From Mesorhizobium huakuii (GTDB taxonomy: Bacteria > Pseudomonadota > Alphaproteobacteria > Rhizobiales > Rhizobiaceae): a stretch of DNA of 64,000 bases. The stretch spans positions 1,980,001 through 2,044,000 of the forward strand of contig NZ_CP050296.1 in NCBI RefSeq assembly GCF_014189455.1. Direction: 5' to 3'. The translations under genes and the position numbers were made by a program. Shown here piece by piece: positions 1 through 64,000 of the stretch; position 1 is the first letter of the stretch; each line of letters starts with the position of its first letter. The notes beneath the pieces were generated by a model. The model made no database searches. It was not told the origin of the DNA and saw only the letters and a list, made by a program, of their open reading frames with translations.

Positions 1-1
1 C

Positions 2-1462
2 CAGATCTATGGCGCCAAGGTCGAAAGCGAGATGAGCCTGAAGACCGTCGATTTCCCCATCGAGACGGCGTCCTTCGACGAAAAGAGCGATCTGTCCGCC
101 GACGAGGTGGAGAAAGTGGTGCGCGAAGCCGGCACCGACCTCAGCGACGGCGCGGTGCAGGTCGCTTCACTCCACTATGTCGATCCACAGCGATTCGGCG
201 ACGCCTTTGCCGAGTCGATGGCCGGCTCCTACGACGTCAAGATCGTACCGGAAAACGTCTCGGTGTCGCCGCGAGCTGCCACCGATGATCAGGCGCCGGC
301 TTTCGCCGAGGAAATCATTCCCTTCACCAAGGACACCGACCTCACCGAGGCCTTTGCCGATTCGGGCTATACGGGCGACGACGCCACAGGCATGGCCGAA
401 GCAATCGCCAAGCTGTTGAACGCGCCAACGCTGAAAGCCGGAACGGTACTGCGCGTCGGCCTCGAGGTTCACGGCGATGCCGCCAAGGTCGTGCGCACCA
501 GCGTCTACGACAAGACCACGCATATCGTCACCATCGCGCTCGACGATCGCGGCCAATACGTGCCGGCGCAGGAGCCGGATCCGAATCCCGAATTGCTGAC
601 CGCGTTCGATGATTCGTCGGCACCCGTGGTGGTGCGCGGCAACCTGCCCAACGTCTATGACGGCATCTACCGCACCGCCTATTCCTACGGCATGTCGAAG
701 AAGATGACCCAGCGGCTGATCAAGCTGCTGGCGTCTGGCGTCGACTTCCAGTCGCGACTCAATCCGTCGGATCGCCTCGAAGTGCTGTTCTCTCAGCCCG
801 ACGGCGACGACCAGACATCAGACGATTCCGAGCTTCTCTATGTCTCGGCGACCTTCGGTGGCACGACGCGCAACTTCTACCGCTTCCAGATGCAGGACGG
901 CAGCACCGACTATTTCGACGAGGATGGCTCGAGCGCCGAGCAGTTTCTGCTGCGCAACCCGCTGCCCAACGGGAGATTCACCTCCGGCTTTGGTGCGCGC
1001 AAGCATCCTATCCTCGGCTACGTCCGCATGCACACTGGCACCGATTGGGCCGCCCCGATCGGATCGCCGATCATCGCCGCCGGCAATGGCGTCGTCGAGA
1101 AAGCCGGCTGGGCCGGCGGCTATGGCAAGCAGATCATCCTGCGCCATGCCAATGGCTACGAGACCTCATACAATCACCAGAGCGCCTTTGCCAAAGGCAT
1201 CGCGCCGGGCGTTCATGTTCGCCAGGGCCAGGTCATTGGCTATCTCGGCCAGACTGGTCTCTCCACTGGTCCTCACCTCCACTACGAGCTGATCGTCAAC
1301 GGCACCAAGGTCGATTCGATGCGCGTCCGCCTGCCGGTCGGCAAGGTGCTGAAGGGCGACGACCTCGTCGCCTTCAAGCGCGAGCGCGAGCGCATCGACG
1401 ATCTGCTGAAGCAGGAAGATGGCAATTCGCTGAAGGTTGCCAGCGCCAAGATCGAAGGCTGA
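2..1462 (+). CDS. M23 family zinc metallopeptidase, 5' end outside window
   Basis: This is a secreted or envelope peptidoglycan endopeptidase of the M23 (LytM/lysostaphin) family, which cuts peptide cross-links in the wall. The frame is open from base 2, so the N terminus and any signal peptide or membrane anchor lie left of the window; the ATG at 32 is internal. The catalytic domain fills the last third: the zinc ligands are visible as His and Asp in HTGTD (about 1030-1044) and as HLHYE near 1273. The upstream 300 residues resemble the OapA-like and opacity-type linker regions found in long M23 proteins. The assignment is firm; the substrate and cell location are inferred from the family. 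Confidence 0.9.
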   Translation, partial: QIYGAKVESEMSLKTVDFPIETASFDEKSDLSADEVEKVVREAGTDLSDGAVQVASLHYVDPQRFGDAFAESMAGSYDVKIVPENVSVSPRAATDDQAPAFAEEIIPFTKDTDLTEAFADSGYTGDDATGMAEAIAKLLNAPTLKAGTVLRVGLEVHGDAAKVVRTSVYDKTTHIVTIALDDRGQYVPAQEPDPNPELLTAFDDSSAPVVVRGNLPNVYDGIYRTAYSYGMSKKMTQRLIKLLASGVDFQSRLNPSDRLEVLFSQPDGDDQTSDDSELLYVSATFGGTTRNFYRFQMQDGSTDYFDEDGSSAEQFLLRNPLPNGRFTSGFGARKHPILGYVRMHTGTDWAAPIGSPIIAAGNGVVEKAGWAGGYGKQIILRHANGYETSYNHQSAFAKGIAPGVHVRQGQVIGYLGQTGLSTGPHLHYELIVNGTKVDSMRVRLPVGKVLKGDDLVAFKRERERIDDLLKQEDGNSLKVASAKIEG

Positions 1463-1488
1463 CCCTCGACCGATCCGGCATGGACGAA

Positions 1489-3062
1489 TCAGCGTCGCGA
1501 CGAATCAGCCGACGATTCATCGGTGCGGCGCGGCCAGGGCAGTGCCTGACCCGAAACGGTCATCCAGGCGATGATTGCGGCAAGCAGGCAGAGCACAGCG
1601 GTCGTCAAGGATATGGCTGAAAAAGCCGCGTCACTGGCGGCAAGCCGCGTTGCTTCAAGTTCGGGCGGCAAGCCTGTCGATACCGGTTCGCCAAAACCCG
1701 GAATGCCCGGCCTGGCGCTGGTGTCGAGCATCGTCGAATAGACCCAGGCCGCCAGCGATCCCATTGCCGCCACCGCGATCAGGCCGGCAATGCGCGAGAC
1801 GGCATTGTTGATGCCGGAGGCGGCTCCCGTATCCTTGTCTTCCACCGCCGTCATGATCGCGGTCGACAGCGGTGAGACGACCAGCGCCATGCCGAGCCCC
1901 ATCAGCGCCATCAGCGGAAATGTCCCGGTCCAGAAATGGTGAATGCCGGCATGGGTAAGCAAGGCAAGTCCGGCGAAGGCGAAAGCCACGATCAGGCTGC
2001 CGCAGGCGATCGGGAAACGCGGTCCGATCCGGTCGGAAAGCTGGCCGACCGGACCCGACAAAAGTGCGATCGATGCCGACAGCGGCAGGAAGATGAAGCC
2101 GACCTCGGCCGTGCTCAGCCCCCAGCCGGCAATCAGCAGCATCGGCAGGTAGAAGAGATTGGCCGAGAGTGCGAAATAAAGGAAGAAGGTCGCGACATTG
2201 ACGCCGGCGAAGGCGCGGATTCTAAACAGACTGAGGTCGATCATCGGCTCGCGCTGCCACCGCTCGAAGGCGATGAAGGCGACGAGCAGCACAAGACCGG
2301 CGACGATGCTCGGCCCCGACATATGCCCGCCACCCTCGGCGCTCATCGAGGTCAGCCCATAGGCCAGCGCTCCGAATGCCAGCGTCGCCAGCACCCCGCC
2401 GCCGAGGTCGAGGCTTCGCCTTTCCGTCGCCGTGTCGGCCGGAACCCTGGTCTGCAGAAGATAGATCGACAGCAGTCCAAGCGGCAGGTTGACGGCGAAG
2501 ATCGCCCGCCAGATGCCGTCGCCGAAAGTCGACAGGACGAAGCCACCCAGCACTGGCCCGAGCGCCGTCGTCAGCGCCGAGGCGGCGGCCCAGATGCCGA
2601 TCGCCCGGCCGCGTTCTTTTTCGGATAGGCCTTGGCGATGATAGCGAGGCTGCCCGGCACCATGATCGCCGCACCAATGCCCTGAAGGGCGCGAAACGCG
2701 ATCAGCACGACAGCATTCGGCGCGAGCGCACAGGCGAGCGAGGCTGCGACGAACAGCACAATGCCGGCCACGAAGGCGCGGCGCAGCCCGAACCGGTCGC
2801 CGGCGGCCCCGCCAGCAAGGATCAGTGCCGACAACGTCAACGCATAGGCATTGGAAATCCACTGCGCCTCGGCAAGGCTGGCACCGAGGTTGACGCGGAT
2901 CGCCGGCATGGCGATGGCCAGGATGGAACCATCGATGAAGCCGAGCGCCGAGGCCAGGATCGCTGCGATCAATACGAACCGCCGCTGCGATTGCGAACAG
3001 AAGGTGCCGTTCGTGACCGGACTGATCAGCGGGATTGCGGCGGCTTCATCGGGCGAATGCAT
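1489..3062 (-). pseudogene. DHA2-type MFS drug exporter, frameshifted
   Basis: This is a major facilitator transporter of the 14-helix DHA2 (EmrB/QacA) drug:proton antiporter type. The N-terminal part (start 3062) has helix 1 with a GFIDGSILAIAMPAI stretch and the DRFGLRR loop typical of motif A. The rest, from about 2616 down, is in another frame and reads ERGRAIGIW then ALGPVLGG, which is motif C. The break is at an A5 run on the coding strand (2617-2621); adding one A restores a continuous 524-residue protein. Either the gene is inactive or the base is a sequencing error. No regulator is adjacent. Family assignment is firm, the substrate unknown. Confidence 0.85.
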
Positions 3063-3215
3063 GGCACTCTGCTTAGACCGCCGCCGTGCTGGCAACAACC
3101 GGCCAGCAGCCTGCAGTCCTTGAAACCAGCCACATTGCCAGGAGACATCCTATCCGGATGCAAATGGCGGCAGCCATGCTAAGTTTTCCGGAACTCGGCA
3201 GGCGGGGAGAAATCA

Positions 3216-3848
3216 ATGAAGCGTCCACTTGAAGCTTCCCCAGAAGGACGCGGCCGCATCGTCGGCATCACCGACGGCGTCTTTGCCATCGCGCTCACGC
3301 TCATCGTGCTCGAGATCAGGGTGCCGGCGCATGAGGTTGTTCATTCCGAGCACGATCTGCTTGTCGCCATCGCCGCACTCGCCCCACGCTTCCTGACCTA
3401 TGCCTTGAGCTTCCTGACGCTGACCATCTTCTGGTTCGGCCAGCAGGCGCAGCATGGGCTGATCGCCAAATCCGACAGGCGGCTCGCCACGCTGAACCTC
3501 TGCTTTCTCGCCTTCATCGCGCTCTTGCCGTTCTCGACCGACCTTCTGGCCGACTTCCTCGAATTCAGGACCGCGGTGCTGGTCTATTGGCTCAACCTGC
3601 TGATGCTCGGCGTCACCCTGTTCGCCAGCTGGCGCTATGCCGAGAAGAACGGCTTTGTCGCGGAGGACGTCGACGCTGAAACGACGCGCACGGTCTATCA
3701 GCGCATCGTCAAGGCGCAGATCCTGTGGGCGATCGGTGCCGCGCTGTGCCTGATCAACCCGTTGCTCAGCGTCGGCTTTATTCTGGTCGTGCAGCTGATC
3801 TATGCCGCTGCCCTGCGCGGTTCATTGCTGCGCAACATCATCGGCTGA
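3216..3848 (+). CDS. TMEM175 / DUF1211 family membrane protein
   Basis: This 210-residue protein of six predicted helices belongs to the TMEM175 (DUF1211) family, whose bacterial members are potassium-permeable channels. The first helix carries the family signature R.......DGVFAIALTLIVLEI (residues about 12-36); a second hydrophobic set follows a short loop around residue 125. The start is supported by a GGGGAGA ribosome site 5 bases upstream. The 3' end overlaps the convergent L,D-transpeptidase by 27 bp. Channel activity is inferred from the family; nothing in the context points to a specific role. Confidence 0.8.
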   Translation: MKRPLEASPEGRGRIVGITDGVFAIALTLIVLEIRVPAHEVVHSEHDLLVAIAALAPRFLTYALSFLTLTIFWFGQQAQHGLIAKSDRRLATLNLCFLAFIALLPFSTDLLADFLEFRTAVLVYWLNLLMLGVTLFASWRYAEKNGFVAEDVDAETTRTVYQRIVKAQILWAIGAALCLINPLLSVGFILVVQLIYAAALRGSLLRNIIG

Positions 3849-5339
3849 AGGTCCGCCGATGAACTCCACGGTGACGCCTGGCGACACCAGCTTGGCGAGT
3901 TCGCGCGCGTCCCAGTTGGTCAGGCGCACGCAGCCATGGCTTTCGGTCTTGCCGATCTTCGACGGCTCGGGCGTTCCGTGGATGCCGTAGGTCGGTTTGT
4001 CCAGGGCGATCCAGACCGACCCGACAGGTCCGTTGGGGCCCGGCGGAATGGTCAGAATCTTGTCGTTCTCACCCTGCTTGAAATTGATGTTCGGGTTGTA
4101 GGTGTAGTTCGGGTCGAGCGCGATGCGCGACACGGCGTGGATACCGGTGGGCGACGGTGTATCGGCCGAGCCGATGGTGGCGGGATAGGCTGCGACCAGC
4201 TTGCCGCCCGCATCGTAGGCGTACACTTCCTTCTTGGTCTTGTCGGCGACGATGCGCGCGACCGGGGTCGAGACCAGCTTGCCGAAATTGGCGACCTTGA
4301 TGATCGTGCCGGGGCTATTGAAGTCGAGACCCTTGTTGATCGACTTCAGATAGTTCTCGTCCATGTGGAAGCGCTCCGCCAGCGCCTCGGTGACAGAGGT
4401 GTAGCACATGCAGTTGAGCTGCGCCTTCTGGCCGTAATCTTCCGGGATCGAGGCGACATAGGGGCCGGCCGCATCCTCCGCAGTGATCGTGTAGCTGGCA
4501 AAGGCGTCGCCACCGGATTGTGAAAGTGCCGCCTGGATACCGACCGTATCGGTCGATTTCAGATTGCTGCCGGTGATCTGGTTATAGGCGGCCAAAGCCT
4601 TGTCGACGTTCGAGCCGAAGCGCCCGTCGATCACGCCAGGCGAAGCGCCGCCCCGGTCGAGGAGGACCTGCAGTGCGGCGACATCCTGGCGGGCTCCCAG
4701 CGCAAGCGACGGATCGACGGCGGCCTTGCCGCCAGTGTCCGGCGGCAGGGACGACTGCGTCTCCGGATTGACCTGCTGCACGTCCGGCTGCGCCGGATCG
4801 ATCGAAGCCTCGTTCAGCGGCTGGCGCTTGATGGTGCCCGGCTTTGCCGGCTGCGGCGCATCCGGATAGGTGTTGTCGTAGCTGCCGTCGTCCTGCGGCG
4901 CCGGCGGATAGGCGTCGACGGAGTTGTCGCCATAAGGGTCGGACTCATCCACCGGCGGCGGGATGACCCGGCCTTCCTCTTCCAGCTGCTTGCGGCGGAA
5001 CCGCGCCATGTCTTCCGGATCGTCGAGATAGTAGCGATCATCATCGGCGGGAGCCCGGCCCAACTCGCGCCGCCTTGTCTCGCGGCGCAGCGCACGACGG
5101 TCGAGCCGTGTCCCCGGCGGCTGGATGGCGATGACCTTGCCGGTATCGGCATCGACGATGACCCGGTTGCCGCGGGCGTCGTAGTAGATGTCCAGATTTC
5201 CGTCCTGGGCAACGAGAATGCCGCTATCGTCGGCAGCGCGGACAACCCTTGGTGCATTGTCCCGCGTCGGCGCGGCAAGCGCGGCAGAAGACACAAGCCC
5301 GGCGGCAAGCGCCGAAAAGGCAAAGATCGTGCGGAACAT
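3822..5339 (-). CDS. L,D-transpeptidase (YkuD) with peptidoglycan-binding domain
   Basis: This 505-residue exported enzyme forms or remodels 3-3 cross-links in peptidoglycan, or anchors proteins to it. The start at 5339 was chosen because a clear signal peptide follows (MFRTIFAFSALAAG, then ALAAP); the open frame further upstream has no such feature. A proline- and aspartate-rich linker covers residues about 100-205, a peptidoglycan-binding-like repeat follows around 225-265, and the YkuD catalytic domain is C-terminal with HGT...ESHGCVRL, where the Cys near residue 468 is the nucleophile. Rhizobia carry many such enzymes. Confidence in the class is high; the specific cross-linking role is inferred. 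Confidence 0.92.
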   Translation of the reverse strand: MFRTIFAFSALAAGLVSSAALAAPTRDNAPRVVRAADDSGILVAQDGNLDIYYDARGNRVIVDADTGKVIAIQPPGTRLDRRALRRETRRRELGRAPADDDRYYLDDPEDMARFRRKQLEEEGRVIPPPVDESDPYGDNSVDAYPPAPQDDGSYDNTYPDAPQPAKPGTIKRQPLNEASIDPAQPDVQQVNPETQSSLPPDTGGKAAVDPSLALGARQDVAALQVLLDRGGASPGVIDGRFGSNVDKALAAYNQITGSNLKSTDTVGIQAALSQSGGDAFASYTITAEDAAGPYVASIPEDYGQKAQLNCMCYTSVTEALAERFHMDENYLKSINKGLDFNSPGTIIKVANFGKLVSTPVARIVADKTKKEVYAYDAGGKLVAAYPATIGSADTPSPTGIHAVSRIALDPNYTYNPNINFKQGENDKILTIPPGPNGPVGSVWIALDKPTYGIHGTPEPSKIGKTESHGCVRLTNWDARELAKLVSPGVTVEFIGGPSADDVAQQ

Positions 5340-5489
5340 TGTGGCCAAACTCTCCGGTCCGTAATTGCCGCCGCCCGGCATTGTTCTCTGGGCGAACCCC
5401 TTCGCCAGCAAACCAGTTAACCCACCATATGGTTCCAACATGAACCGGGCATGAAGATGGCGGTTTTCCGGCGCATCGACGAATACTAG

Positions 5490-5852
5490 CTAGCTTGCGA
5501 GCCCCAATTCCTTGCGCGCCTGCTTGGTCAGCTTCAGGGCGACAAGGCGATGGCTCTCGCGCAAATAGTCCTTCAGCGCACCATCATCCATGCTCTGGCT
5601 TGTCCGACGCTGGATCCATGTCATGCCGCGCGAGGCAAGATAGGGCGCGGGCCGCAGGCCCGGCTGTTCCTTCAGCACATCATAGGCGATGTCGGAACAT
5701 TTGAAGGTGACGAAGAGCTGCTGGCCCTGATCCCAGCCGCCGATCGCAAACACCTTGGTCCCGACCTTCCAGACATGGGCGCCGCCCCACTGGACGACGT
5801 GTTTTGTGGCGGGCAGTGAGGCGCAAAAGCCGTTGTAGTCGTCCAGCGTCAT
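5490..5852 (-). CDS. MmcQ/YjbR family protein
   Basis: This 120-residue protein belongs to the MmcQ/YjbR family, whose members have a CyaY-like fold and have been described as DNA-binding. Visible family features are a hydrophobic core with VFAIGGWDQG and the GMTWIQ strand close to the C terminus. It is a single small gene with its own ATG, separated from clpB by a strong hairpin. The biological role is not known for most members and nothing around it narrows it down. Confidence 0.8.
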   Translation of the reverse strand: MTLDDYNGFCASLPATKHVVQWGGAHVWKVGTKVFAIGGWDQGQQLFVTFKCSDIAYDVLKEQPGLRPAPYLASRGMTWIQRRTSQSMDDGALKDYLRESHRLVALKLTKQARKELGLAS

Positions 5853-5874
5853 CCGCCCCCACCCTTATTGTGAA

Positions 5875-5907
5875 AACGCCGCGCGTCCAGGGCGGACGCG
5901 CGGCGTT
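5875..5907 (-). terminator. Rho-independent terminator after clpB
   Basis: A perfect 14-bp stem (5875-5888 with 5894-5907) and a 5-base loop stand just past the clpB stop. In the minus direction the stem is followed by TTTTCA, a short U-run. It also separates clpB from the YjbR gene. Confidence 0.75.
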
Positions 5908-5911
5908 GAAA

Positions 5912-8518
<2,607 letters not shown>

Positions 8519-8611
8519 ATCTGTCTCCTTCCATCACCGGCCCGCTTTGCGGCACCGGATCAGATTGCGGTGACGGACCCGCTCATTCGAGCCGGATCCT
8601 GTTCAGCCGAG

Positions 8612-8640
8612 ATATGGTGCATAGGCCATGCCGTCTCAAG
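8612..8640 (-). promoter_or_regulatory. Putative RpoH (sigma-32) promoter of clpB
   Basis: On the minus strand CTTGAG (8640-8635) is followed after 17 bases by CCATAT (8617-8612). This matches the alphaproteobacterial RpoH pattern of CTTG plus a CCATnT-like -10. It lies about 95 bases before the clpB start and no other gene intervenes. The inferred transcript start is near 8605. Confidence 0.6.
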
Positions 8641-8680
8641 ACGCCTTGATATCGGTCAATGCATAATATTGCACGTCGGC

Positions 8681-8716
8681 CCAAAACGAAAACGGCGGAG
8701 ATTTCTCTCCGCCGTT
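8681..8716 (-). terminator. Rho-independent terminator after the DUF4167 gene
   Basis: An 11-bp perfect stem (8691-8701 with 8706-8716), loop TTTC, is followed on the minus strand by TTTTCGTTTTGG. It stands 24 bases past the DUF4167 stop codon and isolates that gene from the clpB promoter. Confidence 0.75.
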
Positions 8717-8739
8717 CAACGTCTTGAAATGCCGTGCGA

Positions 8740-9696
8740 TCAGTTGTCGATGTCGACAATCACCGGTTCGGCATTGCCGCTGTCGGCAGGCGCCGCTGCC
8801 ACCTCGCCGGCATCCGCATTGTCGCTACCGCTATCGACCTGGTCGGCATTGATGCGCGGACGGCGCGGACGGCGCGGGCGACGGGCAGCACCGCTCTCGG
8901 CGGCCGCCTCGTTAAGCTCGGCCTGGGCGGCAAGAGCCGCCGGCGAAAAGCTCTCGAACAGCGGAGCCGGCGCGGCTGCCGCAACGGGCTCGACCGGCAA
9001 ACCGGGCTCTAGCTGCACCTCTGCCTGTGCGTCTGCTTGGACTGGGGTCTCGTTGCGCTGCTGCTGACCACCTTGATCGGAGGACGAAGCAAAGTCGCGC
9101 TGACCGTTCTGGCCGTAGCCGCCATTGGGGCGACGATCGCGGTGACGCCCGCCATTGTTGTCGCGGCCGTTGTTGCGCCCGCCATTGTCGCGCCCGCCAT
9201 TGTCTCGGTTGTCGCGACCGTTTTCCCGGTTCAGCGCGACCTCGGCCGGCATGCCTTCGATGACCGGCTGCGGGCCGGCGCCATGGTTGGCCACCGGGAT
9301 CTGAGCATCGGAAACGTTGTTGCTGTTGCCGGAATTGTCGAAGTCATCACGATCCTCATCGCCGTCATCGTCGAAATCGTCGCGATTCTGTTGCGTATTC
9401 TGGATCGGCATCTGCGCCTGCGCGGCGGCAATGATGCGATTGTAGTGTTCGGCGTGCTGGAGGTAGTTCTCCGCCATGACCCGGTCGCCAGAGCTTTGCG
9501 CGTCACGGGCCAGGGTGGCGTATTTTTCGGCGATCTGCTGAGCCGATCCACGGATCTTCACGTCCGGGCCGTTGCTCTCGTAGTTGCGCGTCAGGGGATT
9601 CGGGCCCTTGCGGTTGTTGTTGTTATTGTTGTTGCCACCGCCGCCGCCATTGTTGCTGCGACCGCGCATGCGCCTGTTCTGCTGTTGTGGCCTCAT
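8740..9696 (-). CDS. DUF4167 domain protein, asparagine/glycine-rich
   Basis: This 318-residue protein has the DUF4167 domain near its N terminus (about residues 35-95, KIRGSAQQIAEKYATLARDAQSSGD then NYLQHAEHYNRI), a family confined to Alphaproteobacteria. The domain is preceded by an Arg/Gly/Asn tract with a run of seven asparagines and followed by long low-complexity stretches rich in Asp-Asn-Arg-Gly and by a basic RRPRRPR segment. Such composition suggests a disordered, possibly RNA- or nucleoid-associated protein, but that is inference. Position between clpB and prmC is conserved in many rhizobia from general knowledge. The coding repeats are prone to slippage. Confidence 0.85.
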   Translation of the reverse strand: MRPQQQNRRMRGRSNNGGGGGNNNNNNNRKGPNPLTRNYESNGPDVKIRGSAQQIAEKYATLARDAQSSGDRVMAENYLQHAEHYNRIIAAAQAQMPIQNTQQNRDDFDDDGDEDRDDFDNSGNSNNVSDAQIPVANHGAGPQPVIEGMPAEVALNRENGRDNRDNGGRDNGGRNNGRDNNGGRHRDRRPNGGYGQNGQRDFASSSDQGGQQQRNETPVQADAQAEVQLEPGLPVEPVAAAAPAPLFESFSPAALAAQAELNEAAAESGAARRPRRPRRPRINADQVDSGSDNADAGEVAAAPADSGNAEPVIVDIDN

Positions 9697-10006
9697 TCGA
9701 CTCTCTTCATCTTGAAATTTTCGAAAACTCGTTACGAACGGAGGCGCTCATGCAGCCAGCCGTTTCGTTTCTTCACCGGCGTTCGCCCGCATCAATTGCG
9801 TTGGCGCCACGTGCCATCCTGTTCCGGTTACATCACTTGCCGGACGATTCCCGCACGAAGCTTGGGCGTCGTTTGCGCAAGAAGGCAGCTATTTCCAAGG
9901 AGGACCGAATCGCTAAGAGCACTGCCTGCTTCGTCTCATCCGGTTGAGGCGACCCTAGCCGCATTCCCCGGTATTGCCAAGCGGTTTTTTCGCACTGCGT
10001 CAAGGC
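9697..10006. other. Intergenic region between the DUF4167 gene and prmC
   Basis: This 310-bp stretch holds no convincing gene; short open frames here lack a ribosome site and family features. It should contain the promoter and leader of the DUF4167 gene and the 3' flank of prmC. I see no strong hairpin with a U-run. Confidence 0.5.
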
Positions 10007-10879
10007 TTATCCCCATTGAAAGACAAGAACCCTGTCGTTTCCGCCGAGATCACGCAAGGCAGCAGCCGATGCATAACCAGCCGCCCTGAATATATCCGTA
10101 ACCTCATTGCGTTGCGTGTGGCCGATCTCGACCGCAATCCTGCTTTCGGCTTCAAGAAACCGTGCCGCCTCGGCGGCAATGATCCTGTAGGGGTTCAGCC
10201 CATCCACGCCGCCATCCAAGGCCAGGCGTGGGTCGAAATCGCGGACCTCGTCCTGCAGATTTCCAATATCTCTGGAGGGTATATAGGGAGGGTTTGCGGC
10301 AATTACATGGTATCGGCCGGAAACTTTTTCGAACCAGTCCGACTGGACTGTCGTGAACCGGTCGCCAAGCCCGAGTTCCCCGGCATTGCGGGCTGCGGTT
10401 GCCAGCGCGCCGGCAGCAATGTCGACGCCGGTCGCGGTCGCGGCAGGCTCTGCGCTCAGCAGCGCCAGCGCGATGGCGCCGGTTCCAGTGCCGAGATCCA
10501 GGATGCGGCAGACGCCCTCCCGCGCCACCATTGCCTTGACGAAGGGCAGCACCGCCTCGACCAGCGTTTCGGTATCCGGCCGCGGTTCAAGCGTTTCCGG
10601 CGACAGTGACAGGCGCAAACCGTAGAATTCGCGGTAGCCGAGGATGCGATGCACCGGTTCGCCACCCGCCCGGCGCCTCAGGGCAGCTTCGATGGCAGCG
10701 ACGGCCTTGCTGTCGATCCTGCGTTCAGGGTCGGCAATGGCCTGCGTACGCGTCGTGCCTGAAAAATGTTCGACGATCAGCCGCGCATCGAGCGCCGGAT
10801 CATCGACCGCGGCCGCCGCAAGCCTGGCCCGCGCCTCCCGCAGCAGCGCTCCCAGCGCCTCGGGCAGAGGGTCAGCCAT
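10007..10879 (-). CDS. prmC: Peptide chain release factor N5-glutamine methyltransferase
   Basis: PrmC methylates the glutamine of the GGQ motif in release factors, using S-adenosylmethionine. The protein (290 residues from the ATG at 10879) has the helical N-terminal domain, a SAM-binding [13 protein letters not shown] stretch and the catalytic NPPYIPSRD motif near residue 187. Its start lies inside the last codons of prfA (8-bp overlap, ATGGCTGA), so the enzyme is translationally coupled to its substrate gene, as in many bacteria. Confidence 0.96.
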
Positions 10880-11951
10880 CAAGGCCGATATCGGCCAGCA
10901 GCTTCGACTGGTGATCGGCGATCAGCGCGTCGACGACTTCGTCGAGCTCGCCCATCATCACCCGGTCAAGTTTGTAGAGCGTCAGGTTGATGCGATGGTC
11001 GGTGACGCGGCCTTGCGGGAAATTGTAGGTGCGGATGCGCTCCGAGCGGTCGCCGGAGCCGACCTGCGACTTGCGCGATTCCGAGCGCTCCTCGTCGGCC
11101 TTGCTGCGCTCCATATCGTAGAGCCGGGCCCGCAGGATCTGCATGGCCTTCGCCCGGTTCTGGTGCTGCGACTTCTCCGCCTGCACCACCATGATGCCGG
11201 TCGGCAAATGGGTGATGCGGACCGCCGAATCGGTGGTGTTGACGTGCTGGCCGCCGGAGCCCGAGGCGCGCATCGTATCGATGCGGATGTCTTCGGCGCG
11301 GATCTCGATGTCGACTTCTTCCGCTTCCGGCAGCACGGCCACCGTTGCCGCTGAGGTATGAATGCGCCCGCTGGCCTCGGTCGCCGGCACACGCTGCACG
11401 CGATGCACGCCGGATTCGAATTTCAGATGGGCAAACACCCCCCGGCCGGAAATGGTGGCGATGATTTCCTTGAAACCGCCAGCATCGCCGTCGCTGGCCG
11501 ATACGGTCTCGAACCGCCAGCCGCGCTCGGCGGCATAGCGCTCATACATGCGAAACAGGTCGCCGGCGAAAAGGGCCGCTTCATCGCCGCCGGTGCCGGC
11601 ACGGATTTCGAGGATCGCGTTCTTATCGTCAGCAGCATCCTTGGGCAACAGAAGGACCTGAATGTCCTTCTGCAACGCCTCGATGCGCTCCTCCACCCCG
11701 GGCAGATCCGCTTCGGCGAGCGCCCGCATCTCGGCGTCGGTGCCCTTGTCGGCGAGCATCGCTTCGAGGTCGGCCTGCTCATGCTCGGCCGAGCGCAATT
11801 CCCTGACCTTGGCCACCATGTCCTGCAGCTCGGCATATTCCGATGCCATCTTCACATAGGCATCCGGCGCCGGGCCGGCCGACATCTGCGCTTCGAGCAT
11901 CTCGAAACGCTTGACGACTTGATCCATACGATCGCGGGGCAAATTGACCAT
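10872..11951 (-). CDS. prfA: Peptide chain release factor 1
   Basis: RF1 recognises UAA and UAG stop codons on the ribosome and triggers peptide release. The 359-residue length is standard. The GGQ loop is present ([16 protein letters not shown], about residue 230), the Gln being the target of PrmC encoded immediately downstream. The codon-recognition domain lies before it. The ATG at 11951 is used here; an in-frame ATG eight codons later is also possible. ptsP ends just downstream of... that is, 12 bases beyond this start on the minus strand, so ptsP, prfA and prmC probably share a transcript. Confidence 0.97.
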
Positions 11952-11962
11952 GATGAGGGGGC

Positions 11963-14233
11963 CTACAACGGGATCGAGCGGTCGTCGGCGAAGGCCTGCA
12001 GCAGCGCCCGCATCGGCAGCCCTTGCGCCGGCGCCATCAGATTGTCGTCGAAGAACGCCGTCAGCTCGTCCAGCGGCAGTTCCGTCAGCATCGCCTTGAC
12101 CGGGCCGATCGAGGCCGGCGACATCGAGATCGAGCGGAAACCGAGACCGATCAGCGCCATCGCCGAGATCGGCTTGCCGGCGAGTTCACCGCACAGCGTC
12201 ACCGGCGTGTGGTTGCGGATGCCGGCATCGGCGATCTGCTTGAGCACACGCAGGAACGGCGCCGACAGCGTGTCGAAGCGATTGGCCAGTTGCGTGTTGC
12301 CGCGGTCGACCGCCATGACGAACTGGAACAGATCGTTCGACCCGACCGAGACGAAGTCGACCGCCTTCATCAATTCGTCGAGCTGGAACAGCAGCGACGG
12401 CACTTCAAGCATGGCGCCGAGTTTGAGGCTGGTCGGCAGATGATGGGCAAAGCGCGAGAGATGCCGTACCTCGCGGTCGATGATCTCGCGCGCCTGGGCG
12501 ATCTCGCCAAGCTCGGTCACCATCGGCAGCATCAGCTTGAGCTCGCGCCCGCCGCTGGCCTTCAGCAAGGCGCGGATCTGGGTGCGCAGCAACCCCGGCC
12601 GGTCAAGCGTCAGCCGGATCGCCCGCCAGCCAAGCGCCGGGTTCTCTTCCTGGATGGCGCCCTTGAAATAGGGCAGCACCTTGTCGCCACCGATGTCGAT
12701 GGTGCGGAATGTGACCGGCTTGCCGCGTGCCGCCTCGAGCACGTCGCGGTAGAGTTTCTCCTGCGCTTCGGCGCGCGGAAAGGTCGAGGCGACCATGAAC
12801 TGCAATTCGGTGCGGAACAGGCCGATGCCGGCCGCACCCGCCTCGGCCAGCTGCGGCAGGTCGACGGCAAGTCCCGCATTCATCAACAGGTCGACCTGGA
12901 CGCCGTCCCTGGTCGTCGACGGCTTCTTGCGCAGTTCGCGGTAGACCTCTTGCCGGCGCGCGCGGAACCGCACCTTTTCGGCATAGGCGGCTTCGAGATC
13001 GGACTGCGGCCGTAGATGGATTACGCCCTCTTCGCCGTCGACGATGATGGCATCGCCGTTTTCCGCCATGGAAACGGCGCCCTTCATCTGGCCGGCGACG
13101 GGAATGCCCATGGCGCGCGCGACGATGACGACGTGGCTGGTGGCCGCGCCGTCCTCGAGCACCAGCCCGCGCATCTTGTCGCGGGGATAGTCGAGCAGTT
13201 CGGCCGCGCCCATCGAGCGGGCGACGATGATGGCGTCCTTCGGCAGCGAGGCCGCGACATCCTCCGGCCCGCGTCCCATCAGCTGGCGCAAGAGCCGGTT
13301 GGCGAGGTCGTCGAAATCGCTCATCCGCTCGCGCAGATAGGGATCGGTCATGTGCAGCATGCGCGCGCGCATGTCGCTCTGCACCTTTTCCACCGCGGCT
13401 TCGGCCGTCAGGCCGTTGCGGATCGCCTCTTCCAGGCGGCGCACCCAGCCGCGGTCATTGGCGAACATGCGGTAGGCTTCCAGCACCTGGCGATGCTCGC
13501 CCTCGAAGGCGACGTCGCGACGTTCCAGCATGTCGTCGATGGAAAGCCTGAGCGAGCCGAGCGAGGTCTCGAGACGCCGGACTTCTTCCTCGCTGTCCTC
13601 GTTGAACAGGTTGGTGACGACGATGCGCGGCTCGTGCAGCACGACATGGCCAAGGCCGACGCCATCGTTGAACGACAGGCCGGTGAAGCTGACCGGCCGG
13701 CGCAAATCGAGTTCCAGCCCAGGCCGGGTCAGCCGTGCCAGATCGCCGGTGGCAATCATCTCGGCGATCACCATGGCGGTGGTTTCCAGCGCCTCGACCT
13801 CGTCGTCGCGATAATGGCGCATGGTCTTGTTCTGCACGACCAGCACGCCCAGCGTGCGCCCTGCCCTCAGCACCGGCACGCCAAGGAAGGAATTGTAGAT
13901 CTCTTCCCCGGTCTCCGGCAGATAGGCGAAAGCCGGGTGCTCCTGCGCGTTGGACAGGTTGAGCGGCCTCGCGCTGGCGGCAATCGTGCCGACCAGGCCT
14001 TGTCCGAGTCGCAGTTGCGCCAGGTGGACGGCGTTCGGGTTCAGACCCTCGGTGGCGTAGAGTTCGAGCACCGAATCGGCGCGCAGCACATAGAGCGAGC
14101 AGACTTCCGCAACCATGTTGGAGGCGATGTCGCGCACGATCCGGTCAAGCCGCTCCTGCGGCTCCAGCGGCTCTTGCATGAGCTCGCGGAGCCGTTTCAG
14201 CAAAACGCGCGGGCCGCTGGCCTGGTCACGCAT
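11963..14233 (-). CDS. ptsP: Phosphoenolpyruvate-protein phosphotransferase, nitrogen PTS (EI-Ntr)
   Basis: EI-Ntr takes phosphate from phosphoenolpyruvate and passes it to NPr and EIIA-Ntr in the regulatory nitrogen PTS. The 756-residue protein has an N-terminal GAF domain (about 20-165) that senses glutamine in known homologues, then the EI domains: the phosphohistidine region [19 protein letters not shown], the PEP-binding stretch [14 protein letters not shown] and the C-terminal active-site region [10 protein letters not shown]. The downstream prfA starts 12 bases after its stop. Gene order lysC-ptsP-prfA is common in the order, which supports the call. Confidence 0.96.
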
Positions 14234-14314
14234 CGCGGCTTCTTCTCCAATGAAACACTTGCCGGCGCAGTTTCCGCCGCTGCCGGCATGCGCGCAACAA
14301 CTGATTCAGTCTCG

Positions 14315-15568
14315 CTACTGCTTATCCAGACCGTAGACGGAATGCAAAGTGCGAACTGCCAGTTCGGTGTACGGACCGTCGATCAGTATCGAAATCTTGA
14401 TCTCGGAGGTGGTGATGGCGCGGATATTGATCGCCTTGTCGGCCAGCGCCTTGAAGGCGGTGGCGGCGACGCCGGCATGGCTCCGCATGCCGATACCGAT
14501 GACCGAGACCTTCGACATGCCGGCTTCCGACTGCACGACATCGTAGCCGACCTCGGCCTTCAGCCGGTCGAGCACGGCAAGCGCCTTGTCGACGTCTCCG
14601 GAAGGCACGGTGAAGGTCATGTCGGTGAACTTACCGTCCTCGGAGATGTTCTGGACGATCATGTCGACATTGATGTTGGCCTCAGCCAGCGGCCCGAAGA
14701 TGCCGGCGGCGACGCCAGGGCGGTCGCCGACGCGGCGCAGCGAAATCTGGGCCTCGTCCTTGGCGTAGGCAATTCCGGTGACGACCTGCTGTTCCACGAT
14801 CTCTTCCTCGTCGCAAATGAGCGTTCCCGGGGGATTGAGCAAATCCCCCATTCCGGGCGCATCGGGATCGTCGAAGGACGACCGCACGAAGGTACGCACC
14901 CTGTGCACCATGGCAAGCTCGACCGAACGCACCTGCAGAACCTTGGCGCCGAGCGAGGCCATTTCAAGCATTTCCTCGAACGAGATCTTGGCCAGCCGCC
15001 GCGCCTTCGGCTCGATGCGCGGATCGGTGGTGTAGACCCCGTCGACGTCGGTGTAGATGTCGCAACGGTCGGCCTTGACCGCCGCGGCAATGGCGACCGC
15101 GCTGGTGTCGGAACCGCCACGGCCAAGCGTGGCGATCCGATTGTCCGTCCCGATACCCTGGAAGCCGGCGATGACAGCCACCTGACCCTCGCCGAAACGC
15201 CTGATCAGGAAGGCGCCGTCAATGTCGAGGATACGCGCCGCGCCATGCGCGTTGTCGGTCTTGATCGGGATCTGCCAGCCCTGCCAGGAGCGGGCATGCA
15301 CGCCCATGTTCTGCAAGGTGATGGCGAGCAGGCCGGCCGTGACCTGTTCTCCGGAAGCGACGACCGCGTCATATTCGCGCGCGTCATGCATCGGTGAGGC
15401 CTCACGCGTCCAGGCGACCAGCTCGTTGGTCTTGCCGGCCATCGCCGAAACCACCACCGCCACCTCATGGCCGGCGTCGACCTCGCGTTTGACGTGACGC
15501 GCCACATTGCGGATGCGGGCGATGTCGGCGACGGAGGTTCCGCCGAATTTCATCACGATACGCGCCAT
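14315..15568 (-). CDS. lysC: Aspartate kinase
   Basis: Aspartokinase phosphorylates L-aspartate, the first step toward lysine, threonine and methionine. The 417 residues start with KFGGTSVADIARI, the kinase signature, and include GRGGSDTSAVAIA for ATP/aspartate binding. Two C-terminal ACT domains (about 265-410) are present, which in this family mediate feedback inhibition by lysine and threonine. The gene is complete and the ATG at 15568 gives the standard N terminus. Confidence 0.97.
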   Translation of the reverse strand: MARIVMKFGGTSVADIARIRNVARHVKREVDAGHEVAVVVSAMAGKTNELVAWTREASPMHDAREYDAVVASGEQVTAGLLAITLQNMGVHARSWQGWQIPIKTDNAHGAARILDIDGAFLIRRFGEGQVAVIAGFQGIGTDNRIATLGRGGSDTSAVAIAAAVKADRCDIYTDVDGVYTTDPRIEPKARRLAKISFEEMLEMASLGAKVLQVRSVELAMVHRVRTFVRSSFDDPDAPGMGDLLNPPGTLICDEEEIVEQQVVTGIAYAKDEAQISLRRVGDRPGVAAGIFGPLAEANINVDMIVQNISEDGKFTDMTFTVPSGDVDKALAVLDRLKAEVGYDVVQSEAGMSKVSVIGIGMRSHAGVAATAFKALADKAINIRAITTSEIKISILIDGPYTELAVRTLHSVYGLDKQ

Positions 15569-15790
15569 GGAAGCGAAATGCCTTTGACTGAAGCCGGCCC
15601 GGAGCCGAAAACGAAGGAAAGCGCCCGGCTGGCGCCGGCCGCTGAATGCGCGGCCTCCTTAGCCAAATGCTTTCGGTTTCGCAAGGCTGGCGGCGGATTG
15701 CCGGCTTCAAGAACACGGATATTGCCTTCCAGGCCGGCGCCGCTTACCAAATGCTGCCCGCGGGGAATTCCTTTTGGTCCGGCATAACAG

Positions 15791-17656
15791 ATGATTGCTC
15801 GTCTTCGGCGCGCCATGCGATTGCAATCGCTGCCGCTTGCCGCCGGCTTCGCCGTGCTGGCACTGATTGTCGGCACCCGCGCCTTGCTGGTCGAGGGCCA
15901 AAGGGCCAACCGTGCCGCCGCGCGCGAGACAATCGAATACCAGGAACAGCTTTCAGGGCTGCTATCATTGGCGCAGGATGCCGAGGCCGGCCAGCGCGGC
16001 TATCTGCTGACCGGCGAGAAATCCTACCTCGAACCGTACCAGAAGGCTGTCGATGCCATCCCGGGGCAACTTGCCCGCATCGACGCCATGACACCACCCA
16101 ACGACCAGCTCGCCCTGCAGATCAGCCACATCAAGGACGCGCTTTCACAAAAACAGGCTGAACTCGCCGTGACGATCGCGCTCTACGACAAGGGCGATGC
16201 CGCGAAGGCGCTGCAACTTGTCCGCAGTGGTCAGGGCAAGGCCGCGATGGACGAGATCCGCGCCAGCGTGGACACGATCCGGCGCATCGGCGCCGCCGAC
16301 ATCGCTGCGCGCGACGAGCACACCGACCAGGTCGAGGCCTGGCTGCGCATCGGTTCGCTGGCGGCCCTGATCGCGATCTTCCTGCTCGGCGCCTACACAA
16401 TCCGCCAATCCCGCCGCCGCTTTCGCGAGGTTGTCACCGCCCAGGAAGAACTGATGCGTAAGAACATCGAGCTCGGCAACGAGATCGACACGCGCGAGAA
16501 AGCCGAATCCCAGATCCGCCAGATGCAGAAGATGGAAGCCGTCGGGCAACTGACCGGCGGCATCGCCCATGATTTCAATAACATGCTGGCGGTAATCCTC
16601 AGCGCTATGAACCTTGCCCAGCGCAAGCTGAAACGCGGCGAGAATGATATCGAGAAATTCATCGAGGCGGCGACGGACGCGGCCAGCCGCGCCGCCAATT
16701 TGACCTCCCGGCTGCTTGCCTTCTCCCGTCTGCAGCCGCTGGCGCCGCAGGTGGTCGACACCAACCGGCTGGTGACCGGCATGTCCGACCTTCTGCACCG
16801 TGCGCTCGGCGAAGGCATCCGCATCGAAACGGTGCTGGCGGGCGGCCTGTGGAAAACCCACGCCGACCCCAGCCAGATCGAGAACGCCATCCTCAACCTT
16901 GCCGTCAATGCCCGCGACGCCATGGACAATGACGGCAAGTTGACCATCGAGACCGCCAACAGCCACCTCGACGACTCTTACGCCGCGACGCATGCCGAAG
17001 TCACGCCAGGCCAATATGTGATGATCGCGGTAACCGACACCGGCACCGGCATGTCGCCCGAGGTCATCGCCAAGGCCTTCGAACCTTTCTTCACGACCAA
17101 GCCGGTCGACAAAGGCACGGGACTTGGGCTGAGCCAGGTGTTCGGCTTCGTCAAGCAGTCGGGCGGCCACGTCAAGATCTACTCCGAACCGGGCGAAGGC
17201 ACGACGATCAGGATCTATCTGCCCCGGTTTTTCGGGCCGGAGGAGCCGGCAGCACTTGCCGGGCGCGGCAAGAGCACCGCCAAGGTCACCGAAACGATCC
17301 TCGTCGTCGAGGACGACGCCCGCGTGCGGGCCTCAACGACGGACGCCATGCGCGAACTCGGCTACACCGTCATCCACGTCGGCAGCGGCCAGGAGGCGCT
17401 TCAGAAACTGGCGGTGACACCGGGCATCGCCCTGCTTTTCACGGACATCGTCATGCCGGTGATGAACGGCCGCAAGCTCGCCGAGGAAGCGGTCGCGCGC
17501 CAACCCGGCCTGAAAGTCGTCTTCACCACCGGTTTCACCAGGAATGCCGTCGTCCACAACGGCGTGCTCGACCATGACGTGCACTTCCTGGCCAAGCCGT
17601 TCACCATCGAGCAACTCGAGGCTAAGCTACGCGAAGTGCTGGACGCGAAACGATAG
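15791..17656 (+). CDS. CHASE3 hybrid sensor histidine kinase with receiver domain
   Basis: This 621-residue membrane kinase probably senses an extracytoplasmic signal and relays phosphate internally. In order: a first transmembrane segment (about 10-30), a CHASE3 periplasmic domain (35-175, with AGQRGYLLTGE), a second membrane segment (about 195-213), a short coiled coil, the phosphohistidine box GGIAHDFNNMLAV, the ATPase domain (NAILNLAVNARDAM; TDTGTGMS; GTGLGLSQVFGF), and a C-terminal receiver with phospho-acceptor Asp in LLFTDIVMPVMNG. No separate response regulator is adjacent; a diguanylate cyclase gene lies next to it in convergent orientation. The signal is unknown. Confidence 0.93.
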   Translation: MIARLRRAMRLQSLPLAAGFAVLALIVGTRALLVEGQRANRAAARETIEYQEQLSGLLSLAQDAEAGQRGYLLTGEKSYLEPYQKAVDAIPGQLARIDAMTPPNDQLALQISHIKDALSQKQAELAVTIALYDKGDAAKALQLVRSGQGKAAMDEIRASVDTIRRIGAADIAARDEHTDQVEAWLRIGSLAALIAIFLLGAYTIRQSRRRFREVVTAQEELMRKNIELGNEIDTREKAESQIRQMQKMEAVGQLTGGIAHDFNNMLAVILSAMNLAQRKLKRGENDIEKFIEAATDAASRAANLTSRLLAFSRLQPLAPQVVDTNRLVTGMSDLLHRALGEGIRIETVLAGGLWKTHADPSQIENAILNLAVNARDAMDNDGKLTIETANSHLDDSYAATHAEVTPGQYVMIAVTDTGTGMSPEVIAKAFEPFFTTKPVDKGTGLGLSQVFGFVKQSGGHVKIYSEPGEGTTIRIYLPRFFGPEEPAALAGRGKSTAKVTETILVVEDDARVRASTTDAMRELGYTVIHVGSGQEALQKLAVTPGIALLFTDIVMPVMNGRKLAEEAVARQPGLKVVFTTGFTRNAVVHNGVLDHDVHFLAKPFTIEQLEAKLREVLDAKR

Positions 17657-17714
17657 CTGGCGCCTTCAGGCGACTGTTCCGGTCCAGGCGACATGCCGAG
17701 CTCGTTCTGTCGCG

Positions 17715-18129
17715 TTAACCCACGCTTTGGCTGGCGGTGGGAAGGTCCCAGTTGGGATCGGCCCTGCCCAATCCGGCAACGACGCGGTCGCGGCCGTCCG
17801 CTTTTGCCTGATAGAGCGAACGATCCGCGGCGTTGACGATTTCGACCCATGATGCGCCGAGTTCCGGGAAGGCGGATACGCCGAACGAGGCCGTTATGGT
17901 TCCGAGCGTGCGGCCGCGATGCGCCAGATGCAGCTGCTTGATCGCCTTGCGCAGCGCCTCGGCGCGCTCGGCGGCATCGGCGAGCGACGTTCCCGGCAGC
18001 ATCAGCGCGAATTCCTCACCGCCATAGCGCGACACCACATCGCTGTCCCTCGCGTGGTCGAGCAGCGTGGCGGCGACCTGCTTGAGCACCAGATCGCCCG
18101 CTTCATGGCCAAACGTGTCGTTGAATTGC
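17715..18129 (-). pseudogene. GGDEF diguanylate cyclase, 3' fragment cut off by an IS
   Basis: This is the downstream piece of a diguanylate cyclase. It begins right after the FKQF of the other fragment with NDTFGHEAGDLVLKQVA and contains the catalytic RYGGEEFALMLPG and the closing ADRSLYQAKADGRD block. An insertion sequence separates it from the 5' part at 19812-21635. Joining the two and counting the 7-bp duplication once gives an exact 745-codon frame (with the TTG one codon further upstream as first codon), so the interruption is recent and clean. The fragment alone lacks its substrate-binding N-terminal strand and has no start of its own. Confidence 0.93.
18123..18129. repeat. Target-site duplication, left copy
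   Basis: GAATTGC directly precedes the left IS end. The same 7 bases follow the right IS end at 19812-19818, and the uninterrupted reading frame contains the sequence once. Confidence 0.85.
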
Positions 18130-19811
18130 GCATTGCATCGCCTGAACTGCTCCCGGATGTTGGGTCGTTGCCTCATCTGATTTGCTCCCCGCAGTTTTGG
18201 GGCGGGAGCAAATCATATGAGGCGGATAAGCATGGCGACGCGGGATGAGCTGGTGAAGGTGGTAGCGGAGCGCTACGCCCGAGGCGATCGGGCAGAGAAG
18301 ACGCGCATTCTCGATGAATTCGCGGCGGTGAGCGGCGTTCACCGCAAGCATGCCATGCGGTTGCTGCGGAATGGACCACAGGCGCAGCGTTCGGACCCGC
18401 GACCGGAGCGCCGGCTTTATGACGACGCGGTGCGCGAAGCGCTGATCGTGCTCTGGGAAGCTTCGGATCGCATCTGTGGCAAGCGTCTGAAGATGCTGAT
18501 TCCGATTCTGGTGGAGGCGATGGAGCGTCACGGGCATCTGCACCTAACCGCCGAGATCCGCACACGGCTATTGGCGATGAGCGCGGCCACGATCGACCGC
18601 GCCCTTCGCGAGGTTCGAGACATCGCTGGTGGGCCGAGACGCCGTCGCAGTACAGCGTCCACCGCGCTGCGGCGCAGCATTCCGATCCGGACCTTCTCCG
18701 ATTGGCAGGATCCTCCGCCTGGATTCGTCGAGGCCGACCTGGTAGCGCACAGTGGACCGACGACGCGGGGAAGCTTCATACAAACGCTTTGTCTTACCGA
18801 CATCGCGAGCGGGTGGACGGAATGCGCGCCCTTGCTGGTGCGTGAACAGAAGCTGTTGAGCGAGGTGCTGACGGTATTGCGGCAGCTCCTGCCATTTCAG
18901 CTTCTCGGATTCGACACGGACAATGACAGCGTGTTCCTGAACGAGACGATACGCGACTACTGTCTGGATGCCGGCATCGAGTTCACCCGCTGCCGTCCTT
19001 ACCGCAAAAATGACCAGGCCTTTGTCGAACAGAAGAACGGCGCCGTGGTGCGACGCATTGTCGGGTATCGTCGGCTGGAGGGGCTTGAAGCCGCTGCTGC
19101 TCTTGCACAGCTCTATTCGACGGTTCGGCTGTTCGTGAACTTCTTCCAACCCTCCTTCAAGCTGGCCGGAAAGGAACGGGACGGCGCCCGCGTGCGCAAG
19201 CGCTATCACCCTGCGGCAACACCGTGCCAGCGACTGCTGGCAGATCCACGCACGCCTGAAGCGGTTCGTGCCAGGCTTGCGCAAACACAGGCGAGGCTGG
19301 ACCCGGTAAAGCTGCTGCAGGAGATGCGATCGGCGCAGCAGCGCCTCGTCGACATTGCCGATGAATCCTGCACGCCGGCGCTGGTGGTGAGCGATCCGGC
19401 GCTGGACCAGTTCCTGTCGGGTTTGCGGACGGCCTGGAAGGAGGGGGAAGTCCGCCCAACCGCAAGAGCCAGGCCGAGGCAAAAGCGAGGACGTCGCCGA
19501 CCGGATCCGCTCGTGAAGGTCACAGGCCAGTTGCGCGCGTGGTTCGACGAAGAGCCCTGGCGGACGAGCCGCGAATTACTGGTGCGTCTGCAGGCGGAGC
19601 AGCCGGGGCAATATCCTGATCCACTTCTGCGCACGCTGCAGCGCCGCTTGAAGATCTGGCGGAAGGAAAAGGCACACGCGATGGTGTTCGGCCCAATGCA
19701 CGTGGAGCCGGCAATCGAGCCGATCGCGCATTGATCGAATCCTAGCCCAGGGGAACATTATGGTGAGGCAACGGAAAGATCGTTCGGGAGCATTCCAGGG
19801 TGAGGCAATAC
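18130..19811 (+). mobile_element. Insertion sequence, ISNCY/IS1202-like, 1,682 bp
   Basis: The element sits between two GAATTGC copies inside a diguanylate cyclase gene. Its ends are imperfect inverted repeats: the left reads GCATTGCATCGCC then TGCTCCCGGA, the right end on the other strand GTATTGCCTCACC then TGCTCCCGAA. Both ends carry a second, subterminal TTGCCTCA block followed by a ...CCCC stretch, which may be further transposase binding sites. A single long transposase gene fills the interior. The group is inferred from size, single frame and transposase layout; a search of an IS database would settle it. Confidence 0.85.
18217..19734 (+). CDS. DDE-type transposase (rve/ISNCY-like)
   Basis: The 505-residue transposase catalyses cut-and-paste or copy movement of the element. 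The N terminus has a helix-turn-helix region (residues about 10-60) for end recognition. The retroviral-integrase-type core shows the candidate acidic triad: Asp in GFVEADLVAHSG, Asp in LLGFDTDNDSVF, and Glu in DQAFVEQKNG. The C terminus is basic. The ATG at 18217 or the one at 18232 could be used; both lie within about 100 bases of the left end. The frame is intact, so the element may still be active. Confidence 0.88.
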   Translation: MRRISMATRDELVKVVAERYARGDRAEKTRILDEFAAVSGVHRKHAMRLLRNGPQAQRSDPRPERRLYDDAVREALIVLWEASDRICGKRLKMLIPILVEAMERHGHLHLTAEIRTRLLAMSAATIDRALREVRDIAGGPRRRRSTASTALRRSIPIRTFSDWQDPPPGFVEADLVAHSGPTTRGSFIQTLCLTDIASGWTECAPLLVREQKLLSEVLTVLRQLLPFQLLGFDTDNDSVFLNETIRDYCLDAGIEFTRCRPYRKNDQAFVEQKNGAVVRRIVGYRRLEGLEAAAALAQLYSTVRLFVNFFQPSFKLAGKERDGARVRKRYHPAATPCQRLLADPRTPEAVRARLAQTQARLDPVKLLQEMRSAQQRLVDIADESCTPALVVSDPALDQFLSGLRTAWKEGEVRPTARARPRQKRGRRRPDPLVKVTGQLRAWFDEEPWRTSRELLVRLQAEQPGQYPDPLLRTLQRRLKIWRKEKAHAMVFGPMHVEPAIEPIAH

Positions 19812-19818
19812 GAATTGC
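19812..19818. repeat. Target-site duplication, right copy
   Basis: GAATTGC at the right boundary of the insertion sequence, identical to 18123-18129. Confidence 0.85.
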
Positions 19819-21635
19819 TTGAAATGATCGACGTCGAGCATGATTACCGCCATCGGCTGCCCAGAACGCTCCAGGCGCCTCAACTCGCGGCTGCTTGTCT
19901 CCTCGAGATAGCGGCGGTTGTAGAGCCCGGTATTGGGGTCGCGGATCGATTGCTGGCGTAACGTTTCGCGCAGACGCAGATTGGCCAATGCCAGCGCCAG
20001 CGTGTCGACGACGCCGCGCAGAACCTGTTGCCGTTCGGCCAGCCAGCCCGGCCTGCCGGCGGCGTCTGGTTCGCACAGATGCACGATGCCAAGCGTCTCC
20101 CCCTGAGCCGCCAGGGGCATGCAGACATAGCCACGGCCACCATTCTCGGTGATGTGGTTGCAGCGCGGCGTCAGCATGCCGGGGCCGGCAACATGTTCCT
20201 GGCCGCGTCGCAGCGCCCAGCAATCTTCCGGCGCAAACTGGCCAACGCTCGAACGCACAGTGCCCCAATGCGCCATTTCCTCGACCAGGTTGCGCGAGGC
20301 ACTGGTAAGATGCACGGTGCCGCTCAATCCGCCGAAGAAATCGGGCATGGCCGAGCCGACGACGGAAAATGCCTCCTGGAAGGTGACGCATGCCTGAAGC
20401 AGTTCGCCGAGCTTGACCAGGCGGGTCGTTGCCTGGGACGTCTCTTTCAGTTCGCGGTTCAGCGTTACCAGTTCCTCGGCGCGATCGTTGACGGCCCGCT
20501 CGGCGCTGCGCAGTTCGCTGATGTCGTTCAAGGTCAGCACGATCCCGCCGTCGGAGCGATTGAGCGGATTGCAGCTCGCAATCACCGGCAGGTACGATCC
20601 GTCCGGCTTTGCCAGCCGAACCTCGGCCTGATGCCCGCGACTCGTGGTCAGCGCCAGCTCGATCGGCGATGTTGCCTGCGCCAGCCTGTCTCCCGACAGT
20701 CCCCTGATGTCGAGGACCGACGGCCAATCCTGGCCCTCGATCTTGTCGATGCGCCGCCCGATGATCTCGGCGGCCGCCGGATTGACCGAGACGATCTGGC
20801 CATTGCCGTCGATGACGACGATTCCTTCGGCGACAGTGCGGACAATATCCTCGATATAGGCCTTCTGCTCGACGAGCTGCCCGCGCGACGATTCGAGTTC
20901 GGATGCCATACCATCGAAGCCTCGCGCCAATTGGCCGAACTCGTCATTGGAGGTAAGGCCGATACGCGCCCCGGCGTCGCCGCGCGCCAGCGATTCGATG
21001 CCGCGGTTGAGGCCGGAAAGACCGGCGCCAAAGCCACGCAGTAACAGGAAAGCCGAGATCGCGGAGATCAGCACGGCGGTCGCGGTGCACAGACCGATGA
21101 GCCAGAGCATGTTGTTGGTGCGCTGTTGGGCGGCGTGCAGCAGCGGCGTATACTCGAACAGCACCGCGCCGACCGTCTTGCCGGGAGCATCCTTGATCGG
21201 CACGGCAACCAGGTTGATCGCTTCTGATAGGTCGGTGCTGCTTTCAACGAAGTTGCGCGGCGTGCCATCCTCGATCGTCCGGCCGACTTCATTGTCGGGA
21301 TCGTGGCGGTACGGAGTGCCGACATTTTTTTCTTCACCCGGGACATCGGCAAGGATGACCTTGTCGTGATTGACGACAACGAGGTCGCGTTTCGAGTCGC
21401 TGTGTTGCGCGGTCACGAATTCGCGCAGTGCGTCTGCCCTTTCAAACAAGGAATGCGGCGCATCGGAAGCCTTGAAGGCAATCGTTTCGGCCAATTGCCG
21501 CCCAACGCTCGTCGCTTCGGCGAGCGCGCCGGATGTGGTCAGCGATATCTGGGAGACGATCGCAATGCCGCCCACCAGGCCAATCAAGGCCGCGGCGCTG
21601 AATAAGGTGGCAACAATCTGGGTCTTGATCCGCAC
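19812..21635 (-). pseudogene. Membrane sensor diguanylate cyclase, 5' fragment cut by an IS
   Basis: This is the N-terminal part of a roughly 744-residue c-di-GMP synthase. A TTG/GTG pair at 21638/21635 marks the start. In order: a membrane segment (about 8-28), a periplasmic sensing region, a second membrane segment near residue 185, HAMP, a PAS domain, a GAF-like domain around 425-560, and the first strands of the GGDEF domain ending at MLDVDHFKQF. There the insertion sequence interrupts it and adds a short unrelated tail. The active-site half lies at 17715-18129. The protein made from this half could still sense signals but cannot make c-di-GMP. Confidence 0.92.
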
Positions 21636-21768
21636 CAACCCATCCCAATCGATGGGAGGGCAATGTACATGCCGAATCCCGCTCGTGCCTCAGGAAACCG
21701 CCAACCTCGTAAATTTGACGTTAAGGAAACCTGATCCGCCGCCCTTCCCGGCCCGGGCGATGCTTGGG

Positions 21769-22338
21769 TCAGTCTGGCTGTGCCGTGGCTTTCCACAGGC
21801 CAGGATAGTCGACGACGAAGCCTTGCGGCGAGACATCGAGAATCTCTTCATAGCCGAACATAGGCGCGCTGTACGCGTAGCGGATTGCGTCGAGACGCCG
21901 ATAGCTCTGCTCGAGAAGCACCATCTCCAGCGCGGGGAAGCTCAGATAGGCGGCTGGAGCGGGCGTCGCCTCCCCGATGCCGAGGTCGAACCGGCGGATG
22001 GCCAGCAGGTTCGATGCCGGCGTGAAGCCGAGGTCGACATCGACAAGGCCGGCAACGCCCCGCTGAGGCTCGCCGTCCAGCATCCACTCGCCGTCGGCAC
22101 GTCGTTCAATGGCGTAGTGCAGCTTGCGGGTGCCGAGAAAACCATGGACCCGCGCCGATCGCGTGCGCCAGCCGGCGTCGCAAATCACCGCATAGGCAAG
22201 GCAGCATGGCTTGCCGTTCTGGACGAAGATGGCCTGTCCCTCGAGGCTGTGCCCACCATCGGCTTGCGAAAGCAGGCAGGCGTCGTGACCCTCCACATCC
22301 AGCCGGCGCCAAAGGATCGAAGCCGTCGTGACCGTCAT
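21769..22338 (-). CDS. Putative glycolipid-binding family protein
   Basis: This 189-residue protein resembles the putative glycolipid-binding family (Pfam PF06475), small beta-rich soluble proteins of unknown physiological role. Visible features are the N-terminal ILWRRLDVEGHDACLL block, the CLAYAVICDAGWRTRSARVHG strand region and the DLGFTPASNLLAIRRFDL segment. There is no signal peptide. It stands alone between the interrupted cyclase and ubiG. Family assignment is likely; function is open. Confidence 0.7.
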   Translation of the reverse strand: MTVTTASILWRRLDVEGHDACLLSQADGGHSLEGQAIFVQNGKPCCLAYAVICDAGWRTRSARVHGFLGTRKLHYAIERRADGEWMLDGEPQRGVAGLVDVDLGFTPASNLLAIRRFDLGIGEATPAPAAYLSFPALEMVLLEQSYRRLDAIRYAYSAPMFGYEEILDVSPQGFVVDYPGLWKATAQPD

Positions 22339-22586
22339 CGCCTACTCCTCGAATGCAAAAACGATGCCTTTCATTCGCCCGCCAGGCCAATTGTGTTTCA
22401 CCGCCGCACACGGCAGCTGACATGCCCTGACAGGATGCATCGCCCTGTCGGCACAGGAAAATTGTTGCCTTGACTTTCCGGCTCCCACGCCCGACTTCCT
22501 AGCGCTCTGAAGCAATTCCAGGAAAAGTGTGAAACGGTTTTCCGTCCGGAATTGCGACAAATCAAAGAGCTCTAGGAGACCAACCC

Positions 22587-23336
22587 ATGCCAGAGCCCCG
22601 ACGATCGACGATCGATGCCGGAGAAGTGGAACGCTTTTCCGCCCTTGCCGCCGAATGGTGGAACCCGAACGGCAAGTTTCGACCGCTGCACAAATTCAAT
22701 CCGGTCCGGCTTTCCTATATCCGCGACCAGATCGCGGCGCGCTTTGGCCGTGACCCGCGTGCCGCGCGGCCGTTCGAGGGGCTGCGCATCCTCGATATCG
22801 GCTGCGGCGGTGGCCTTTTGTGCGAGCCGATGGCGCGGCTTGGCGCCGAGGTCGTGGGAGCGGATGCCTCCGAGACAAACATCGAAGTGGCGAAACTGCA
22901 CGCGGCCGAAGGCAATGTGAGCGTCGACTACCGCGCCACGACGGCCGAGGACCTTGCCGACGCCGGCGAGACATTCGACGTCATCCTCAACATGGAAGTG
23001 GTCGAGCATGTCGCCGACATCGACCTGTTCGTCGCCAAATGCGGACAGATGGTCCGGCCCGGCGGCATCATGTTCGTGGCCACCATCAACCGCACGCTGA
23101 AGGCGCTCGGCCTGGCCATCATCGGCGCCGAATATGTGCTGCGCTGGCTGCCGCGCGGCACCCACCAGTTCGGCAAGCTGGTGCGCCCGGAAGAGCTGGA
23201 AAAGGCGCTGGGTGGCGCCGGTCTGACCATCATCGACCGCACCGGCGTCACCTACAATCCGCTCGCCGATCGCTGGGCGCGGTCGAAGGACATGGACGTC
23301 AATTACATGGTGCTGGCGGAAAAGGGATCGGTCTGA
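22587..23336 (+). CDS. ubiG: Ubiquinone biosynthesis O-methyltransferase
   Basis: UbiG performs both O-methylations in ubiquinone synthesis with S-adenosylmethionine. The 249-residue protein has the SAM motif [19 protein letters not shown] near residue 68, the conserved [20 protein letters not shown] terminus and the [14 protein letters not shown] segment found in the family. TAGGAGACC sits five bases before the ATG. In related genomes ubiG lies next to lysC; here 7 kb of accessory genes intervene. Confidence 0.97.
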
Positions 23337-23379
23337 CTACGTTCGCGGAATGCGCGCCAAGGACGTGTTGAGATTCGGG

Positions 23380-23892
23380 TCAGGCCGAATCGAGCGGCCG
23401 ATAGCCGCCCCGCCAATAGATCAGCGCCTGGCCGGCATCGCGGGTGCGCACCGCCTCGACCGAGCCGATGACGATGGAATGCGTGCCGCGGTCGATCATC
23501 TCGTCGAGGCTGCAGTCGAAGGCCGCCACCGCGTCCGAAATCAGCGCGGCTCCGGTCTTCAGCGTCACCCATTCGGCGCCCTCGTAGCGGTCCTTGCCCT
23601 TGATGCCGCCAAAGCCGGAGAACCGCTCCGCCACGCGCTGGTGTTGAGGTCCGAGCGAATTGACGCCGAAATGCCGGTAACGCTCTATCACCGGCCAGGT
23701 CGATGACGACCGGTTGACGCAAGCGATCACCTTGGGTGGCTCAGCCGACAGCGAGACCACCGAAATGACGACAAGGCCCGAGCGGTCGTCACCGACGCCA
23801 GCGGTGATGACGCTGACATTGCCGACGATGAGCCGCATGGCGGCGCGGAAGTCGGCGACGTCGACCGGGCCCTCACTCGAGACTGTGGACAT
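23380..23892 (-). CDS. Flavin reductase family protein
   Basis: This 170-residue enzyme belongs to the flavin reductase-like FMN-binding family, small components that reduce FMN with NAD(P)H and feed a partner monooxygenase. Family features are DFRAAMRLIVGNVSVIT at the N terminus, SLSAEPPKVIACVNRSS and the C-terminal GTHSIVIGSVEAV. A strong GGAGG stands before the ATG. Just upstream lies the tail of a flavin-dependent monooxygenase, the expected partner, whose body is missing. The reductase may now serve another oxygenase. Confidence 0.88.
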   Translation of the reverse strand: MSTVSSEGPVDVADFRAAMRLIVGNVSVITAGVGDDRSGLVVISVVSLSAEPPKVIACVNRSSSTWPVIERYRHFGVNSLGPQHQRVAERFSGFGGIKGKDRYEGAEWVTLKTGAALISDAVAAFDCSLDEMIDRGTHSIVIGSVEAVRTRDAGQALIYWRGGYRPLDSA

Positions 23893-23901
23893 AACATCCT
23901 C

Positions 23902-24080
23902 CTAAGCCGCCGACTGCATCGCGGCCGGCGCGATGCGGATGCCTCTCTGTTCGAGAATGGGTAGCACGGTGTCGCGGAAATAGGGGAACTCCTCGGCATA
24001 ATCGACGAAGGACAACGTCGAGCCGCCGCCACGCACCGCCGCCGGCATCCAAGGCCGGAGCCCGGCGGCGATGCGGACCG
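23902..24080 (-). pseudogene. 3' remnant of an LLM-class flavin-dependent monooxygenase
   Basis: A frame without its own start reads FSAAVRIAAGLRPWM and then GGSTLSFVDYAEEFPYF, RDTVLPILEQRGIR, ending in a TAG that overlaps the ribosome site of the flavin reductase. This matches the C terminus of luciferase-like monooxygenases that work with such reductases. The rest of the gene is absent; the frame is closed upstream by the stop of the EamA transporter. A deletion appears to have removed about 1 kb and brought the transporter close. The identification rests on a short segment. Confidence 0.6.
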
Positions 24081-24102
24081 CGGCGGAAAACTTTGAAGAC
24101 GT

Positions 24103-25012
24103 TTACGCAGGCTGCGGCTTCGCGATGGCCTGGCTCTGCGCCTTCGTGGTGATGAAGACGCCGCCGGTGATGATGACGGCGCCGGCCCAGGTCAGCAACT
24201 GATAGTGCTCGCCAAGGAAGATCGTGCCGGCAAAGAGCCCGACGGCGGAGGCCACATAGCCGATCTGGCTGAGATAGACCGGACCACCGACCGCCTGCAG
24301 CCGGAAGAAGAAGGCGAACATCGCCGACGCGGATGCGACCTGCGCGACGACGACCAGCGGCACGGCGCCGAGCGGGGCGAAGGCCTCGACGCCGAACAAG
24401 GCAAGAATGCCGGCGAGCAACAGCGTTGCCGACGCCAGGTGGCTGCCGACGGCAAGCTCGATCGGCCCGGTACCTTCCGGCCAGTCGACGGTGCGGTAGA
24501 TGTTGCCGGCGGCAAGGCTGACCGGGATCAGTAGGCCGATCACCACCCAGAACAGATCGGCCGGCTGGCCGGCCTCGCCGCGCGTCACCGCCACCATGAC
24601 GGCGCCGACGAAGCCGACGGCAATGCCGACAATGCCCAGCATGTTGGGGCGCCGGACACGCAGCAGGATCGAGAACACCAGCGTGATGACGGGCGACAGC
24701 GTGAACATGATGCCGGTATAGCCGGCGCCCAGATGCGGTATGGCCGAGAACATCAAGAGATTGGGGACGGCATAGGACACGGCGGCTGTGACGAAGAAAT
24801 AGCGCAGTTTGTGCGCGGTGAGCCGGATGTGCTGGCCTCGTGCCAAGAGCACGCACAAAAAGCACGCCGCCGGCACCGAGCGAGATGACGAAAGCCCAGA
24901 CCATGGCCGGCACGCCGGCCGCCGTGGCGAGCTTGCCGAAGGGCAGGGTCAGCCCGAGCAGGCCGCCGGTGACGATCAGCAGGCCAAGCGCCGAATCCCA
25001 GAGAAATTTCAT
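24103..25012 (-). pseudogene. EamA/DMT family transporter, frameshifted
   Basis: This is a ten-helix drug/metabolite transporter of the EamA type with two internal repeats. The first 40 residues (from 25012, MKFLWDSALGLLIVTGGLLG) are in one frame and the rest (LLARGQHIRLTAHKLRYFF onward) in another. The break is near 24850-24856, where one base too many separates GVLFV from VLLARG; removing it gives a continuous 302-residue protein. Two operator-like palindromes and a divergent MarR regulator lie upstream, so export of a MarR ligand is a reasonable guess. Whether the frameshift is real is uncertain. Confidence 0.85.
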
Positions 25013-25070
25013 CGGATGGTCCCGTCACTCAATTGCGAAATTTGACACTTGCGGCGCTTGGCCGGCTCTG

Positions 25071-25087
25071 TATCTTGAGGTAAGATA
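25071..25087. promoter_or_regulatory. MarR-type operator candidate 1
   Basis: TATCTTGAGGTAAGATA has perfect 6-bp arms around a 5-bp centre, as MarR dimers prefer. It lies in the divergent region between the EamA transporter and the MarR gene. Confidence 0.55.
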
Positions 25088-25096
25088 ATACAAAGA

Positions 25097-25112
25097 ATCT
25101 TAATGTCAAGAT
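25097..25112. promoter_or_regulatory. MarR-type operator candidate 2
   Basis: ATCTTAATGTCAAGAT repeats the ATCTT...AAGAT arms of the first site about 25 bp away. It overlaps an in-frame ATG at 25103, which suggests translation of MarR starts further down. Confidence 0.5.
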
Positions 25113-25129
25113 ATTTAATGGTGAGACAG

Positions 25130-25615
25130 ATGGATCGCGCGGCAAAAGCGATCGAGCAGTGGAAACGGGAACGGCCGGATCTTGATGTCTCGCCGATGGG
25201 CGTGCTGGGGCGGCTGAACGAAGCCTCGTCGCTGATCGCGCGTGACCGCCTCGCCCCGCTGTTTGCTCGATTCGGATTGCAGGCCGGCGAGTTCGACGTG
25301 CTGGCGACGCTACGCCGCTCCGAAGCCCCTTACGCGCTGACGCCGACCGCTCTTTACGAAGCGACGATGGTGACATCAGGCGCCATGACCAACCGGCTCG
25401 ACCGGCTGGAAAAGGCCGGATTGATCCTGCGCGGCCCGCACCCCAACGACCGGCGTGGCATTGTCGTGCAACTGACCGAAAAAGGGCTGGCCTTAATCGA
25501 CGAGGCTGTCACCGCGCACGTCGCCAACGAGCATGAGATTCTCGCTGGCCTGACCCGAGCCGAGCAGGAGACGCTTGCGCGTCTGCTTGAGAAATTGATT
25601 GGGAGCCTGAGTTAG
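25130..25615 (+). CDS. MarR family transcriptional regulator
   Basis: This 161-residue winged-helix dimer probably represses its own promoter and the divergent EamA transporter until a small ligand binds. The wing region is visible as TALYEATMVTSGAMTNRLDRLEKAGLILRG then DDRRG-like NDRRGIVVQLT. The ATG at 25130 is chosen because a GGTGAG lies nearby and because the ATG at 25103 is inside an operator-like palindrome; starts at 25103 or 25118 are possible. Ligand unknown. Confidence 0.9.
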   Translation: MDRAAKAIEQWKRERPDLDVSPMGVLGRLNEASSLIARDRLAPLFARFGLQAGEFDVLATLRRSEAPYALTPTALYEATMVTSGAMTNRLDRLEKAGLILRGPHPNDRRGIVVQLTEKGLALIDEAVTAHVANEHEILAGLTRAEQETLARLLEKLIGSLS

Positions 25616-25692
25616 CCTTAGCCTGTAGCTGAGGACCCTGGGAACACATCGGTAATTTTTGAGCACGAACACACCCGCCACGAACGGGACGG

Positions 25693-26376
25693 TCAGTTCG
25701 GTGGCTCGGAAAAGCTTCCGCGCTCCTGCCGCCTTGCGCTCCGGCCCCGCCGCAGCCGTGCGAGAAAGACAATCGTGTCCGCAAACCACACCGGCGTGCC
25801 AAGATGAATCAGGGCATCGCGCGCTCCGGCAATCTCTCGCGTATCGAGCGCCGCGTTGGAATAGTCAACGGCTCCCTGCTGTCGAGCCTCAACCCACCGT
25901 CGGATGCTCGCTCCATCGGGTAATTTGGCTGCGAAAGCCAGCTCCCGCCCCATACAGACCTCCTCTACCCTGGCGCGCAAAATTCCCCACTGATCGAGAC
26001 GCGCGTGCGTGGCCTCATGCACAATGGCACCAGCCACCTCCTCGATCGAGATGTGTTCGCCCATCACGAATCGTTCATCGAGTTCGCAGGTCGATGTCGA
26101 CCCCACGAACTGCCCGGCGGCGCCGGGAATGGTTGTGATCCAGATTTGTTTGAGGTCTCGGACTATCCGCCGGTATCGAGCAGGATCAACGGCTTGTATC
26201 AACTGCAGTGCGGCGGCAACCTTGTCCACATCCTTGCCGCCCTTGTCGGCGTCATAAATAATCAGCATTCCGCCGACTGTTTTCTTGTCGCTGGACCTTA
26301 CGGCCAGCCTGTCCAAGAAAATGCGAAACGATATCCTCGGACCCCGTCGCTGCTCAGCTTTCCGGGTTCGGGACAA
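25693..26376 (-). CDS. Hypothetical protein with HEATH zinc-metalloprotease-like motif
   Basis: I do not recognise this family. The frame codes for up to 227 residues from a TTG at 26376; an ATG at 26268 would give 191. The central stretch GAIVHEATHARLDQW carries an HExxH motif, the zinc-binding signature of many metallopeptidases, preceded by an acidic DERFVMGEHISIEE. A Glu in RVEEVCMGRELAF further on could be a third ligand. The C terminus has one hydrophobic stretch and a basic tail. No signal peptide is seen. It follows DUF1178 by 14 bases on the same strand and may be cotranscribed. Confidence 0.6.
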   Translation of the reverse strand: MSRTRKAEQRRGPRISFRIFLDRLAVRSSDKKTVGGMLIIYDADKGGKDVDKVAAALQLIQAVDPARYRRIVRDLKQIWITTIPGAAGQFVGSTSTCELDERFVMGEHISIEEVAGAIVHEATHARLDQWGILRARVEEVCMGRELAFAAKLPDGASIRRWVEARQQGAVDYSNAALDTREIAGARDALIHLGTPVWFADTIVFLARLRRGRSARRQERGSFSEPPN

Positions 26377-26390
26377 AGTTCTCTCGGAAC

Positions 26391-26816
26391 TCAGTTGCGG
26401 TCGTCCGGGAACACCGGGATCGGCATGAAATCGACGCCGTCGTCCGCCAGGCCCTTGGCCTCTTCCAGCGTCGCCTCGCCATAGATGCCGCGCGCATCGG
26501 TTTCGCCGAAATGGATCTTGCGCGCTTCCTCGGCGAACTTGTCGCCGACATAGTCGGCGTTCTCGCGCACCTTCTCGGCCATCGCCTTCAGTTGCGCCAA
26601 GGCCTGCTTCTGCGCCTCGCCCATGGCCAGCGCGATTGTTTCCTGCTTGCGAGCCGTGGAGACAGCCGGCGCCATCAGGGCCTTCTCAACCTTGTGAGAG
26701 CCGCAGCTCGGGCAATCGACAAAGCCGCGCTTCTTCTGGGTGTCGAAATCGTCATTGCTGCGGAACCAGCCCTCGAACTGGTGCTCGTTCTCGCAGATCA
26801 GGGAAAAGCGGATCAA
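26391..26816 (-). CDS. DUF1178 family protein
   Basis: This 141-residue protein matches DUF1178, alphaproteobacterial proteins with an N-terminal zinc-ribbon-like segment: ICENEHQFEGWF then VDCPSCGSHKVEKAL. A charged helical C terminus follows. The start codon is a TTG that overlaps the TGA stop of the upstream nitrilase gene (TTGA), so the two are translationally coupled. This pairing with the nitrilase is common in rhizobia from general knowledge. Function unknown. Confidence 0.85.
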   Translation of the reverse strand: MIRFSLICENEHQFEGWFRSNDDFDTQKKRGFVDCPSCGSHKVEKALMAPAVSTARKQETIALAMGEAQKQALAQLKAMAEKVRENADYVGDKFAEEARKIHFGETDARGIYGEATLEEAKGLADDGVDFMPIPVFPDDRN

Positions 26817-27682
26817 GAGGCTGCACCCCTAAGAAGCGGCGCGTCCACCGCGCCGGCATTGATGGTGAAATCCCGCGCATTCTTCAAATTGGGGATCTTC
26901 TTGCGCGCAGCAAGCGACTGCGCCGGGTCGATCTCGGCGACGATCACCGCCGGCTCGTCATGCGCGGCTTCGGCGATGATGCGGCCCCACGGATCGACGA
27001 TCAGCGAATGCCCAAAAGTCTCGCGGCCGTCCTCGTGCACGCCGCCTTGCGCGGCGGCGACGACAAAGGCGCCGTTCTCGATGGCGCGGGCTCTGAGCAG
27101 CACATGCCAGTGCGCTTCGCCGGTCTGGCGGGTGAAGGCGGCAGGCACGGTCAAAACATCGGCGCCGGCCAGCGCCTCGGCACGGAACAGTTGCGGGAAC
27201 CGCAGGTCGTAGCAGACCGCAAAGCCAAGCCTGGCGCCCGCAACCCCGGTCACGACGGCCTCGGTGCCCGGTTCGTAGGCGGCGGATTCGCGCCAGCTTT
27301 CGCCATTGTCGAGATCGACGTCGAACATATGGATCTTGTCATAGGTGGCGAGCACAGCGCCGTCCGGGCCAAACAGCAGCGCCCGGTTGGCGAGCTTGCC
27401 GTCGGCGCGCAGGATGGCGGTCGAGCCGATGTGCAGGAAGACGCCGAGTTCGCGCGCCAATCTGCGCGCGGTCGCGACGATGATATCCTTGTCTTCGGAG
27501 GTGAACGAGGCTGCCCGCGCTTCCTTGTCGCGGATCAGCGCCCCGGTCATTTCCGGCGTCTGGATGTAGGTCGCGCCCTGGGCCGCCGCTTCACGCACCA
27601 GCCGTTCGAGATCGACCGCGTTGCGCTCGGGGCTTTCGCCTGAACGCATCTGGACCGCCGCAGCCTTGAAAACACCCATCAT
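26813..27682 (-). CDS. Carbon-nitrogen hydrolase (Nit1-like amidase)
   Basis: This roughly 289-residue enzyme belongs to the nitrilase superfamily, branch 10 (Nit1/NitFhit-like), whose best studied members hydrolyse deaminated glutathione. The Glu-Lys-Cys triad is visible: Glu in IQTPEMTG, Lys in YDKIHMFDVDL and Cys in GFAVCYDLRFPQLF. Three consecutive ATGs (27685, 27682, 27679) could start it, just after a GAGGGT. The gene follows grxC by only a few bases, a glutaredoxin, which fits a role in glutathione repair, although that is inference. Confidence 0.9.
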   Translation of the reverse strand: MMGVFKAAAVQMRSGESPERNAVDLERLVREAAAQGATYIQTPEMTGALIRDKEARAASFTSEDKDIIVATARRLARELGVFLHIGSTAILRADGKLANRALLFGPDGAVLATYDKIHMFDVDLDNGESWRESAAYEPGTEAVVTGVAGARLGFAVCYDLRFPQLFRAEALAGADVLTVPAAFTRQTGEAHWHVLLRARAIENGAFVVAAAQGGVHEDGRETFGHSLIVDPWGRIIAEAAHDEPAVIVAEIDPAQSLAARKKIPNLKNARDFTINAGAVDAPLLRGAAS

Positions 27683-27689
27683 CATACCC

Positions 27690-27959
27690 TCAAATCGTCG
27701 CGCCGTTGGCGAGCAGTCTGTCCAGCCGGCCTTCGGCCTCCAGCTCGTGGAGGTCATCGCAGCCGCCGACATGCGTGTCGCCGATGAAAATCTGCGGAAA
27801 GGTCGTGCGGCCGTGAGCGCGCGAAATCATCTCCTGGCGCAATTCCGGCGAGAACGAAGCGTCGTGCTCGGTATAGGCGACGCCCTTGCGCTCCAGCAGC
27901 CGCTTGGCCGCCGTGCAGTAGCCGCACATCATGCGCGTATAGATCGTGACATCGACCAT
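27690..27959 (-). CDS. grxC: Glutaredoxin 3
   Basis: This 89-residue cytoplasmic thiol-disulfide oxidoreductase uses glutathione. It has the dithiol active site CGYC, the cis-Pro region TTFPQIFI and the GGCDDL glutathione-binding motif. The ATG at 27959 gives the standard N terminus MVDVTIYTR. In the sequence as given the frame continues upstream into comF without a stop, but this is best explained by a one-base error in a G6 run, so I treat the two as separate genes. Confidence 0.93.
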   Translation of the reverse strand: MVDVTIYTRMMCGYCTAAKRLLERKGVAYTEHDASFSPELRQEMISRAHGRTTFPQIFIGDTHVGGCDDLHELEAEGRLDRLLANGATI

Positions 27960-27985
27960 GACGAATTTCCGCTTTCGTTGCCGAC

Positions 27986-28775
27986 TTATATAGTCGCGGA
28001 CTCGTCCGCCCGGAAGTCCCCCCGGCAACACACGCGCAAAGGTCAGCACGTCGACGGCGGCCGCACCTCCCCTTTTCAGCGCCTTGGTGGCCGCGCGCAC
28101 GGTGGCGCCTGTGGTGTAGACGTCGTCGATCAGAAGCACCCTGCGGCCGGCGATCTCGATTTCCGCCTCGGCCGGCACACGAAAGGCGGCCCGCACATTC
28201 TCCTCGCGCTCCTGCCGCTCCAGCCCGACCTGCTGGCGGGTGAGTTTCACGCGCCGCATGGCGGAAGGCGCGAAAGACAGGCCGCTGAGCTCGCAAACCC
28301 CGCGCGCCAAGTCCGCCGACTGGTTGAACCGCCGCCTGAAAAAACGCCGCCAGTGCAGCGGCACCGGCACCACCACATCGGCCTCGGCGATGAGATCGGC
28401 ACCGGCGCGCACCATCCAGCGCGCCATCCAAGGGGCCAGATCGGTGCGGTCCTGGTATTTCAGCCCTTGCACCATCTGGCGGGCAACGCCGGAATAGGCG
28501 ACGGCCGCCCGCGCCCGTTCGAAGGGCGGCGGATCGGCGATCGCCTCGGCCGATAGAAAGCCCTCGCCCATATGGTGGGTGAACGGCGTGCCCATCACCG
28601 GACACCAGGGGCGTTCCAAGAGCCGCAGCTTCGGCCAGCAGGCGCCGCACAGCACGCCGGGCTGCGAGACATGCCGGCGGCAACCGGCGCAGACCGGCGG
28701 AAACAGCATGCGCGCCGGCCAGCCGAATGCCGATCGGGTGAGGTTCCTGATCCCGATGGACTTGATCTTGGACAT
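27986..28775 (-). pseudogene. comF: ComF family phosphoribosyltransferase-like protein, probable one-base frameshift
   Basis: ComF-family proteins combine a zinc finger with a phosphoribosyltransferase-like domain and take part in DNA uptake in competent species; in rhizobia the role is unclear. Visible are the cysteine pairs CAGC...CGAC near the N terminus and the PRPP-loop VLLIDDVYTTGAT. As given, the frame reads through into grxC. Removing one G from the run at 28018-28023 instead ends the protein at a TAA (27986-27988) as DFRADESATI, 262 residues, like other ComF proteins. The ATG at 28775 is a likely start. Confidence 0.8.
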
Positions 28776-28864
28776 GGGATCGGCCACGTGGTTGGTCCTG
28801 CGCACCGTGTATACCAAGTGTATCAGGGCGTGGACAAACAAGGATCCGCCCGTTGCACCCGATA

Positions 28865-29725
28865 ATGGATACCGATCTCTGGCTGGCGCACAAGCGGCGC
28901 GCGCTCACCCATCCGGTCGACGGCGCCGATTTCCTCATGAACCGCGCCGCCGAGGATCTTGCCGACCGGCTGGGCGCCGTCGAGCGCCGGTTCGGCAAGG
29001 CGGCGGTGCTGTTTTGCCAAACGCCGGCAGCGGCCGATGTGCTCGCCGCGAGCGGCAAGGTGGCCGAGATCGCCCGTGTCGAGACGGACTCGGCTTTCCT
29101 GGATGGTGCCGCCGGCCTGGTCGCACCGCTGGAAACCGTGCCGTTCGAACCGGCAAGCCTCGATCTGGCGGTGTCGCTTCTGTCGCTGCAGGCGATGAAC
29201 GACATTCCCGGCATGCTGATCCAGATCCGCCGCGCGCTGCGGCCGGACGGGCTTTTCCTCGGCGCCTTTGCCGGCGCCGGCACGCTCAGCGAGTTGCGCG
29301 AGAGCCTGCTTGCGGCCGAGACCGAGCTTTACGGCGGCGCCAGCCCGCGCGTCATCCCCTTCACCGATGTGCGCGACGCCGGCGCGCTTTTGCAGCGTGC
29401 CGGTCTCGCTTTGCCGGTCGCCGATGTCGAAACGGTGACGGTGCGCTACGCCAATCTGTTTGCCCTGATGGCCGATCTGCGCGCCATGGGCGAAACCAGC
29501 GCGCTTGCCGATCGCAGCCGGCGGCCGGGCACGCGCCAGCTGTTTGCCCGTGCCGCGGAAATCTATGCCGAGCGGTTTTCCGACCCCGACGGCCGGATCC
29601 GGGCAAGCTTCTCGATGGTCTGGATGTCAGGTTGGGCGCCCGATGCGTCGCAGCAAAAACCACTGAAGCCGGGCTCAGCCAAGGTCTCGCTGAAAGCTAT
29701 ACTGGAGGGTTCCGGCGAATCCTGA
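28865..29725 (+). CDS. SAM-dependent methyltransferase (NDUFAF5/BioC-like)
   Basis: This 286-residue protein resembles the class I methyltransferases related to BioC and to the mitochondrial complex I assembly factor NDUFAF5. The N-terminal block LWLAHKRRALTHPVDGADFLMNRAAEDLADRL is characteristic, and LSLLSLQAMNDIPG with QIRRALRPDGLFLGAFAG marks the SAM fold, although motif I is atypical. It is divergent from comF, an arrangement widespread in rhizobia. The start could also be the ATG at 28853. Its substrate is not evident. Confidence 0.82.
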   Translation: MDTDLWLAHKRRALTHPVDGADFLMNRAAEDLADRLGAVERRFGKAAVLFCQTPAAADVLAASGKVAEIARVETDSAFLDGAAGLVAPLETVPFEPASLDLAVSLLSLQAMNDIPGMLIQIRRALRPDGLFLGAFAGAGTLSELRESLLAAETELYGGASPRVIPFTDVRDAGALLQRAGLALPVADVETVTVRYANLFALMADLRAMGETSALADRSRRPGTRQLFARAAEIYAERFSDPDGRIRASFSMVWMSGWAPDASQQKPLKPGSAKVSLKAILEGSGES

Positions 29726-29745
29726 TGCGGCCGTCGCGATTGCGG

Positions 29746-29931
29746 TCAAGGCGATGCAAAGGCGTTCGCAAGCCTGCTGGTGTTGTCGCTGAACAGCCAG
29801 GTGATCGAGTTGAAGACCTGGCCGATGCCGCCGATGATGGTCAATGACAGCACACAGACGATCAGGGCGTATTCGACGGCAGTAGCGCCGGTCTCATCCG
29901 TCAGAAAACGCAGCAGCACTGTTTTCATCAC
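29746..29931 (-). CDS. Flp family type IVb pilin
   Basis: This 61-residue prepilin has the Flp signature: a short basic leader, then TGATAVEYALIV at the cleavage and start of the hydrophobic helix, and a short C terminus. Flp pilins are processed by a CpaA-like peptidase and assembled by the Tad system on the cell surface. No tad/cpa genes are in the window, so assembly depends on another locus. It is monocistronic here. Confidence 0.88.
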   Translation of the reverse strand: MMKTVLLRFLTDETGATAVEYALIVCVLSLTIIGGIGQVFNSITWLFSDNTSRLANAFASP

Positions 29932-30038
29932 CTCGATCCCCGTTGCCTGGACCTTACCGCCGATCTGTTAAGAAAGGTTAACGTCAAAGGCTTAACAGGC
30001 GGTGAAACCGCCCCCTTTTCGAAAATATCTTAACCATA

Positions 30039-30353
30039 TCAGCAGTCGCCGCTGGTCCTGCCGTCGGAGCCGATGATGCAGACTGACTCGGGCTGCGGCT
30101 GCAGCACGCTGCGGCGCACCGTATAGGTGCTGCGATGGCTGATCGAGCCGGTGGCCGTCATGTCGAGACCGGGAAAATCATCGCGCGCCGATTGCGAGCG
30201 CGTCTGGCTGTCGAGGAAAGGGGTCGCTATCAGCGCCAGCGCCACCGCGGCCGAGCCGAACAGCAGCGTGACGCGCAGAATGCCCATGCCCGCATCGGCG
30301 GCACGGAAGCTGCGGTCGGGCCGGATCGAATCCCAGTCCCTGTCCAGGCTCAT
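30039..30353 (-). CDS. Hypothetical single-pass membrane protein
   Basis: This 104-residue protein has a charged N terminus, one hydrophobic helix (about 24-43, VTLLFGSAAVALALIATPF) and a soluble C terminus with two cysteines (CIIGSDGRTSGDC). I do not recognise a named family; similar proteins next to Flp pilin genes occur in rhizobia as far as I know. The frame and codon use look coding. Confidence 0.6.
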   Translation of the reverse strand: MSLDRDWDSIRPDRSFRAADAGMGILRVTLLFGSAAVALALIATPFLDSQTRSQSARDDFPGLDMTATGSISHRSTYTVRRSVLQPQPESVCIIGSDGRTSGDC

Positions 30354-30479
30354 ACCATTGCTCCCCAGCGAATTAGCGACGCGGCCGCAAGGACACGGCC
30401 ATGCATCAATTTTTCATGATGAGATAAATCTTCCATTAACGCTGGCTGATATGGACCGTGGTCCCGATCCATCCGCTTC

Positions 30480-30914
30480 TCAAAGCAGGTCGATGAGGAA
30501 CGGTATCAGCGGCGCGTCGGCCGGCGGCATCGGATAGTCGCGCATCTGCTTGGGCCGCACCCATTTCAGCACCTGCCCTTCCCTCGGCTGGGCAATGCCG
30601 CGGAAGCGGCGGCAGACGAACAGCGGCATCAACAGATGGAAGTCGTCGTAGGAGTGGCTGGCGAAGGTGAGCGGCGCCAGGCACGGGATCTCGGTCTCGA
30701 TGCCGATCTCCTCATGCAGTTCACGGATGATGCATTGTTCCGGCGTCTCGCCGGGCTCGACCTTGCCGCCGGGAAATTCCCACAGGCCCGCAAGCTGCTT
30801 GCCTTCAGGCCGCTGCGCCAGGAGCACGCGGCCGTCGGCGTCGACCAGCGCGCAGGCGGCGACCAGCAGCAGGCGCTTGCCGCTATTCGCTGGATTATTC
30901 ATGCCCAACTTCAC
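30480..30914 (-). CDS. mutT: 8-oxo-dGTP diphosphatase (MutT-like Nudix)
   Basis: MutT removes oxidised guanine nucleotides from the pool and prevents A:T to C:G mutation. The 144-residue protein shows the Nudix box beginning at GGKVEPGET and running to RELHEEIGIE. The GTG at 30914 overlaps the stop of the acetyltransferase gene (GTGA); an ATG at 30902 is the alternative. It is the third gene of the argJ-GNAT-mutT operon. Confidence 0.9.
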   Translation of the reverse strand: MKLGMNNPANSGKRLLLVAACALVDADGRVLLAQRPEGKQLAGLWEFPGGKVEPGETPEQCIIRELHEEIGIETEIPCLAPLTFASHSYDDFHLLMPLFVCRRFRGIAQPREGQVLKWVRPKQMRDYPMPPADAPLIPFLIDLL

Positions 30915-31663
30915 TCATGACCAGGCGGCCGGCGATAGTGGTAGCGGTAGACTTCCTCGAAGCCGAGCGACCGATAGAGCGCCAGCGCCGGCACATTGCC
31001 GGCCTCGACCTGCAGCCAGGCTTCCCGCGCGCCGCGCAGCCGCGCCCATTTCAGCGCCGACAGGATCAGGTTGCGGCCATGGCCCTTGTTGCGCGCCGAT
31101 CTGTCGGTCGCAACCTCGAACAGGCCGGCGAGATCGCCATCATGCACGCAGATCAGCGTCGCCAGCGGTTCGGTTCCATCCTCGAGCGCGAACAGACCGG
31201 CCTCGGGCTGGATGGCGCCGATGATCTCCGACAGGCCGGGCCGCAGCGAAACATCCGAGCCGCTAACCTTGATCGAGGCGCCGATGAAGCGGCTGATGTC
31301 CTTGAGCGGAATCTGGTCCATGGCGGCATCGAGCTGCGCGTCGGCCAGCGGCAGCCGCATGACCAGCGATTCGTCGAACCGGCTCCAGCCCTCCTTGTCG
31401 AGATGGCTGGCCAGATCAGGCCCCGACAGCGGCGACATGCGGAACGTCAGCGGCCTGCCATAGGCATCGAAACGGCGGCTGGCCCGACCGATGCGGTCGG
31501 CGATGTGCTGGGTGTCGCCGGGATCGAGCGGATTGACCGAATTCAGCCGTTTGGCCGGATGGCCGGCGGTCAGCCGCACCACCCAGGTGCCGTCATAATG
31601 GACAGCGGCCGCCGGCCAGGCGCGAAAGCCGGCCGCCTCGTAGCGGCGCACGATCGCGAGCAT
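30911..31663 (-). CDS. GNAT family N-acetyltransferase
   Basis: This 250-residue protein has two acetyltransferase-like halves; the C-terminal one carries the acetyl-CoA motif region EVATDRSARNKGHGRNLILSALKWARLRG and LYRSLGFEEVYRYHYR. The start at 31663 is provisional; the frame is open further up into argJ. It lies between argJ and mutT, overlaps mutT by 4 bases and is common at this place in rhizobia. Substrate unknown. Confidence 0.82.
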   Translation of the reverse strand: MLAIVRRYEAAGFRAWPAAAVHYDGTWVVRLTAGHPAKRLNSVNPLDPGDTQHIADRIGRASRRFDAYGRPLTFRMSPLSGPDLASHLDKEGWSRFDESLVMRLPLADAQLDAAMDQIPLKDISRFIGASIKVSGSDVSLRPGLSEIIGAIQPEAGLFALEDGTEPLATLICVHDGDLAGLFEVATDRSARNKGHGRNLILSALKWARLRGAREAWLQVEAGNVPALALYRSLGFEEVYRYHYRRPPGHE

Positions 31664-31692
31664 GCTTGCCGGATGCCTGGAAGCCAAAACCG

Positions 31693-32934
31693 TCAGCTCC
31701 GATAGTCGCCGTTGATAGCGACGTATTCCTTGGTGAGGTCGCAGGTCCACACCGTCGCCTTGCCGCGGCCAATGCCGATATCGGCGCGGATGCGGATATC
31801 GTCGCGTTTCATGTAGGCCGAGGTCTTTTCTTCCGAATAGGCCGGATCACGCTCGCCCTCATGCGCCAGCCGGTTGTCGCCGAACCAGATCGACAGCCGG
31901 TCGCGGTCGGCGGGTTCGCCGGCCTTGCCGACGGCCATGACCACACGGCCCCAATTGGCGTCCTCGCCGGCGACCGCCGTCTTGACCAGCGGCGAATTGG
32001 CGATCGACAGCGCGATGCGCTTGGCCGAGCGGGCCGATTTCGCGCCGGTGACGGTGACTTCGACCTGCTTGCGGGCGCCCTCGCCGTCGCGCACCACTTG
32101 CAGCGCCAGCGACTTCAGCACTTTCCTGAGGGCCCGGCGGAACTGGCCGAGCCGGGCATCCTTGGGGTCGGTGATCTCGGGCGCGCCGCGCTTGGCGGCC
32201 TTGCCGGTGGCAAATATCAACAACGTGTCGCTGGTCGAGGTGTCGCTGTCGACGGTGACCGCGTTGAAGGTCTTGGCCGTGCCGCGCGACAACAGGTCCT
32301 GCAGCACGGGTGCCGCGATCGGCGCATCGGTGGCGATGAAGGACAGCATCGTCGCCATGTCGGGGGCGATCATGCCGGCGCCCTTGGAGATGCCGTTGAT
32401 GGTGACGTCGGCGTCCCCGAGCTTGACCGTCTGCGTCGCCACTTTCGGATAGGTGTCCGTGGTCATGATGGCCTTCGCCGCCTCGGTCCACAGGTCGGGC
32501 TTGCCGTCGCTGACCAGTCCGGCAAGCAGATGGCTGAACTTGGTTGTGTCGAGCGGCTCGCCGATCACACCGGTCGAGGCCAAAAAAACCTCATTTGCCG
32601 AGCAGCCGGCCGCCTTGGCCGCCGCCTCGCCGGTCAGCGCGGTGGATTCGCGGCCTTTCTTGCCGGTGAAGGCGTTGGCATTGCCAGAATTGACGACCAG
32701 CACCCGGGCCTTGCCGGCGGCAAGGTTCTGGCGGCAGAAATCGACCGGCGCCGAAGGGCATTTCGACTTGGTGAACACGCCGGCGACCGCGGTGCCGGCG
32801 TCGAACACCATGGCCAGCAGGTCGGTGCGGTTCTTGTACTTTATCCCCGCTTCGGCGGTGGCGATGCGCACCCCTTCGATGACCGGCATCTTGGGGTATT
32901 TCTTCGGCGCGAGCGGCGAAATCGTCGTGGACAT
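31693..32934 (-). CDS. argJ: Bifunctional ornithine acetyltransferase / N-acetylglutamate synthase
   Basis: ArgJ transfers the acetyl group from acetylornithine to glutamate in the cyclic arginine pathway. The 413 residues include [16 protein letters not shown], where the Thr is the autocatalytic cleavage point and nucleophile, giving alpha and beta subunits. The ATG at 32934 gives the usual [18 protein letters not shown] terminus. A peptidyl-prolyl isomerase often stands upstream in rhizobia; here the divergent neighbour is a caspase-like gene and the isomerase is 4 kb away. Confidence 0.97.
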
Positions 32935-33101
32935 GGGGACCTCGGGCGGGAAAATCGCAAGGGAAGGCCGGTTTGCCCGATACGGCGCGCGGGCGCAAGG
33001 GCGTTTTCGCCGCGCCTGCCGGGACGGCCAACCCGCCGGATTAAGCCTGCATTTCAAATCTGTTGGCGTCGCCGGGGCCTGTGACGCTATGATCGCGCCC
33101 C

Positions 33102-34331
33102 ATGGGCAGGCTTGCGATCCTCGCTTGGGCATTTCTGGGACTGTTGCTGCTGAGCGCCGACGCTGAGCCGGCGCGGCGCGTGGCGCTCGTCATCGGCAAC
33201 GGCACCTATGCCGAGGCCGGCACGCTGGCCAATCCGGTCAACGACGCGCTCGACATCGCCGACAAGCTGCGCTCCATCGGTTTCGAGGTCATCGAAGGCA
33301 ACGATCTCGGCAAGCGCGAGCTCGAACGCAGCATCGGCGAATTCTCCGACGCGCTCGAAGGCGCGGGCGTCGGGCTTTTCTACTATGCCGGCCACGGCCT
33401 GCAGGTCGACGGCCGCAATTACATCGTGCCTGTCGACGCCCGGCTCGACATGCCGGTGAAGCTGCAGCTCGAAGCGGTGCCGATCGACGAAGTCCTCGAC
33501 ATCATGGAACAGCAGACCAAGGTCAGCCTGGTGTTTCTCGATGCCTGCCGCAACAACCCGTTTGCCCGCAGCTTGAGCCGCACCGCCACCACCCGCTCGG
33601 CGACGGTACTGGCGGGACTGGCGCAGTTCGATTCGACGCGCGGCTCCTTCATCGCCTTCTCGACGGCGCCGGGTGCGGTCGCCATGGACGGCACCGGGCG
33701 CAACTCGCCCTTTGCATCAGCCCTTTTGCGGCACATCGCCGAGCCCGGCCAAAGCATCAACGACATGATGATCGCGGTGCGCCGCGACGTGGTTTCGCAA
33801 ACCCGCGAAGGCCAGCGCCCCTGGGAACAGGGATCGCTGCTCGAACGCTTCGAATTCGTCCCGGGTGAAGGGCCCGCCCCGGAACCCAAACCGGCGGCTG
33901 AGCCGGCGCCGGCCTCGCAGGTCGCGGCGCTGGAGCGCTCGGTGGGCGACGACAAGGCCTCGATCGAACAATTCCTGCGCCGGGACTATCTGACGCCCGA
34001 CATCAGGACGATGAGCGAAACGGTCAAGCGGATCTACGGCCCGTCCGCCACCATTTTCGGCACACGCTACGACGCCGATGCCATCGTCAAGGTGAAGACC
34101 GACTGGTTCGCGCAATGGGCCTCGTGGTCGCTCGGGCTGGAACCCGGCAGCCTGGAAGTTGTCCCGCATGGCGAGGATCGCGCCGATGCCGCCTTTGCCA
34201 TGCGCTACGACTATGTGCCGAAGGACAAGTCCACGGCGCGGCTGACCGGCAAGGCGCGCGTCACGCTCGGGCTGGTCAAGGCCGAAGGCGGATGGCGCAT
34301 CGAATCCGAAACCTCGCAAGCGATGCAATGA
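33102..34331 (+). CDS. Secreted caspase-like (C14) peptidase with NTF2-like tail
   Basis: This 409-residue protein starts with a signal peptide ([18 protein letters not shown]) and continues with a caspase/metacaspase domain (about 25-250). The catalytic pair is intact: His in [11 protein letters not shown] and Cys in [11 protein letters not shown]. After a proline-rich linker (about 255-275) comes a C-terminal domain of about 120 residues that looks NTF2-like. Rhizobia often carry such exported caspase homologues, but their targets are unknown. It is monocistronic and divergent from argJ. Confidence 0.88.
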
Positions 34332-34352
34332 TGGCCTGATCCGGGTGCGAAT

Positions 34353-35570
34353 TCACGCGCTTTGGCGCGACATGAATTCGCTGGCGAAACAGAGCAGTGC
34401 CGCAACCGGCAGCGCCAGGCCGATCCAGGACACCAGCGGCCAGCCGCCTTGCGCATACGCCCAACCGCCGACGGCCGAGCCGATTGCGCCGGCGATGAAG
34501 AACGTCGCCATATAAAGCCCGTTCAGACGGCTGCGATGTGCGGCGCCGAGCGCGAACAGGTCGCGATAGCCGAGGACGAGGTTGGTCTGCACACCGAAGT
34601 CGAGCACGATGGCGGCGGCGACCAGCAGCGCCAATGAAAGCGTCGAGCCGCTGCGGGCGATGTGGGTTACGAGAAACGCCACGGCGACGCACAGCATGGC
34701 AAAGGCGGTTGCCGGCCGGCCCCATCCGTGGTCGGCAACCCTTCCAGCGAGCGGCGCGGCGATCGCGCCGGCGACGCCGGCCAACGCGAACAGGCCGATG
34801 CCGCGCTGCGTCAGCCCAAAGTCAGGCCCGGCCAGCAGCAGCGGCGTTGTCGTCCAGAACAGGCTGAAAGCCGCGAACAGGAACGCCTGGTAGAGAGCCC
34901 GCCGCCGCAGCACCGGCGTCGTGCGCGCAATATGCACCATGGACGCCAACAGCGCGCCGTAGCTCAGACGCGCCGTCGGCACGCGCCTGGGCAGCGCGAA
35001 CCGCAGCACTGCGATCAGCACGATCATGACGGCGCAAGAGGTGAAGTAGACCACATGCCAGGACGACAGCGCGGTGATGAAGCTGGAGAGCGGCCGCGAC
35101 AGCATGATGCCCAGCAGCAATCCCACCGAGACATTGCCGACCACGCGGCCACGCCTGGCTTCCGGCGCCAGGTGCGCCGCATAGGGGATAAGCGCCTGCA
35201 CCGCGACCGAGCCAAGGCCGACAAACAGCATCGCGGCCAGAAAAGTCGCCGGCTGTGTTGAAATCGCCGCGCCCAGCAAGGCGAGCGTTGCAACGGCGAG
35301 TATGCCGAGCACGAGCCTGCGGTTCTCGATGAGGTCGCCAAGCGGCACGATAAACAGCAGGCCAACCCCGTAGCCGATCTGGGCCATCGTGACGATCAGG
35401 CCCGCCGCATGTGGCGGCAGGCCAAGTTCAGCGCCGATCGGGCCGATCAGTGGCTGCGCATAGTAGATATTGGCGACAATCAGCCCGCAGGCGGCAGCCA
35501 GCAAAAAGGTCATCCAGTTCGAAATCGTCGTCTCGGCGGGTGCGGAGCCGGGTGAGATAACAGCCGTCAT
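34353..35570 (-). CDS. MFS transporter, DHA1-like
   Basis: This 405-residue exporter has twelve predicted helices and motif A in the GDLIENRRLVLGIL loop. Homologues related to YgaY and drug efflux pumps export small toxic compounds. The ATG at 35570 is supported by GGAGAT four bases upstream. It is divergent from a TetR gene, and two operator-like palindromes lie 15-55 bp before its start, so TetR repression with release by the pump substrate is likely. Confidence 0.88.
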   Translation of the reverse strand: MTAVISPGSAPAETTISNWMTFLLAAACGLIVANIYYAQPLIGPIGAELGLPPHAAGLIVTMAQIGYGVGLLFIVPLGDLIENRRLVLGILAVATLALLGAAISTQPATFLAAMLFVGLGSVAVQALIPYAAHLAPEARRGRVVGNVSVGLLLGIMLSRPLSSFITALSSWHVVYFTSCAVMIVLIAVLRFALPRRVPTARLSYGALLASMVHIARTTPVLRRRALYQAFLFAAFSLFWTTTPLLLAGPDFGLTQRGIGLFALAGVAGAIAAPLAGRVADHGWGRPATAFAMLCVAVAFLVTHIARSGSTLSLALLVAAAIVLDFGVQTNLVLGYRDLFALGAAHRSRLNGLYMATFFIAGAIGSAVGGWAYAQGGWPLVSWIGLALPVAALLCFASEFMSRQSA

Positions 35571-35585
35571 GACGATCTCCATCGG

Positions 35586-35601
35586 AACGAAACGTTTCGT
35601 T
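35586..35601. promoter_or_regulatory. TetR-type operator candidate 1 (perfect palindrome)
   Basis: AACGAAACGTTTCGTT is a perfect 16-bp palindrome between the divergent MFS and TetR genes, 15 bp before the MFS start. Confidence 0.65.
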
Positions 35602-35607
35602 GAATAG

Positions 35608-35623
35608 AACGAACCGTTCCGTT
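35608..35623. promoter_or_regulatory. TetR-type operator candidate 2
   Basis: AACGAACCGTTCCGTT is a near copy of the first palindrome, 22 bp (two helical turns) further on, so two dimers could bind the same face of the DNA. Confidence 0.6.
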
Positions 35624-35830
35624 TCGTCAAGCGATGATGTATGAACATCTCTTGGCATCAGCGCATTGTGCGGCCAGATGGCTTCCTTTGCCGTCCGCAA
35701 GTGCTGCAAGGAAAACGAGTGCTTTTACCCCGGATGGTTCCTATCTGGGCAAAAGCGCGGGCGAGGCAAGCGATTGCCGGCGGGTTATTGTTTCAGCCGA
35801 GACGAGAAACCGCTTCAGGAGGGACGGCTC

Positions 35831-36430
35831 ATGGGCGAAATCGCCGATCCGGCACGCAAATCGATTGGCGCCAGGCGCAATCCCGACAGCGCCGAAGCGA
35901 TTTTGGAGGCTGCCGAAGCCGTGCTGATCGAGGCCGGTTATGCCGGTTTCTCGATCGAGGCGGTGGCGCGGCGTGCGCGCGCCGGCAAGCCGACCATCTA
36001 TCGCTGGTGGCCGAGCAAGGCTGCCCTGCTGCTCGAAGTCTACCAGCGCCAGAAGCGCGTCGACCTTCCCGATACCGGAAGCCTGGAGGAGGATCTCGTC
36101 GGCTTCCTGATCAATCTGTTCACGCACTGGCGCGAGACATCGTCGGGCAGTGTCTTCAAGTCGCTGATCGCCGAGGCCCAATCGGATGAAACCGCGGCCG
36201 CGGCGCTTGCCGGCTATGCCGGAGGGCGCCGCACCCACACCGGCCAGATCATCGAGCGCGCCAAGGCACGCGGCGAGATCGCCGGGGATATCGATCCGGG
36301 TGTGGTCGCCGACCTCGTCGCCTCCTATGCCTGGCGGCATCTCCTGATCAACCGGCTCGACGAGCCTGAGGCGACGATACGCAAGATGGTCCGCTATCTC
36401 CTGCAAGGCATAGAAGCGCCCGGCAGATAA
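35831..36430 (+). CDS. TetR/AcrR family transcriptional regulator
   Basis: This 199-residue repressor has the N-terminal helix-turn-helix (SIEAVARRARAGKPTIYRWWPSKAALL, residues about 40-67) and a helical ligand domain. The ATG at 35831 follows AGGAGGG at good spacing. It is divergent from an MFS exporter and probably binds the paired palindromes in between. The longer open frame upstream has no support. Confidence 0.92.
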   Translation: MGEIADPARKSIGARRNPDSAEAILEAAEAVLIEAGYAGFSIEAVARRARAGKPTIYRWWPSKAALLLEVYQRQKRVDLPDTGSLEEDLVGFLINLFTHWRETSSGSVFKSLIAEAQSDETAAAALAGYAGGRRTHTGQIIERAKARGEIAGDIDPGVVADLVASYAWRHLLINRLDEPEATIRKMVRYLLQGIEAPGR

Positions 36431-36444
36431 CGGCGGCCAATAAA

Positions 36445-36479
36445 AAAGGGCGCGGCAACCCTCGGCTGCCGCGCCCTTT
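36445..36479. terminator. Bidirectional terminator between TetR and peptidyl-prolyl isomerase genes
   Basis: A 13-bp stem (36445-36457 with 36467-36479, one mismatch region in the loop) is flanked by an A-run on the left and AAAAAA on the right, so U-runs follow it in both directions. It serves the convergent genes ending at 36430 and 36497. Confidence 0.75.
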
Positions 36480-36496
36480 GAAAAAATCGTTCAGGC

Positions 36497-37417
36497 TTAC
36501 TTGCCGGCTTCCATCGTGTCGACAGCCTGCTTCAGCTTGGCGTCGGGGATCTCGACCTTGGCGCCGGCGCGCAGCGACTTGACCAGCGCGAAATACTTGT
36601 CGCGGATGACCGCCTGCTTGGCCTGGTCCTTGACCTCGTCGAAGGCCGGCGGCTGCTTGGCGCGCTTGTCCTCGAGCTTGATGACATGCCAGCCGAACTG
36701 CGACTGCACCGGCTGCTCGGTGTATTTGCCGACCTCGAGCGCGAACGCCGCCTTGTCGAACTCCGGCACCATCTGGCCAGGTCCGAACCAGCCGAGGTCG
36801 CCGCCATTGGACTTGCCCGAGGGATCGCTCGTGTGCTCGTTGGCGAGCTTCTGGAAATCGGCGCCGCCGTCGAGCTGCTTGATGATGGCCTCGGCCTCTT
36901 CCTTCGTCTTCACGAGGATGTGACGGGCATGCACCTCGTTGACCGGCGGCGTGTTGGCGATTTCCTGGTCGTAGCGGGCGCGGATCTCGGCATCGGTGAC
37001 CTTGTCGACGACGCCCTTCTCGACCATTTCGCCATGCAGCGCGCGCTGCTGCAGGAACGCCATGCGGCGCTGGAAGTCGGGATCCTTGTCGAGACCGTCG
37101 GTCACGGCCTTGGCGGCCATGACGCGGATCTCGATGGCCGCCGAAAGGGCCGCGGCGCGGCGCTGTTCGGGCGGCAGCTGCGCGAATTGCTGCGACAGCT
37201 CGCCTTCGGCAAGCACCAGATCGGCTTCCGTCAGGGGCTGGCCGTTGACCGTGGCGACGACGGCGTTCGGGTCGACCGGTGCCGCGGGTGCCGCAGCGGC
37301 ATCGGCCGGAGCAGCGGGAGCGGCCTCCTGCGCCACGACAGGCGACAGGCAAAGAGCCGACAGGCCGAAGGCCAGGCCAAGGCTGGCAAGCGACGCACGG
37401 CGGAACAACAAGGGCAT
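36497..37417 (-). CDS. Periplasmic parvulin-type peptidyl-prolyl isomerase
   Basis: This 306-residue exported foldase of the PrsA/SurA kind helps outer membrane and periplasmic proteins fold. A signal peptide (SLASLGLAFGLSALCLSPVVAQ) precedes an Ala/Pro-rich linker; a SurA-like N region follows; the parvulin domain lies at about 150-245 (VHARHILVKTKEEAEAII; SNGGDLGWFGPGQMVPEF; GWHVIKLEDKR). It is a single gene upstream of and divergent from secA. Confidence 0.92.
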   Translation of the reverse strand: MPLLFRRASLASLGLAFGLSALCLSPVVAQEAAPAAPADAAAAPAAPVDPNAVVATVNGQPLTEADLVLAEGELSQQFAQLPPEQRRAAALSAAIEIRVMAAKAVTDGLDKDPDFQRRMAFLQQRALHGEMVEKGVVDKVTDAEIRARYDQEIANTPPVNEVHARHILVKTKEEAEAIIKQLDGGADFQKLANEHTSDPSGKSNGGDLGWFGPGQMVPEFDKAAFALEVGKYTEQPVQSQFGWHVIKLEDKRAKQPPAFDEVKDQAKQAVIRDKYFALVKSLRAGAKVEIPDAKLKQAVDTMEAGK

Positions 37418-37512
37418 AAGGATGACTCCGGGGAAGGATTGTAAGGAGGGGTGGCTTCCAGATCAGCCAGATTGTGGCGGAATTTGGCGCGACCGGCAGG
37501 GCCAGCGCGGCG

Positions 37513-37541
37513 TTGACATCAGTTGAGCCCCCTCTTATCTG
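37513..37541 (+). promoter_or_regulatory. Sigma-70-like promoter of secA
   Basis: TTGACA (37513-37518), a 17-bp spacer and TATCTG (37536-37541) form a near-consensus housekeeping promoter about 140 bp before secA. Confidence 0.6.
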
Positions 37542-37679
37542 TCCAACGACTTTGCGTCCAGAACCGTTTTCCGGGCGCTTTTTGTGTTTGCCCGTATTCA
37601 GGCGGTGCGTTCACGCGGATGTGATGGGGCCGGCCGGCGCTCGTCTGAAGATTGAGAATTCTATCGAAAGGACCATTGT

Positions 37680-40411
37680 ATGGTCAGTCTCGGCGGTCTC
37701 GCCCGTAAGGTTTTCGGTTCCTCCAACGACCGTCGGGTCAAATCGACCCGGCCTCGTGTCGAGGCGATCAACGCCATGGAAAACGAGATGCGGGCGCTCT
37801 CCGACGCCGAACTCGCCGGGCGTACGCAAAAATTCCGCCAGGATATCGCCAATGGCGCCAGCCTTGACGACCTTCTGGTCCCGGCCTTCGCCACTGCCCG
37901 CGAGGCGGCGCGCCGCGTGCTCGGCATGCGCCCCTTCGACGTCCAGCTGATCGGCGGCATGGTGCTGCACAATGGCGGCATTGCCGAGATGCGCACCGGC
38001 GAGGGCAAGACCCTGGTCGCGACGCTGCCGGTCTACCTCAACGCACTCGCCGGCAACGGCGTCCATGTCGTCACCGTCAACGACTATCTCGCCACACGCG
38101 ACTCCGAATGGATGGGCCGCGTCTACAAATTCCTCGGCCTCTCGGTCGGCGTCATCGTCCATGGCCTCTCGGACGAGGAACGCCGCGTCGCCTACGCCGC
38201 TGACGTCACCTACGCCACCAACAACGAGCTCGGCTTCGACTATCTGCGCGACAACATGAAGTACGAGCGCGCCCAGATGGTGCAGCGCGGCCACAATTAC
38301 GCGATCGTCGACGAAGTCGATTCCATCCTGGTCGACGAGGCGCGCACGCCGCTGATCATTTCCGGTCCGCTCGAGGACCGTTCGGAAATGTACAACACCA
38401 TCGACACCTTCATCATCCAGCTGCAGCCGCAGGATTATGAGATCGACGAGAAGCAGAAGACCTCGATCTTCACCGAGGAAGGCACCGAGAAGCTGGAGAA
38501 CATGCTGCGCGATGCCGACCTGTTGAAGGGCGAGTCGCTCTACGACGTCGAGAACGTCGCCATCGTCCACCACGTCAACAACGCGCTGAAGGCGCACCGG
38601 CTGTTCCAGCGCGACAAGGACTATATCGTTCGCAACGACGAGATCGTCATCATCGACGAGTTCACCGGCCGCATGATGCCCGGCCGCCGCTATTCGGAAG
38701 GCCTGCACCAGGCGCTGGAAGCCAAGGAGCATGTGGCGATCCAGCCGGAGAACCAGACGCTCGCCTCCGTCACCTTCCAGAACTACTTCCGCCTCTACAA
38801 GAAGCTGTCCGGCATGACCGGCACGGCGCTGACCGAGGCCGAGGAATTCGGCAACATCTACGGCCTCGAAGTTACCGAGATCCCGACCAATCTGCCGGTC
38901 ATCCGCAAGGACGAGGACGACGAGGTCTACCGGACGGTCGAGGAGAAATACAAGGCGATCGTCAAGGAGATCCGCGAGGCGAGCGCCAAGGGCCAGCCGA
39001 CGCTGGTCGGCACCACCTCGATCGAGAAGTCCGAACAGCTGGCCGAGCGCCTGCGCAAGGAGGGCTTCAAGGATTTCGAGGTGCTGAACGCCCGCCACCA
39101 CGAGCGCGAGGCGGCGATCGTCGCCCAGGCCGGCAAGCCCGGCGCCATCACCATCGCCACAAACATGGCCGGCCGCGCACCGACATCAAGCTCGGCGGCA
39201 ATGCCGAAATGCGCATCGCCGACGAATTGGGCGACATGCCCGAAGGCCCCGACCGCGAGGCGCGCGAAAAGGAGATCAACGCCGACGTCGAGCGCCTGAA
39301 GGAAAAGGCGCTGGCTGCCGGCGGCCTCTACGTGCTCGCCACCGAGCGCCATGAATCGCGCCGCATCGACAACCAGTTGCGTGGCCGTTCCGGCCGCCAG
39401 GGCGACCCCGGCCGTTCGAAATTCTTCCTGTCGCTGCAGGACGACCTGATGCGCATCTTCGGTTCCGAGCGCATGGACGGCATGCTGCAGAAGCTCGGCC
39501 TCAAGGAAGACGAGGCGATCATCCACCCCTGGATCAACAAGGCGCTGGAAAAGGCGCAGAAGAAGGTCGAGGCACGCAACTTCGACATCCGCAAGAACCT
39601 GTTGAAATATGACGACGTCTCCAACGACCAGCGCAAGGTGGTGTTCGAACAGCGCATCGAGCTGATGGACGGCGAAGGCCTGACCGAGATCATCGCCGAG
39701 ATGCGCGAGGGCGTCATCGACGAGATCGTCGCCAAGGCCATTCCCGAAAACGCCTATGCCGAGCAGTGGGATGTTGGCGGACTGAAGGCCGAGGTCGCCG
39801 AATTCCTCAATCTCGACCTGCCCGTCGACGAGTGGGCCAAGGAAGAAGGCATCGCCGAGGACGACATTCGCGAGCGCATCACTGCCGCCGCCGACGCCGC
39901 CGCCAAGGAGCGCTCCGAGCGCTTCGGCCCCGAAGTAATGACCTATGTCGAGCGCTCCGTGGTGCTGCAGACGCTCGACCATCTGTGGCGCGAGCACATC
40001 GTCAACCTCGACCATCTGCGTTCGGTCGTCGGCTTCCGCGGTTACGCCCAGCGCGATCCGCTGCAGGAGTACAAGGGCGAGGCGTTCGAGCTGTTCCAGG
40101 CGATGCTGGGCAACCTGCGCCAGGCCGTCACCGCGCAGCTGATGCGCGTCGAACTGGTCCGCCAGGCCGCCGAAGCCCCGCCCCCGGAAGCCCCCGACAT
40201 GTTCGGCACCCATATTGACGGCACCACCGGCGAGAACGATTTCGAAGGCGGCGAAACCGCCCTGCTGGTGCGCCAGGAGCAGAACGCCATCGTCGCCCCC
40301 GAAGACCGCGACCCGAAGAACCAGGCCACCTGGGGCAAGGTCGGCCGCAACGAAGCCTGCCCCTGCGGCTCCGGCAAGAAGTACAAGCACTGCCACGGGG
40401 CGTTCGCGTAA
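37680..40411 (+). CDS. secA: Preprotein translocase ATPase SecA (one-base frameshift in the given sequence)
   Basis: SecA drives protein export through SecYEG by ATP hydrolysis. The gene reads in one frame to about 39175 (Walker [45 protein letters not shown]) and in another after it ([17 protein letters not shown] to the C terminus). A single missing G in the conserved NMAGRGTDIKLGG motif explains the break; adding it gives 910 residues, a normal length. The C-terminal zinc motif [14 protein letters not shown] binds SecB in known homologues. SecA is essential, so a sequencing error is the most likely cause. Confidence 0.96.
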
Positions 40412-40485
40412 GGACGCGCTCTTCCTTCTCCCCGTTCACGGGGGAGAAGGTGCCCGAAGGGCGGATGAGGGGCAGCGCTGACTTC
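40412..40485. repeat. Rhizobial intergenic palindromic repeat after secA
   Basis: CTTCTCCCCGTTCACGGGG with its complementary arm and then GGTGCCCGAAGGGCGGATGAGG is a form of the dispersed palindromic repeat seen in many rhizobial genomes. Here it directly follows secA and may also end its transcript. Confidence 0.6.
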
Positions 40486-40816
40486 CAAGATTTGGCCTAT
40501 TTCCTCTAGCCGTATCGCCGTCGGTGTTCCGAAACACGGCGCATCTCGAAAACCGGATTCTGGGCTTCACCTACTTAGGCGGTCGCCGGCCCCTTCGCTA
40601 TGGCTCCCTGCCCTTCGGGCGTTCAGCCCCTTCAAAAGGTCCACTGGACCTTTTGATCCGCCCGAAGGCGGACCGGGTCTTCACCGTTCGTCGCTCGAAA
40701 AGCCAAATCGTTGGCTTTTCGTCCGCTGCGCGGACCGCTCCTCACCCAACCGTTTCTTAATGTGTCTCCGCTACACCAAAGCCTGAAAAAGAGGCGGAAA
40801 ACGGAGAGAGATCGGG
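40486..40816. repeat. Gene-free stretch with a chain of hairpins
   Basis: No gene is evident. The stretch holds successive short palindromes: CCCTTCGGGCG near 40612, a perfect 23-bp one centred on CACTG at 40635-40657, a Gly/Pro-codon-like CCGCCCGAAGGCGGACC near 40662, and CGAAAAGCCA...TGGCTTTTCG near 40695-40720. Together they look like a mosaic repeat. The end should hold the promoter of the flippase gene. Confidence 0.5.
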
Positions 40817-42217
40817 GTGCGCTTTTCCGCGGCCACGACTGCCGGGCGGTTCTTGCCGCAGCGTTTGGCGCTGCGCGTCGAACCGTTGCTTGGCCGCATC
40901 GACGCCGTGCTGTTCACCGCCGATGAACGCGGCGAAGCCGGCCGCATGTCGGTCATCGCCTTCTCCATCCGCATCGTCAGCGCCGTCATCGCCTTCATCA
41001 GCCAGGTGCTGATGGCGCGCTGGATGGGCTCGTTCGAATACGGCATCTTCGTGCTCGTCTGGGTGACGATGGTCATCGTCGGCAACCTCGCCTGCCTCGG
41101 CTTCCACACCTCCGTCATCCGCTTCATCCCCGAATACCGCGAGCGCGGAATGATGGACGAACTGCGCGGCATCGTCGTCGCCAGCCGCCTGTTCGTGCTG
41201 ATCGCCTCCACCATCATCGCCGGGCTCGGCGCCCTCGGCGTCTGGCTGGCGGCACCGTGGATCGAAAACTACTATGTGATCCCGTTCATCCTCGGCGTCA
41301 TCTGCTTGCCGATGATCGCGGTGTCGGATCTGCTGCAAGGCCAGGCCAGGGCGAACAGCTGGGCGCTTTTCGCTTTGTCGCCGACCTATCTGATACGGCC
41401 GGTGCTGATCCTGCTGTTCATGGCGCTGATGCTTTTCGCCGGCTACGCCGCCGACGCCAGGACCGCGATCTTCGCCTCGATCGCCGCCACCTACGTCACC
41501 ACGCTCGCGCAGCTGATCGGCGTCACGCACCGCATGGAAAGGCAGATCCCGGCCGGACCGATGAAGGTGCATTTCGCGCAATGGTTCATCGTCTCGCTGC
41601 CGATCTTCCTGGTCGAAAGCTTCTTCTTCCTGCTCACCAATGCCGATGTGCTGATGGTCGGCGCCTATATGGATCCCAACGACGTCGCCGTCTATTTCGC
41701 CACGGTCAAGACGCTGGCGCTGGTGCATTTCGTCTATTTCGCCGTCAAGGCCGGTGTTGCCCAGCGCTATGCGCAGTTCACCCATGGCGAGCCGGACAAG
41801 CTCGCCGCCTTCGCCCGCGAGACGGTGTCATGGACCTTCTGGCCCTCGCTCTTGATGGCACTGCTGGTGCTGGCGCTGGGTGAACCCATGCTGGTGCTGT
41901 TCGGCCCCGAATTCACATCGGGCTATCCGCTGCTGTTCCTGCTCGTCTTCGGCGTCGTGGCGCGCGCCGCCGTGGGGCCATGCGAAAGCCTGCTCACCAT
42001 GAGCGGCAACCAGAACATCTGCGCCGCCGTCTATGCCATGACGCTCGCCTTCAACATCGGCCTCAACGTGGTGCTGATCCCGCTTTTCGGCTTGTGGGGT
42101 GCAGCCATGGCCACCGCCTTTGCCATGATCTTCGAGGCCAGCGCGCTGTCCTTCACGGTCTGGCGCAAGCTCGGCATCGTCATGGCGATCTTCGTGCCTG
42201 CCAAAGGAGCCGCCTGA
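40817..42217 (+). CDS. Polysaccharide flippase (MATE/oligosaccharidyl-lipid family)
   Basis: This 466-residue protein of 12-14 predicted helices resembles Wzx-like and MATE-fold polysaccharide exporters that flip lipid-linked sugars across the inner membrane. Hydrophobic segments alternate regularly from residue 45 to the end, and QARANSWALFALSPTYLIRPVLILLF-type segments match the family. The GTG at 40817 has GGAGAGA upstream; an ATG at 40946 is an alternative. The next gene starts within its stop codon, so the pair is coupled and probably modifies a surface polysaccharide. Confidence 0.82.
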   Translation: MRFSAATTAGRFLPQRLALRVEPLLGRIDAVLFTADERGEAGRMSVIAFSIRIVSAVIAFISQVLMARWMGSFEYGIFVLVWVTMVIVGNLACLGFHTSVIRFIPEYRERGMMDELRGIVVASRLFVLIASTIIAGLGALGVWLAAPWIENYYVIPFILGVICLPMIAVSDLLQGQARANSWALFALSPTYLIRPVLILLFMALMLFAGYAADARTAIFASIAATYVTTLAQLIGVTHRMERQIPAGPMKVHFAQWFIVSLPIFLVESFFFLLTNADVLMVGAYMDPNDVAVYFATVKTLALVHFVYFAVKAGVAQRYAQFTHGEPDKLAAFARETVSWTFWPSLLMALLVLALGEPMLVLFGPEFTSGYPLLFLLVFGVVARAAVGPCESLLTMSGNQNICAAVYAMTLAFNIGLNVVLIPLFGLWGAAMATAFAMIFEASALSFTVWRKLGIVMAIFVPAKGAA

Positions 42218-43497
42218 TGGCCGCCATCCCGTTGCTCGAGGAAACCAGCGGCGGCACCGCCGGCGCCATGGTGTCCGGCCTTGCCGGGCTGGCGCGCGAC
42301 CCCGACCCCGCCCATATCGAAATCCTTGCCAACAACCGGCCCGAGCGCAAGCTTGCCATCTATCCGGCGTCCGCCGGCTTCGACCTGGTCGAGGAGCTGG
42401 ATTATCTCTGCGCCCGCACGATCGAGCCGAACGTCTTCTTCAACCCACGCTTCCTGGCGCCCGCAATGCCTCGGCTGGAGGATCGCGAGGTGCGGCTGGC
42501 GGTGATCCGCGACGGCGACGAATACCGCAACCGGCTGCGCCTTCTGGTGCCGCTCTCGGTGGAACGGCCCGTGGTGCCGCTCGGCGTTCCGGTGATGCGC
42601 ACCTGGGCGAGCCCCTTCGGTCCGCTCGGCACGCCGCTGATCGACCGCGACGATCCGATCGGCGTCGTCGAGGATTTCTTCTCGATGCTGTCGCGCCCGC
42701 ATCTCAAGCTGCCGAAAGTCCTCGTGCTGCCCGACATCAGGCTCGACGGTCCGGTGGCAAGCCTGCTTGACTCCGTTGCCGAGACGCGCGGCCTGACGCT
42801 GGTCACCACCGGTCAGACCTCGCGACCCGTGCTGCAGAGCGAACTCGACGGCGACGACTATCTGAAGGCATCGCTGCGTTCGCACCATTATCGCGAGTTC
42901 CGCCGCCTGAAGCGGCGCCTTGCCGACCTCGGCAGGCTGGAGCATGTGGTGGCGCGCGGCCCCGAGGAAATCCGCCACGCCATCGAAAGCTTCCTGACGC
43001 TGGAAGCGTCCGGCTGGAAGGGCCGCGAGCGCACCGCCATGGCGATCGACCGCTTCCGCGCCGCCTTTGCCCGCGAGGCCGTCCACCGGCTCGCCGAACA
43101 GGACATGTGCCGCATCCATTCGCTGACACTCGACGGCCGGACCATCGCCTGCCTGATCGTCTTCGTCGAGGCCGGCGTCGCCTACACCTGGAAGACGGCC
43201 TATGACGAGACGCTATCAGCCTATTCGCCCGGCACGCTGCTGATGATCGAGGTCACCAGGCAGCATCTCGACGATCCCAACATCATGATGACCGATTCCT
43301 GCGCGGTGCCGGACCATCCGGTGATGAGCAGGCTGTGGACCGAGCGCAAGCCGATCGGCACGCTGGTGATCGGGTTGACACCGGATGCCGACCGTCTCGC
43401 CCGCCAGGCCGCCTCGCAGCTGCATCTCTACCGCGAGACCCGCAACATGGCCCGCCTGTTGCGCAACCGCATGAAGAGCTTGTTGCGACGGCGGTAG
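42217..43497 (+). CDS. GNAT / FemAB-like (BioF2-like) acyltransferase
   Basis: This 426-residue cytoplasmic protein belongs to the BioF2-like acetyltransferase group related to FemAB, found in exopolysaccharide and cellulose clusters. The C-terminal half has the recognisable block LRSHHYREFRRLKRRLADLG, LEASGWKGRERTAM and CRIHSLTLDGRTIACLIVF. Its ATG shares one base with the stop of the flippase gene, so both are coupled. A role in acylating a surface polysaccharide is inferred from the pairing. Confidence 0.8.
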   Translation: MAAIPLLEETSGGTAGAMVSGLAGLARDPDPAHIEILANNRPERKLAIYPASAGFDLVEELDYLCARTIEPNVFFNPRFLAPAMPRLEDREVRLAVIRDGDEYRNRLRLLVPLSVERPVVPLGVPVMRTWASPFGPLGTPLIDRDDPIGVVEDFFSMLSRPHLKLPKVLVLPDIRLDGPVASLLDSVAETRGLTLVTTGQTSRPVLQSELDGDDYLKASLRSHHYREFRRLKRRLADLGRLEHVVARGPEEIRHAIESFLTLEASGWKGRERTAMAIDRFRAAFAREAVHRLAEQDMCRIHSLTLDGRTIACLIVFVEAGVAYTWKTAYDETLSAYSPGTLLMIEVTRQHLDDPNIMMTDSCAVPDHPVMSRLWTERKPIGTLVIGLTPDADRLARQAASQLHLYRETRNMARLLRNRMKSLLRRR

Positions 43498-43500
43498 ACC

Positions 43501-44418
43501 ATGATCCCGAATTTTTGCGGCTGCAGGCGCCTTGCCGAGCCCCCTGTCCCTCACACAAACAGCGCAACAACGGACGGGCGTCCGCGGCCCAACCCGATCG
43601 CACGGTTCGCAGGCACCGTCATCGGCCTATGGTTTCTGTCAGGTCTTGCCTCAGTGGCGAACGCCACCAACGCATCGGTCTTCCTCGAGGACCAGACCTG
43701 GACCGAACTGCGCGATCGGATCGGCGCCGGGACGACGACGATCATCATCCCGATAGGCGGCACCGAACAAAGCGGCCCCGCCATGGCGCTGGGCAAGCAC
43801 AATGTGCGGGTCAAGTTCCTGGCGGAGAAGATTGCCGGCCAACTGGGCAACGCCTTGGTCGCGCCCGTGATCTCCTATGTTCCGGAAGGGACCATCGACC
43901 CACCGACCGCCCATATGCGGTTTCCCGGCACGATCACCATCAGCGACAAGACTTTCGAGGAGTTGCTCGAATCCGCGGCCCGCAGCTTCAAGCTGCATGG
44001 CTTCAAGACCATCGTGCTGATCGGCGACCATGGCGGCTATCAGGCCGACGAGCGCCATGTCGCCGATCGCCTGAATGCCGAATGGCGCAAAACCCCGGTC
44101 CGGGTGTTTGCGGCGCTCGAATACTATCAGATCACCCAGGGCGCCTATGTCGACAAGCTCCTGTCGGCCGGCGCGACGCGGCCGGAGATCGGAACCCACG
44201 CCGGATTGGCCGACACATCGCTCATGCTCGCCATCGATCCTTCCATGGTGCGCAAGGATCGCCTTGTGGCCTCGCCGAAGCTTGATGCCGGCGACGGCGT
44301 CTATGGTGGCGATCCGACACGATCGTCAGCCGCGTTTGGCCAGCTCGGCGTAGACCTGATCGTCAACGGAACGACCGAGGCGATCCGCAGCTTCATCGAA
44401 AAGCAGCAGCCCAAATGA
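43501..44418 (+). CDS. Exported creatininase-family protein with variant metal site
   Basis: This 305-residue protein belongs to the creatininase/MftE amidohydrolase family. A hydrophobic segment (about 37-55, GTVIGLWFLSGLASVANA) suggests export. The usual EQHGPHLPLGTD motif reads EQSGPAMALGKHN: the Glu is kept, the His after EQ is Ser, and the Asp position is followed by His. The usual GHGGN reads GDHGGYQ. A different metal set is therefore likely. The gene overlaps the next by 4 bases (ATGA), so it is coupled to a beta-propeller protein. Confidence 0.75.
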   Translation: MIPNFCGCRRLAEPPVPHTNSATTDGRPRPNPIARFAGTVIGLWFLSGLASVANATNASVFLEDQTWTELRDRIGAGTTTIIIPIGGTEQSGPAMALGKHNVRVKFLAEKIAGQLGNALVAPVISYVPEGTIDPPTAHMRFPGTITISDKTFEELLESAARSFKLHGFKTIVLIGDHGGYQADERHVADRLNAEWRKTPVRVFAALEYYQITQGAYVDKLLSAGATRPEIGTHAGLADTSLMLAIDPSMVRKDRLVASPKLDAGDGVYGGDPTRSSAAFGQLGVDLIVNGTTEAIRSFIEKQQPK

Positions 44419-45584
44419 CCAAGGCATATTGGTGGTTCACGAGCCTGTGCGCGCCGCTCGTGTTGTTGATCGCGCTGGCCCCGGCATCGGCTTCAGCCGG
44501 CTCGTGCCCGGAAGATTGCAGCGAGCCGCCGCCCCGAGCTCCGATCAATATCTACAGCCAGACAAGCTCTGACCATTTGAGCCCGGCGACGGCAGGCGCG
44601 CTGCCGCGTGTCTATGTTCCGAACCGCTCGTCCAACAGCGTATCGGTCATCGACCCCGTGACCCTCAAGGAGGTCGACAGGTTCCTTGTCGGGAGCAAGC
44701 CGCAGCACGTCGTTCCGTCCTGGGATTTGAAGACGCTCTGGGTCGCCAACAACGCCAGCAGCACCAGCAAGGGCAGCGTGACGCCCATCGACCCCAAGAC
44801 CGCCAAGCCGGGCCACGATATTTCGGTCGATGACCCCTACAACATGTATTTCATGCCGGACGGAAGTTCGGCCGTCATCGTTGATGAAGCCTACCAGCGG
44901 CTCGACCTGCGCGATCCGCAGACCATGGCGCTGAAATCGACGATACCGACACCAACCTGCCCCGGTATCAACCATGCCGATTTTTCCGCCGACAATGCCT
45001 ACGCCATCTTCACCTGCGAATATGGTGATGGCGGCCTGTTGAAGGTGGACCTGAAAAACCAGAAGGTGCTCGGCCACCTCGCTCTGTCGAAAATGGGCAT
45101 GCCGCAGGACGTCAGGCTCTCCCCCGACGGCAAGGTCTTCTACGTCGCCGACATGATGAACGACGGCGTGTTCCTGATCGACGGAGACAGCTTTTCCGAG
45201 ATCGGCTTCATCGCCACCGGCATCGGAACGCACGGATTTGTCGTCAGCCGCGACGGGACGAAGCTCTATGTTTCAAACCGCGGCTCGCACAAGATGGAGC
45301 AAGGCCGTGCAAAGGGGCCGGGCAGCGTGACCGTCATCGATTTCGCCACCCGATCGGTCGTCGCGCAATGGCCTATACCGGGTGGCGGCAGCCCCGACAT
45401 GGGCAATGTCAGCGCCGACGGCAGGCAATTGTGGCTGTCCGGCCGCTTCGACAGCGAGGTCTACATGATCGACACCACCTCGGGGGCCGTGACGAAAATC
45501 CGGGTCGGCGTCGAGCCTCACGGCCTGACGGTCTGGCCGCAGCCCGGCAGATACTCGCAGGGCCACACCGGTAACATGCGATAG
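44415..45584 (+). CDS. Exported YncE-like beta-propeller protein
   Basis: This 389-residue protein has a clear signal peptide (LCAPLVLLIALAPASASAG) and then six or seven repeats of a YncE/cytochrome-D1-heme type beta-propeller. Repeat motifs are VYVPNRSSNSVSVIDPVTLK, LWVANNASSTSKGSVTPID, FYVADMMNDGVFLIDG and LYVSNRGSHKM. Such propellers act as scaffolds or binding platforms in the periplasm. Four cysteines lie near the mature N terminus and in the middle. Translational coupling to the creatininase-like gene suggests the two proteins work on the same substrate. Confidence 0.82.
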   Translation: MTKAYWWFTSLCAPLVLLIALAPASASAGSCPEDCSEPPPRAPINIYSQTSSDHLSPATAGALPRVYVPNRSSNSVSVIDPVTLKEVDRFLVGSKPQHVVPSWDLKTLWVANNASSTSKGSVTPIDPKTAKPGHDISVDDPYNMYFMPDGSSAVIVDEAYQRLDLRDPQTMALKSTIPTPTCPGINHADFSADNAYAIFTCEYGDGGLLKVDLKNQKVLGHLALSKMGMPQDVRLSPDGKVFYVADMMNDGVFLIDGDSFSEIGFIATGIGTHGFVVSRDGTKLYVSNRGSHKMEQGRAKGPGSVTVIDFATRSVVAQWPIPGGGSPDMGNVSADGRQLWLSGRFDSEVYMIDTTSGAVTKIRVGVEPHGLTVWPQPGRYSQGHTGNMR

Positions 45585-45762
45585 GCATCTCGACCGCGAA
45601 GACGCGCGACACAACCGCCTGATGCCGCTCCGTCGTCCAAGGCAATAAAACCGTTCTCATCGAAGAGGTTCTTGCCGCCACAGCCTCGCGGGTGTGGCCA
45701 AACTGCACCGCCGATTTCCGGCCGCGAGCCGTTCGGACAAAGCGGCCCGCACGAATGACACA

Positions 45763-45780
45763 TCGTCACATAACTGTAAT
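45763..45780 (+). promoter_or_regulatory. Pho-box-like sequence
   Basis: TCGTCAC, four bases, CTGTAAT resembles the paired CTGTCAT repeats bound by PhoB. It stands about 75 bp before the outer-membrane-like gene. The first repeat fits poorly, so confidence is low. Confidence 0.25.
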
Positions 45781-45854
45781 AGCGCGCGCCTAGCTAAATC
45801 GCCGCCACACCCCAACGCGCCGCTCGATGCGCCGCCACATCTCGAGGAAAGACC

Positions 45855-46535
45855 ATGCTTTTGCGCACCATCATCGCCCCATTGGGCGTTTGCTTGTCCA
45901 TGGCCACATCGGCCCTTGCAGCCGACCTGGTCGAAGCCCCGCCACCGGCAGCGCCGACCTGGACGATTGCAATCGAAGGCGACCCGGAATTCTATGCCAT
46001 CGACAATGGCAGCAACACCGCCCGGTCGCTTGCCGACACCTACTTCAAACTCAGCGTCTCGCACAATTTCGACAATAATTTCGTCGGCGGCATCTTTATC
46101 CAGCCGACCTTCAAGACCGGTGGAAAGTCGCAGTACTACGCCGAAGCGAGCCTCGGCTACAAAATCAAGATCTCGGATGCCTTCACCCTGACCCCCAGCC
46201 TGGGGCTCGGCTACACCTGGCACGATACAGGCATCATCAAGGATACCGATGCCAACGCGAATGTTCCCTACTACGCCCTGTATCTCGCGGGCGATTGGAA
46301 GCTGTCCCGGCAGTGGACCTGGAACGTCTTCAACTTCCGCTACCGAAATGCCTTCAGCACCACCTGGGAGACGCCGAAACTGGCCACCGGCGTGACCTAC
46401 AACATCGACTCCACCAACGCGGTCTATGCCAGCGTCGGTTATTCCTGGAAGAAGACCGACACGACCTCGGCGCCCTACAACGATCTCGCCGGCGACAAAT
46501 GGAACATCGGGATCGGCTATAAGCACTCGCTCTGA
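45855..46535 (+). CDS. Predicted outer membrane beta-barrel protein
   Basis: This 226-residue protein has a signal peptide ending in ALAADLVEAP, a mature start like that of rhizobial outer membrane proteins, and alternating hydrophobic strands with many aromatic residues (YFKLSVSHNF, YYAEASLGYKI, YYALYLAGDWKL, WNIGIGYKHSL). It ends after a strand, as barrels do, although the last residue is Leu rather than the usual Phe. The substrate and role are unknown. A weak Pho-box-like site lies upstream. Confidence 0.72.
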   Translation: MLLRTIIAPLGVCLSMATSALAADLVEAPPPAAPTWTIAIEGDPEFYAIDNGSNTARSLADTYFKLSVSHNFDNNFVGGIFIQPTFKTGGKSQYYAEASLGYKIKISDAFTLTPSLGLGYTWHDTGIIKDTDANANVPYYALYLAGDWKLSRQWTWNVFNFRYRNAFSTTWETPKLATGVTYNIDSTNAVYASVGYSWKKTDTTSAPYNDLAGDKWNIGIGYKHSL

Positions 46536-46988
46536 GCGCGCCAGCAAGAGTTAAGGCTGGCTTTAGCACAGGCCTTCATTCATCTGTCAGTTGCATCCGC
46601 GGCGGCGAAATCCACCGCTCCGGATAGCCCGAACCGGCAACGCGCAGTTCAGACGGTGCACCTCGGCGGCGCTGACCCGAAATCTATGCCAGCCCTCTTC
46701 GCCAAGTCAGAGGACACTCCTTCGTCTAACAAGCCTTGGATGGCCTGCCATCCGAAGCTCGAAGAGCGAAGGATGGTGCTCCTAGCCGGGCCGCCAGATT
46801 TGGCCGAAATCAACAACTTGCAAAAAAGTGGGGCAAGTCGACGTGGCCATGATTTGTTATGTTTTTTCTCCCGCCAGTCCCACAAAATTGAGGCGCATCC
46901 GGCGCGGCTGAGAGCAAAATGGGCTTGCGCGCTTACCCCTGTCGCGCCATCCTCCGGGTCAAGGCACCGGTCCTGTGCCGCCACCTAG
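46536..46988. other. Gene-poor stretch
   Basis: I see no convincing gene in these 453 bases. The open frame at 46656-46988 lacks a ribosome site and family features. The stretch contains a 17-bp match (one mismatch) to the 3' end of tRNA-Leu at 46774-46790, listed separately. Confidence 0.4.
46774..46790 (-). repeat. tRNA-Leu 3'-end-like fragment
   Basis: TGGTGCTCCTAGCCGGG differs by one base from the CCA-end of the split tRNA-Leu at 47452-47468 and has the same orientation. It may be a scar of an earlier element that used the same tRNA gene, or chance. Confidence 0.35.
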
Positions 46989-47189
46989 CTACCAGCCGAA
47001 GCGGACTATCTGGGAAAGGTCCGCAATGTCGCCATAGATCATCGAACCTTTCACGAGAATGCATTTGTTGCCGAGAACTTTGAAAAGCGGGCTCGACGCA
47101 GCGCAAACCGGTCGGTCTTTGTCCTTGGCTTCGGCATAGCCGATGCTGATAGCTAGGACAGCGATAGCAACGAGTGTCGTCTTGCTCAT
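46989..47189 (-). CDS. Small exported cysteine-containing protein
   Basis: This 66-residue product starts with a signal peptide (TTLVAIAVLAISIGYAEA) and leaves a 45-residue mature part with two cysteines (PVCAASSPLF; NKCILVKG) that could form a disulfide. I do not recognise the family. It stands alone just outside the tRNA-Leu gene. Confidence 0.5.
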   Translation of the reverse strand: MSKTTLVAIAVLAISIGYAEAKDKDRPVCAASSPLFKVLGNKCILVKGSMIYGDIADLSQIVRFGW

Positions 47190-47451
47190 ATTTGGCCACC
47201 CAAGCCAGCGAGGCTCCGCAGACCGGGAGGTAAGTCGCGAGCCATGCGTCCAAATAGCACTGACGCGTGTTGGGCTTCATCCATCAATTGGATGAGGCGG
47301 GCTCATCGATGATCCCGCGCTGGACCAGTCCCATTCCATCGAATGAACGGCGCGTCGTCGCCGGTGAAGTTGTCCCACCGGATTCAGGACTTGAAAAAAT
47401 GGGGCAAAAACAGGCGAAAAACTGAACAAAATCAGTGCCTGAAAAATAGGG

Positions 47452-47504
47452 TGGTGCCCCTAGCCGGGATCGAACCAGCACTCCTTGCGGAACTCGATTT
47501 TGAG
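47452..47504 (-). pseudogene. 3' half of a disrupted tRNA-Leu(CAA) gene
   Basis: Read on the minus strand, this runs from the anticodon loop CTCAAAA through the anticodon stem TCGAG, variable arm, T arm and acceptor stem TAGGGGC to the encoded CCA. The matching 5' half is at 51435-51473. Together, counting the loop once, they make an 85-base tRNA with perfect acceptor (GCCCCTA/TAGGGGC) and anticodon (CTCGA/TCGAG) stems. Confidence 0.93.
47498..47504. repeat. Left attachment core
   Basis: TTTTGAG, identical to 51435-51441; with flanks it is an imperfect TCGnTTTTGAGnC repeat. On the minus strand it is the tRNA anticodon loop CTCAAAA. Confidence 0.8.
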
Positions 47505-47512
47505 ACTAGCGA

Positions 47513-47526
47513 TGCCACTGGCGGCA
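47513..47526 (+). repeat. Arm-type integrase site candidate, copy 1
   Basis: TGCCACTGGCGGCA, 8 bp inside the left core, is close to the two identical copies at 47561-47575 and 51298-51312. Confidence 0.4.
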
Positions 47527-47560
47527 GTGAGGGATTTCAAGGACTTAGCCGGAGGGGCAT

Positions 47561-47575
47561 CTGCCACTGGTGGCG
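47561..47575 (+). repeat. Arm-type integrase site candidate, copy 2
   Basis: CTGCCACTGGTGGCG occurs here and again at 51298-51312 in the same orientation near the other end of the element, as arm sites flanking attP would. Confidence 0.5.
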
Positions 47576-47577
47576 GA

Positions 47578-47739
47578 CTAGACCAAGAGGCCGAAGCCTA
47601 TCAGGGCGAACACGAAGAGGGCCAGGAGGAGGAGCTGGAAGGAGAGAGGCCAGGCCTCGTGTTCCTCCAGGCGCTTGTCCATCTGGCGGGCGAAGTGGGC
47701 CAGCTCCTCGGCGCGATCTCGGTCTGTGGTTGACTGCAT
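47578..47739 (-). CDS. Small membrane protein of the prophage remnant
   Basis: This 53-residue product starts at an ATG preceded by GGAGACC at seven bases. The N-terminal 33 residues are charged and helical (TTDRDRAEELAHFARQMDKR), and the last 20 form one membrane helix (FQLLLLALFVFALIGFGLLV). It lies between the tRNA-Leu and the left attachment core. Phages carry such proteins as holins, superinfection-exclusion or signal-anchor proteins; the sequence does not decide. Confidence 0.6.
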   Translation of the reverse strand: MQSTTDRDRAEELAHFARQMDKRLEEHEAWPLSFQLLLLALFVFALIGFGLLV

Positions 47740-47772
47740 GATGAGGTCTCCGTTATAGCCCGTGATGGTAAT

Positions 47773-47857
47773 GCCCCTTTGGCGGAATTGGTAGACGCGC
47801 CGGACTCAAAATCCGGTTCCTCACGGAGTTCCGGTTCGACCCCGGAAGGGGGCACCA
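47773..47857 (+). tRNA. tRNA-Leu(CAA), intact, carried by the prophage remnant
   Basis: The 85-base gene has acceptor stem GCCCCTT, D arm, anticodon CAA inside ACTCAAAA with a CCGGA/TCCGG stem, a long variable arm, T loop TTCGACC and an encoded CCA. It has the same anticodon as the split chromosomal gene but differs in the acceptor, anticodon and variable arms, so it is not a copy of it. It overlaps the antisense end of the integrase remnant. It probably replaces the lost host tRNA. Confidence 0.93.
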
Positions 47858-48635
47858 CCGACCTTCCGAAGTCCCATCCCGTAGCAGATGCCGTAGGCGA
47901 TCCGCTTCCACTTGGGGTCATCCCAGTTGGCCCTGGCGTGGTCCAGGATGCGGTCCATGAGGTGGTTCCGCATGGCGGCGGCATCGGACCAGTACCGCCT
48001 GGGCAGCTTCTCCATCATACAGATGAAGTCGATGAGGTCTGCGAACATGGCGTCTGTGTAGGAAGACAGCGGGTCACGCAGCCAGGTGCTCACCCGGTCC
48101 TGGTCCTCGGGGCGCAGCCACCACTTCTCCACTATGCGGGTTGCCTCACGCGGTATCGATAGGACGATCTTGCAGAGGGGAGGCGTCTGCTTGTGGGCGA
48201 TCTCATTGACCACGTGGAAGTGGGAGAGCTGCTGGTTGATGAAGGAGGGTGAGTTGTCGGCCTCGCGCAGCCGCTTGACGTAGGCATGGAGGTCGGCGCT
48301 GGTGATCAGGTCCAGGTCGTACTTCCCCAGGCTCTCCAGGAAGTAGACCATGCGCCAGAGGCAGGGCTCGACAGACTTGGCCGATCTCATGCCATGCCAA
48401 TGGGTCTCCAGCGCGATGCGGGCTGCCTCGCGGAGGGTACCTGTCCGGTGCTTGGGCTGCCGGTATTCCTGGGTGTCGGCGTGACGGTAGGCTTCGAGGG
48501 GTTCGGCCAGGGGGTCCTGGTTTGCGGGCACGGGCCACATGCCATACGCGGAGAGAGCTGCCTCGATCTCCTGCTCCAGGGCTTCAGCCGCTTCCCGTGT
48601 GGTCGCGGCCTTTCTGATGCGGTGTGCTCGTAGCT
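47821..48635 (-). pseudogene. Tyrosine integrase remnant, fused to phage RNA polymerase
   Basis: Downstream of the polymerase sequence the same frame becomes an integrase: RKAATTREAAEALEQEIEAAL looks like the end of the arm-binding domain, residues TLREAARIALETHWHG to INQQLSHFHVVNEIA form the SAM-like core-binding domain, and the catalytic domain begins and stops soon after GICYGMGLRK, where the Arg (47866-47868) fits the first catalytic Arg. Nine bases later the frame runs antisense into the tRNA-Leu. The second His-Arg box and the Tyr are missing, so it cannot recombine DNA. Confidence 0.82.
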
Positions 48636-50752
48636 GGAGCCTCTGACCATCCAGCTTCGTCTCGATCCGGTACTCCTCCTCCGTGGCGTAGAAGTGCCTG
48701 ACGTAGAAGCCAGCCGGTGTCCACCATGCCAGGGCCTTCCCACTCCTCGACGCAATGGCGCAGTTGTGCTGTATCCAGTGCATCACCTCGACCGCCCTGA
48801 CGACTACCGCCTTGACCGCCTTGAGGAGGAGGTCCACCAGGAGGTTGAGTGCGTCCTTGCGTTGGTCCCTGGGGATCACGGCACCATCCTTGTCGTGCTT
48901 CTTGAGCCACGCCAGGGTGTACCGATAGTAGGCGCTCCTGGTCCCCCCCGTAAGGCAGGATCATGACCGGCCTCTTGGCTACCTCCCGAGGTACCTTGTC
49001 CCCGAAGAGGCGGCCCCACATGCGGACGAAGGGGTTGAGGGGCTGATCGTCCAGGGCTTGCTGCACGATGTTGCCCACGTCCATGTAGATATCCCTGGGC
49101 CGGTTACCCGGTACCAGGTTCACGGCGCGGCCACCCTCCTCGTCCCGCACCATGGCGGAGAGATGCTGAATGCCGTTGCATGTGCCATCCACCCGGATAG
49201 GCAGCGAGGAGATCATCCCAGGACCTTCATCCAGGTAGCGGACCCACTCGAAGATGGCAGCCAGGCATTGCCACGGGTCCTCCTCCTCGGCCCATAGGCG
49301 ATTGTCCAGGGGGTCCGCCGCGATCTGCCGCCAGCGGGCCTCCCGGTCCTTCACCCACTTGATGCGGTCGTAGAAGTTCTCCTTGTCCACCCCGTGGACG
49401 TTGGCCAGGTGGATTGCCAGCCATTGCTCGTCGTCCTCCTCGACGGGCTTCCCCTTGGCGAAGGTGAGGAGACCCCGGTCCAGGTCCCGGCCCTGGGGCG
49501 ATAGGTCGGACACGATGGAGTACATGCGGCCACGGAAGTCCAGGTGATGCGGGAAGAAGAACTCCGGCTCGTCTGCCAGCCTCCGGGCCAGCTTGAGGGT
49601 GCGGCGCTGGGCCAGGAACTTGGAGACCCTGGTGGCATTGTCCGCATGGATGTCGCTGGCGATCTTGGCCCACTCCCGGTACTCGTCGGTCCCCTTGATG
49701 GCACCCTCTGGCATGTCTGGAGGGTCGATCTTCTCCTGGCGGATGATGCCGGCGATGGCGAGGTCCTTGTCCCAGATGGTCTCGGCCACTTCGAGTACCC
49801 TGGTGTTGATCGCCCAGGGTGACCGCTGCACGTAGTTGACCGCCGAGTAGACCTCCGGCATGTCCAGGGCTTCGAACTCCTCTAGGGCGACCTGGCGCTG
49901 CTCCTCGTGGTTGGCCTTGAAGCGGATGAGGACGGGCGACTTGACGAAGGGCGTATGGTAGCCCCCTCCCCGAGGACCCTCCCAGTCGAGCGGAGGGATG
50001 AGGGTCGGGGCGAATGCCGGCATGTGGAGAAGCTCATCGTCCATCGCGTTGGCGATCCACTCCGCCAGCTCGTTGTCTTCCATGAGGACGGCGGGGCGCT
50101 GTGCCCAGGCACCACCCTTGATCCGGTAGGGCTCCCAGGCAGGGTCCGGTACGATATGGAAGCGCTGGGTGCTCTCGATCACCAGGTCCAGCATCGTGAG
50201 GCCTACGCGCTCCCGCTCGGTGGTCGTCCAGTCCAGCCAGCCCAGCTCGTCGTGCTTGGACTTGTTGAAGATGGCGATGGTGGCGCGGCGCTGGTGGATG
50301 CTGGTGGACTTCCTGGCCTGGAAGCGGGCCTGGAGTTCCTGCCAGTCCTTGGGGTCGCTCTCCTTCCAGTGCTGCATCCGCGCCTCATGCTCGCAGTTGG
50401 TGCCGATCTCCATGGCAATGGACAGGATGTTCCGGCGCTCCATTCCCAGCATACGGAGGACCGCCTTGAGGGCGACCATGGCGGCGGTGTCCGGGTGCAA
50501 TTGCTGTAGGGGTCCCAATGCAATAGACTTCGGTCCACGGCGGGGGGTGTTGATCCACTTCTGGAGGGCCTCGGACAGGGGGAGGACCCATTCATGGAGG
50601 AGGCTGCGGTGGGGTCGCATACCACCCAGGTTATGCCGCTCGCGGGCCTTCGTTATGCGGTCCCTCATCCGCTCCTTACCGGTCTCCATCATCTCTTCCT
50701 CGAAGGCGACCTGGGCGTCCCAGCGGTCATGAAGGTATGCCGGTTGGTTCAT
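48620..50752 (-). pseudogene. T7-like single-subunit RNA polymerase, truncated and frameshifted
   Basis: Phage RNA polymerases of this family transcribe phage genes from their own promoters. From 50752 the protein shows the HHLDFRGRMYSIVSD motif, catalytic motif A RVDGTCNGIQHLSAM (Asp near residue 522) with EEGGRAVNLVP, and motif B VAKRPVMILPYGGTR. The frame breaks in a G7 run (48943-48949); with six G it continues as SAYYRYTLAWLKKHD, and through AVEVMHWIQ and TPAGFYVRHFY to about DGQRLQLRA, where the integrase begins. The last 120 or so residues, with the HDSFG motif C and its Asp, are missing. Arg AGG codons are common here and rare in nearby chromosomal genes. Confidence 0.92.
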
Positions 50753-50949
50753 GCGTACTCCTTGGAAAGCTCGTTGTACTCGACCTGGGTGAGGCTATGG
50801 ATGCGGTACCTGGTCGGCCCGATGCGGGCATAGAGGACGCACTGGTCCGGTATCCTGGTCTCCGCTCCTGACAGTGCTGGCACCAGGTCGATCTCAATAA
50901 GCCCCCGCGAGAGGGCGTCGTTGATGAGGGTCGTGAAGAGGGATGTCAT
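50749..50949 (-). CDS. Small phage early protein, upstream of RNA polymerase
   Basis: This 66-residue product (MTSLFTTLINDALSRGLI at its start) is soluble, with a beta-rich second half (CVLYARIGPTRYRIHS). I do not recognise a family. Its start overlaps the previous gene's stop and its stop overlaps the polymerase start, both by ATGA, so it belongs to one translationally coupled set. Small early genes before the polymerase are usual in T7-like phages. Confidence 0.65.
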   Translation of the reverse strand: MTSLFTTLINDALSRGLIEIDLVPALSGAETRIPDQCVLYARIGPTRYRIHSLTQVEYNELSKEYA

Positions 50950-51122
50950 TGGACCACCTTCTCCTTGCCGTTCGGCTGGAAGTGCTCCGCAAAGACCCGG
51001 ACCAGCTTGACCGATAGGTCGGCCATGATGGCTCGCTGGTGGGGTTTCTGGCTGCGGAGCTTACGCAGTAGTGCTGCTTCGGTCTCACGGTCGAACTGCT
51101 CGATGAACGATGGCTTTTCCAT
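50946..51122 (-). CDS. Small charged phage early protein
   Basis: This 58-residue, highly charged helical protein (EQFDRETEAALLRKLRSQ, then KLVRVFAEHF) starts at an ATG at 51122 that shares one base with the stop of the upstream gene (TAATG). Its stop overlaps the next start. A longer start at 51197 is unlikely given this overlap. Family unknown. Confidence 0.6.
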   Translation of the reverse strand: MEKPSFIEQFDRETEAALLRKLRSQKPHQRAIMADLSVKLVRVFAEHFQPNGKEKVVQ

Positions 51123-51370
51123 TAGTCGCTGATCCTCGTCTGTTCGCGGATGATGGTCCCCGTGAAGGGACACTGGCGGGTCTCGATCCTCCACCATCTC
51201 CCCAGGTCATCGACCCCGTGGAAGCGGTAGAGGAGCTTCATGGTCTTGAAGTTCTCGGCGGTTGTCCGGTGGGCTGCCGGCCACTGCTTTTTGGTGCCTG
51301 CCACTGGTGGCGCGGAGGGGGCACATTTACTCGACACTCTGTGCAGAAGCGTAGTGATGGCGGAAAGCAT
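51122..51370 (-). CDS. Small phage early protein, first gene of the coupled set
   Basis: The frame gives 82 residues from the ATG at 51370, or 39 from the ATG at 51241 (MKLLYRFHGVDDLGRWWRIE). The part before 51241 overlaps the arm-type repeat and reads like non-coding DNA, but an AAAGG stands before 51370, so I leave the start open. The C-terminal part with GRWWRIETRQCPFTG looks like a small DNA- or protein-binding domain. No family recognised. Confidence 0.5.
   Translation of the reverse strand: MLSAITTLLHRVSSKCAPSAPPVAGTKKQWPAAHRTTAENFKTMKLLYRFHGVDDLGRWWRIETRQCPFTGTIIREQTRISD
51298..51312 (+). repeat. Arm-type integrase site candidate, copy 3
   Basis: CTGCCACTGGTGGCG, identical to 47561-47575, 122 bp inside the right core. 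Confidence 0.5.
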
Positions 51371-51434
51371 GAAGCCTTGCCTTTCATGGTGTTGAGAGGT
51401 GGACTGTGTGCTGGGAGGTAGGTTGGGTAGTCGC

Positions 51435-51441
51435 TTTTGAG
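51435..51441. repeat. Right attachment core
   Basis: TTTTGAG, identical to 47498-47504, part of the anticodon loop in the 5' half of the split tRNA-Leu. Confidence 0.8.
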
Positions 51442-51473
51442 TCGAGCGCGTCTACCAATTCCGCCATAGGGGC
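51435..51473 (-). pseudogene. 5' half of a disrupted tRNA-Leu(CAA) gene
   Basis: On the minus strand this is the acceptor strand GCCCCTA, the D arm (GGCGGAATTGGTAGACGCG) and the anticodon arm to CTCGACTCAAAA. The sequence then runs into the prophage remnant without restoring the 3' half. Its partner is at 47452-47504. Confidence 0.93.
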
Positions 51474-51746
51474 TCAGGCCGGGCGGCCTGGATGGGCGCG
51501 GACTATACGGTTGGAGGCCTGTTCGTCAACTGGCCAATTCTCGGGATCACCGGGATGCGACCAATCTTCGCCTTTTGATTTCGTGGCCGTGCTGCCATTG
51601 TGCAGCGCGGAAAATCTTTCTAGACAGGCGGCGCATGCAGCGTGGCGCATCTGAAGGGATGGCCGCGCACGCTTTGGGTCTTGTTTTCATCCCTGCCTTT
51701 GCCCCAAGCATCCCAGCACTTTTGGGCGACACGCATAGGAGAGCCG

Positions 51747-52331
51747 ATGCTTCGCGGACTGTACGACTGGACCTTGTCTCTCGCGGCACGCAAATCCGCC
51801 GAATGGTGGCTGGCCTTCATCGCTTTCGTCGAAAGCTCGGTGTTCTTCATTCCGGCCGACGTACTTTTCCTGCCCATGGCGTTGGCGCGGCCCGAACGCG
51901 CCTATCGCTACGCGCTGACCGCCACCGTTGCGTCCGTGCTGGGCGGCATTGCCGGCTGGCTGATCGGCTACTATGCCTATGACACGATAGCACGGCCGAT
52001 CCTGGAACACTTCGGCGGCCTTGCCACGTTCGAGAAGTGGCAGTCGTCCGGCACCGGGCTAATGCTGATGCTGCTCGTCACATCCGGCGTTGCGCACCTG
52101 CCGCCGATCAAGGTGGTCACTATTCTGGCCGGGGCGCTTCACATCAATCTTGTTGTCTTCATCGTCTCGGCGATCTTGGCGCGCGGCGCCCGTTTCCTGT
52201 TGCTGGCGTGGCTTTTGCGCCGCTACGGCGAGTCGATCCGCGAGTTCATCGAAAAGCGCCTTGGCCTGATCGTCGGCGCCGCCGCGGCTGCCCTGATTTT
52301 GCTCTATATCGTCGTCAAATACGCCCTCTGA
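51747..52331 (+). CDS. YqaA/DedA-like (VTT domain) membrane protein
   Basis: This 194-residue inner membrane protein belongs to the YqaA branch of the DedA/SNARE-associated (VTT) family, which in known cases helps lipid turnover or proton-motive-force homeostasis. Features are FVESSVFFIPADVLFLPMALARP near the N terminus, the VLGGIAGWLIGYYAYD helix and the GVAHLPPIKVVTILAGALHI re-entrant region. The ATG at 51747 follows AGGAGAG; longer starts are not supported. The stretch 51474-51746 before it holds the promoter side of the split tRNA. Confidence 0.88.
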   Translation: MLRGLYDWTLSLAARKSAEWWLAFIAFVESSVFFIPADVLFLPMALARPERAYRYALTATVASVLGGIAGWLIGYYAYDTIARPILEHFGGLATFEKWQSSGTGLMLMLLVTSGVAHLPPIKVVTILAGALHINLVVFIVSAILARGARFLLLAWLLRRYGESIREFIEKRLGLIVGAAAAALILLYIVVKYAL

Positions 52332-52415
52332 GGCCTCGGCCTCAAAAACCGGGGTAACGGTTTTGAGAGGGGCAAGCGGACCTGGCGGGCGGCGAACTCA
52401 ACGGACGAAAGACCC

Positions 52416-52934
52416 ATGACAGCGACCATGAATGCCGATACCGGACGCCAGCGCACGCGGACCGCCCTGTTTCTCGCCGTCGCCATGGCCGCGACCGTCG
52501 GCTCGGCGCTCGGCTTCCAATACATTGGCGGCTATATCCCCTGCCACCTCTGCCTGGAACAGCGCACCCCCTACTATATCGGCGCGCCGCTGATGGTGCT
52601 GGCGGTGATTGCATCGATGCTGCGCGCACCGGCCTGGCTGACACGCGGCCTGCTGGGCGTCGGCGGCCTGCTGATGCTCTACGGCCTCTATCTCGGCGTC
52701 TACCATTCCGGCGTCGAATGGCAGTGGTGGGCAGGCCCGACCGATTGCACGGCGGGCGCCGGCCCGGTCGACACCGGCGGCAAGGGCGTGCTCGACGCGC
52801 TCGACAAATTCGTGCCGCCCTCCTGCGACAAGGCCGCACTGCGCATCCTCGGCCTGTCGCTGGCCGGCTGGAACGCCATCGCCAGCCTTGTCCTGGCCGC
52901 CGTCGCCTTCCGCGGCGCGCTGGCTCGCGACTGA
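52416..52934 (+). CDS. DsbB-family disulfide bond formation protein
   Basis: This 172-residue inner membrane protein re-oxidises a DsbA-like partner and passes electrons to quinone. It has four predicted helices, the first periplasmic Cys pair CHLC (with the following LEQRTPYY), and a second loop with Cys in PTDCTAG and in PPSCDKAALR. Spacing fits the DsbB family. It follows the VTT-domain gene by about 85 bases and may be cotranscribed. Confidence 0.88.
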   Translation: MTATMNADTGRQRTRTALFLAVAMAATVGSALGFQYIGGYIPCHLCLEQRTPYYIGAPLMVLAVIASMLRAPAWLTRGLLGVGGLLMLYGLYLGVYHSGVEWQWWAGPTDCTAGAGPVDTGGKGVLDALDKFVPPSCDKAALRILGLSLAGWNAIASLVLAAVAFRGALARD

Positions 52935-53404
52935 ACCAATTCGATTGAGTCCACGGCACACGATTCGAGCAAAAGAACCCGGCAGGCTGAGTCGCGTGAC
53001 GCGGCTTTCGACGTCCGGGTCAGGTCGACCCCCACTCCGTCTCGGCTTCGCCGAGCCACCTCTCCCCCGATCGACGGGGTAGAGGAAGGGCGCGATCCTG
53101 TTGTAGCCAGCGTTCCTCCGGCAGGCTCCCTTCTCCTCCCTCCGGAGGGGGAGAGGTGGCGCTGCGAAGCAGCGACGGAGTGGGGGAAGCCGGTCCTAAA
53201 CGCGAAGCCGCTGATAAGTGAGCGCGGCCGAGTTGGTCCGATAACGGCGAGTTTCAGATTATCATGGCCTGATAGGCGTGTGAGCACCGGCCTACGCCGG
53301 CCGTAGCCTGAACTGTCACGACCACCCATGAGTCTTCGGCCGGCGAAGGCCGGAAGCGCAGAAAATCGCTCCAGACGGCCAGCCTCCCGAATTCTCGAAC
53401 GATC
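52935..53404. repeat. Gene-free stretch with a large palindromic repeat
   Basis: No gene is evident in these 470 bases. Positions about 53029-53190 form one imperfect long palindrome: CCCCCACTCCGTCTCGGC and CCACCTCTCCCCC on the left are mirrored by GGGGGAGAGGTGG and CGACGGAGTGGGGG on the right, a form of the dispersed rhizobial intergenic repeat. Further hairpins around GGCCTACGCCGGCC (near 53290) and CGGCCGGCGAAGGCCGG (near 53336) follow. Confidence 0.55.
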
Positions 53405-53962
53405 TCAGGGTTCCAGTTCGACATCCCAGTAGAGATAATCCATCCAGCTTTCATGCAGATGGTTGGGCGGGAACAGGCGGCCATTGTTGTGCAAATCATG
53501 CACCGTCGGCTGATAAGGCTTCTGCAGCGGCCACATCTTGGCATGCGCCGGCATCATGCCGCCCTTCCGGAGATTGCAGGGCGAGCATGCGGCGACGACA
53601 TTCTCCCAGGTCGTCGCACCACCACGATGGCGGGGAATGACGTGGTCGAAGGTCAGGTCGTCAGGCGTGCCGCAATACTGGCACTGGAAGCGGTCGCGCA
53701 GGAAAACGTTGAAGCGGGTGAAGGCCGGATGCCTGGACGGCTTCACATAGGCCTTCAGGCTGACCACGCTCGGCAGCTTCATCGAGAAGGTCGGCGAGGA
53801 CACCGCGTGCTCATATTCGGCGACGATGTTCACCCGGTCGAGGAATACCGCCTTGATGGCATCCTGCCAGGACCAGAGCGACAAGGGGTAATAGCTGAGC
53901 GGACGGTAATCCGCATTCAGCACCAGCGCTGGAAGCCCATCCGGAGATACGGCAACCGTCAC
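53405..53962 (-). CDS. HNH endonuclease family protein
   Basis: This 185-residue protein is the HNH nuclease homologue conserved in rhizobia. The zinc-binding and catalytic region is CQYCGTPDDLTFDHVIPRHRGGATTWENVVAACSPCNLRKG-like: Cys pairs in CQYC and CSPCN bracket DHVIPRHRGG. The GTG at 53962 follows GGAGG and gives the conserved NADYRPLSYYPLSLWSWQDA N terminus; the open frame upstream is not coding. Its cellular task is unknown, and it is not beside a methylase. Confidence 0.88.
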   Translation of the reverse strand: MTVAVSPDGLPALVLNADYRPLSYYPLSLWSWQDAIKAVFLDRVNIVAEYEHAVSSPTFSMKLPSVVSLKAYVKPSRHPAFTRFNVFLRDRFQCQYCGTPDDLTFDHVIPRHRGGATTWENVVAACSPCNLRKGGMMPAHAKMWPLQKPYQPTVHDLHNNGRLFPPNHLHESWMDYLYWDVELEP

Positions 53963-54092
53963 CTTGTTTACCTCCTTGGTTCTAGACCCGAACGGCGCGG
54001 ATACTGTAAGCCCGACATGACAGGGATGTGAAGCGGATTGTGGTTCGCGCGACGTGCCAAAAAAAGCGTGATTTTTATGCTTTTTTGCGGAT

Positions 54093-54734
54093 TCAGGCGG
54101 GCGGTGCGGCGTCCCTGCCCCTGGTTTCGCGATAATAGGACCAGAAAAGCCGCGATGCGACACCTCGCCACGGGCTCCATGATTCGGCCAATGCGATCAG
54201 CGTTTTCTCCGGCGGACGCGGGTCGATGCCGAGCGCATGGCCAACCGCGCTCTGCAAAGCAACGTCACGCGCGGGAAAGATGTCGGGGTGCCCGGCGGCA
54301 AACAGAAGGTACACTTCCGCCGTCCACGGACCGATGCCGGGCACCGCCGTCATCGTTGTGATCGCCTCCTGAGCGTCGAGCGAACAGAGGTGATTGAGGT
54401 CGAGCCCGTCCGCCACGGCCCGGGCAATTGCGATCAAGCCGCGCTGCTTGGGCCGCGACAGGCCGGCCTCGCGAAACATATCCTCTCCGGCAGCCAGGAT
54501 CGCCTGCGGCGTCAGCGGATCGACGAGCTTCGTCAGCCGGCCGAAGATGGCGTCGGCGCTCGCCCGCGACACTTGCTGCGAGACGATGATCGAGGCCAGG
54601 CTCCTGAAGCCCGGCTCGGAGAGCCTGAGCGGCACCTCGCCGGCCATGCCGCGCACCTTTTCCAGGCGCGGGTCGATGATGCAAAGCGCATCGAGCCCGC
54701 GCGCAATGTCGTCCAGTGTCACGATGCGCTGCAT
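54093..54734 (-). CDS. DNA-3-methyladenine glycosylase II (AlkA-like)
   Basis: This 213-residue base-excision repair enzyme removes alkylated purines. The helix-hairpin-helix GPD motif is visible: MTAVPGIGPWTAEVYLLFAAGHPDIF followed by the catalytic Asp in PARDVAL. The N-terminal LASIIVSQQVSRASADAI helix is also typical. The ATG at 54734 gives the standard short form. It is divergent from gluQ. Confidence 0.93.
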   Translation of the reverse strand: MQRIVTLDDIARGLDALCIIDPRLEKVRGMAGEVPLRLSEPGFRSLASIIVSQQVSRASADAIFGRLTKLVDPLTPQAILAAGEDMFREAGLSRPKQRGLIAIARAVADGLDLNHLCSLDAQEAITTMTAVPGIGPWTAEVYLLFAAGHPDIFPARDVALQSAVGHALGIDPRPPEKTLIALAESWSPWRGVASRLFWSYYRETRGRDAAPPA

Positions 54735-54809
54735 GGTATCCTTGTCCGCCAATGTGCAGCAAAGTAGCAACGGCCGAAACCGCCGCACAACCCGATTGCC
54801 GCCTGAGAC

Positions 54810-55685
54810 ATGACGCTCCTGACATTCCGCTTCGCGCCCAGCCCCAACGGCGACCTGCATCTCGGCCATGCCTATTCGGCGCTGCTCAACCAGAAGCTCG
54901 CAGAGGCCAGCAGCGGTCGCCTGCTGCTGCGCATCGAGGATATCGACACCACACGCTGCACGCCGCAATTCGAGGCCGGCGTGCTTGCCGATTTGAAATG
55001 GCTGGGCCTTGGCTGGGAAGAGCCGGTGCGCCGCCAGTCCGAGCATTTCGCCGAGTATCAGGCGGTGCTCGACCGGCTGATCCGCGAGGAGCTCGTCTAT
55101 CCCGCCTTCATGAGCCGTGGCGAGATCAGGGCCTTCATCGCCGACAGCGAAAAGCGCGGGCGTGACTGGCCGCGCGATCCTGACGGCGTGCCGCTCTATC
55201 CCCCCGCCGACAAGACGCTGACCGTGAAGGAACGCAAGCGGCGGATCGCTGAAAACGAGCCCTTCGCCTGGCGGCTGGATGTCGATGCCGCCACAGCGCG
55301 TGTCGGCAAGGACCTCGCATGGGCAGAATTCAGCGATGAGACGCTATCGGCGACCCGTTCGGTCGAAGCCCGACCGCAGGACTGGGGCGACGTGATCGTG
55401 GCGCGCCGCGACATCCCGACGAGCTATCACCTGGCCGTCGTCATGGATGACGCGCTGCAAGGCATCAGCCATGTCGTGCGCGGACAGGATCTGTTTTCCG
55501 CAACCGGTGTGCAGCGCCTGCTGCAGGACTTGCTTGGGCTGCCACAACCCGCCTATTTCCACCATCGGCTCATCCTTGGGCCGGACGGGCGAAAACTGTC
55601 GAAGAGCCTTGGCGACACCGGCCTTGCCAAGCTGCGCGGGGCCGCCGCGACAGTTGACGACATCAGGCGGATGATTGGACTTTGA
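54810..55685 (+). CDS. gluQ: Glutamyl-Q tRNA(Asp) synthetase
   Basis: GluQ-RS activates glutamate without tRNA and attaches it to queuosine in tRNA-Asp. The 291 residues hold the HIGH-like FAPSPNGDLHLGHAYSAL and the KLSKSLGDTGL (KMSKS) motifs, and lack the anticodon-binding domain of GltX, as expected for this paralogue. It is a single gene divergent from the glycosylase. Confidence 0.93.
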   Translation: MTLLTFRFAPSPNGDLHLGHAYSALLNQKLAEASSGRLLLRIEDIDTTRCTPQFEAGVLADLKWLGLGWEEPVRRQSEHFAEYQAVLDRLIREELVYPAFMSRGEIRAFIADSEKRGRDWPRDPDGVPLYPPADKTLTVKERKRRIAENEPFAWRLDVDAATARVGKDLAWAEFSDETLSATRSVEARPQDWGDVIVARRDIPTSYHLAVVMDDALQGISHVVRGQDLFSATGVQRLLQDLLGLPQPAYFHHRLILGPDGRKLSKSLGDTGLAKLRGAAATVDDIRRMIGL

Positions 55686-55835
55686 CCTCTGCGAGGTCGG
55701 GAGAACCGGACGTCGGGCGCACCGCCAATTGAAATTCCGTGATGCATGGATCAATCGTTTCGTTTTGCACGCCGGGTTGAACGGGACTAGAGCAGCGCCA
55801 CGGTCAGTTTCTCACCAGCGTACGGTCTCCGGAAA

Positions 55836-56747
55836 ATGCAGAGCATCAAGCGGTTCATCCCCGCCACCTTCGTCGTCCTGTGGGCGACCGGCTTTATCGG
55901 CGCCCGCTACGCCATGCCGTGGGCGGAGCCGTTCACCTTCCTCGCCGCGCGCTTCGTCATAGCGGCGATCCTGCTGGCTGCCCTGATGCCCCTGTTGGGT
56001 TCGAAACGTGCCACCCGCAAGGAGGCGCTGCACGCCACCGGCGCCGGCGTGCTGATGCATGGCGTCTATCTCGGCGCCGTCTTCTGGGCCATCCACAGGG
56101 GCATGCCGGCCGGGTTTTCGGCCCTGATCGTCGGCCTGCAGCCGCTGATCACCGCGGTGCTTGCCGGCAAGTTCCTTGGCGAGGCGATCTTGCCGCGCCA
56201 TTGGCTTGGCCTTGGCATCGGCCTGATCGGCATCGTCATCGTGCTGTGGCCAAAACTCGGCGCGCTCGGTGGCGGCGTGACGGCGGCGACGCTGACCGCC
56301 TCGCTGGTCTCGGTGCTCGGCATGAGCGCCGGCACCATCTGGCAGAAGCGCTTTGCTTCCGGCGGCGACCTCGTGGCGGCGACCATGTGGCAATATGTCG
56401 GCGGCGCTTCGCTGATGATCCTGGCCGCGCTCGCCTTCGAGACACACACCGTCATCATCAACGGCGAACTGATCTTCGCCATGGCCTGGCTGGTGCTGGT
56501 GCTGTCGCTCGGCGCCATTTTCCTGCTGATGGTGATGATCCGCGACGGCGAAATGTCGAAAGTTGCCTCGCTGTTCTACCTGGTGCCGGCGGTGACGGCG
56601 ATTATCGCCTGGGCGCTGTTCGACGAGCAGCTCAACGCACTGCAGATCGTCGGCATGGCGATCACCACCTTCGGCGTCGGCCTGGCAACGGCGCGGCCGG
56701 CCAAGGGGAGAGCTGTGGGGCTGGGAACTGAGGAACTGAGGAACTGA
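55836..56747 (+). CDS. EamA/DMT family transporter ending in a tandem repeat
   Basis: This 303-residue ten-helix transporter has two EamA repeats, the first with VLWATGFIGARYAMPWAEPFTFLAARFVIAA-like helices and the second around ASLMILAALAFETHTV to AQIVGMAITTFG. Substrate unknown. Its last codons run into a GGAACTGA tandem repeat, which supplies the C terminus GTEELRN and the stop. The repeat probably arrived later and changed the original end by a few residues. Confidence 0.88.
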   Translation: MQSIKRFIPATFVVLWATGFIGARYAMPWAEPFTFLAARFVIAAILLAALMPLLGSKRATRKEALHATGAGVLMHGVYLGAVFWAIHRGMPAGFSALIVGLQPLITAVLAGKFLGEAILPRHWLGLGIGLIGIVIVLWPKLGALGGGVTAATLTASLVSVLGMSAGTIWQKRFASGGDLVAATMWQYVGGASLMILAALAFETHTVIINGELIFAMAWLVLVLSLGAIFLLMVMIRDGEMSKVASLFYLVPAVTAIIAWALFDEQLNALQIVGMAITTFGVGLATARPAKGRAVGLGTEELRN

Positions 56748-56800
56748 GGAACTGAGGAACTGAGGAACTGAGGAACTGAGGAACTGAGGAACTGAGGAAC
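56724..56800 (+). repeat. 8-bp tandem repeat GGAACTGA, about 9.6 copies
   Basis: Perfect GGAACTGA units fill 77 bases. Since 8 is not a multiple of 3, every third unit puts TGA in frame, so any copy change still leaves an early stop for the EamA gene. Confidence 0.9.
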
Positions 56801-56806
56801 GAGCAC

Positions 56807-56832
56807 GCGGCGCCAGAAATGGCCGCTTTTTT
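56807..56832 (+). terminator. Short rho-independent terminator after the EamA gene
   Basis: GCGGC and GCCGC (56807-56811, 56822-56826) form a short GC stem followed by six T. It lies between the tandem repeat and its degenerate complement. Confidence 0.5.
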
Positions 56833-56882
56833 CTTCAATTCCTCAATTCTTCAGTTCCTCAATTCTCCAGTTCTTCATTTCC
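56833..56882 (-). repeat. Degenerate complementary repeat arm
   Basis: TTCAATTCCTCAATTCTTCAG and similar units are a degenerate reverse complement of the GGAACTGA repeat (unit TTCCTCAG in mutated form). Together the two arms could form a long imperfect hairpin around the terminator. Confidence 0.6.
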
Positions 56883-57731
56883 TCATCCAACCCGCGCCCG
56901 CGCCTCCAGATAGCGGCTAATCGCGGCATTGAGCTCGCCGCCGAGGATGAAGATCGCCGAGACGATGTAGAGGAAGACCACCGCGATCATGATCGAGGCC
57001 AGCCCTGCATAGGTCGTCACATAGGACGAGAAATGGTCGAGATAGGTGGCAAACATCGTCGAGCCGATGAGCCATGCCGCCAGCGTGAAGACGATGCCCG
57101 GCACCAGCGAGACGAAGCGGCGCTTGCCGGCCGGCAGCCAGTAGTGCACCGAAAACAGCCCACCGATGATGACGGCTGAGGCGATGACGTAGCGCCACAG
57201 CGTGATCGTGCCGGTATAGGGCTTTATCCACTCGAAATGGGCTTCCGCGAGTCGCGCCAGCAGAGGCGCGAACACCAGAAGCACGCTGATCGCCAGGAAC
57301 CCGGCCGTCGCGATCAGCACGAAGAACAGGCTCTGCACGCGGCGATAGATGATCCCACGCGTCTCGGTGACGCGATAGGCGCGGTTGAGCGACGTGCGCA
57401 GCGCCTCGATGCCGTTCGAGGCAAAGTAGGCGGCAAGCAGCACGCCGTAGGTCAACAGATCGGTGCGCCGGACGGTCAGCACGTTCAGCACTTCATGCGC
57501 GATCGGCTTGGCGATCTGATCCGGCCAGGTGTCGAAGACCAGATGCACGGCCGTGTCGGCAAAGGCCTGGGCGCCGAGGAAGCTGCCCAGCGTCGTGGCG
57601 AAGATCAGGAACGGAAACAGCGCCATCAGCGAGGTGATCGCCAGATGGCTGGCCATCGCCCAGCCGTCATCGGTGTTGAAATGGCCGAGCGCGTCGTAGA
57701 GCACGCGGCGCAGGGCGACAATATTCCGCAA
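56883..57731 (-). CDS. YihY/BrkB family membrane protein
   Basis: This roughly 282-residue inner membrane protein belongs to the YihY (formerly UPF0761) family with six helices. Matches are the WAMASHLAITSLMALFPFLIF first helix, LLTYGVLLAAYFASNGIEALRTSLNRAYRV and the C-terminal YAGLASIMIAVVFLYIVSAIFILGGELNA block. Despite the old label it is not an RNase. The start is uncertain; a TTG near 57731 fits the family length. Its 3' end lies against the repeat arm. Confidence 0.85.
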   Translation of the reverse strand: MRNIVALRRVLYDALGHFNTDDGWAMASHLAITSLMALFPFLIFATTLGSFLGAQAFADTAVHLVFDTWPDQIAKPIAHEVLNVLTVRRTDLLTYGVLLAAYFASNGIEALRTSLNRAYRVTETRGIIYRRVQSLFFVLIATAGFLAISVLLVFAPLLARLAEAHFEWIKPYTGTITLWRYVIASAVIIGGLFSVHYWLPAGKRRFVSLVPGIVFTLAAWLIGSTMFATYLDHFSSYVTTYAGLASIMIAVVFLYIVSAIFILGGELNAAISRYLEARARVG

Positions 57732-57783
57732 CAAGAACCCGCGTCCCCTTCGATTGTCTCGACGCCGCGAATATGGGAAGTGA

Positions 57784-58659
57784 ATGCGGCAAATGGCAAC
57801 CCTTGGCGAAACCACGAGTCCGACAGCGCAGGAATTGCGCACCATCATCGTCACCGGCGCCTCGTCCGGCATAGGTGCATATTGCGCCCGGGCACTCAAG
57901 GCGGAAGGCTGGCGGGTCTTTGCAACGGCCCGGAAACCCGAGGACATCGCCGCCCTCGAAAGCGACGGCATCGAGGCCTTCTACCTCGATTACAGCGAAC
58001 CGGACTCGATCGCTGCCTTGGTGACTTCAGTGCTCGACCGCACCGGCGGCCGGCTGGACGCGCTCTTCAACAACGGCGCCTACGCCCAGGCCGGCGCGGT
58101 CGAGGACCTGTCGGTGGCCGCGCTGAAGGAACAGTTCGAGGTCAATTTCTTCGGCTGGCACAACCTGACCAGCCGTCTCGTGCCGGTGATGCGCCGCCAG
58201 GGCCATGGCCGTATCGTCCATTGCTCGTCGATCCTCGGTCTCGTGCCGGTGCGCTTTCGCGGCGCCTATTCGGCATCCAAACATGCGCTCGAGGCCCTGA
58301 TGCTCTGCCAGCGCCAGGAACTGCAAGGCAGCGGCGTCCATGTTTCGCTGATCGAACCAGGGCCGGTGAAATCGAAGATCGCCAGCAATGGCCTGCCCTG
58401 GTTTCTGAAAAACATCGACATCGAGAATTCCGTGCACAGCGCGGACTATGCGGCGCAATTAGAGCGACTGCGCGCCGGCGGCAGCCAGTCGGCGCTGAAG
58501 CCTGGGCCGGAAGTGGTCCACAAGGTTCTGCGCCATGCACTTCTGTCGCGGCGCCCGCGCCCGCACTATGTGGTAACAGTGCCGGCTAAGATCGGCGCCG
58601 CCCTCAAACGCGTCCTGCCGGCATCGACACTCTACCGCCTGATGGCCAAACGCGCCTGA
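57784..58659 (+). CDS. SDR family NAD(P)-dependent oxidoreductase
   Basis: This 291-residue classical short-chain dehydrogenase has the cofactor motif TGASSGIG, an NNGAYAQAG structural block in place of NNAG, and the Ser and Tyr-x-x-x-Lys triad in HCSSILG and GAYSASKHAL. Rhizobial homologues of this size are annotated as SDRs of unknown substrate. It precedes the twin-membrane gene and the adenosyltransferase by short gaps and may start that operon. Confidence 0.9.
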   Translation: MRQMATLGETTSPTAQELRTIIVTGASSGIGAYCARALKAEGWRVFATARKPEDIAALESDGIEAFYLDYSEPDSIAALVTSVLDRTGGRLDALFNNGAYAQAGAVEDLSVAALKEQFEVNFFGWHNLTSRLVPVMRRQGHGRIVHCSSILGLVPVRFRGAYSASKHALEALMLCQRQELQGSGVHVSLIEPGPVKSKIASNGLPWFLKNIDIENSVHSADYAAQLERLRAGGSQSALKPGPEVVHKVLRHALLSRRPRPHYVVTVPAKIGAALKRVLPASTLYRLMAKRA

Positions 58660-58684
58660 GCGCGAAACAACTGGAAACGCAACA

Positions 58685-58876
58685 ATGGCAACCGTCTTCA
58701 ACATCCTCGCCATTCTGGTCATGGCCGCCGTGGTGATCGTGCTGATCCGTGGCCTCATCAACATGATGCGCGGCGGTTCCGGCGTCACCTCGAACAAGCT
58801 GATGCAGGCGCGCGTCATGCTGCAGGCCGTGGCGCTGGTGCTGATTCTGCTGGCGGTGTATTTCACCCGCAAGTGA
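58685..58876 (+). CDS. Twin transmembrane protein
   Basis: This 63-residue protein consists of two membrane helices (about 4-27 and 42-60) with a short loop between, similar to small HIG1-type proteins. In many rhizobia a gene like this precedes the PduO-type cobalamin adenosyltransferase, as here, 25 bases upstream. Role unknown. Confidence 0.8.
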   Translation: MATVFNILAILVMAAVVIVLIRGLINMMRGGSGVTSNKLMQARVMLQAVALVLILLAVYFTRK

Positions 58877-58901
58877 GGGTATCGGCAGCGGGGGAGACGA
58901 C

Positions 58902-59483
58902 GTGGTCAAGCTCAACAAGATCTACACCCGCACCGGCGATGACGGCACGACGGGTCTCGGCACCGGTGAGCGGCGGCTGAAATCCGATCTGCGGGTGGAG
59001 GCCTACGGCACGGTCGACGAAGCCAATGCCTGCATCGGCATCGCGCGGGTTCACACAGTAGCTAGCCACCCGGCGATCGATGCCATGCTGTCGCGTATCC
59101 AGAATGATCTCTTCGACCTCGGCGCCGACCTTGCCGTACCCGACGACGGCAAGCCGCTTGGCTACGAGCCGCTGCGCATCGTGGCGACGCAGACCGACCG
59201 CGTCGAAAAGGACATCGATCTTCTCAACAAGGATCTGCAGCCGCTCAAATCCTTCGTGCTCAACGGCGGCACGCCGGCTGCGGCGGCGCTTCATCTCGCC
59301 CGCACCGTGGCGCGGCGGGCCGAACGGCTGATGGTGGCGCTGGCGCAAGACCCGGGCGAGCACGTCAACCGCGACGGGCTGAAATACATCAACCGCGTCT
59401 CGGATTTCCTGTTTGTCGCCGCCCGGGCGGTCAATGACAATGGAAATGCCGACGTGCTATGGGTTCCCGGCAAGAACCGCTGA
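58902..59483 (+). CDS. PduO-type ATP:cob(I)alamin adenosyltransferase
   Basis: This 193-residue trimeric enzyme converts cob(I)alamin to adenosylcobalamin. The ATP-binding N terminus reads TRTGDDGTTGLGTGERRLK; the helical core has VEAYGTVDEANACIG and the C-terminal RLMVALAQDPGEH, LKYINRVSDFLFVAAR. It lies just before the rhomboid gene and etfBA cluster. Confidence 0.94.
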   Translation: MVKLNKIYTRTGDDGTTGLGTGERRLKSDLRVEAYGTVDEANACIGIARVHTVASHPAIDAMLSRIQNDLFDLGADLAVPDDGKPLGYEPLRIVATQTDRVEKDIDLLNKDLQPLKSFVLNGGTPAAAALHLARTVARRAERLMVALAQDPGEHVNRDGLKYINRVSDFLFVAARAVNDNGNADVLWVPGKNR

Positions 59484-59516
59484 ACGGACCATAAAGCGGG
59501 AGGGGGCCAGGCACGC

Positions 59517-60317
59517 ATGTTCATCCCGCTTTACGACACCAACAGGCTGCGTCATATCCGGCTGCAATATGTGACGATCGGCCTGATCGTGGCCAACGCG
59601 CTGGTCTATTGCGCCACGGCACTCGGCGGCGAGAACTTCACCAATGCGGCGGTGCTTGGCCTTGGTTTCATTCCGTCCGTCGTTCACGACACGGCCGAAC
59701 TCGACCCTCGCTTTGTCATCATCCCGGAAAGCCTGAGCTACCTCACCTATTCCTTCCTGCACGCCGATATCTTCCACCTTGGCGGCAACATGCTGTTCCT
59801 GTGGGTGTTCGGCGACAATGTCGAGGACGCGCTCGGCCACATCCGCTACCTGATCTTCTATCTCCTGTGCGCCATCGCCGGCGCCGCCTTCCAGGGCCTC
59901 GTCGCGTGGAATTCGCAGGCGCCGCTGATCGGCGCCTCCGGTGCCATCGCCGGCGTGGTCGTTGCCTATTTGATCCTCTATCCCCGGGTAAAGGTCTGGG
60001 TGCTGGCCTTTGCCCGCATCCCCTTGCGTATTCCAGCCTTCATCCCGCTCATCCTGTGGGTGCTGTTCCAGGTCTTCATGTTCGCCGCCGGTGGCGAGGA
60101 CCAGATTTCCTGGGCGTGCCACATCGGCGGCATCATCGCCGGCGCCGTGCTGGTGCTGGTCCTGCGCAGCCGCGGCGTGCCGCTTTTTGCCGGCGCGGAC
60201 GAGGATACCGAGGCTCCCGCTCCCGACCAGCCGCCGGTTGCTGCCGAACCCGCGGCGCGTGAACCGCCGGCGACCACGACGCGCTGGGGCCGAGGAAACC
60301 CTTCTAGCCCAAACTGA
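59517..60317 (+). CDS. Rhomboid family intramembrane serine protease
   Basis: This 266-residue membrane protease has six helices. The catalytic Ser is in LIGASGAIAGVVVAYL and the His in CHIGGIIAGA; the SFLHADIFHLGGNMLFLWVFG region gives the His-Asn helix. A proline- and alanine-rich tail of 40 residues is disordered. Substrates are unknown. It starts 33 bases after the adenosyltransferase and likely shares its transcript. Confidence 0.93.
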   Translation: MFIPLYDTNRLRHIRLQYVTIGLIVANALVYCATALGGENFTNAAVLGLGFIPSVVHDTAELDPRFVIIPESLSYLTYSFLHADIFHLGGNMLFLWVFGDNVEDALGHIRYLIFYLLCAIAGAAFQGLVAWNSQAPLIGASGAIAGVVVAYLILYPRVKVWVLAFARIPLRIPAFIPLILWVLFQVFMFAAGGEDQISWACHIGGIIAGAVLVLVLRSRGVPLFAGADEDTEAPAPDQPPVAAEPAAREPPATTTRWGRGNPSSPN

Positions 60318-60439
60318 ACCGATTTGAGCCGCTTTCAGCGTATTGACGGCGGGGGTTGGCCAAACTACGGAAACGTCTCCGTCTGAGCCCCAAGGCTGTT
60401 AAGGAGCAGTCCAAGACGGGCAAAGACCAGAATTTCCAT

Positions 60440-60463
60440 CCGGCCAGAATTCCGTCTGGCCGG
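60440..60463. repeat. Inverted repeat upstream of etfB
   Basis: Nine-base arms CCGGCCAGA and TCTGGCCGG around a 6-base loop; a second CCGGAATT follows. No U-run, so a regulatory or structural role is only possible. Confidence 0.4.
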
Positions 60464-60552
60464 AATTCAGTCAGGAATGTCGGCTTTCGACAACTCAGAA
60501 GGGGCGCAAGCTGTTATAGCGCGCCCAACTAGCGTGAAGAGGTGACAGGCAA

Positions 60553-61302
60553 ATGAAGATCCTTGTGCCCGTGAAGCGGGTTGTGGATGCGAACGTCAAG
60601 GTTCGCGTGAAGGCCGACGGTTCGGCGGTGGAACTCGCCAACGTCAAGATGGCGATGAACCCGTTCGACGAGATCGCGGTGGAAGAGGCGATCCGGCTGA
60701 AGGAAGCCGGCAAGGCCGAAGAAATCATCGTCGTCTCGATCGGCCCGCAGCAGGCGCAGGAAACCTTGCGCACCGCGCTCGCCATGGGCGCCGACCGCGC
60801 CATCCTGGTCAAGACCGACGAGCAGACCGAGCCGCTCGGCGTCGCCAAGGTACTGAAGGGTGTCGTCGACGCCGAACAGCCCGGCCTCGTCATCCTCGGC
60901 AAGCAGGCGATCGACGACGACTCGAACCAGACCGGCCAGATGCTGGCGGCCCTGCTCGGCTGGGCGCAAGGCACGTTTGCCTCCAAGGTGGTGCTCGACG
61001 GCGACAAGGCCAAGGTAACCCGCGAAGTCGACGGCGGCCTGCAGACGGTTGAGCTGAAGATGCCGGCGATCATCACCGCCGATCTTCGCCTCAACCAGCC
61101 GCGCTATGCCTCCCTGCCCAACATCATGAAGGCCAAGAAGAAGCAGCTCGACGAAAAGACCCCGGCGGACTACGGCGCCGACGTCAAGCCGCGCCTCAAG
61201 GTCATCAAGACCGAAGAGCCAAGCGGCCGCAAGGCAGGCGTCAAGGTCAAGAGCGTCGCCGAACTGGTCGACAAGCTCAAGAACGAAGCCGGCGTGCTCT
61301 GA
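60553..61302 (+). CDS. etfB: Electron transfer flavoprotein beta subunit
   Basis: EtfB with EtfA forms the soluble flavoprotein that carries electrons from acyl-CoA dehydrogenases to ETF:ubiquinone oxidoreductase. The 249 residues show the N-terminal [19 protein letters not shown] and the signature [11 protein letters not shown], plus the AMP-binding [20 protein letters not shown]. EtfA follows after 20 bases and the hydroxybutyryl-CoA dehydrogenase after it. Confidence 0.96.
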
Positions 61303-61322
61303 GATCGGAAGGAACAGATAAA

Positions 61323-62251
61323 ATGACCATTCTCCTCATCGCAGAACACGACAACGCCACCCTTTCCGACCAGACCGCCAAGGCGCTCTCGGCGGCCCTG
61401 CAGATAGGCTCGGACGTGCATGTGCTGGTGGCCGGCAAGGGCGCCAAGGGTGCGGCCGACGCCGCGCCAAGCTCAAGGGCGTCAGCAAGGTGCTGCTGGC
61501 CGAAGCCGACGAACTCGCCGAGCGCCTCGCCGAACCGACGGCCGCACTGGTCGTGTCGCTCGCCGGCGGCTACGACACCATCATCGCCCCGGCGACCTCG
61601 TCGGGCAAGAACGTCGCACCGCGCGTGGCGGCCCTGCTCGATGTCGCGCAGGTGTCCGAGATCATCGAAGTGGTTTCGCCGGACACGTTCAAGCGGCCGA
61701 TCTATGCCGGCAACGCCATCCAGACCGTGCAGTCGACCGACGCCAAGAAGGTCATCACGGTGCGCACCGCCTCTTTCCAGGCAGCGCCCGAGGGCGGCTC
61801 GGCCGCTGTCGAGACCGTCAAGGCGGCGGCCAATCCCGGCCTCTCCACCTTCGTCGAGAACAAGCTTTCGGACACTGACCGTCCGGAACTGACCTCGGCC
61901 AAGATCATCATTTCGGGCGGCCGTGCTCTCGGCTCCTCGGAAAAATTCCAGGAGGTCATTCTGCCCGTCGCCGACAAGCTCGGTGCCGCCGTTGGCGCGT
62001 CCCGCGCCGCGGTCGATGCCGGCTATGCGCCGAACGACTGGCAGGTCGGCCAGACCGGCAAGGTCGTCGCTCCCGATCTCTACATCGCGGTCGGCATCTC
62101 CGGCGCCATTCAGCACCTTGCCGGCATGAAGGATTCCAAGGTTATCGTCGCCATCAACAAGGACGAAGAGGCGCCGATCTTCCAGGTTGCCGACTACGGC
62201 CTCGTCGGCGATCTCTTCGTCATTCTGCCGGAGTTGCAGAAGGCGCTTTGA
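61323..62251 (+). CDS. etfA: Electron transfer flavoprotein alpha subunit (one-base frameshift in the given sequence)
   Basis: EtfA binds FAD. The N terminus ([11 protein letters not shown], then [16 protein letters not shown]) is in one frame to about 61465 and the rest in another, which contains the FAD-binding [31 protein letters not shown] and the [10 protein letters not shown] motif. One missing G in GCCGCGGCC explains the break; restoring it gives 309 residues, the normal size. Since the protein is needed for beta-oxidation, a sequencing error is likely. Confidence 0.93.
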
Positions 62252-62281
62252 CGCTCTCTGGCAAAGCGTATTAAATGCTGG

Positions 62282-62313
62282 GGGTGGGGTAGACGAAGTC
62301 GCCCCGCCCTTTT
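62282..62313 (+). terminator. Rho-independent terminator after etfA
   Basis: GGGTGGGG (62282-62289) pairs with CCCCGCCC (62302-62309) and is followed by TTTT. The loop is 12 bases. It separates etfBA from the dehydrogenase gene, though read-through is possible. Confidence 0.55.
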
Positions 62314-62367
62314 AGTTTGCACCGCACAAAAAGCAGGCTGCAAAAGCCTTTGGACGGGATCGGTGTA

Positions 62368-63246
<879 letters not shown>

Positions 63247-63255
63247 CGCGTCGGT

Positions 63256-64000
63256 TCACGACGCTGCGGCAAGCGGCGCGGGCGGTTCTGACCTGTCGTC
63301 GGTGATCCTGTCATCCGGCGCCACCGAAACGCACCCACGGCCGGCGGCCTTGGCCGCATAGCAGGCGGCGTCGGCCTTTGCGATGATCTCGTCGACTTCA
63401 CCGCAATTGGCGCAGATTGCCGCCAGGCCGATGCTGGCGCCGATCGCATGCGGCCGGCCGTCCCAGGTGAAGTTCAGCCCGGCTATCGCATCGATGATGG
63501 AGCGCGCCGCGATCCTGGCACCGGCGGTCGAACCCGATTTCAGGATGACAGCGAATTCGTCGCCACCCAGCCGCGCGACAATGTCCTCGGGCCCAAGCAC
63601 TTCGCGCACGGCCTCGGCGACCCGCTTCAGCAAGGCGTCGCCGGCGGCGTGACCACCGGTGTCATTGACCAGTTTGAAATGGTCGAGGTCGATGAACATG
63701 AACTGATGGCCGCTCCCGGCCGTCGTGCCGTCCTTGCGCGCCTGATCGACCAATCCCTCCATGGTGCGGATGAAGCTCGAGCGATTGGCAAGGCCGGTCA
63801 GCGCATCATGCGCCGCGGCGTGGGCAAGCTGGCGCTGCAGGGCGCGCGCGTCGGTGAAGTCCTGGAAGACGATGACCAGCCCGCAGAATTCGTGGCGCTC
63901 ATTCATGATCGGCGACACGACCTGGCGGATGCTGCAGCGTGTGTCGTCGCGGCGGATCAGCACGGCGCGGCTGTTCTGGTCGGAGGGCGCCTCCGCGCCG
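63256..64000 (-). CDS. PAS-GGDEF diguanylate cyclase, 5' end outside window
   Basis: This gene runs off the right edge; the frame is open to 64000, so the M at 63963 (a GTG) is internal. The visible part has the end of a PAS domain (RCSIRQVVSPIMNERHEFCGLVIVFQDFTDA) and a complete GGDEF domain with DALTGLANRSSF, FIDLDHFKLVND and the active site RLGGDEFAV. No EAL domain follows. It synthesises c-di-GMP. Convergent with the dehydrogenase gene, with 9 bases between stops. Confidence 0.93.
   Translation of the reverse strand, partial: GAEAPSDQNSRAVLIRRDDTRCSIRQVVSPIMNERHEFCGLVIVFQDFTDARALQRQLAHAAAHDALTGLANRSSFIRTMEGLVDQARKDGTTAGSGHQFMFIDLDHFKLVNDTGGHAAGDALLKRVAEAVREVLGPEDIVARLGGDEFAVILKSGSTAGARIAARSIIDAIAGLNFTWDGRPHAIGASIGLAAICANCGEVDEIIAKADAACYAAKAAGRGCVSVAPDDRITDDRSEPPAPLAAAS

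Follow-up and report, generated by a model that had tools for sequence, protein, structure and literature searches.

A T7-like prophage remnant that very probably replaced the host tRNA-Leu(CAA) gene of Mesorhizobium huakuii with its own copy

When a mobile element cuts a tRNA gene in two and repairs neither end, which gene serves the cell in its place, and what becomes of that gene once the element decays? The question is raised by a 64,000-nt stretch of Mesorhizobium huakuii DNA (contig NZ_CP050296.1, positions 1,980,001 to 2,044,000; hereafter the window), in which a 3.9-kb insert divides a minus-strand gene for tRNA-Leu(CAA). The 3' part lies on the attL side (47452-47504) and the 5' part on the attR side (51435-51473), and they match the native tRNA at locus L041 at 53/53 and 39/39 positions, respectively. 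Both contain TTTTGAG (47498-47504 and 51435-51441), which is the entire 7-nt anticodon loop CTCAAAA. In the raw window the sole ARAGORN call is a tRNA at 47773-47857; with the two halves joined by script, ARAGORN also calls a perfect 85-nt tRNA-Leu(CAA), as an earlier note on this DNA had described. The joined gene is identical at 85/85 positions to intact tRNAs of genomes G024, G039, and G051, and is therefore not a chance match. The same note held that the missing half is not restored at the ends of the insert, and inspection of both junctions bears this out: neither supplies it, and neither rebuilds the host tRNA. An attachment site within a host tRNA gene, a core of about 10 bp or less (here 7 bp), and no rebuilt tRNA are marks of tRNA-dependent lysogeny.

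The tRNA called in the raw window (47773-47857) is intact and lies inside the insert on the plus strand, opposite to the host gene. It is not identical to the host tRNA (72/85 positions), and it is of the same type, both being Leu(CAA), which is the cognate pairing that belongs to tRNA-dependent lysogeny. As a complete element tRNA is present, joining of the two host halves in trans is unnecessary. The earlier note would have been contradicted by a second chromosomal Leu(CAA) gene. The genome (8.45 Mb in four contigs) gave 48 tRNA matches; beside the element tRNA, we read ten places with ARAGORN, nine of at least 80 bases and one weak, leaving out 37 short ones. The nine long tRNAs are Leu TAA, TAG, CAG, and GAG, four Ser, and one Tyr, and the weak one was uncalled. 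A Leu(CAA) pattern run genome-wide has a single match, the tRNA at 47773-47857. No second intact Leu(CAA) gene was found among the ten places or by the pattern, as tRNA-dependent lysogeny would have it, and the element tRNA is the only one that these searches revealed.

The insert is of phage origin. One minus-strand frame (48584-50752) encodes the N-terminal and middle part of a single-subunit T7-like RNA polymerase and ends early (phrog_414, E 3.1e-161, profile positions 5-596 of 816; Pfam RPOL_N and RNA_pol). Another (47821-48879, minus strand; homology at 48019-48624) fuses a further polymerase piece (phrog_414, profile positions 619-699) to an integrase fragment (phrog_1). The fragment corresponds to residues 24-225 of its best full-length relative, the 413-aa P0002, named as a tyrosine-type recombinase of Mesorhizobium sp. 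B2-8-3, at 84% identity, and the residues after it resemble the small frame that follows the integrase in related loci L074 (41%) and L076 (39%). Such a polymerase is a feature of temperate autographiviruses, and a tyrosine integrase adjoining the attachment site (a fragment here, full-length in relatives) is one of tRNA-dependent lysogeny. The small minus-strand frames fall into no family that we found: one of 53 aa between the element tRNA and attL (47578-47739); one of 82 aa on the attR side of the polymerase (51122-51370), with a relative before the polymerase in L076 (45% over 55 residues); and two overlapping frames of 66 and 83 aa before the polymerase (50749-51197), with no relative in the seven loci described below. 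Scans of the six larger frames returned the polymerase and integrase alone and none of the replication or virion genes of a complete phage. At 3.9 kb and without those genes, the insert is a remnant, not a prophage. The integrase fragment lacks the catalytic part, and the integrase looks dead. The simplest history of the insert would be one large and one small internal deletion. A close deposited phage relative was sought and rejected: the polymerases were about 33% identical, the fused frame had no match, and the query P0004 gave one integrase at 26%.

Scans with P0002 alone gave no relatives and, within the genus, recovered nothing but the window, but an alignment of seven integrases (A1) did find relatives, leading to four viral contigs and four loci of named genomes. 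Searched across the order, A1 matched five of 397 genomes: this one and four more, in each of which one of the matches contains a stop. Seven of the eight loci were examined, and L085, a 3-kb piece, was left out. In six of the seven, a tRNA-Leu lies downstream of the integrase on the opposite strand; the seventh (L083) ends inside the integrase. The tRNA type is CAA in L073, L074, L076, and L082 and UAG in L075 and L084. The cut 3' half of a host tRNA-Leu(CAA) is present in L073 and L082, with the core 249 bp after the element tRNA, and a cut half of a host tRNA-Leu(UAG) in L084; the element tRNA is thus of the cut type in all three loci with a host half. No cut half was found in L074, L075, or L076. 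L076 has CTCAAAA 69 bp from its tRNA, as expected of a free attachment site, and may be a free phage. A polymerase lies beyond the tRNA in L075 (50%) and L076 (53% identical to that of the window), giving the order integrase, tRNA-Leu, attachment site, polymerase that is expected of a temperate autographivirus. This architecture is shared between the window and its relatives, with the window fitting the order after a large deletion, and the four parts look like one module. Three genomes of the genus also contain polymerase relatives (31-33% by tblastn, 34-35% in another listing), which we took as other phages; there was no tRNA-Leu in the stretch examined.

We consider it highly probable that a T7-like temperate phage replaced the host tRNA-Leu(CAA) with its own copy by tRNA-dependent lysogeny and then decayed, leaving the foreign tRNA behind. 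The host would have had a single tRNA-Leu(CAA) gene, and the tyrosine integrase of the phage would have inserted the phage into the 7-bp anticodon loop of that gene. The stretch shared by phage and chromosome would be about that loop only, so that neither junction could restore the tRNA, and the phage tRNA-Leu(CAA), carried between the integrase and the attachment site, would have taken over. Deletions would later have taken out the greater part of the phage, run the polymerase and integrase genes together, and stripped the integrase of its catalytic part; excision would then be unavailable from this element, and the foreign tRNA would go on serving the cell as its Leu(CAA). How much of the phage was lost, and in what order the events took place, we infer. 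The central idea of the earlier note, that the phage kills the tRNA gene and pays for it with its own copy, is well supported by the single Leu(CAA) gene, the association across the genus given below, and the related loci.

The replacement idea is not new in kind, and the element is a case of tRNA-dependent lysogeny as already known in mycobacteriophages (2024) and, at tRNA-Leu, in rhizobial autographiviruses (2021, 2024). PMC10865867 (2024) defines tRNA-dependent lysogeny and shows the need for the phage tRNA by its deletion in mycobacteriophage Fionnbharth. It also lists Gaia, whose core in tRNA-Leu-CAA measures 8 bp, and refers to a previous report on the Lactobacillus prophage Lj965. Fionnbharth and Gaia share with the window a core of about 10 bp or less, a tRNA that is not rebuilt, and a cognate phage tRNA, but they belong to other phage groups and hosts and are active phages, whereas the window holds a remnant (PMC10865867). 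The T7-like, temperate vTRX32-1-like Rhizobium phages (Autographiviridae, Paadamvirus) split a tRNA-Leu gene within a core of 12 bp and provide its replacement (PMC8631192, 2021). Their core, CAGATTTAGGTT, belongs to another tRNA-Leu, and in this genome the TAG tRNA contains the identical sequence; the phages are intact and inducible, unlike the remnant, and their tRNA is without the 12-bp core, whereas the window's keeps the 7-nt loop (PMC8631192). Two Lo5R7ANS-like prophages of S. meliloti disable the tRNA-Leu(UAG) gene and provide a substitute; as in the window, the cut is mid-gene in a tRNA-Leu and a functionally similar tRNA is supplied (PMC11476347, PMC12429752). In Mesorhizobium phage Lo5R7ANS itself the order, read from the genes with the attachment site aside, is integrase, tRNA-Leu(TAG), polymerase. 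It differs from the window in having UAG instead of CAA and a polymerase only 33% identical, and searches with the integrase relatives of the window did not retrieve its integrase. Also described are a roseophage that has its own tRNA-Thr and a 13-bp core in the tRNA-Thr of the host (PMC11288001), and T7-like cyanophages with 39-bp sites in tRNA-Leu (PMC8776855). Of interest here is that the exchanged tRNA has outlived the virus in a remnant that is plausibly locked in, and that a second class of element uses the same site. After phage decay, tRNA-dependent lysogeny can leave a core translation gene foreign.

The split state is the exception in the genus. We compared 146 same-genus genomes, including this one, using a 31-base Leu(CAA) pattern with at most one mismatch rather than the whole tRNA. 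The pattern is present in 141 genomes; 134 have the native type, which is thus the usual state, and seven do not (G000, which is this genome, G020, G034, G059, G100, G129, and G134). A foreign Leu(CAA) occurs in 7/7 genomes without the native type vs. 2/134 with it (G039 and G051; Fisher's exact test, 1.9e-10, ignoring the relatedness of genomes and elements). In G039 the foreign gene is whole. G051 has an intact native gene, and its foreign Leu(CAA) is only 79 nt and one base off the pattern. Four of the five genomes with no pattern match have a divergent Leu(CAA) adjoining the same DedA-like gene, and in the fifth, the 90% complete draft G072, Leu(CAA) was not found. An intact Leu(CAA) was therefore found in 145 of 146 genomes (141 by pattern plus four divergent), with that draft as the exception.

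The elements at this site fall into two classes. Class 1 comprises this window and G129, whose foreign tRNAs agree at 79/85 positions and whose 3' halves with the phage-side arm align at 81% over 136 columns; in G129 a transposase is present and the 5' half has been lost. Class 2 comprises G020, G034, G134, G059, and G100 (and G039), and accounts for five of the seven genomes without the native type. Its elements cut the same anticodon loop, do not rebuild the host tRNA, and carry their own tRNA-Leu(CAA), which is identical to the window's at 62-66 of 85 positions and lies on the same strand as the host gene. Its distance past the 5' half is 140-157 bp in G020, G034, G059, G134, and G039; in G100, where no 3' host half was found, the distance is 8.7 kb. 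An integrase adjoins the 3' half in G020 and G034 (PF13356 and PF00589) and in G134 (61% identical to that of G020). We take the Arm-DNA-bind_3 plus Phage_integrase layout of these three integrases to be P4-like. The distance between the host halves is 68 kb in G134 and 3.9 kb in G059, which had no match to either integrase; in G020 and G034 the two halves fall on separate contigs. Judged by eye, the proteins between the halves look metabolic; of the eight that were scanned, one from G134 is flavin monooxygenase-like and one from G100 is a chromate transporter, and there was no phage gene among these few. Class 2 elements are apparently not phages. An exact-word search of the open literature gave, among the matches listed, no report of islands that break and replace a tRNA.

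A different account of the locus is that the phage tRNA serves lytic growth, through codon supply or escape from tRNA-cutting defenses, that the split gene is tolerated as tRNA-Leu(UAA) wobble-reads UUG, and that the replacement is incidental. Phage tRNAs are widely discussed in such terms (PMC10865867), and a tRNA-Leu(UAA) is indeed present in this genome. We nevertheless regard this account as improbable: wherever a related locus has a host half, the element tRNA is of the type that was cut, a foreign Leu(CAA) accompanies each loss of the native type, nearly all genomes of the genus retain an intact Leu(CAA), a second class with other integrases carries the tRNA too, and TTG makes up 10 per 1000 codons in the 35 window frames outside the element. 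That misassembly or coincidence produced the two host halves can be dismissed as barely credible, as the arrangement recurs in other species and at named-genome and viral contigs, the window sits within a 7.1-Mb contig, and we found nothing in support of it.

With replacement by a phage tRNA as the preferred reading, the earlier note's further claim that the element ties the host to itself stands in part. A working prophage could leave by precise excision and so restore the host gene, which means that it binds the cell against imprecise deletion only; in the present remnant lock-in is plausible, since the integrase is limited to residues 24-225 of a 413-residue relative. A broader proposal, to which we give even chances, is a tRNA ratchet in which the same tRNA-Leu(CAA) gene is broken again and again in this genus (7/146 genomes), both by T7-like phages and by unrelated islands with P4-like integrases, which supply a foreign copy, with integrase loss making the exchange irreversible and the core tRNA gene permanently foreign. 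If true, mobile elements would be a route for the exchange of core tRNA genes between species. With a second element class in the genus, reversibility vs. accumulation of exchanges becomes testable by species comparison.

The cell probably expresses the element tRNA and may need it, but the tRNA-Leu(UAA) might read UUG in its place. The earlier note took it as a sign of need that the tRNA stayed intact while the phage genes decayed. The tRNA is intact, but the host halves left behind, which total 85 nt, are equally unmutated, so intactness in this one genome is no evidence of selection; the association between genomes (7/7 vs. 2/134) is better evidence of need. Being inverted relative to the host gene, the tRNA would need its own promoter. 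A strict scan of the window found none, and a loose scan gave a possible, weak one (47730-47759, plus strand: TTGACT, 18 nt, TATAGC), 13 nt before the tRNA, with an uncorrected shuffle value of 0.04. The corresponding uncorrected values for class 1 tRNAs were 0.027-0.060 in six of eight and 0.95-0.98 in the other two, with the best promoter-like sites of G129 and L074 lying 34-35 nt upstream of the tRNA, and those for class 2 tRNAs (n = 8) were 0.69-0.98; the promoter evidence for the element tRNA is thus weak. For class 2, except G100, read-through from the host promoter side is possible, since the foreign tRNA lies on the same strand and close behind it. Among the six class 1 CAA tRNAs, 126/126 cells in the stems are paired with 14 two-sided changes, compared to 36-51% paired in sliding controls, and these covarying stems speak for function in the phages.

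A motif like GGCTAAGTNNTTGAAA lies about 30-50 bp from the TTTTGAG core and is common to the window (47505-47580) and to the loci L051, L073 and L076, the last two of which carry a window-related integrase; it is less clear in L082, a further locus with such an integrase. Repeats surround the motif, and these may be integrase arm sites.

Among genomes with class 2 elements, which cut the same anticodon loop, G039 has a whole native-type tRNA (L053 6536-6620), with roughly 74 bp upstream that resemble the sequence upstream of the window's host tRNA, and also a foreign tRNA (L053 16451-16535) that adjoins a displaced 33-nt 5' half (L053 16682-16714). Perhaps two elements are present, one of which rebuilt the gene. 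G134 and G020 each contain a second foreign tRNA-Leu(CAA) (L067 14883-14967 and L068 10267-10351, respectively), adjoined in both by a fragmentary additional class 2 integrase copy; islands may be stacked in tandem there, with one tRNA per island.

In four small-genome relatives (G012, G029, G030 and G130; loci L117-L119 and L121), a strongly divergent Leu(CAA) gene adjoins a DedA-like gene, reflecting either old exchange or plain divergence. G030 also has another tRNA-Leu(CAA), which is separated by 3 kb from a tRNA-Leu(UAG) on the opposite strand (L130 4846-4930 and 7887-7971); this is possibly a further element of this kind. In phage Lo5R7ANS (L086 8569-10050), the two genes immediately past the phage tRNA-Leu are annotated as tRNA splicing ligase.
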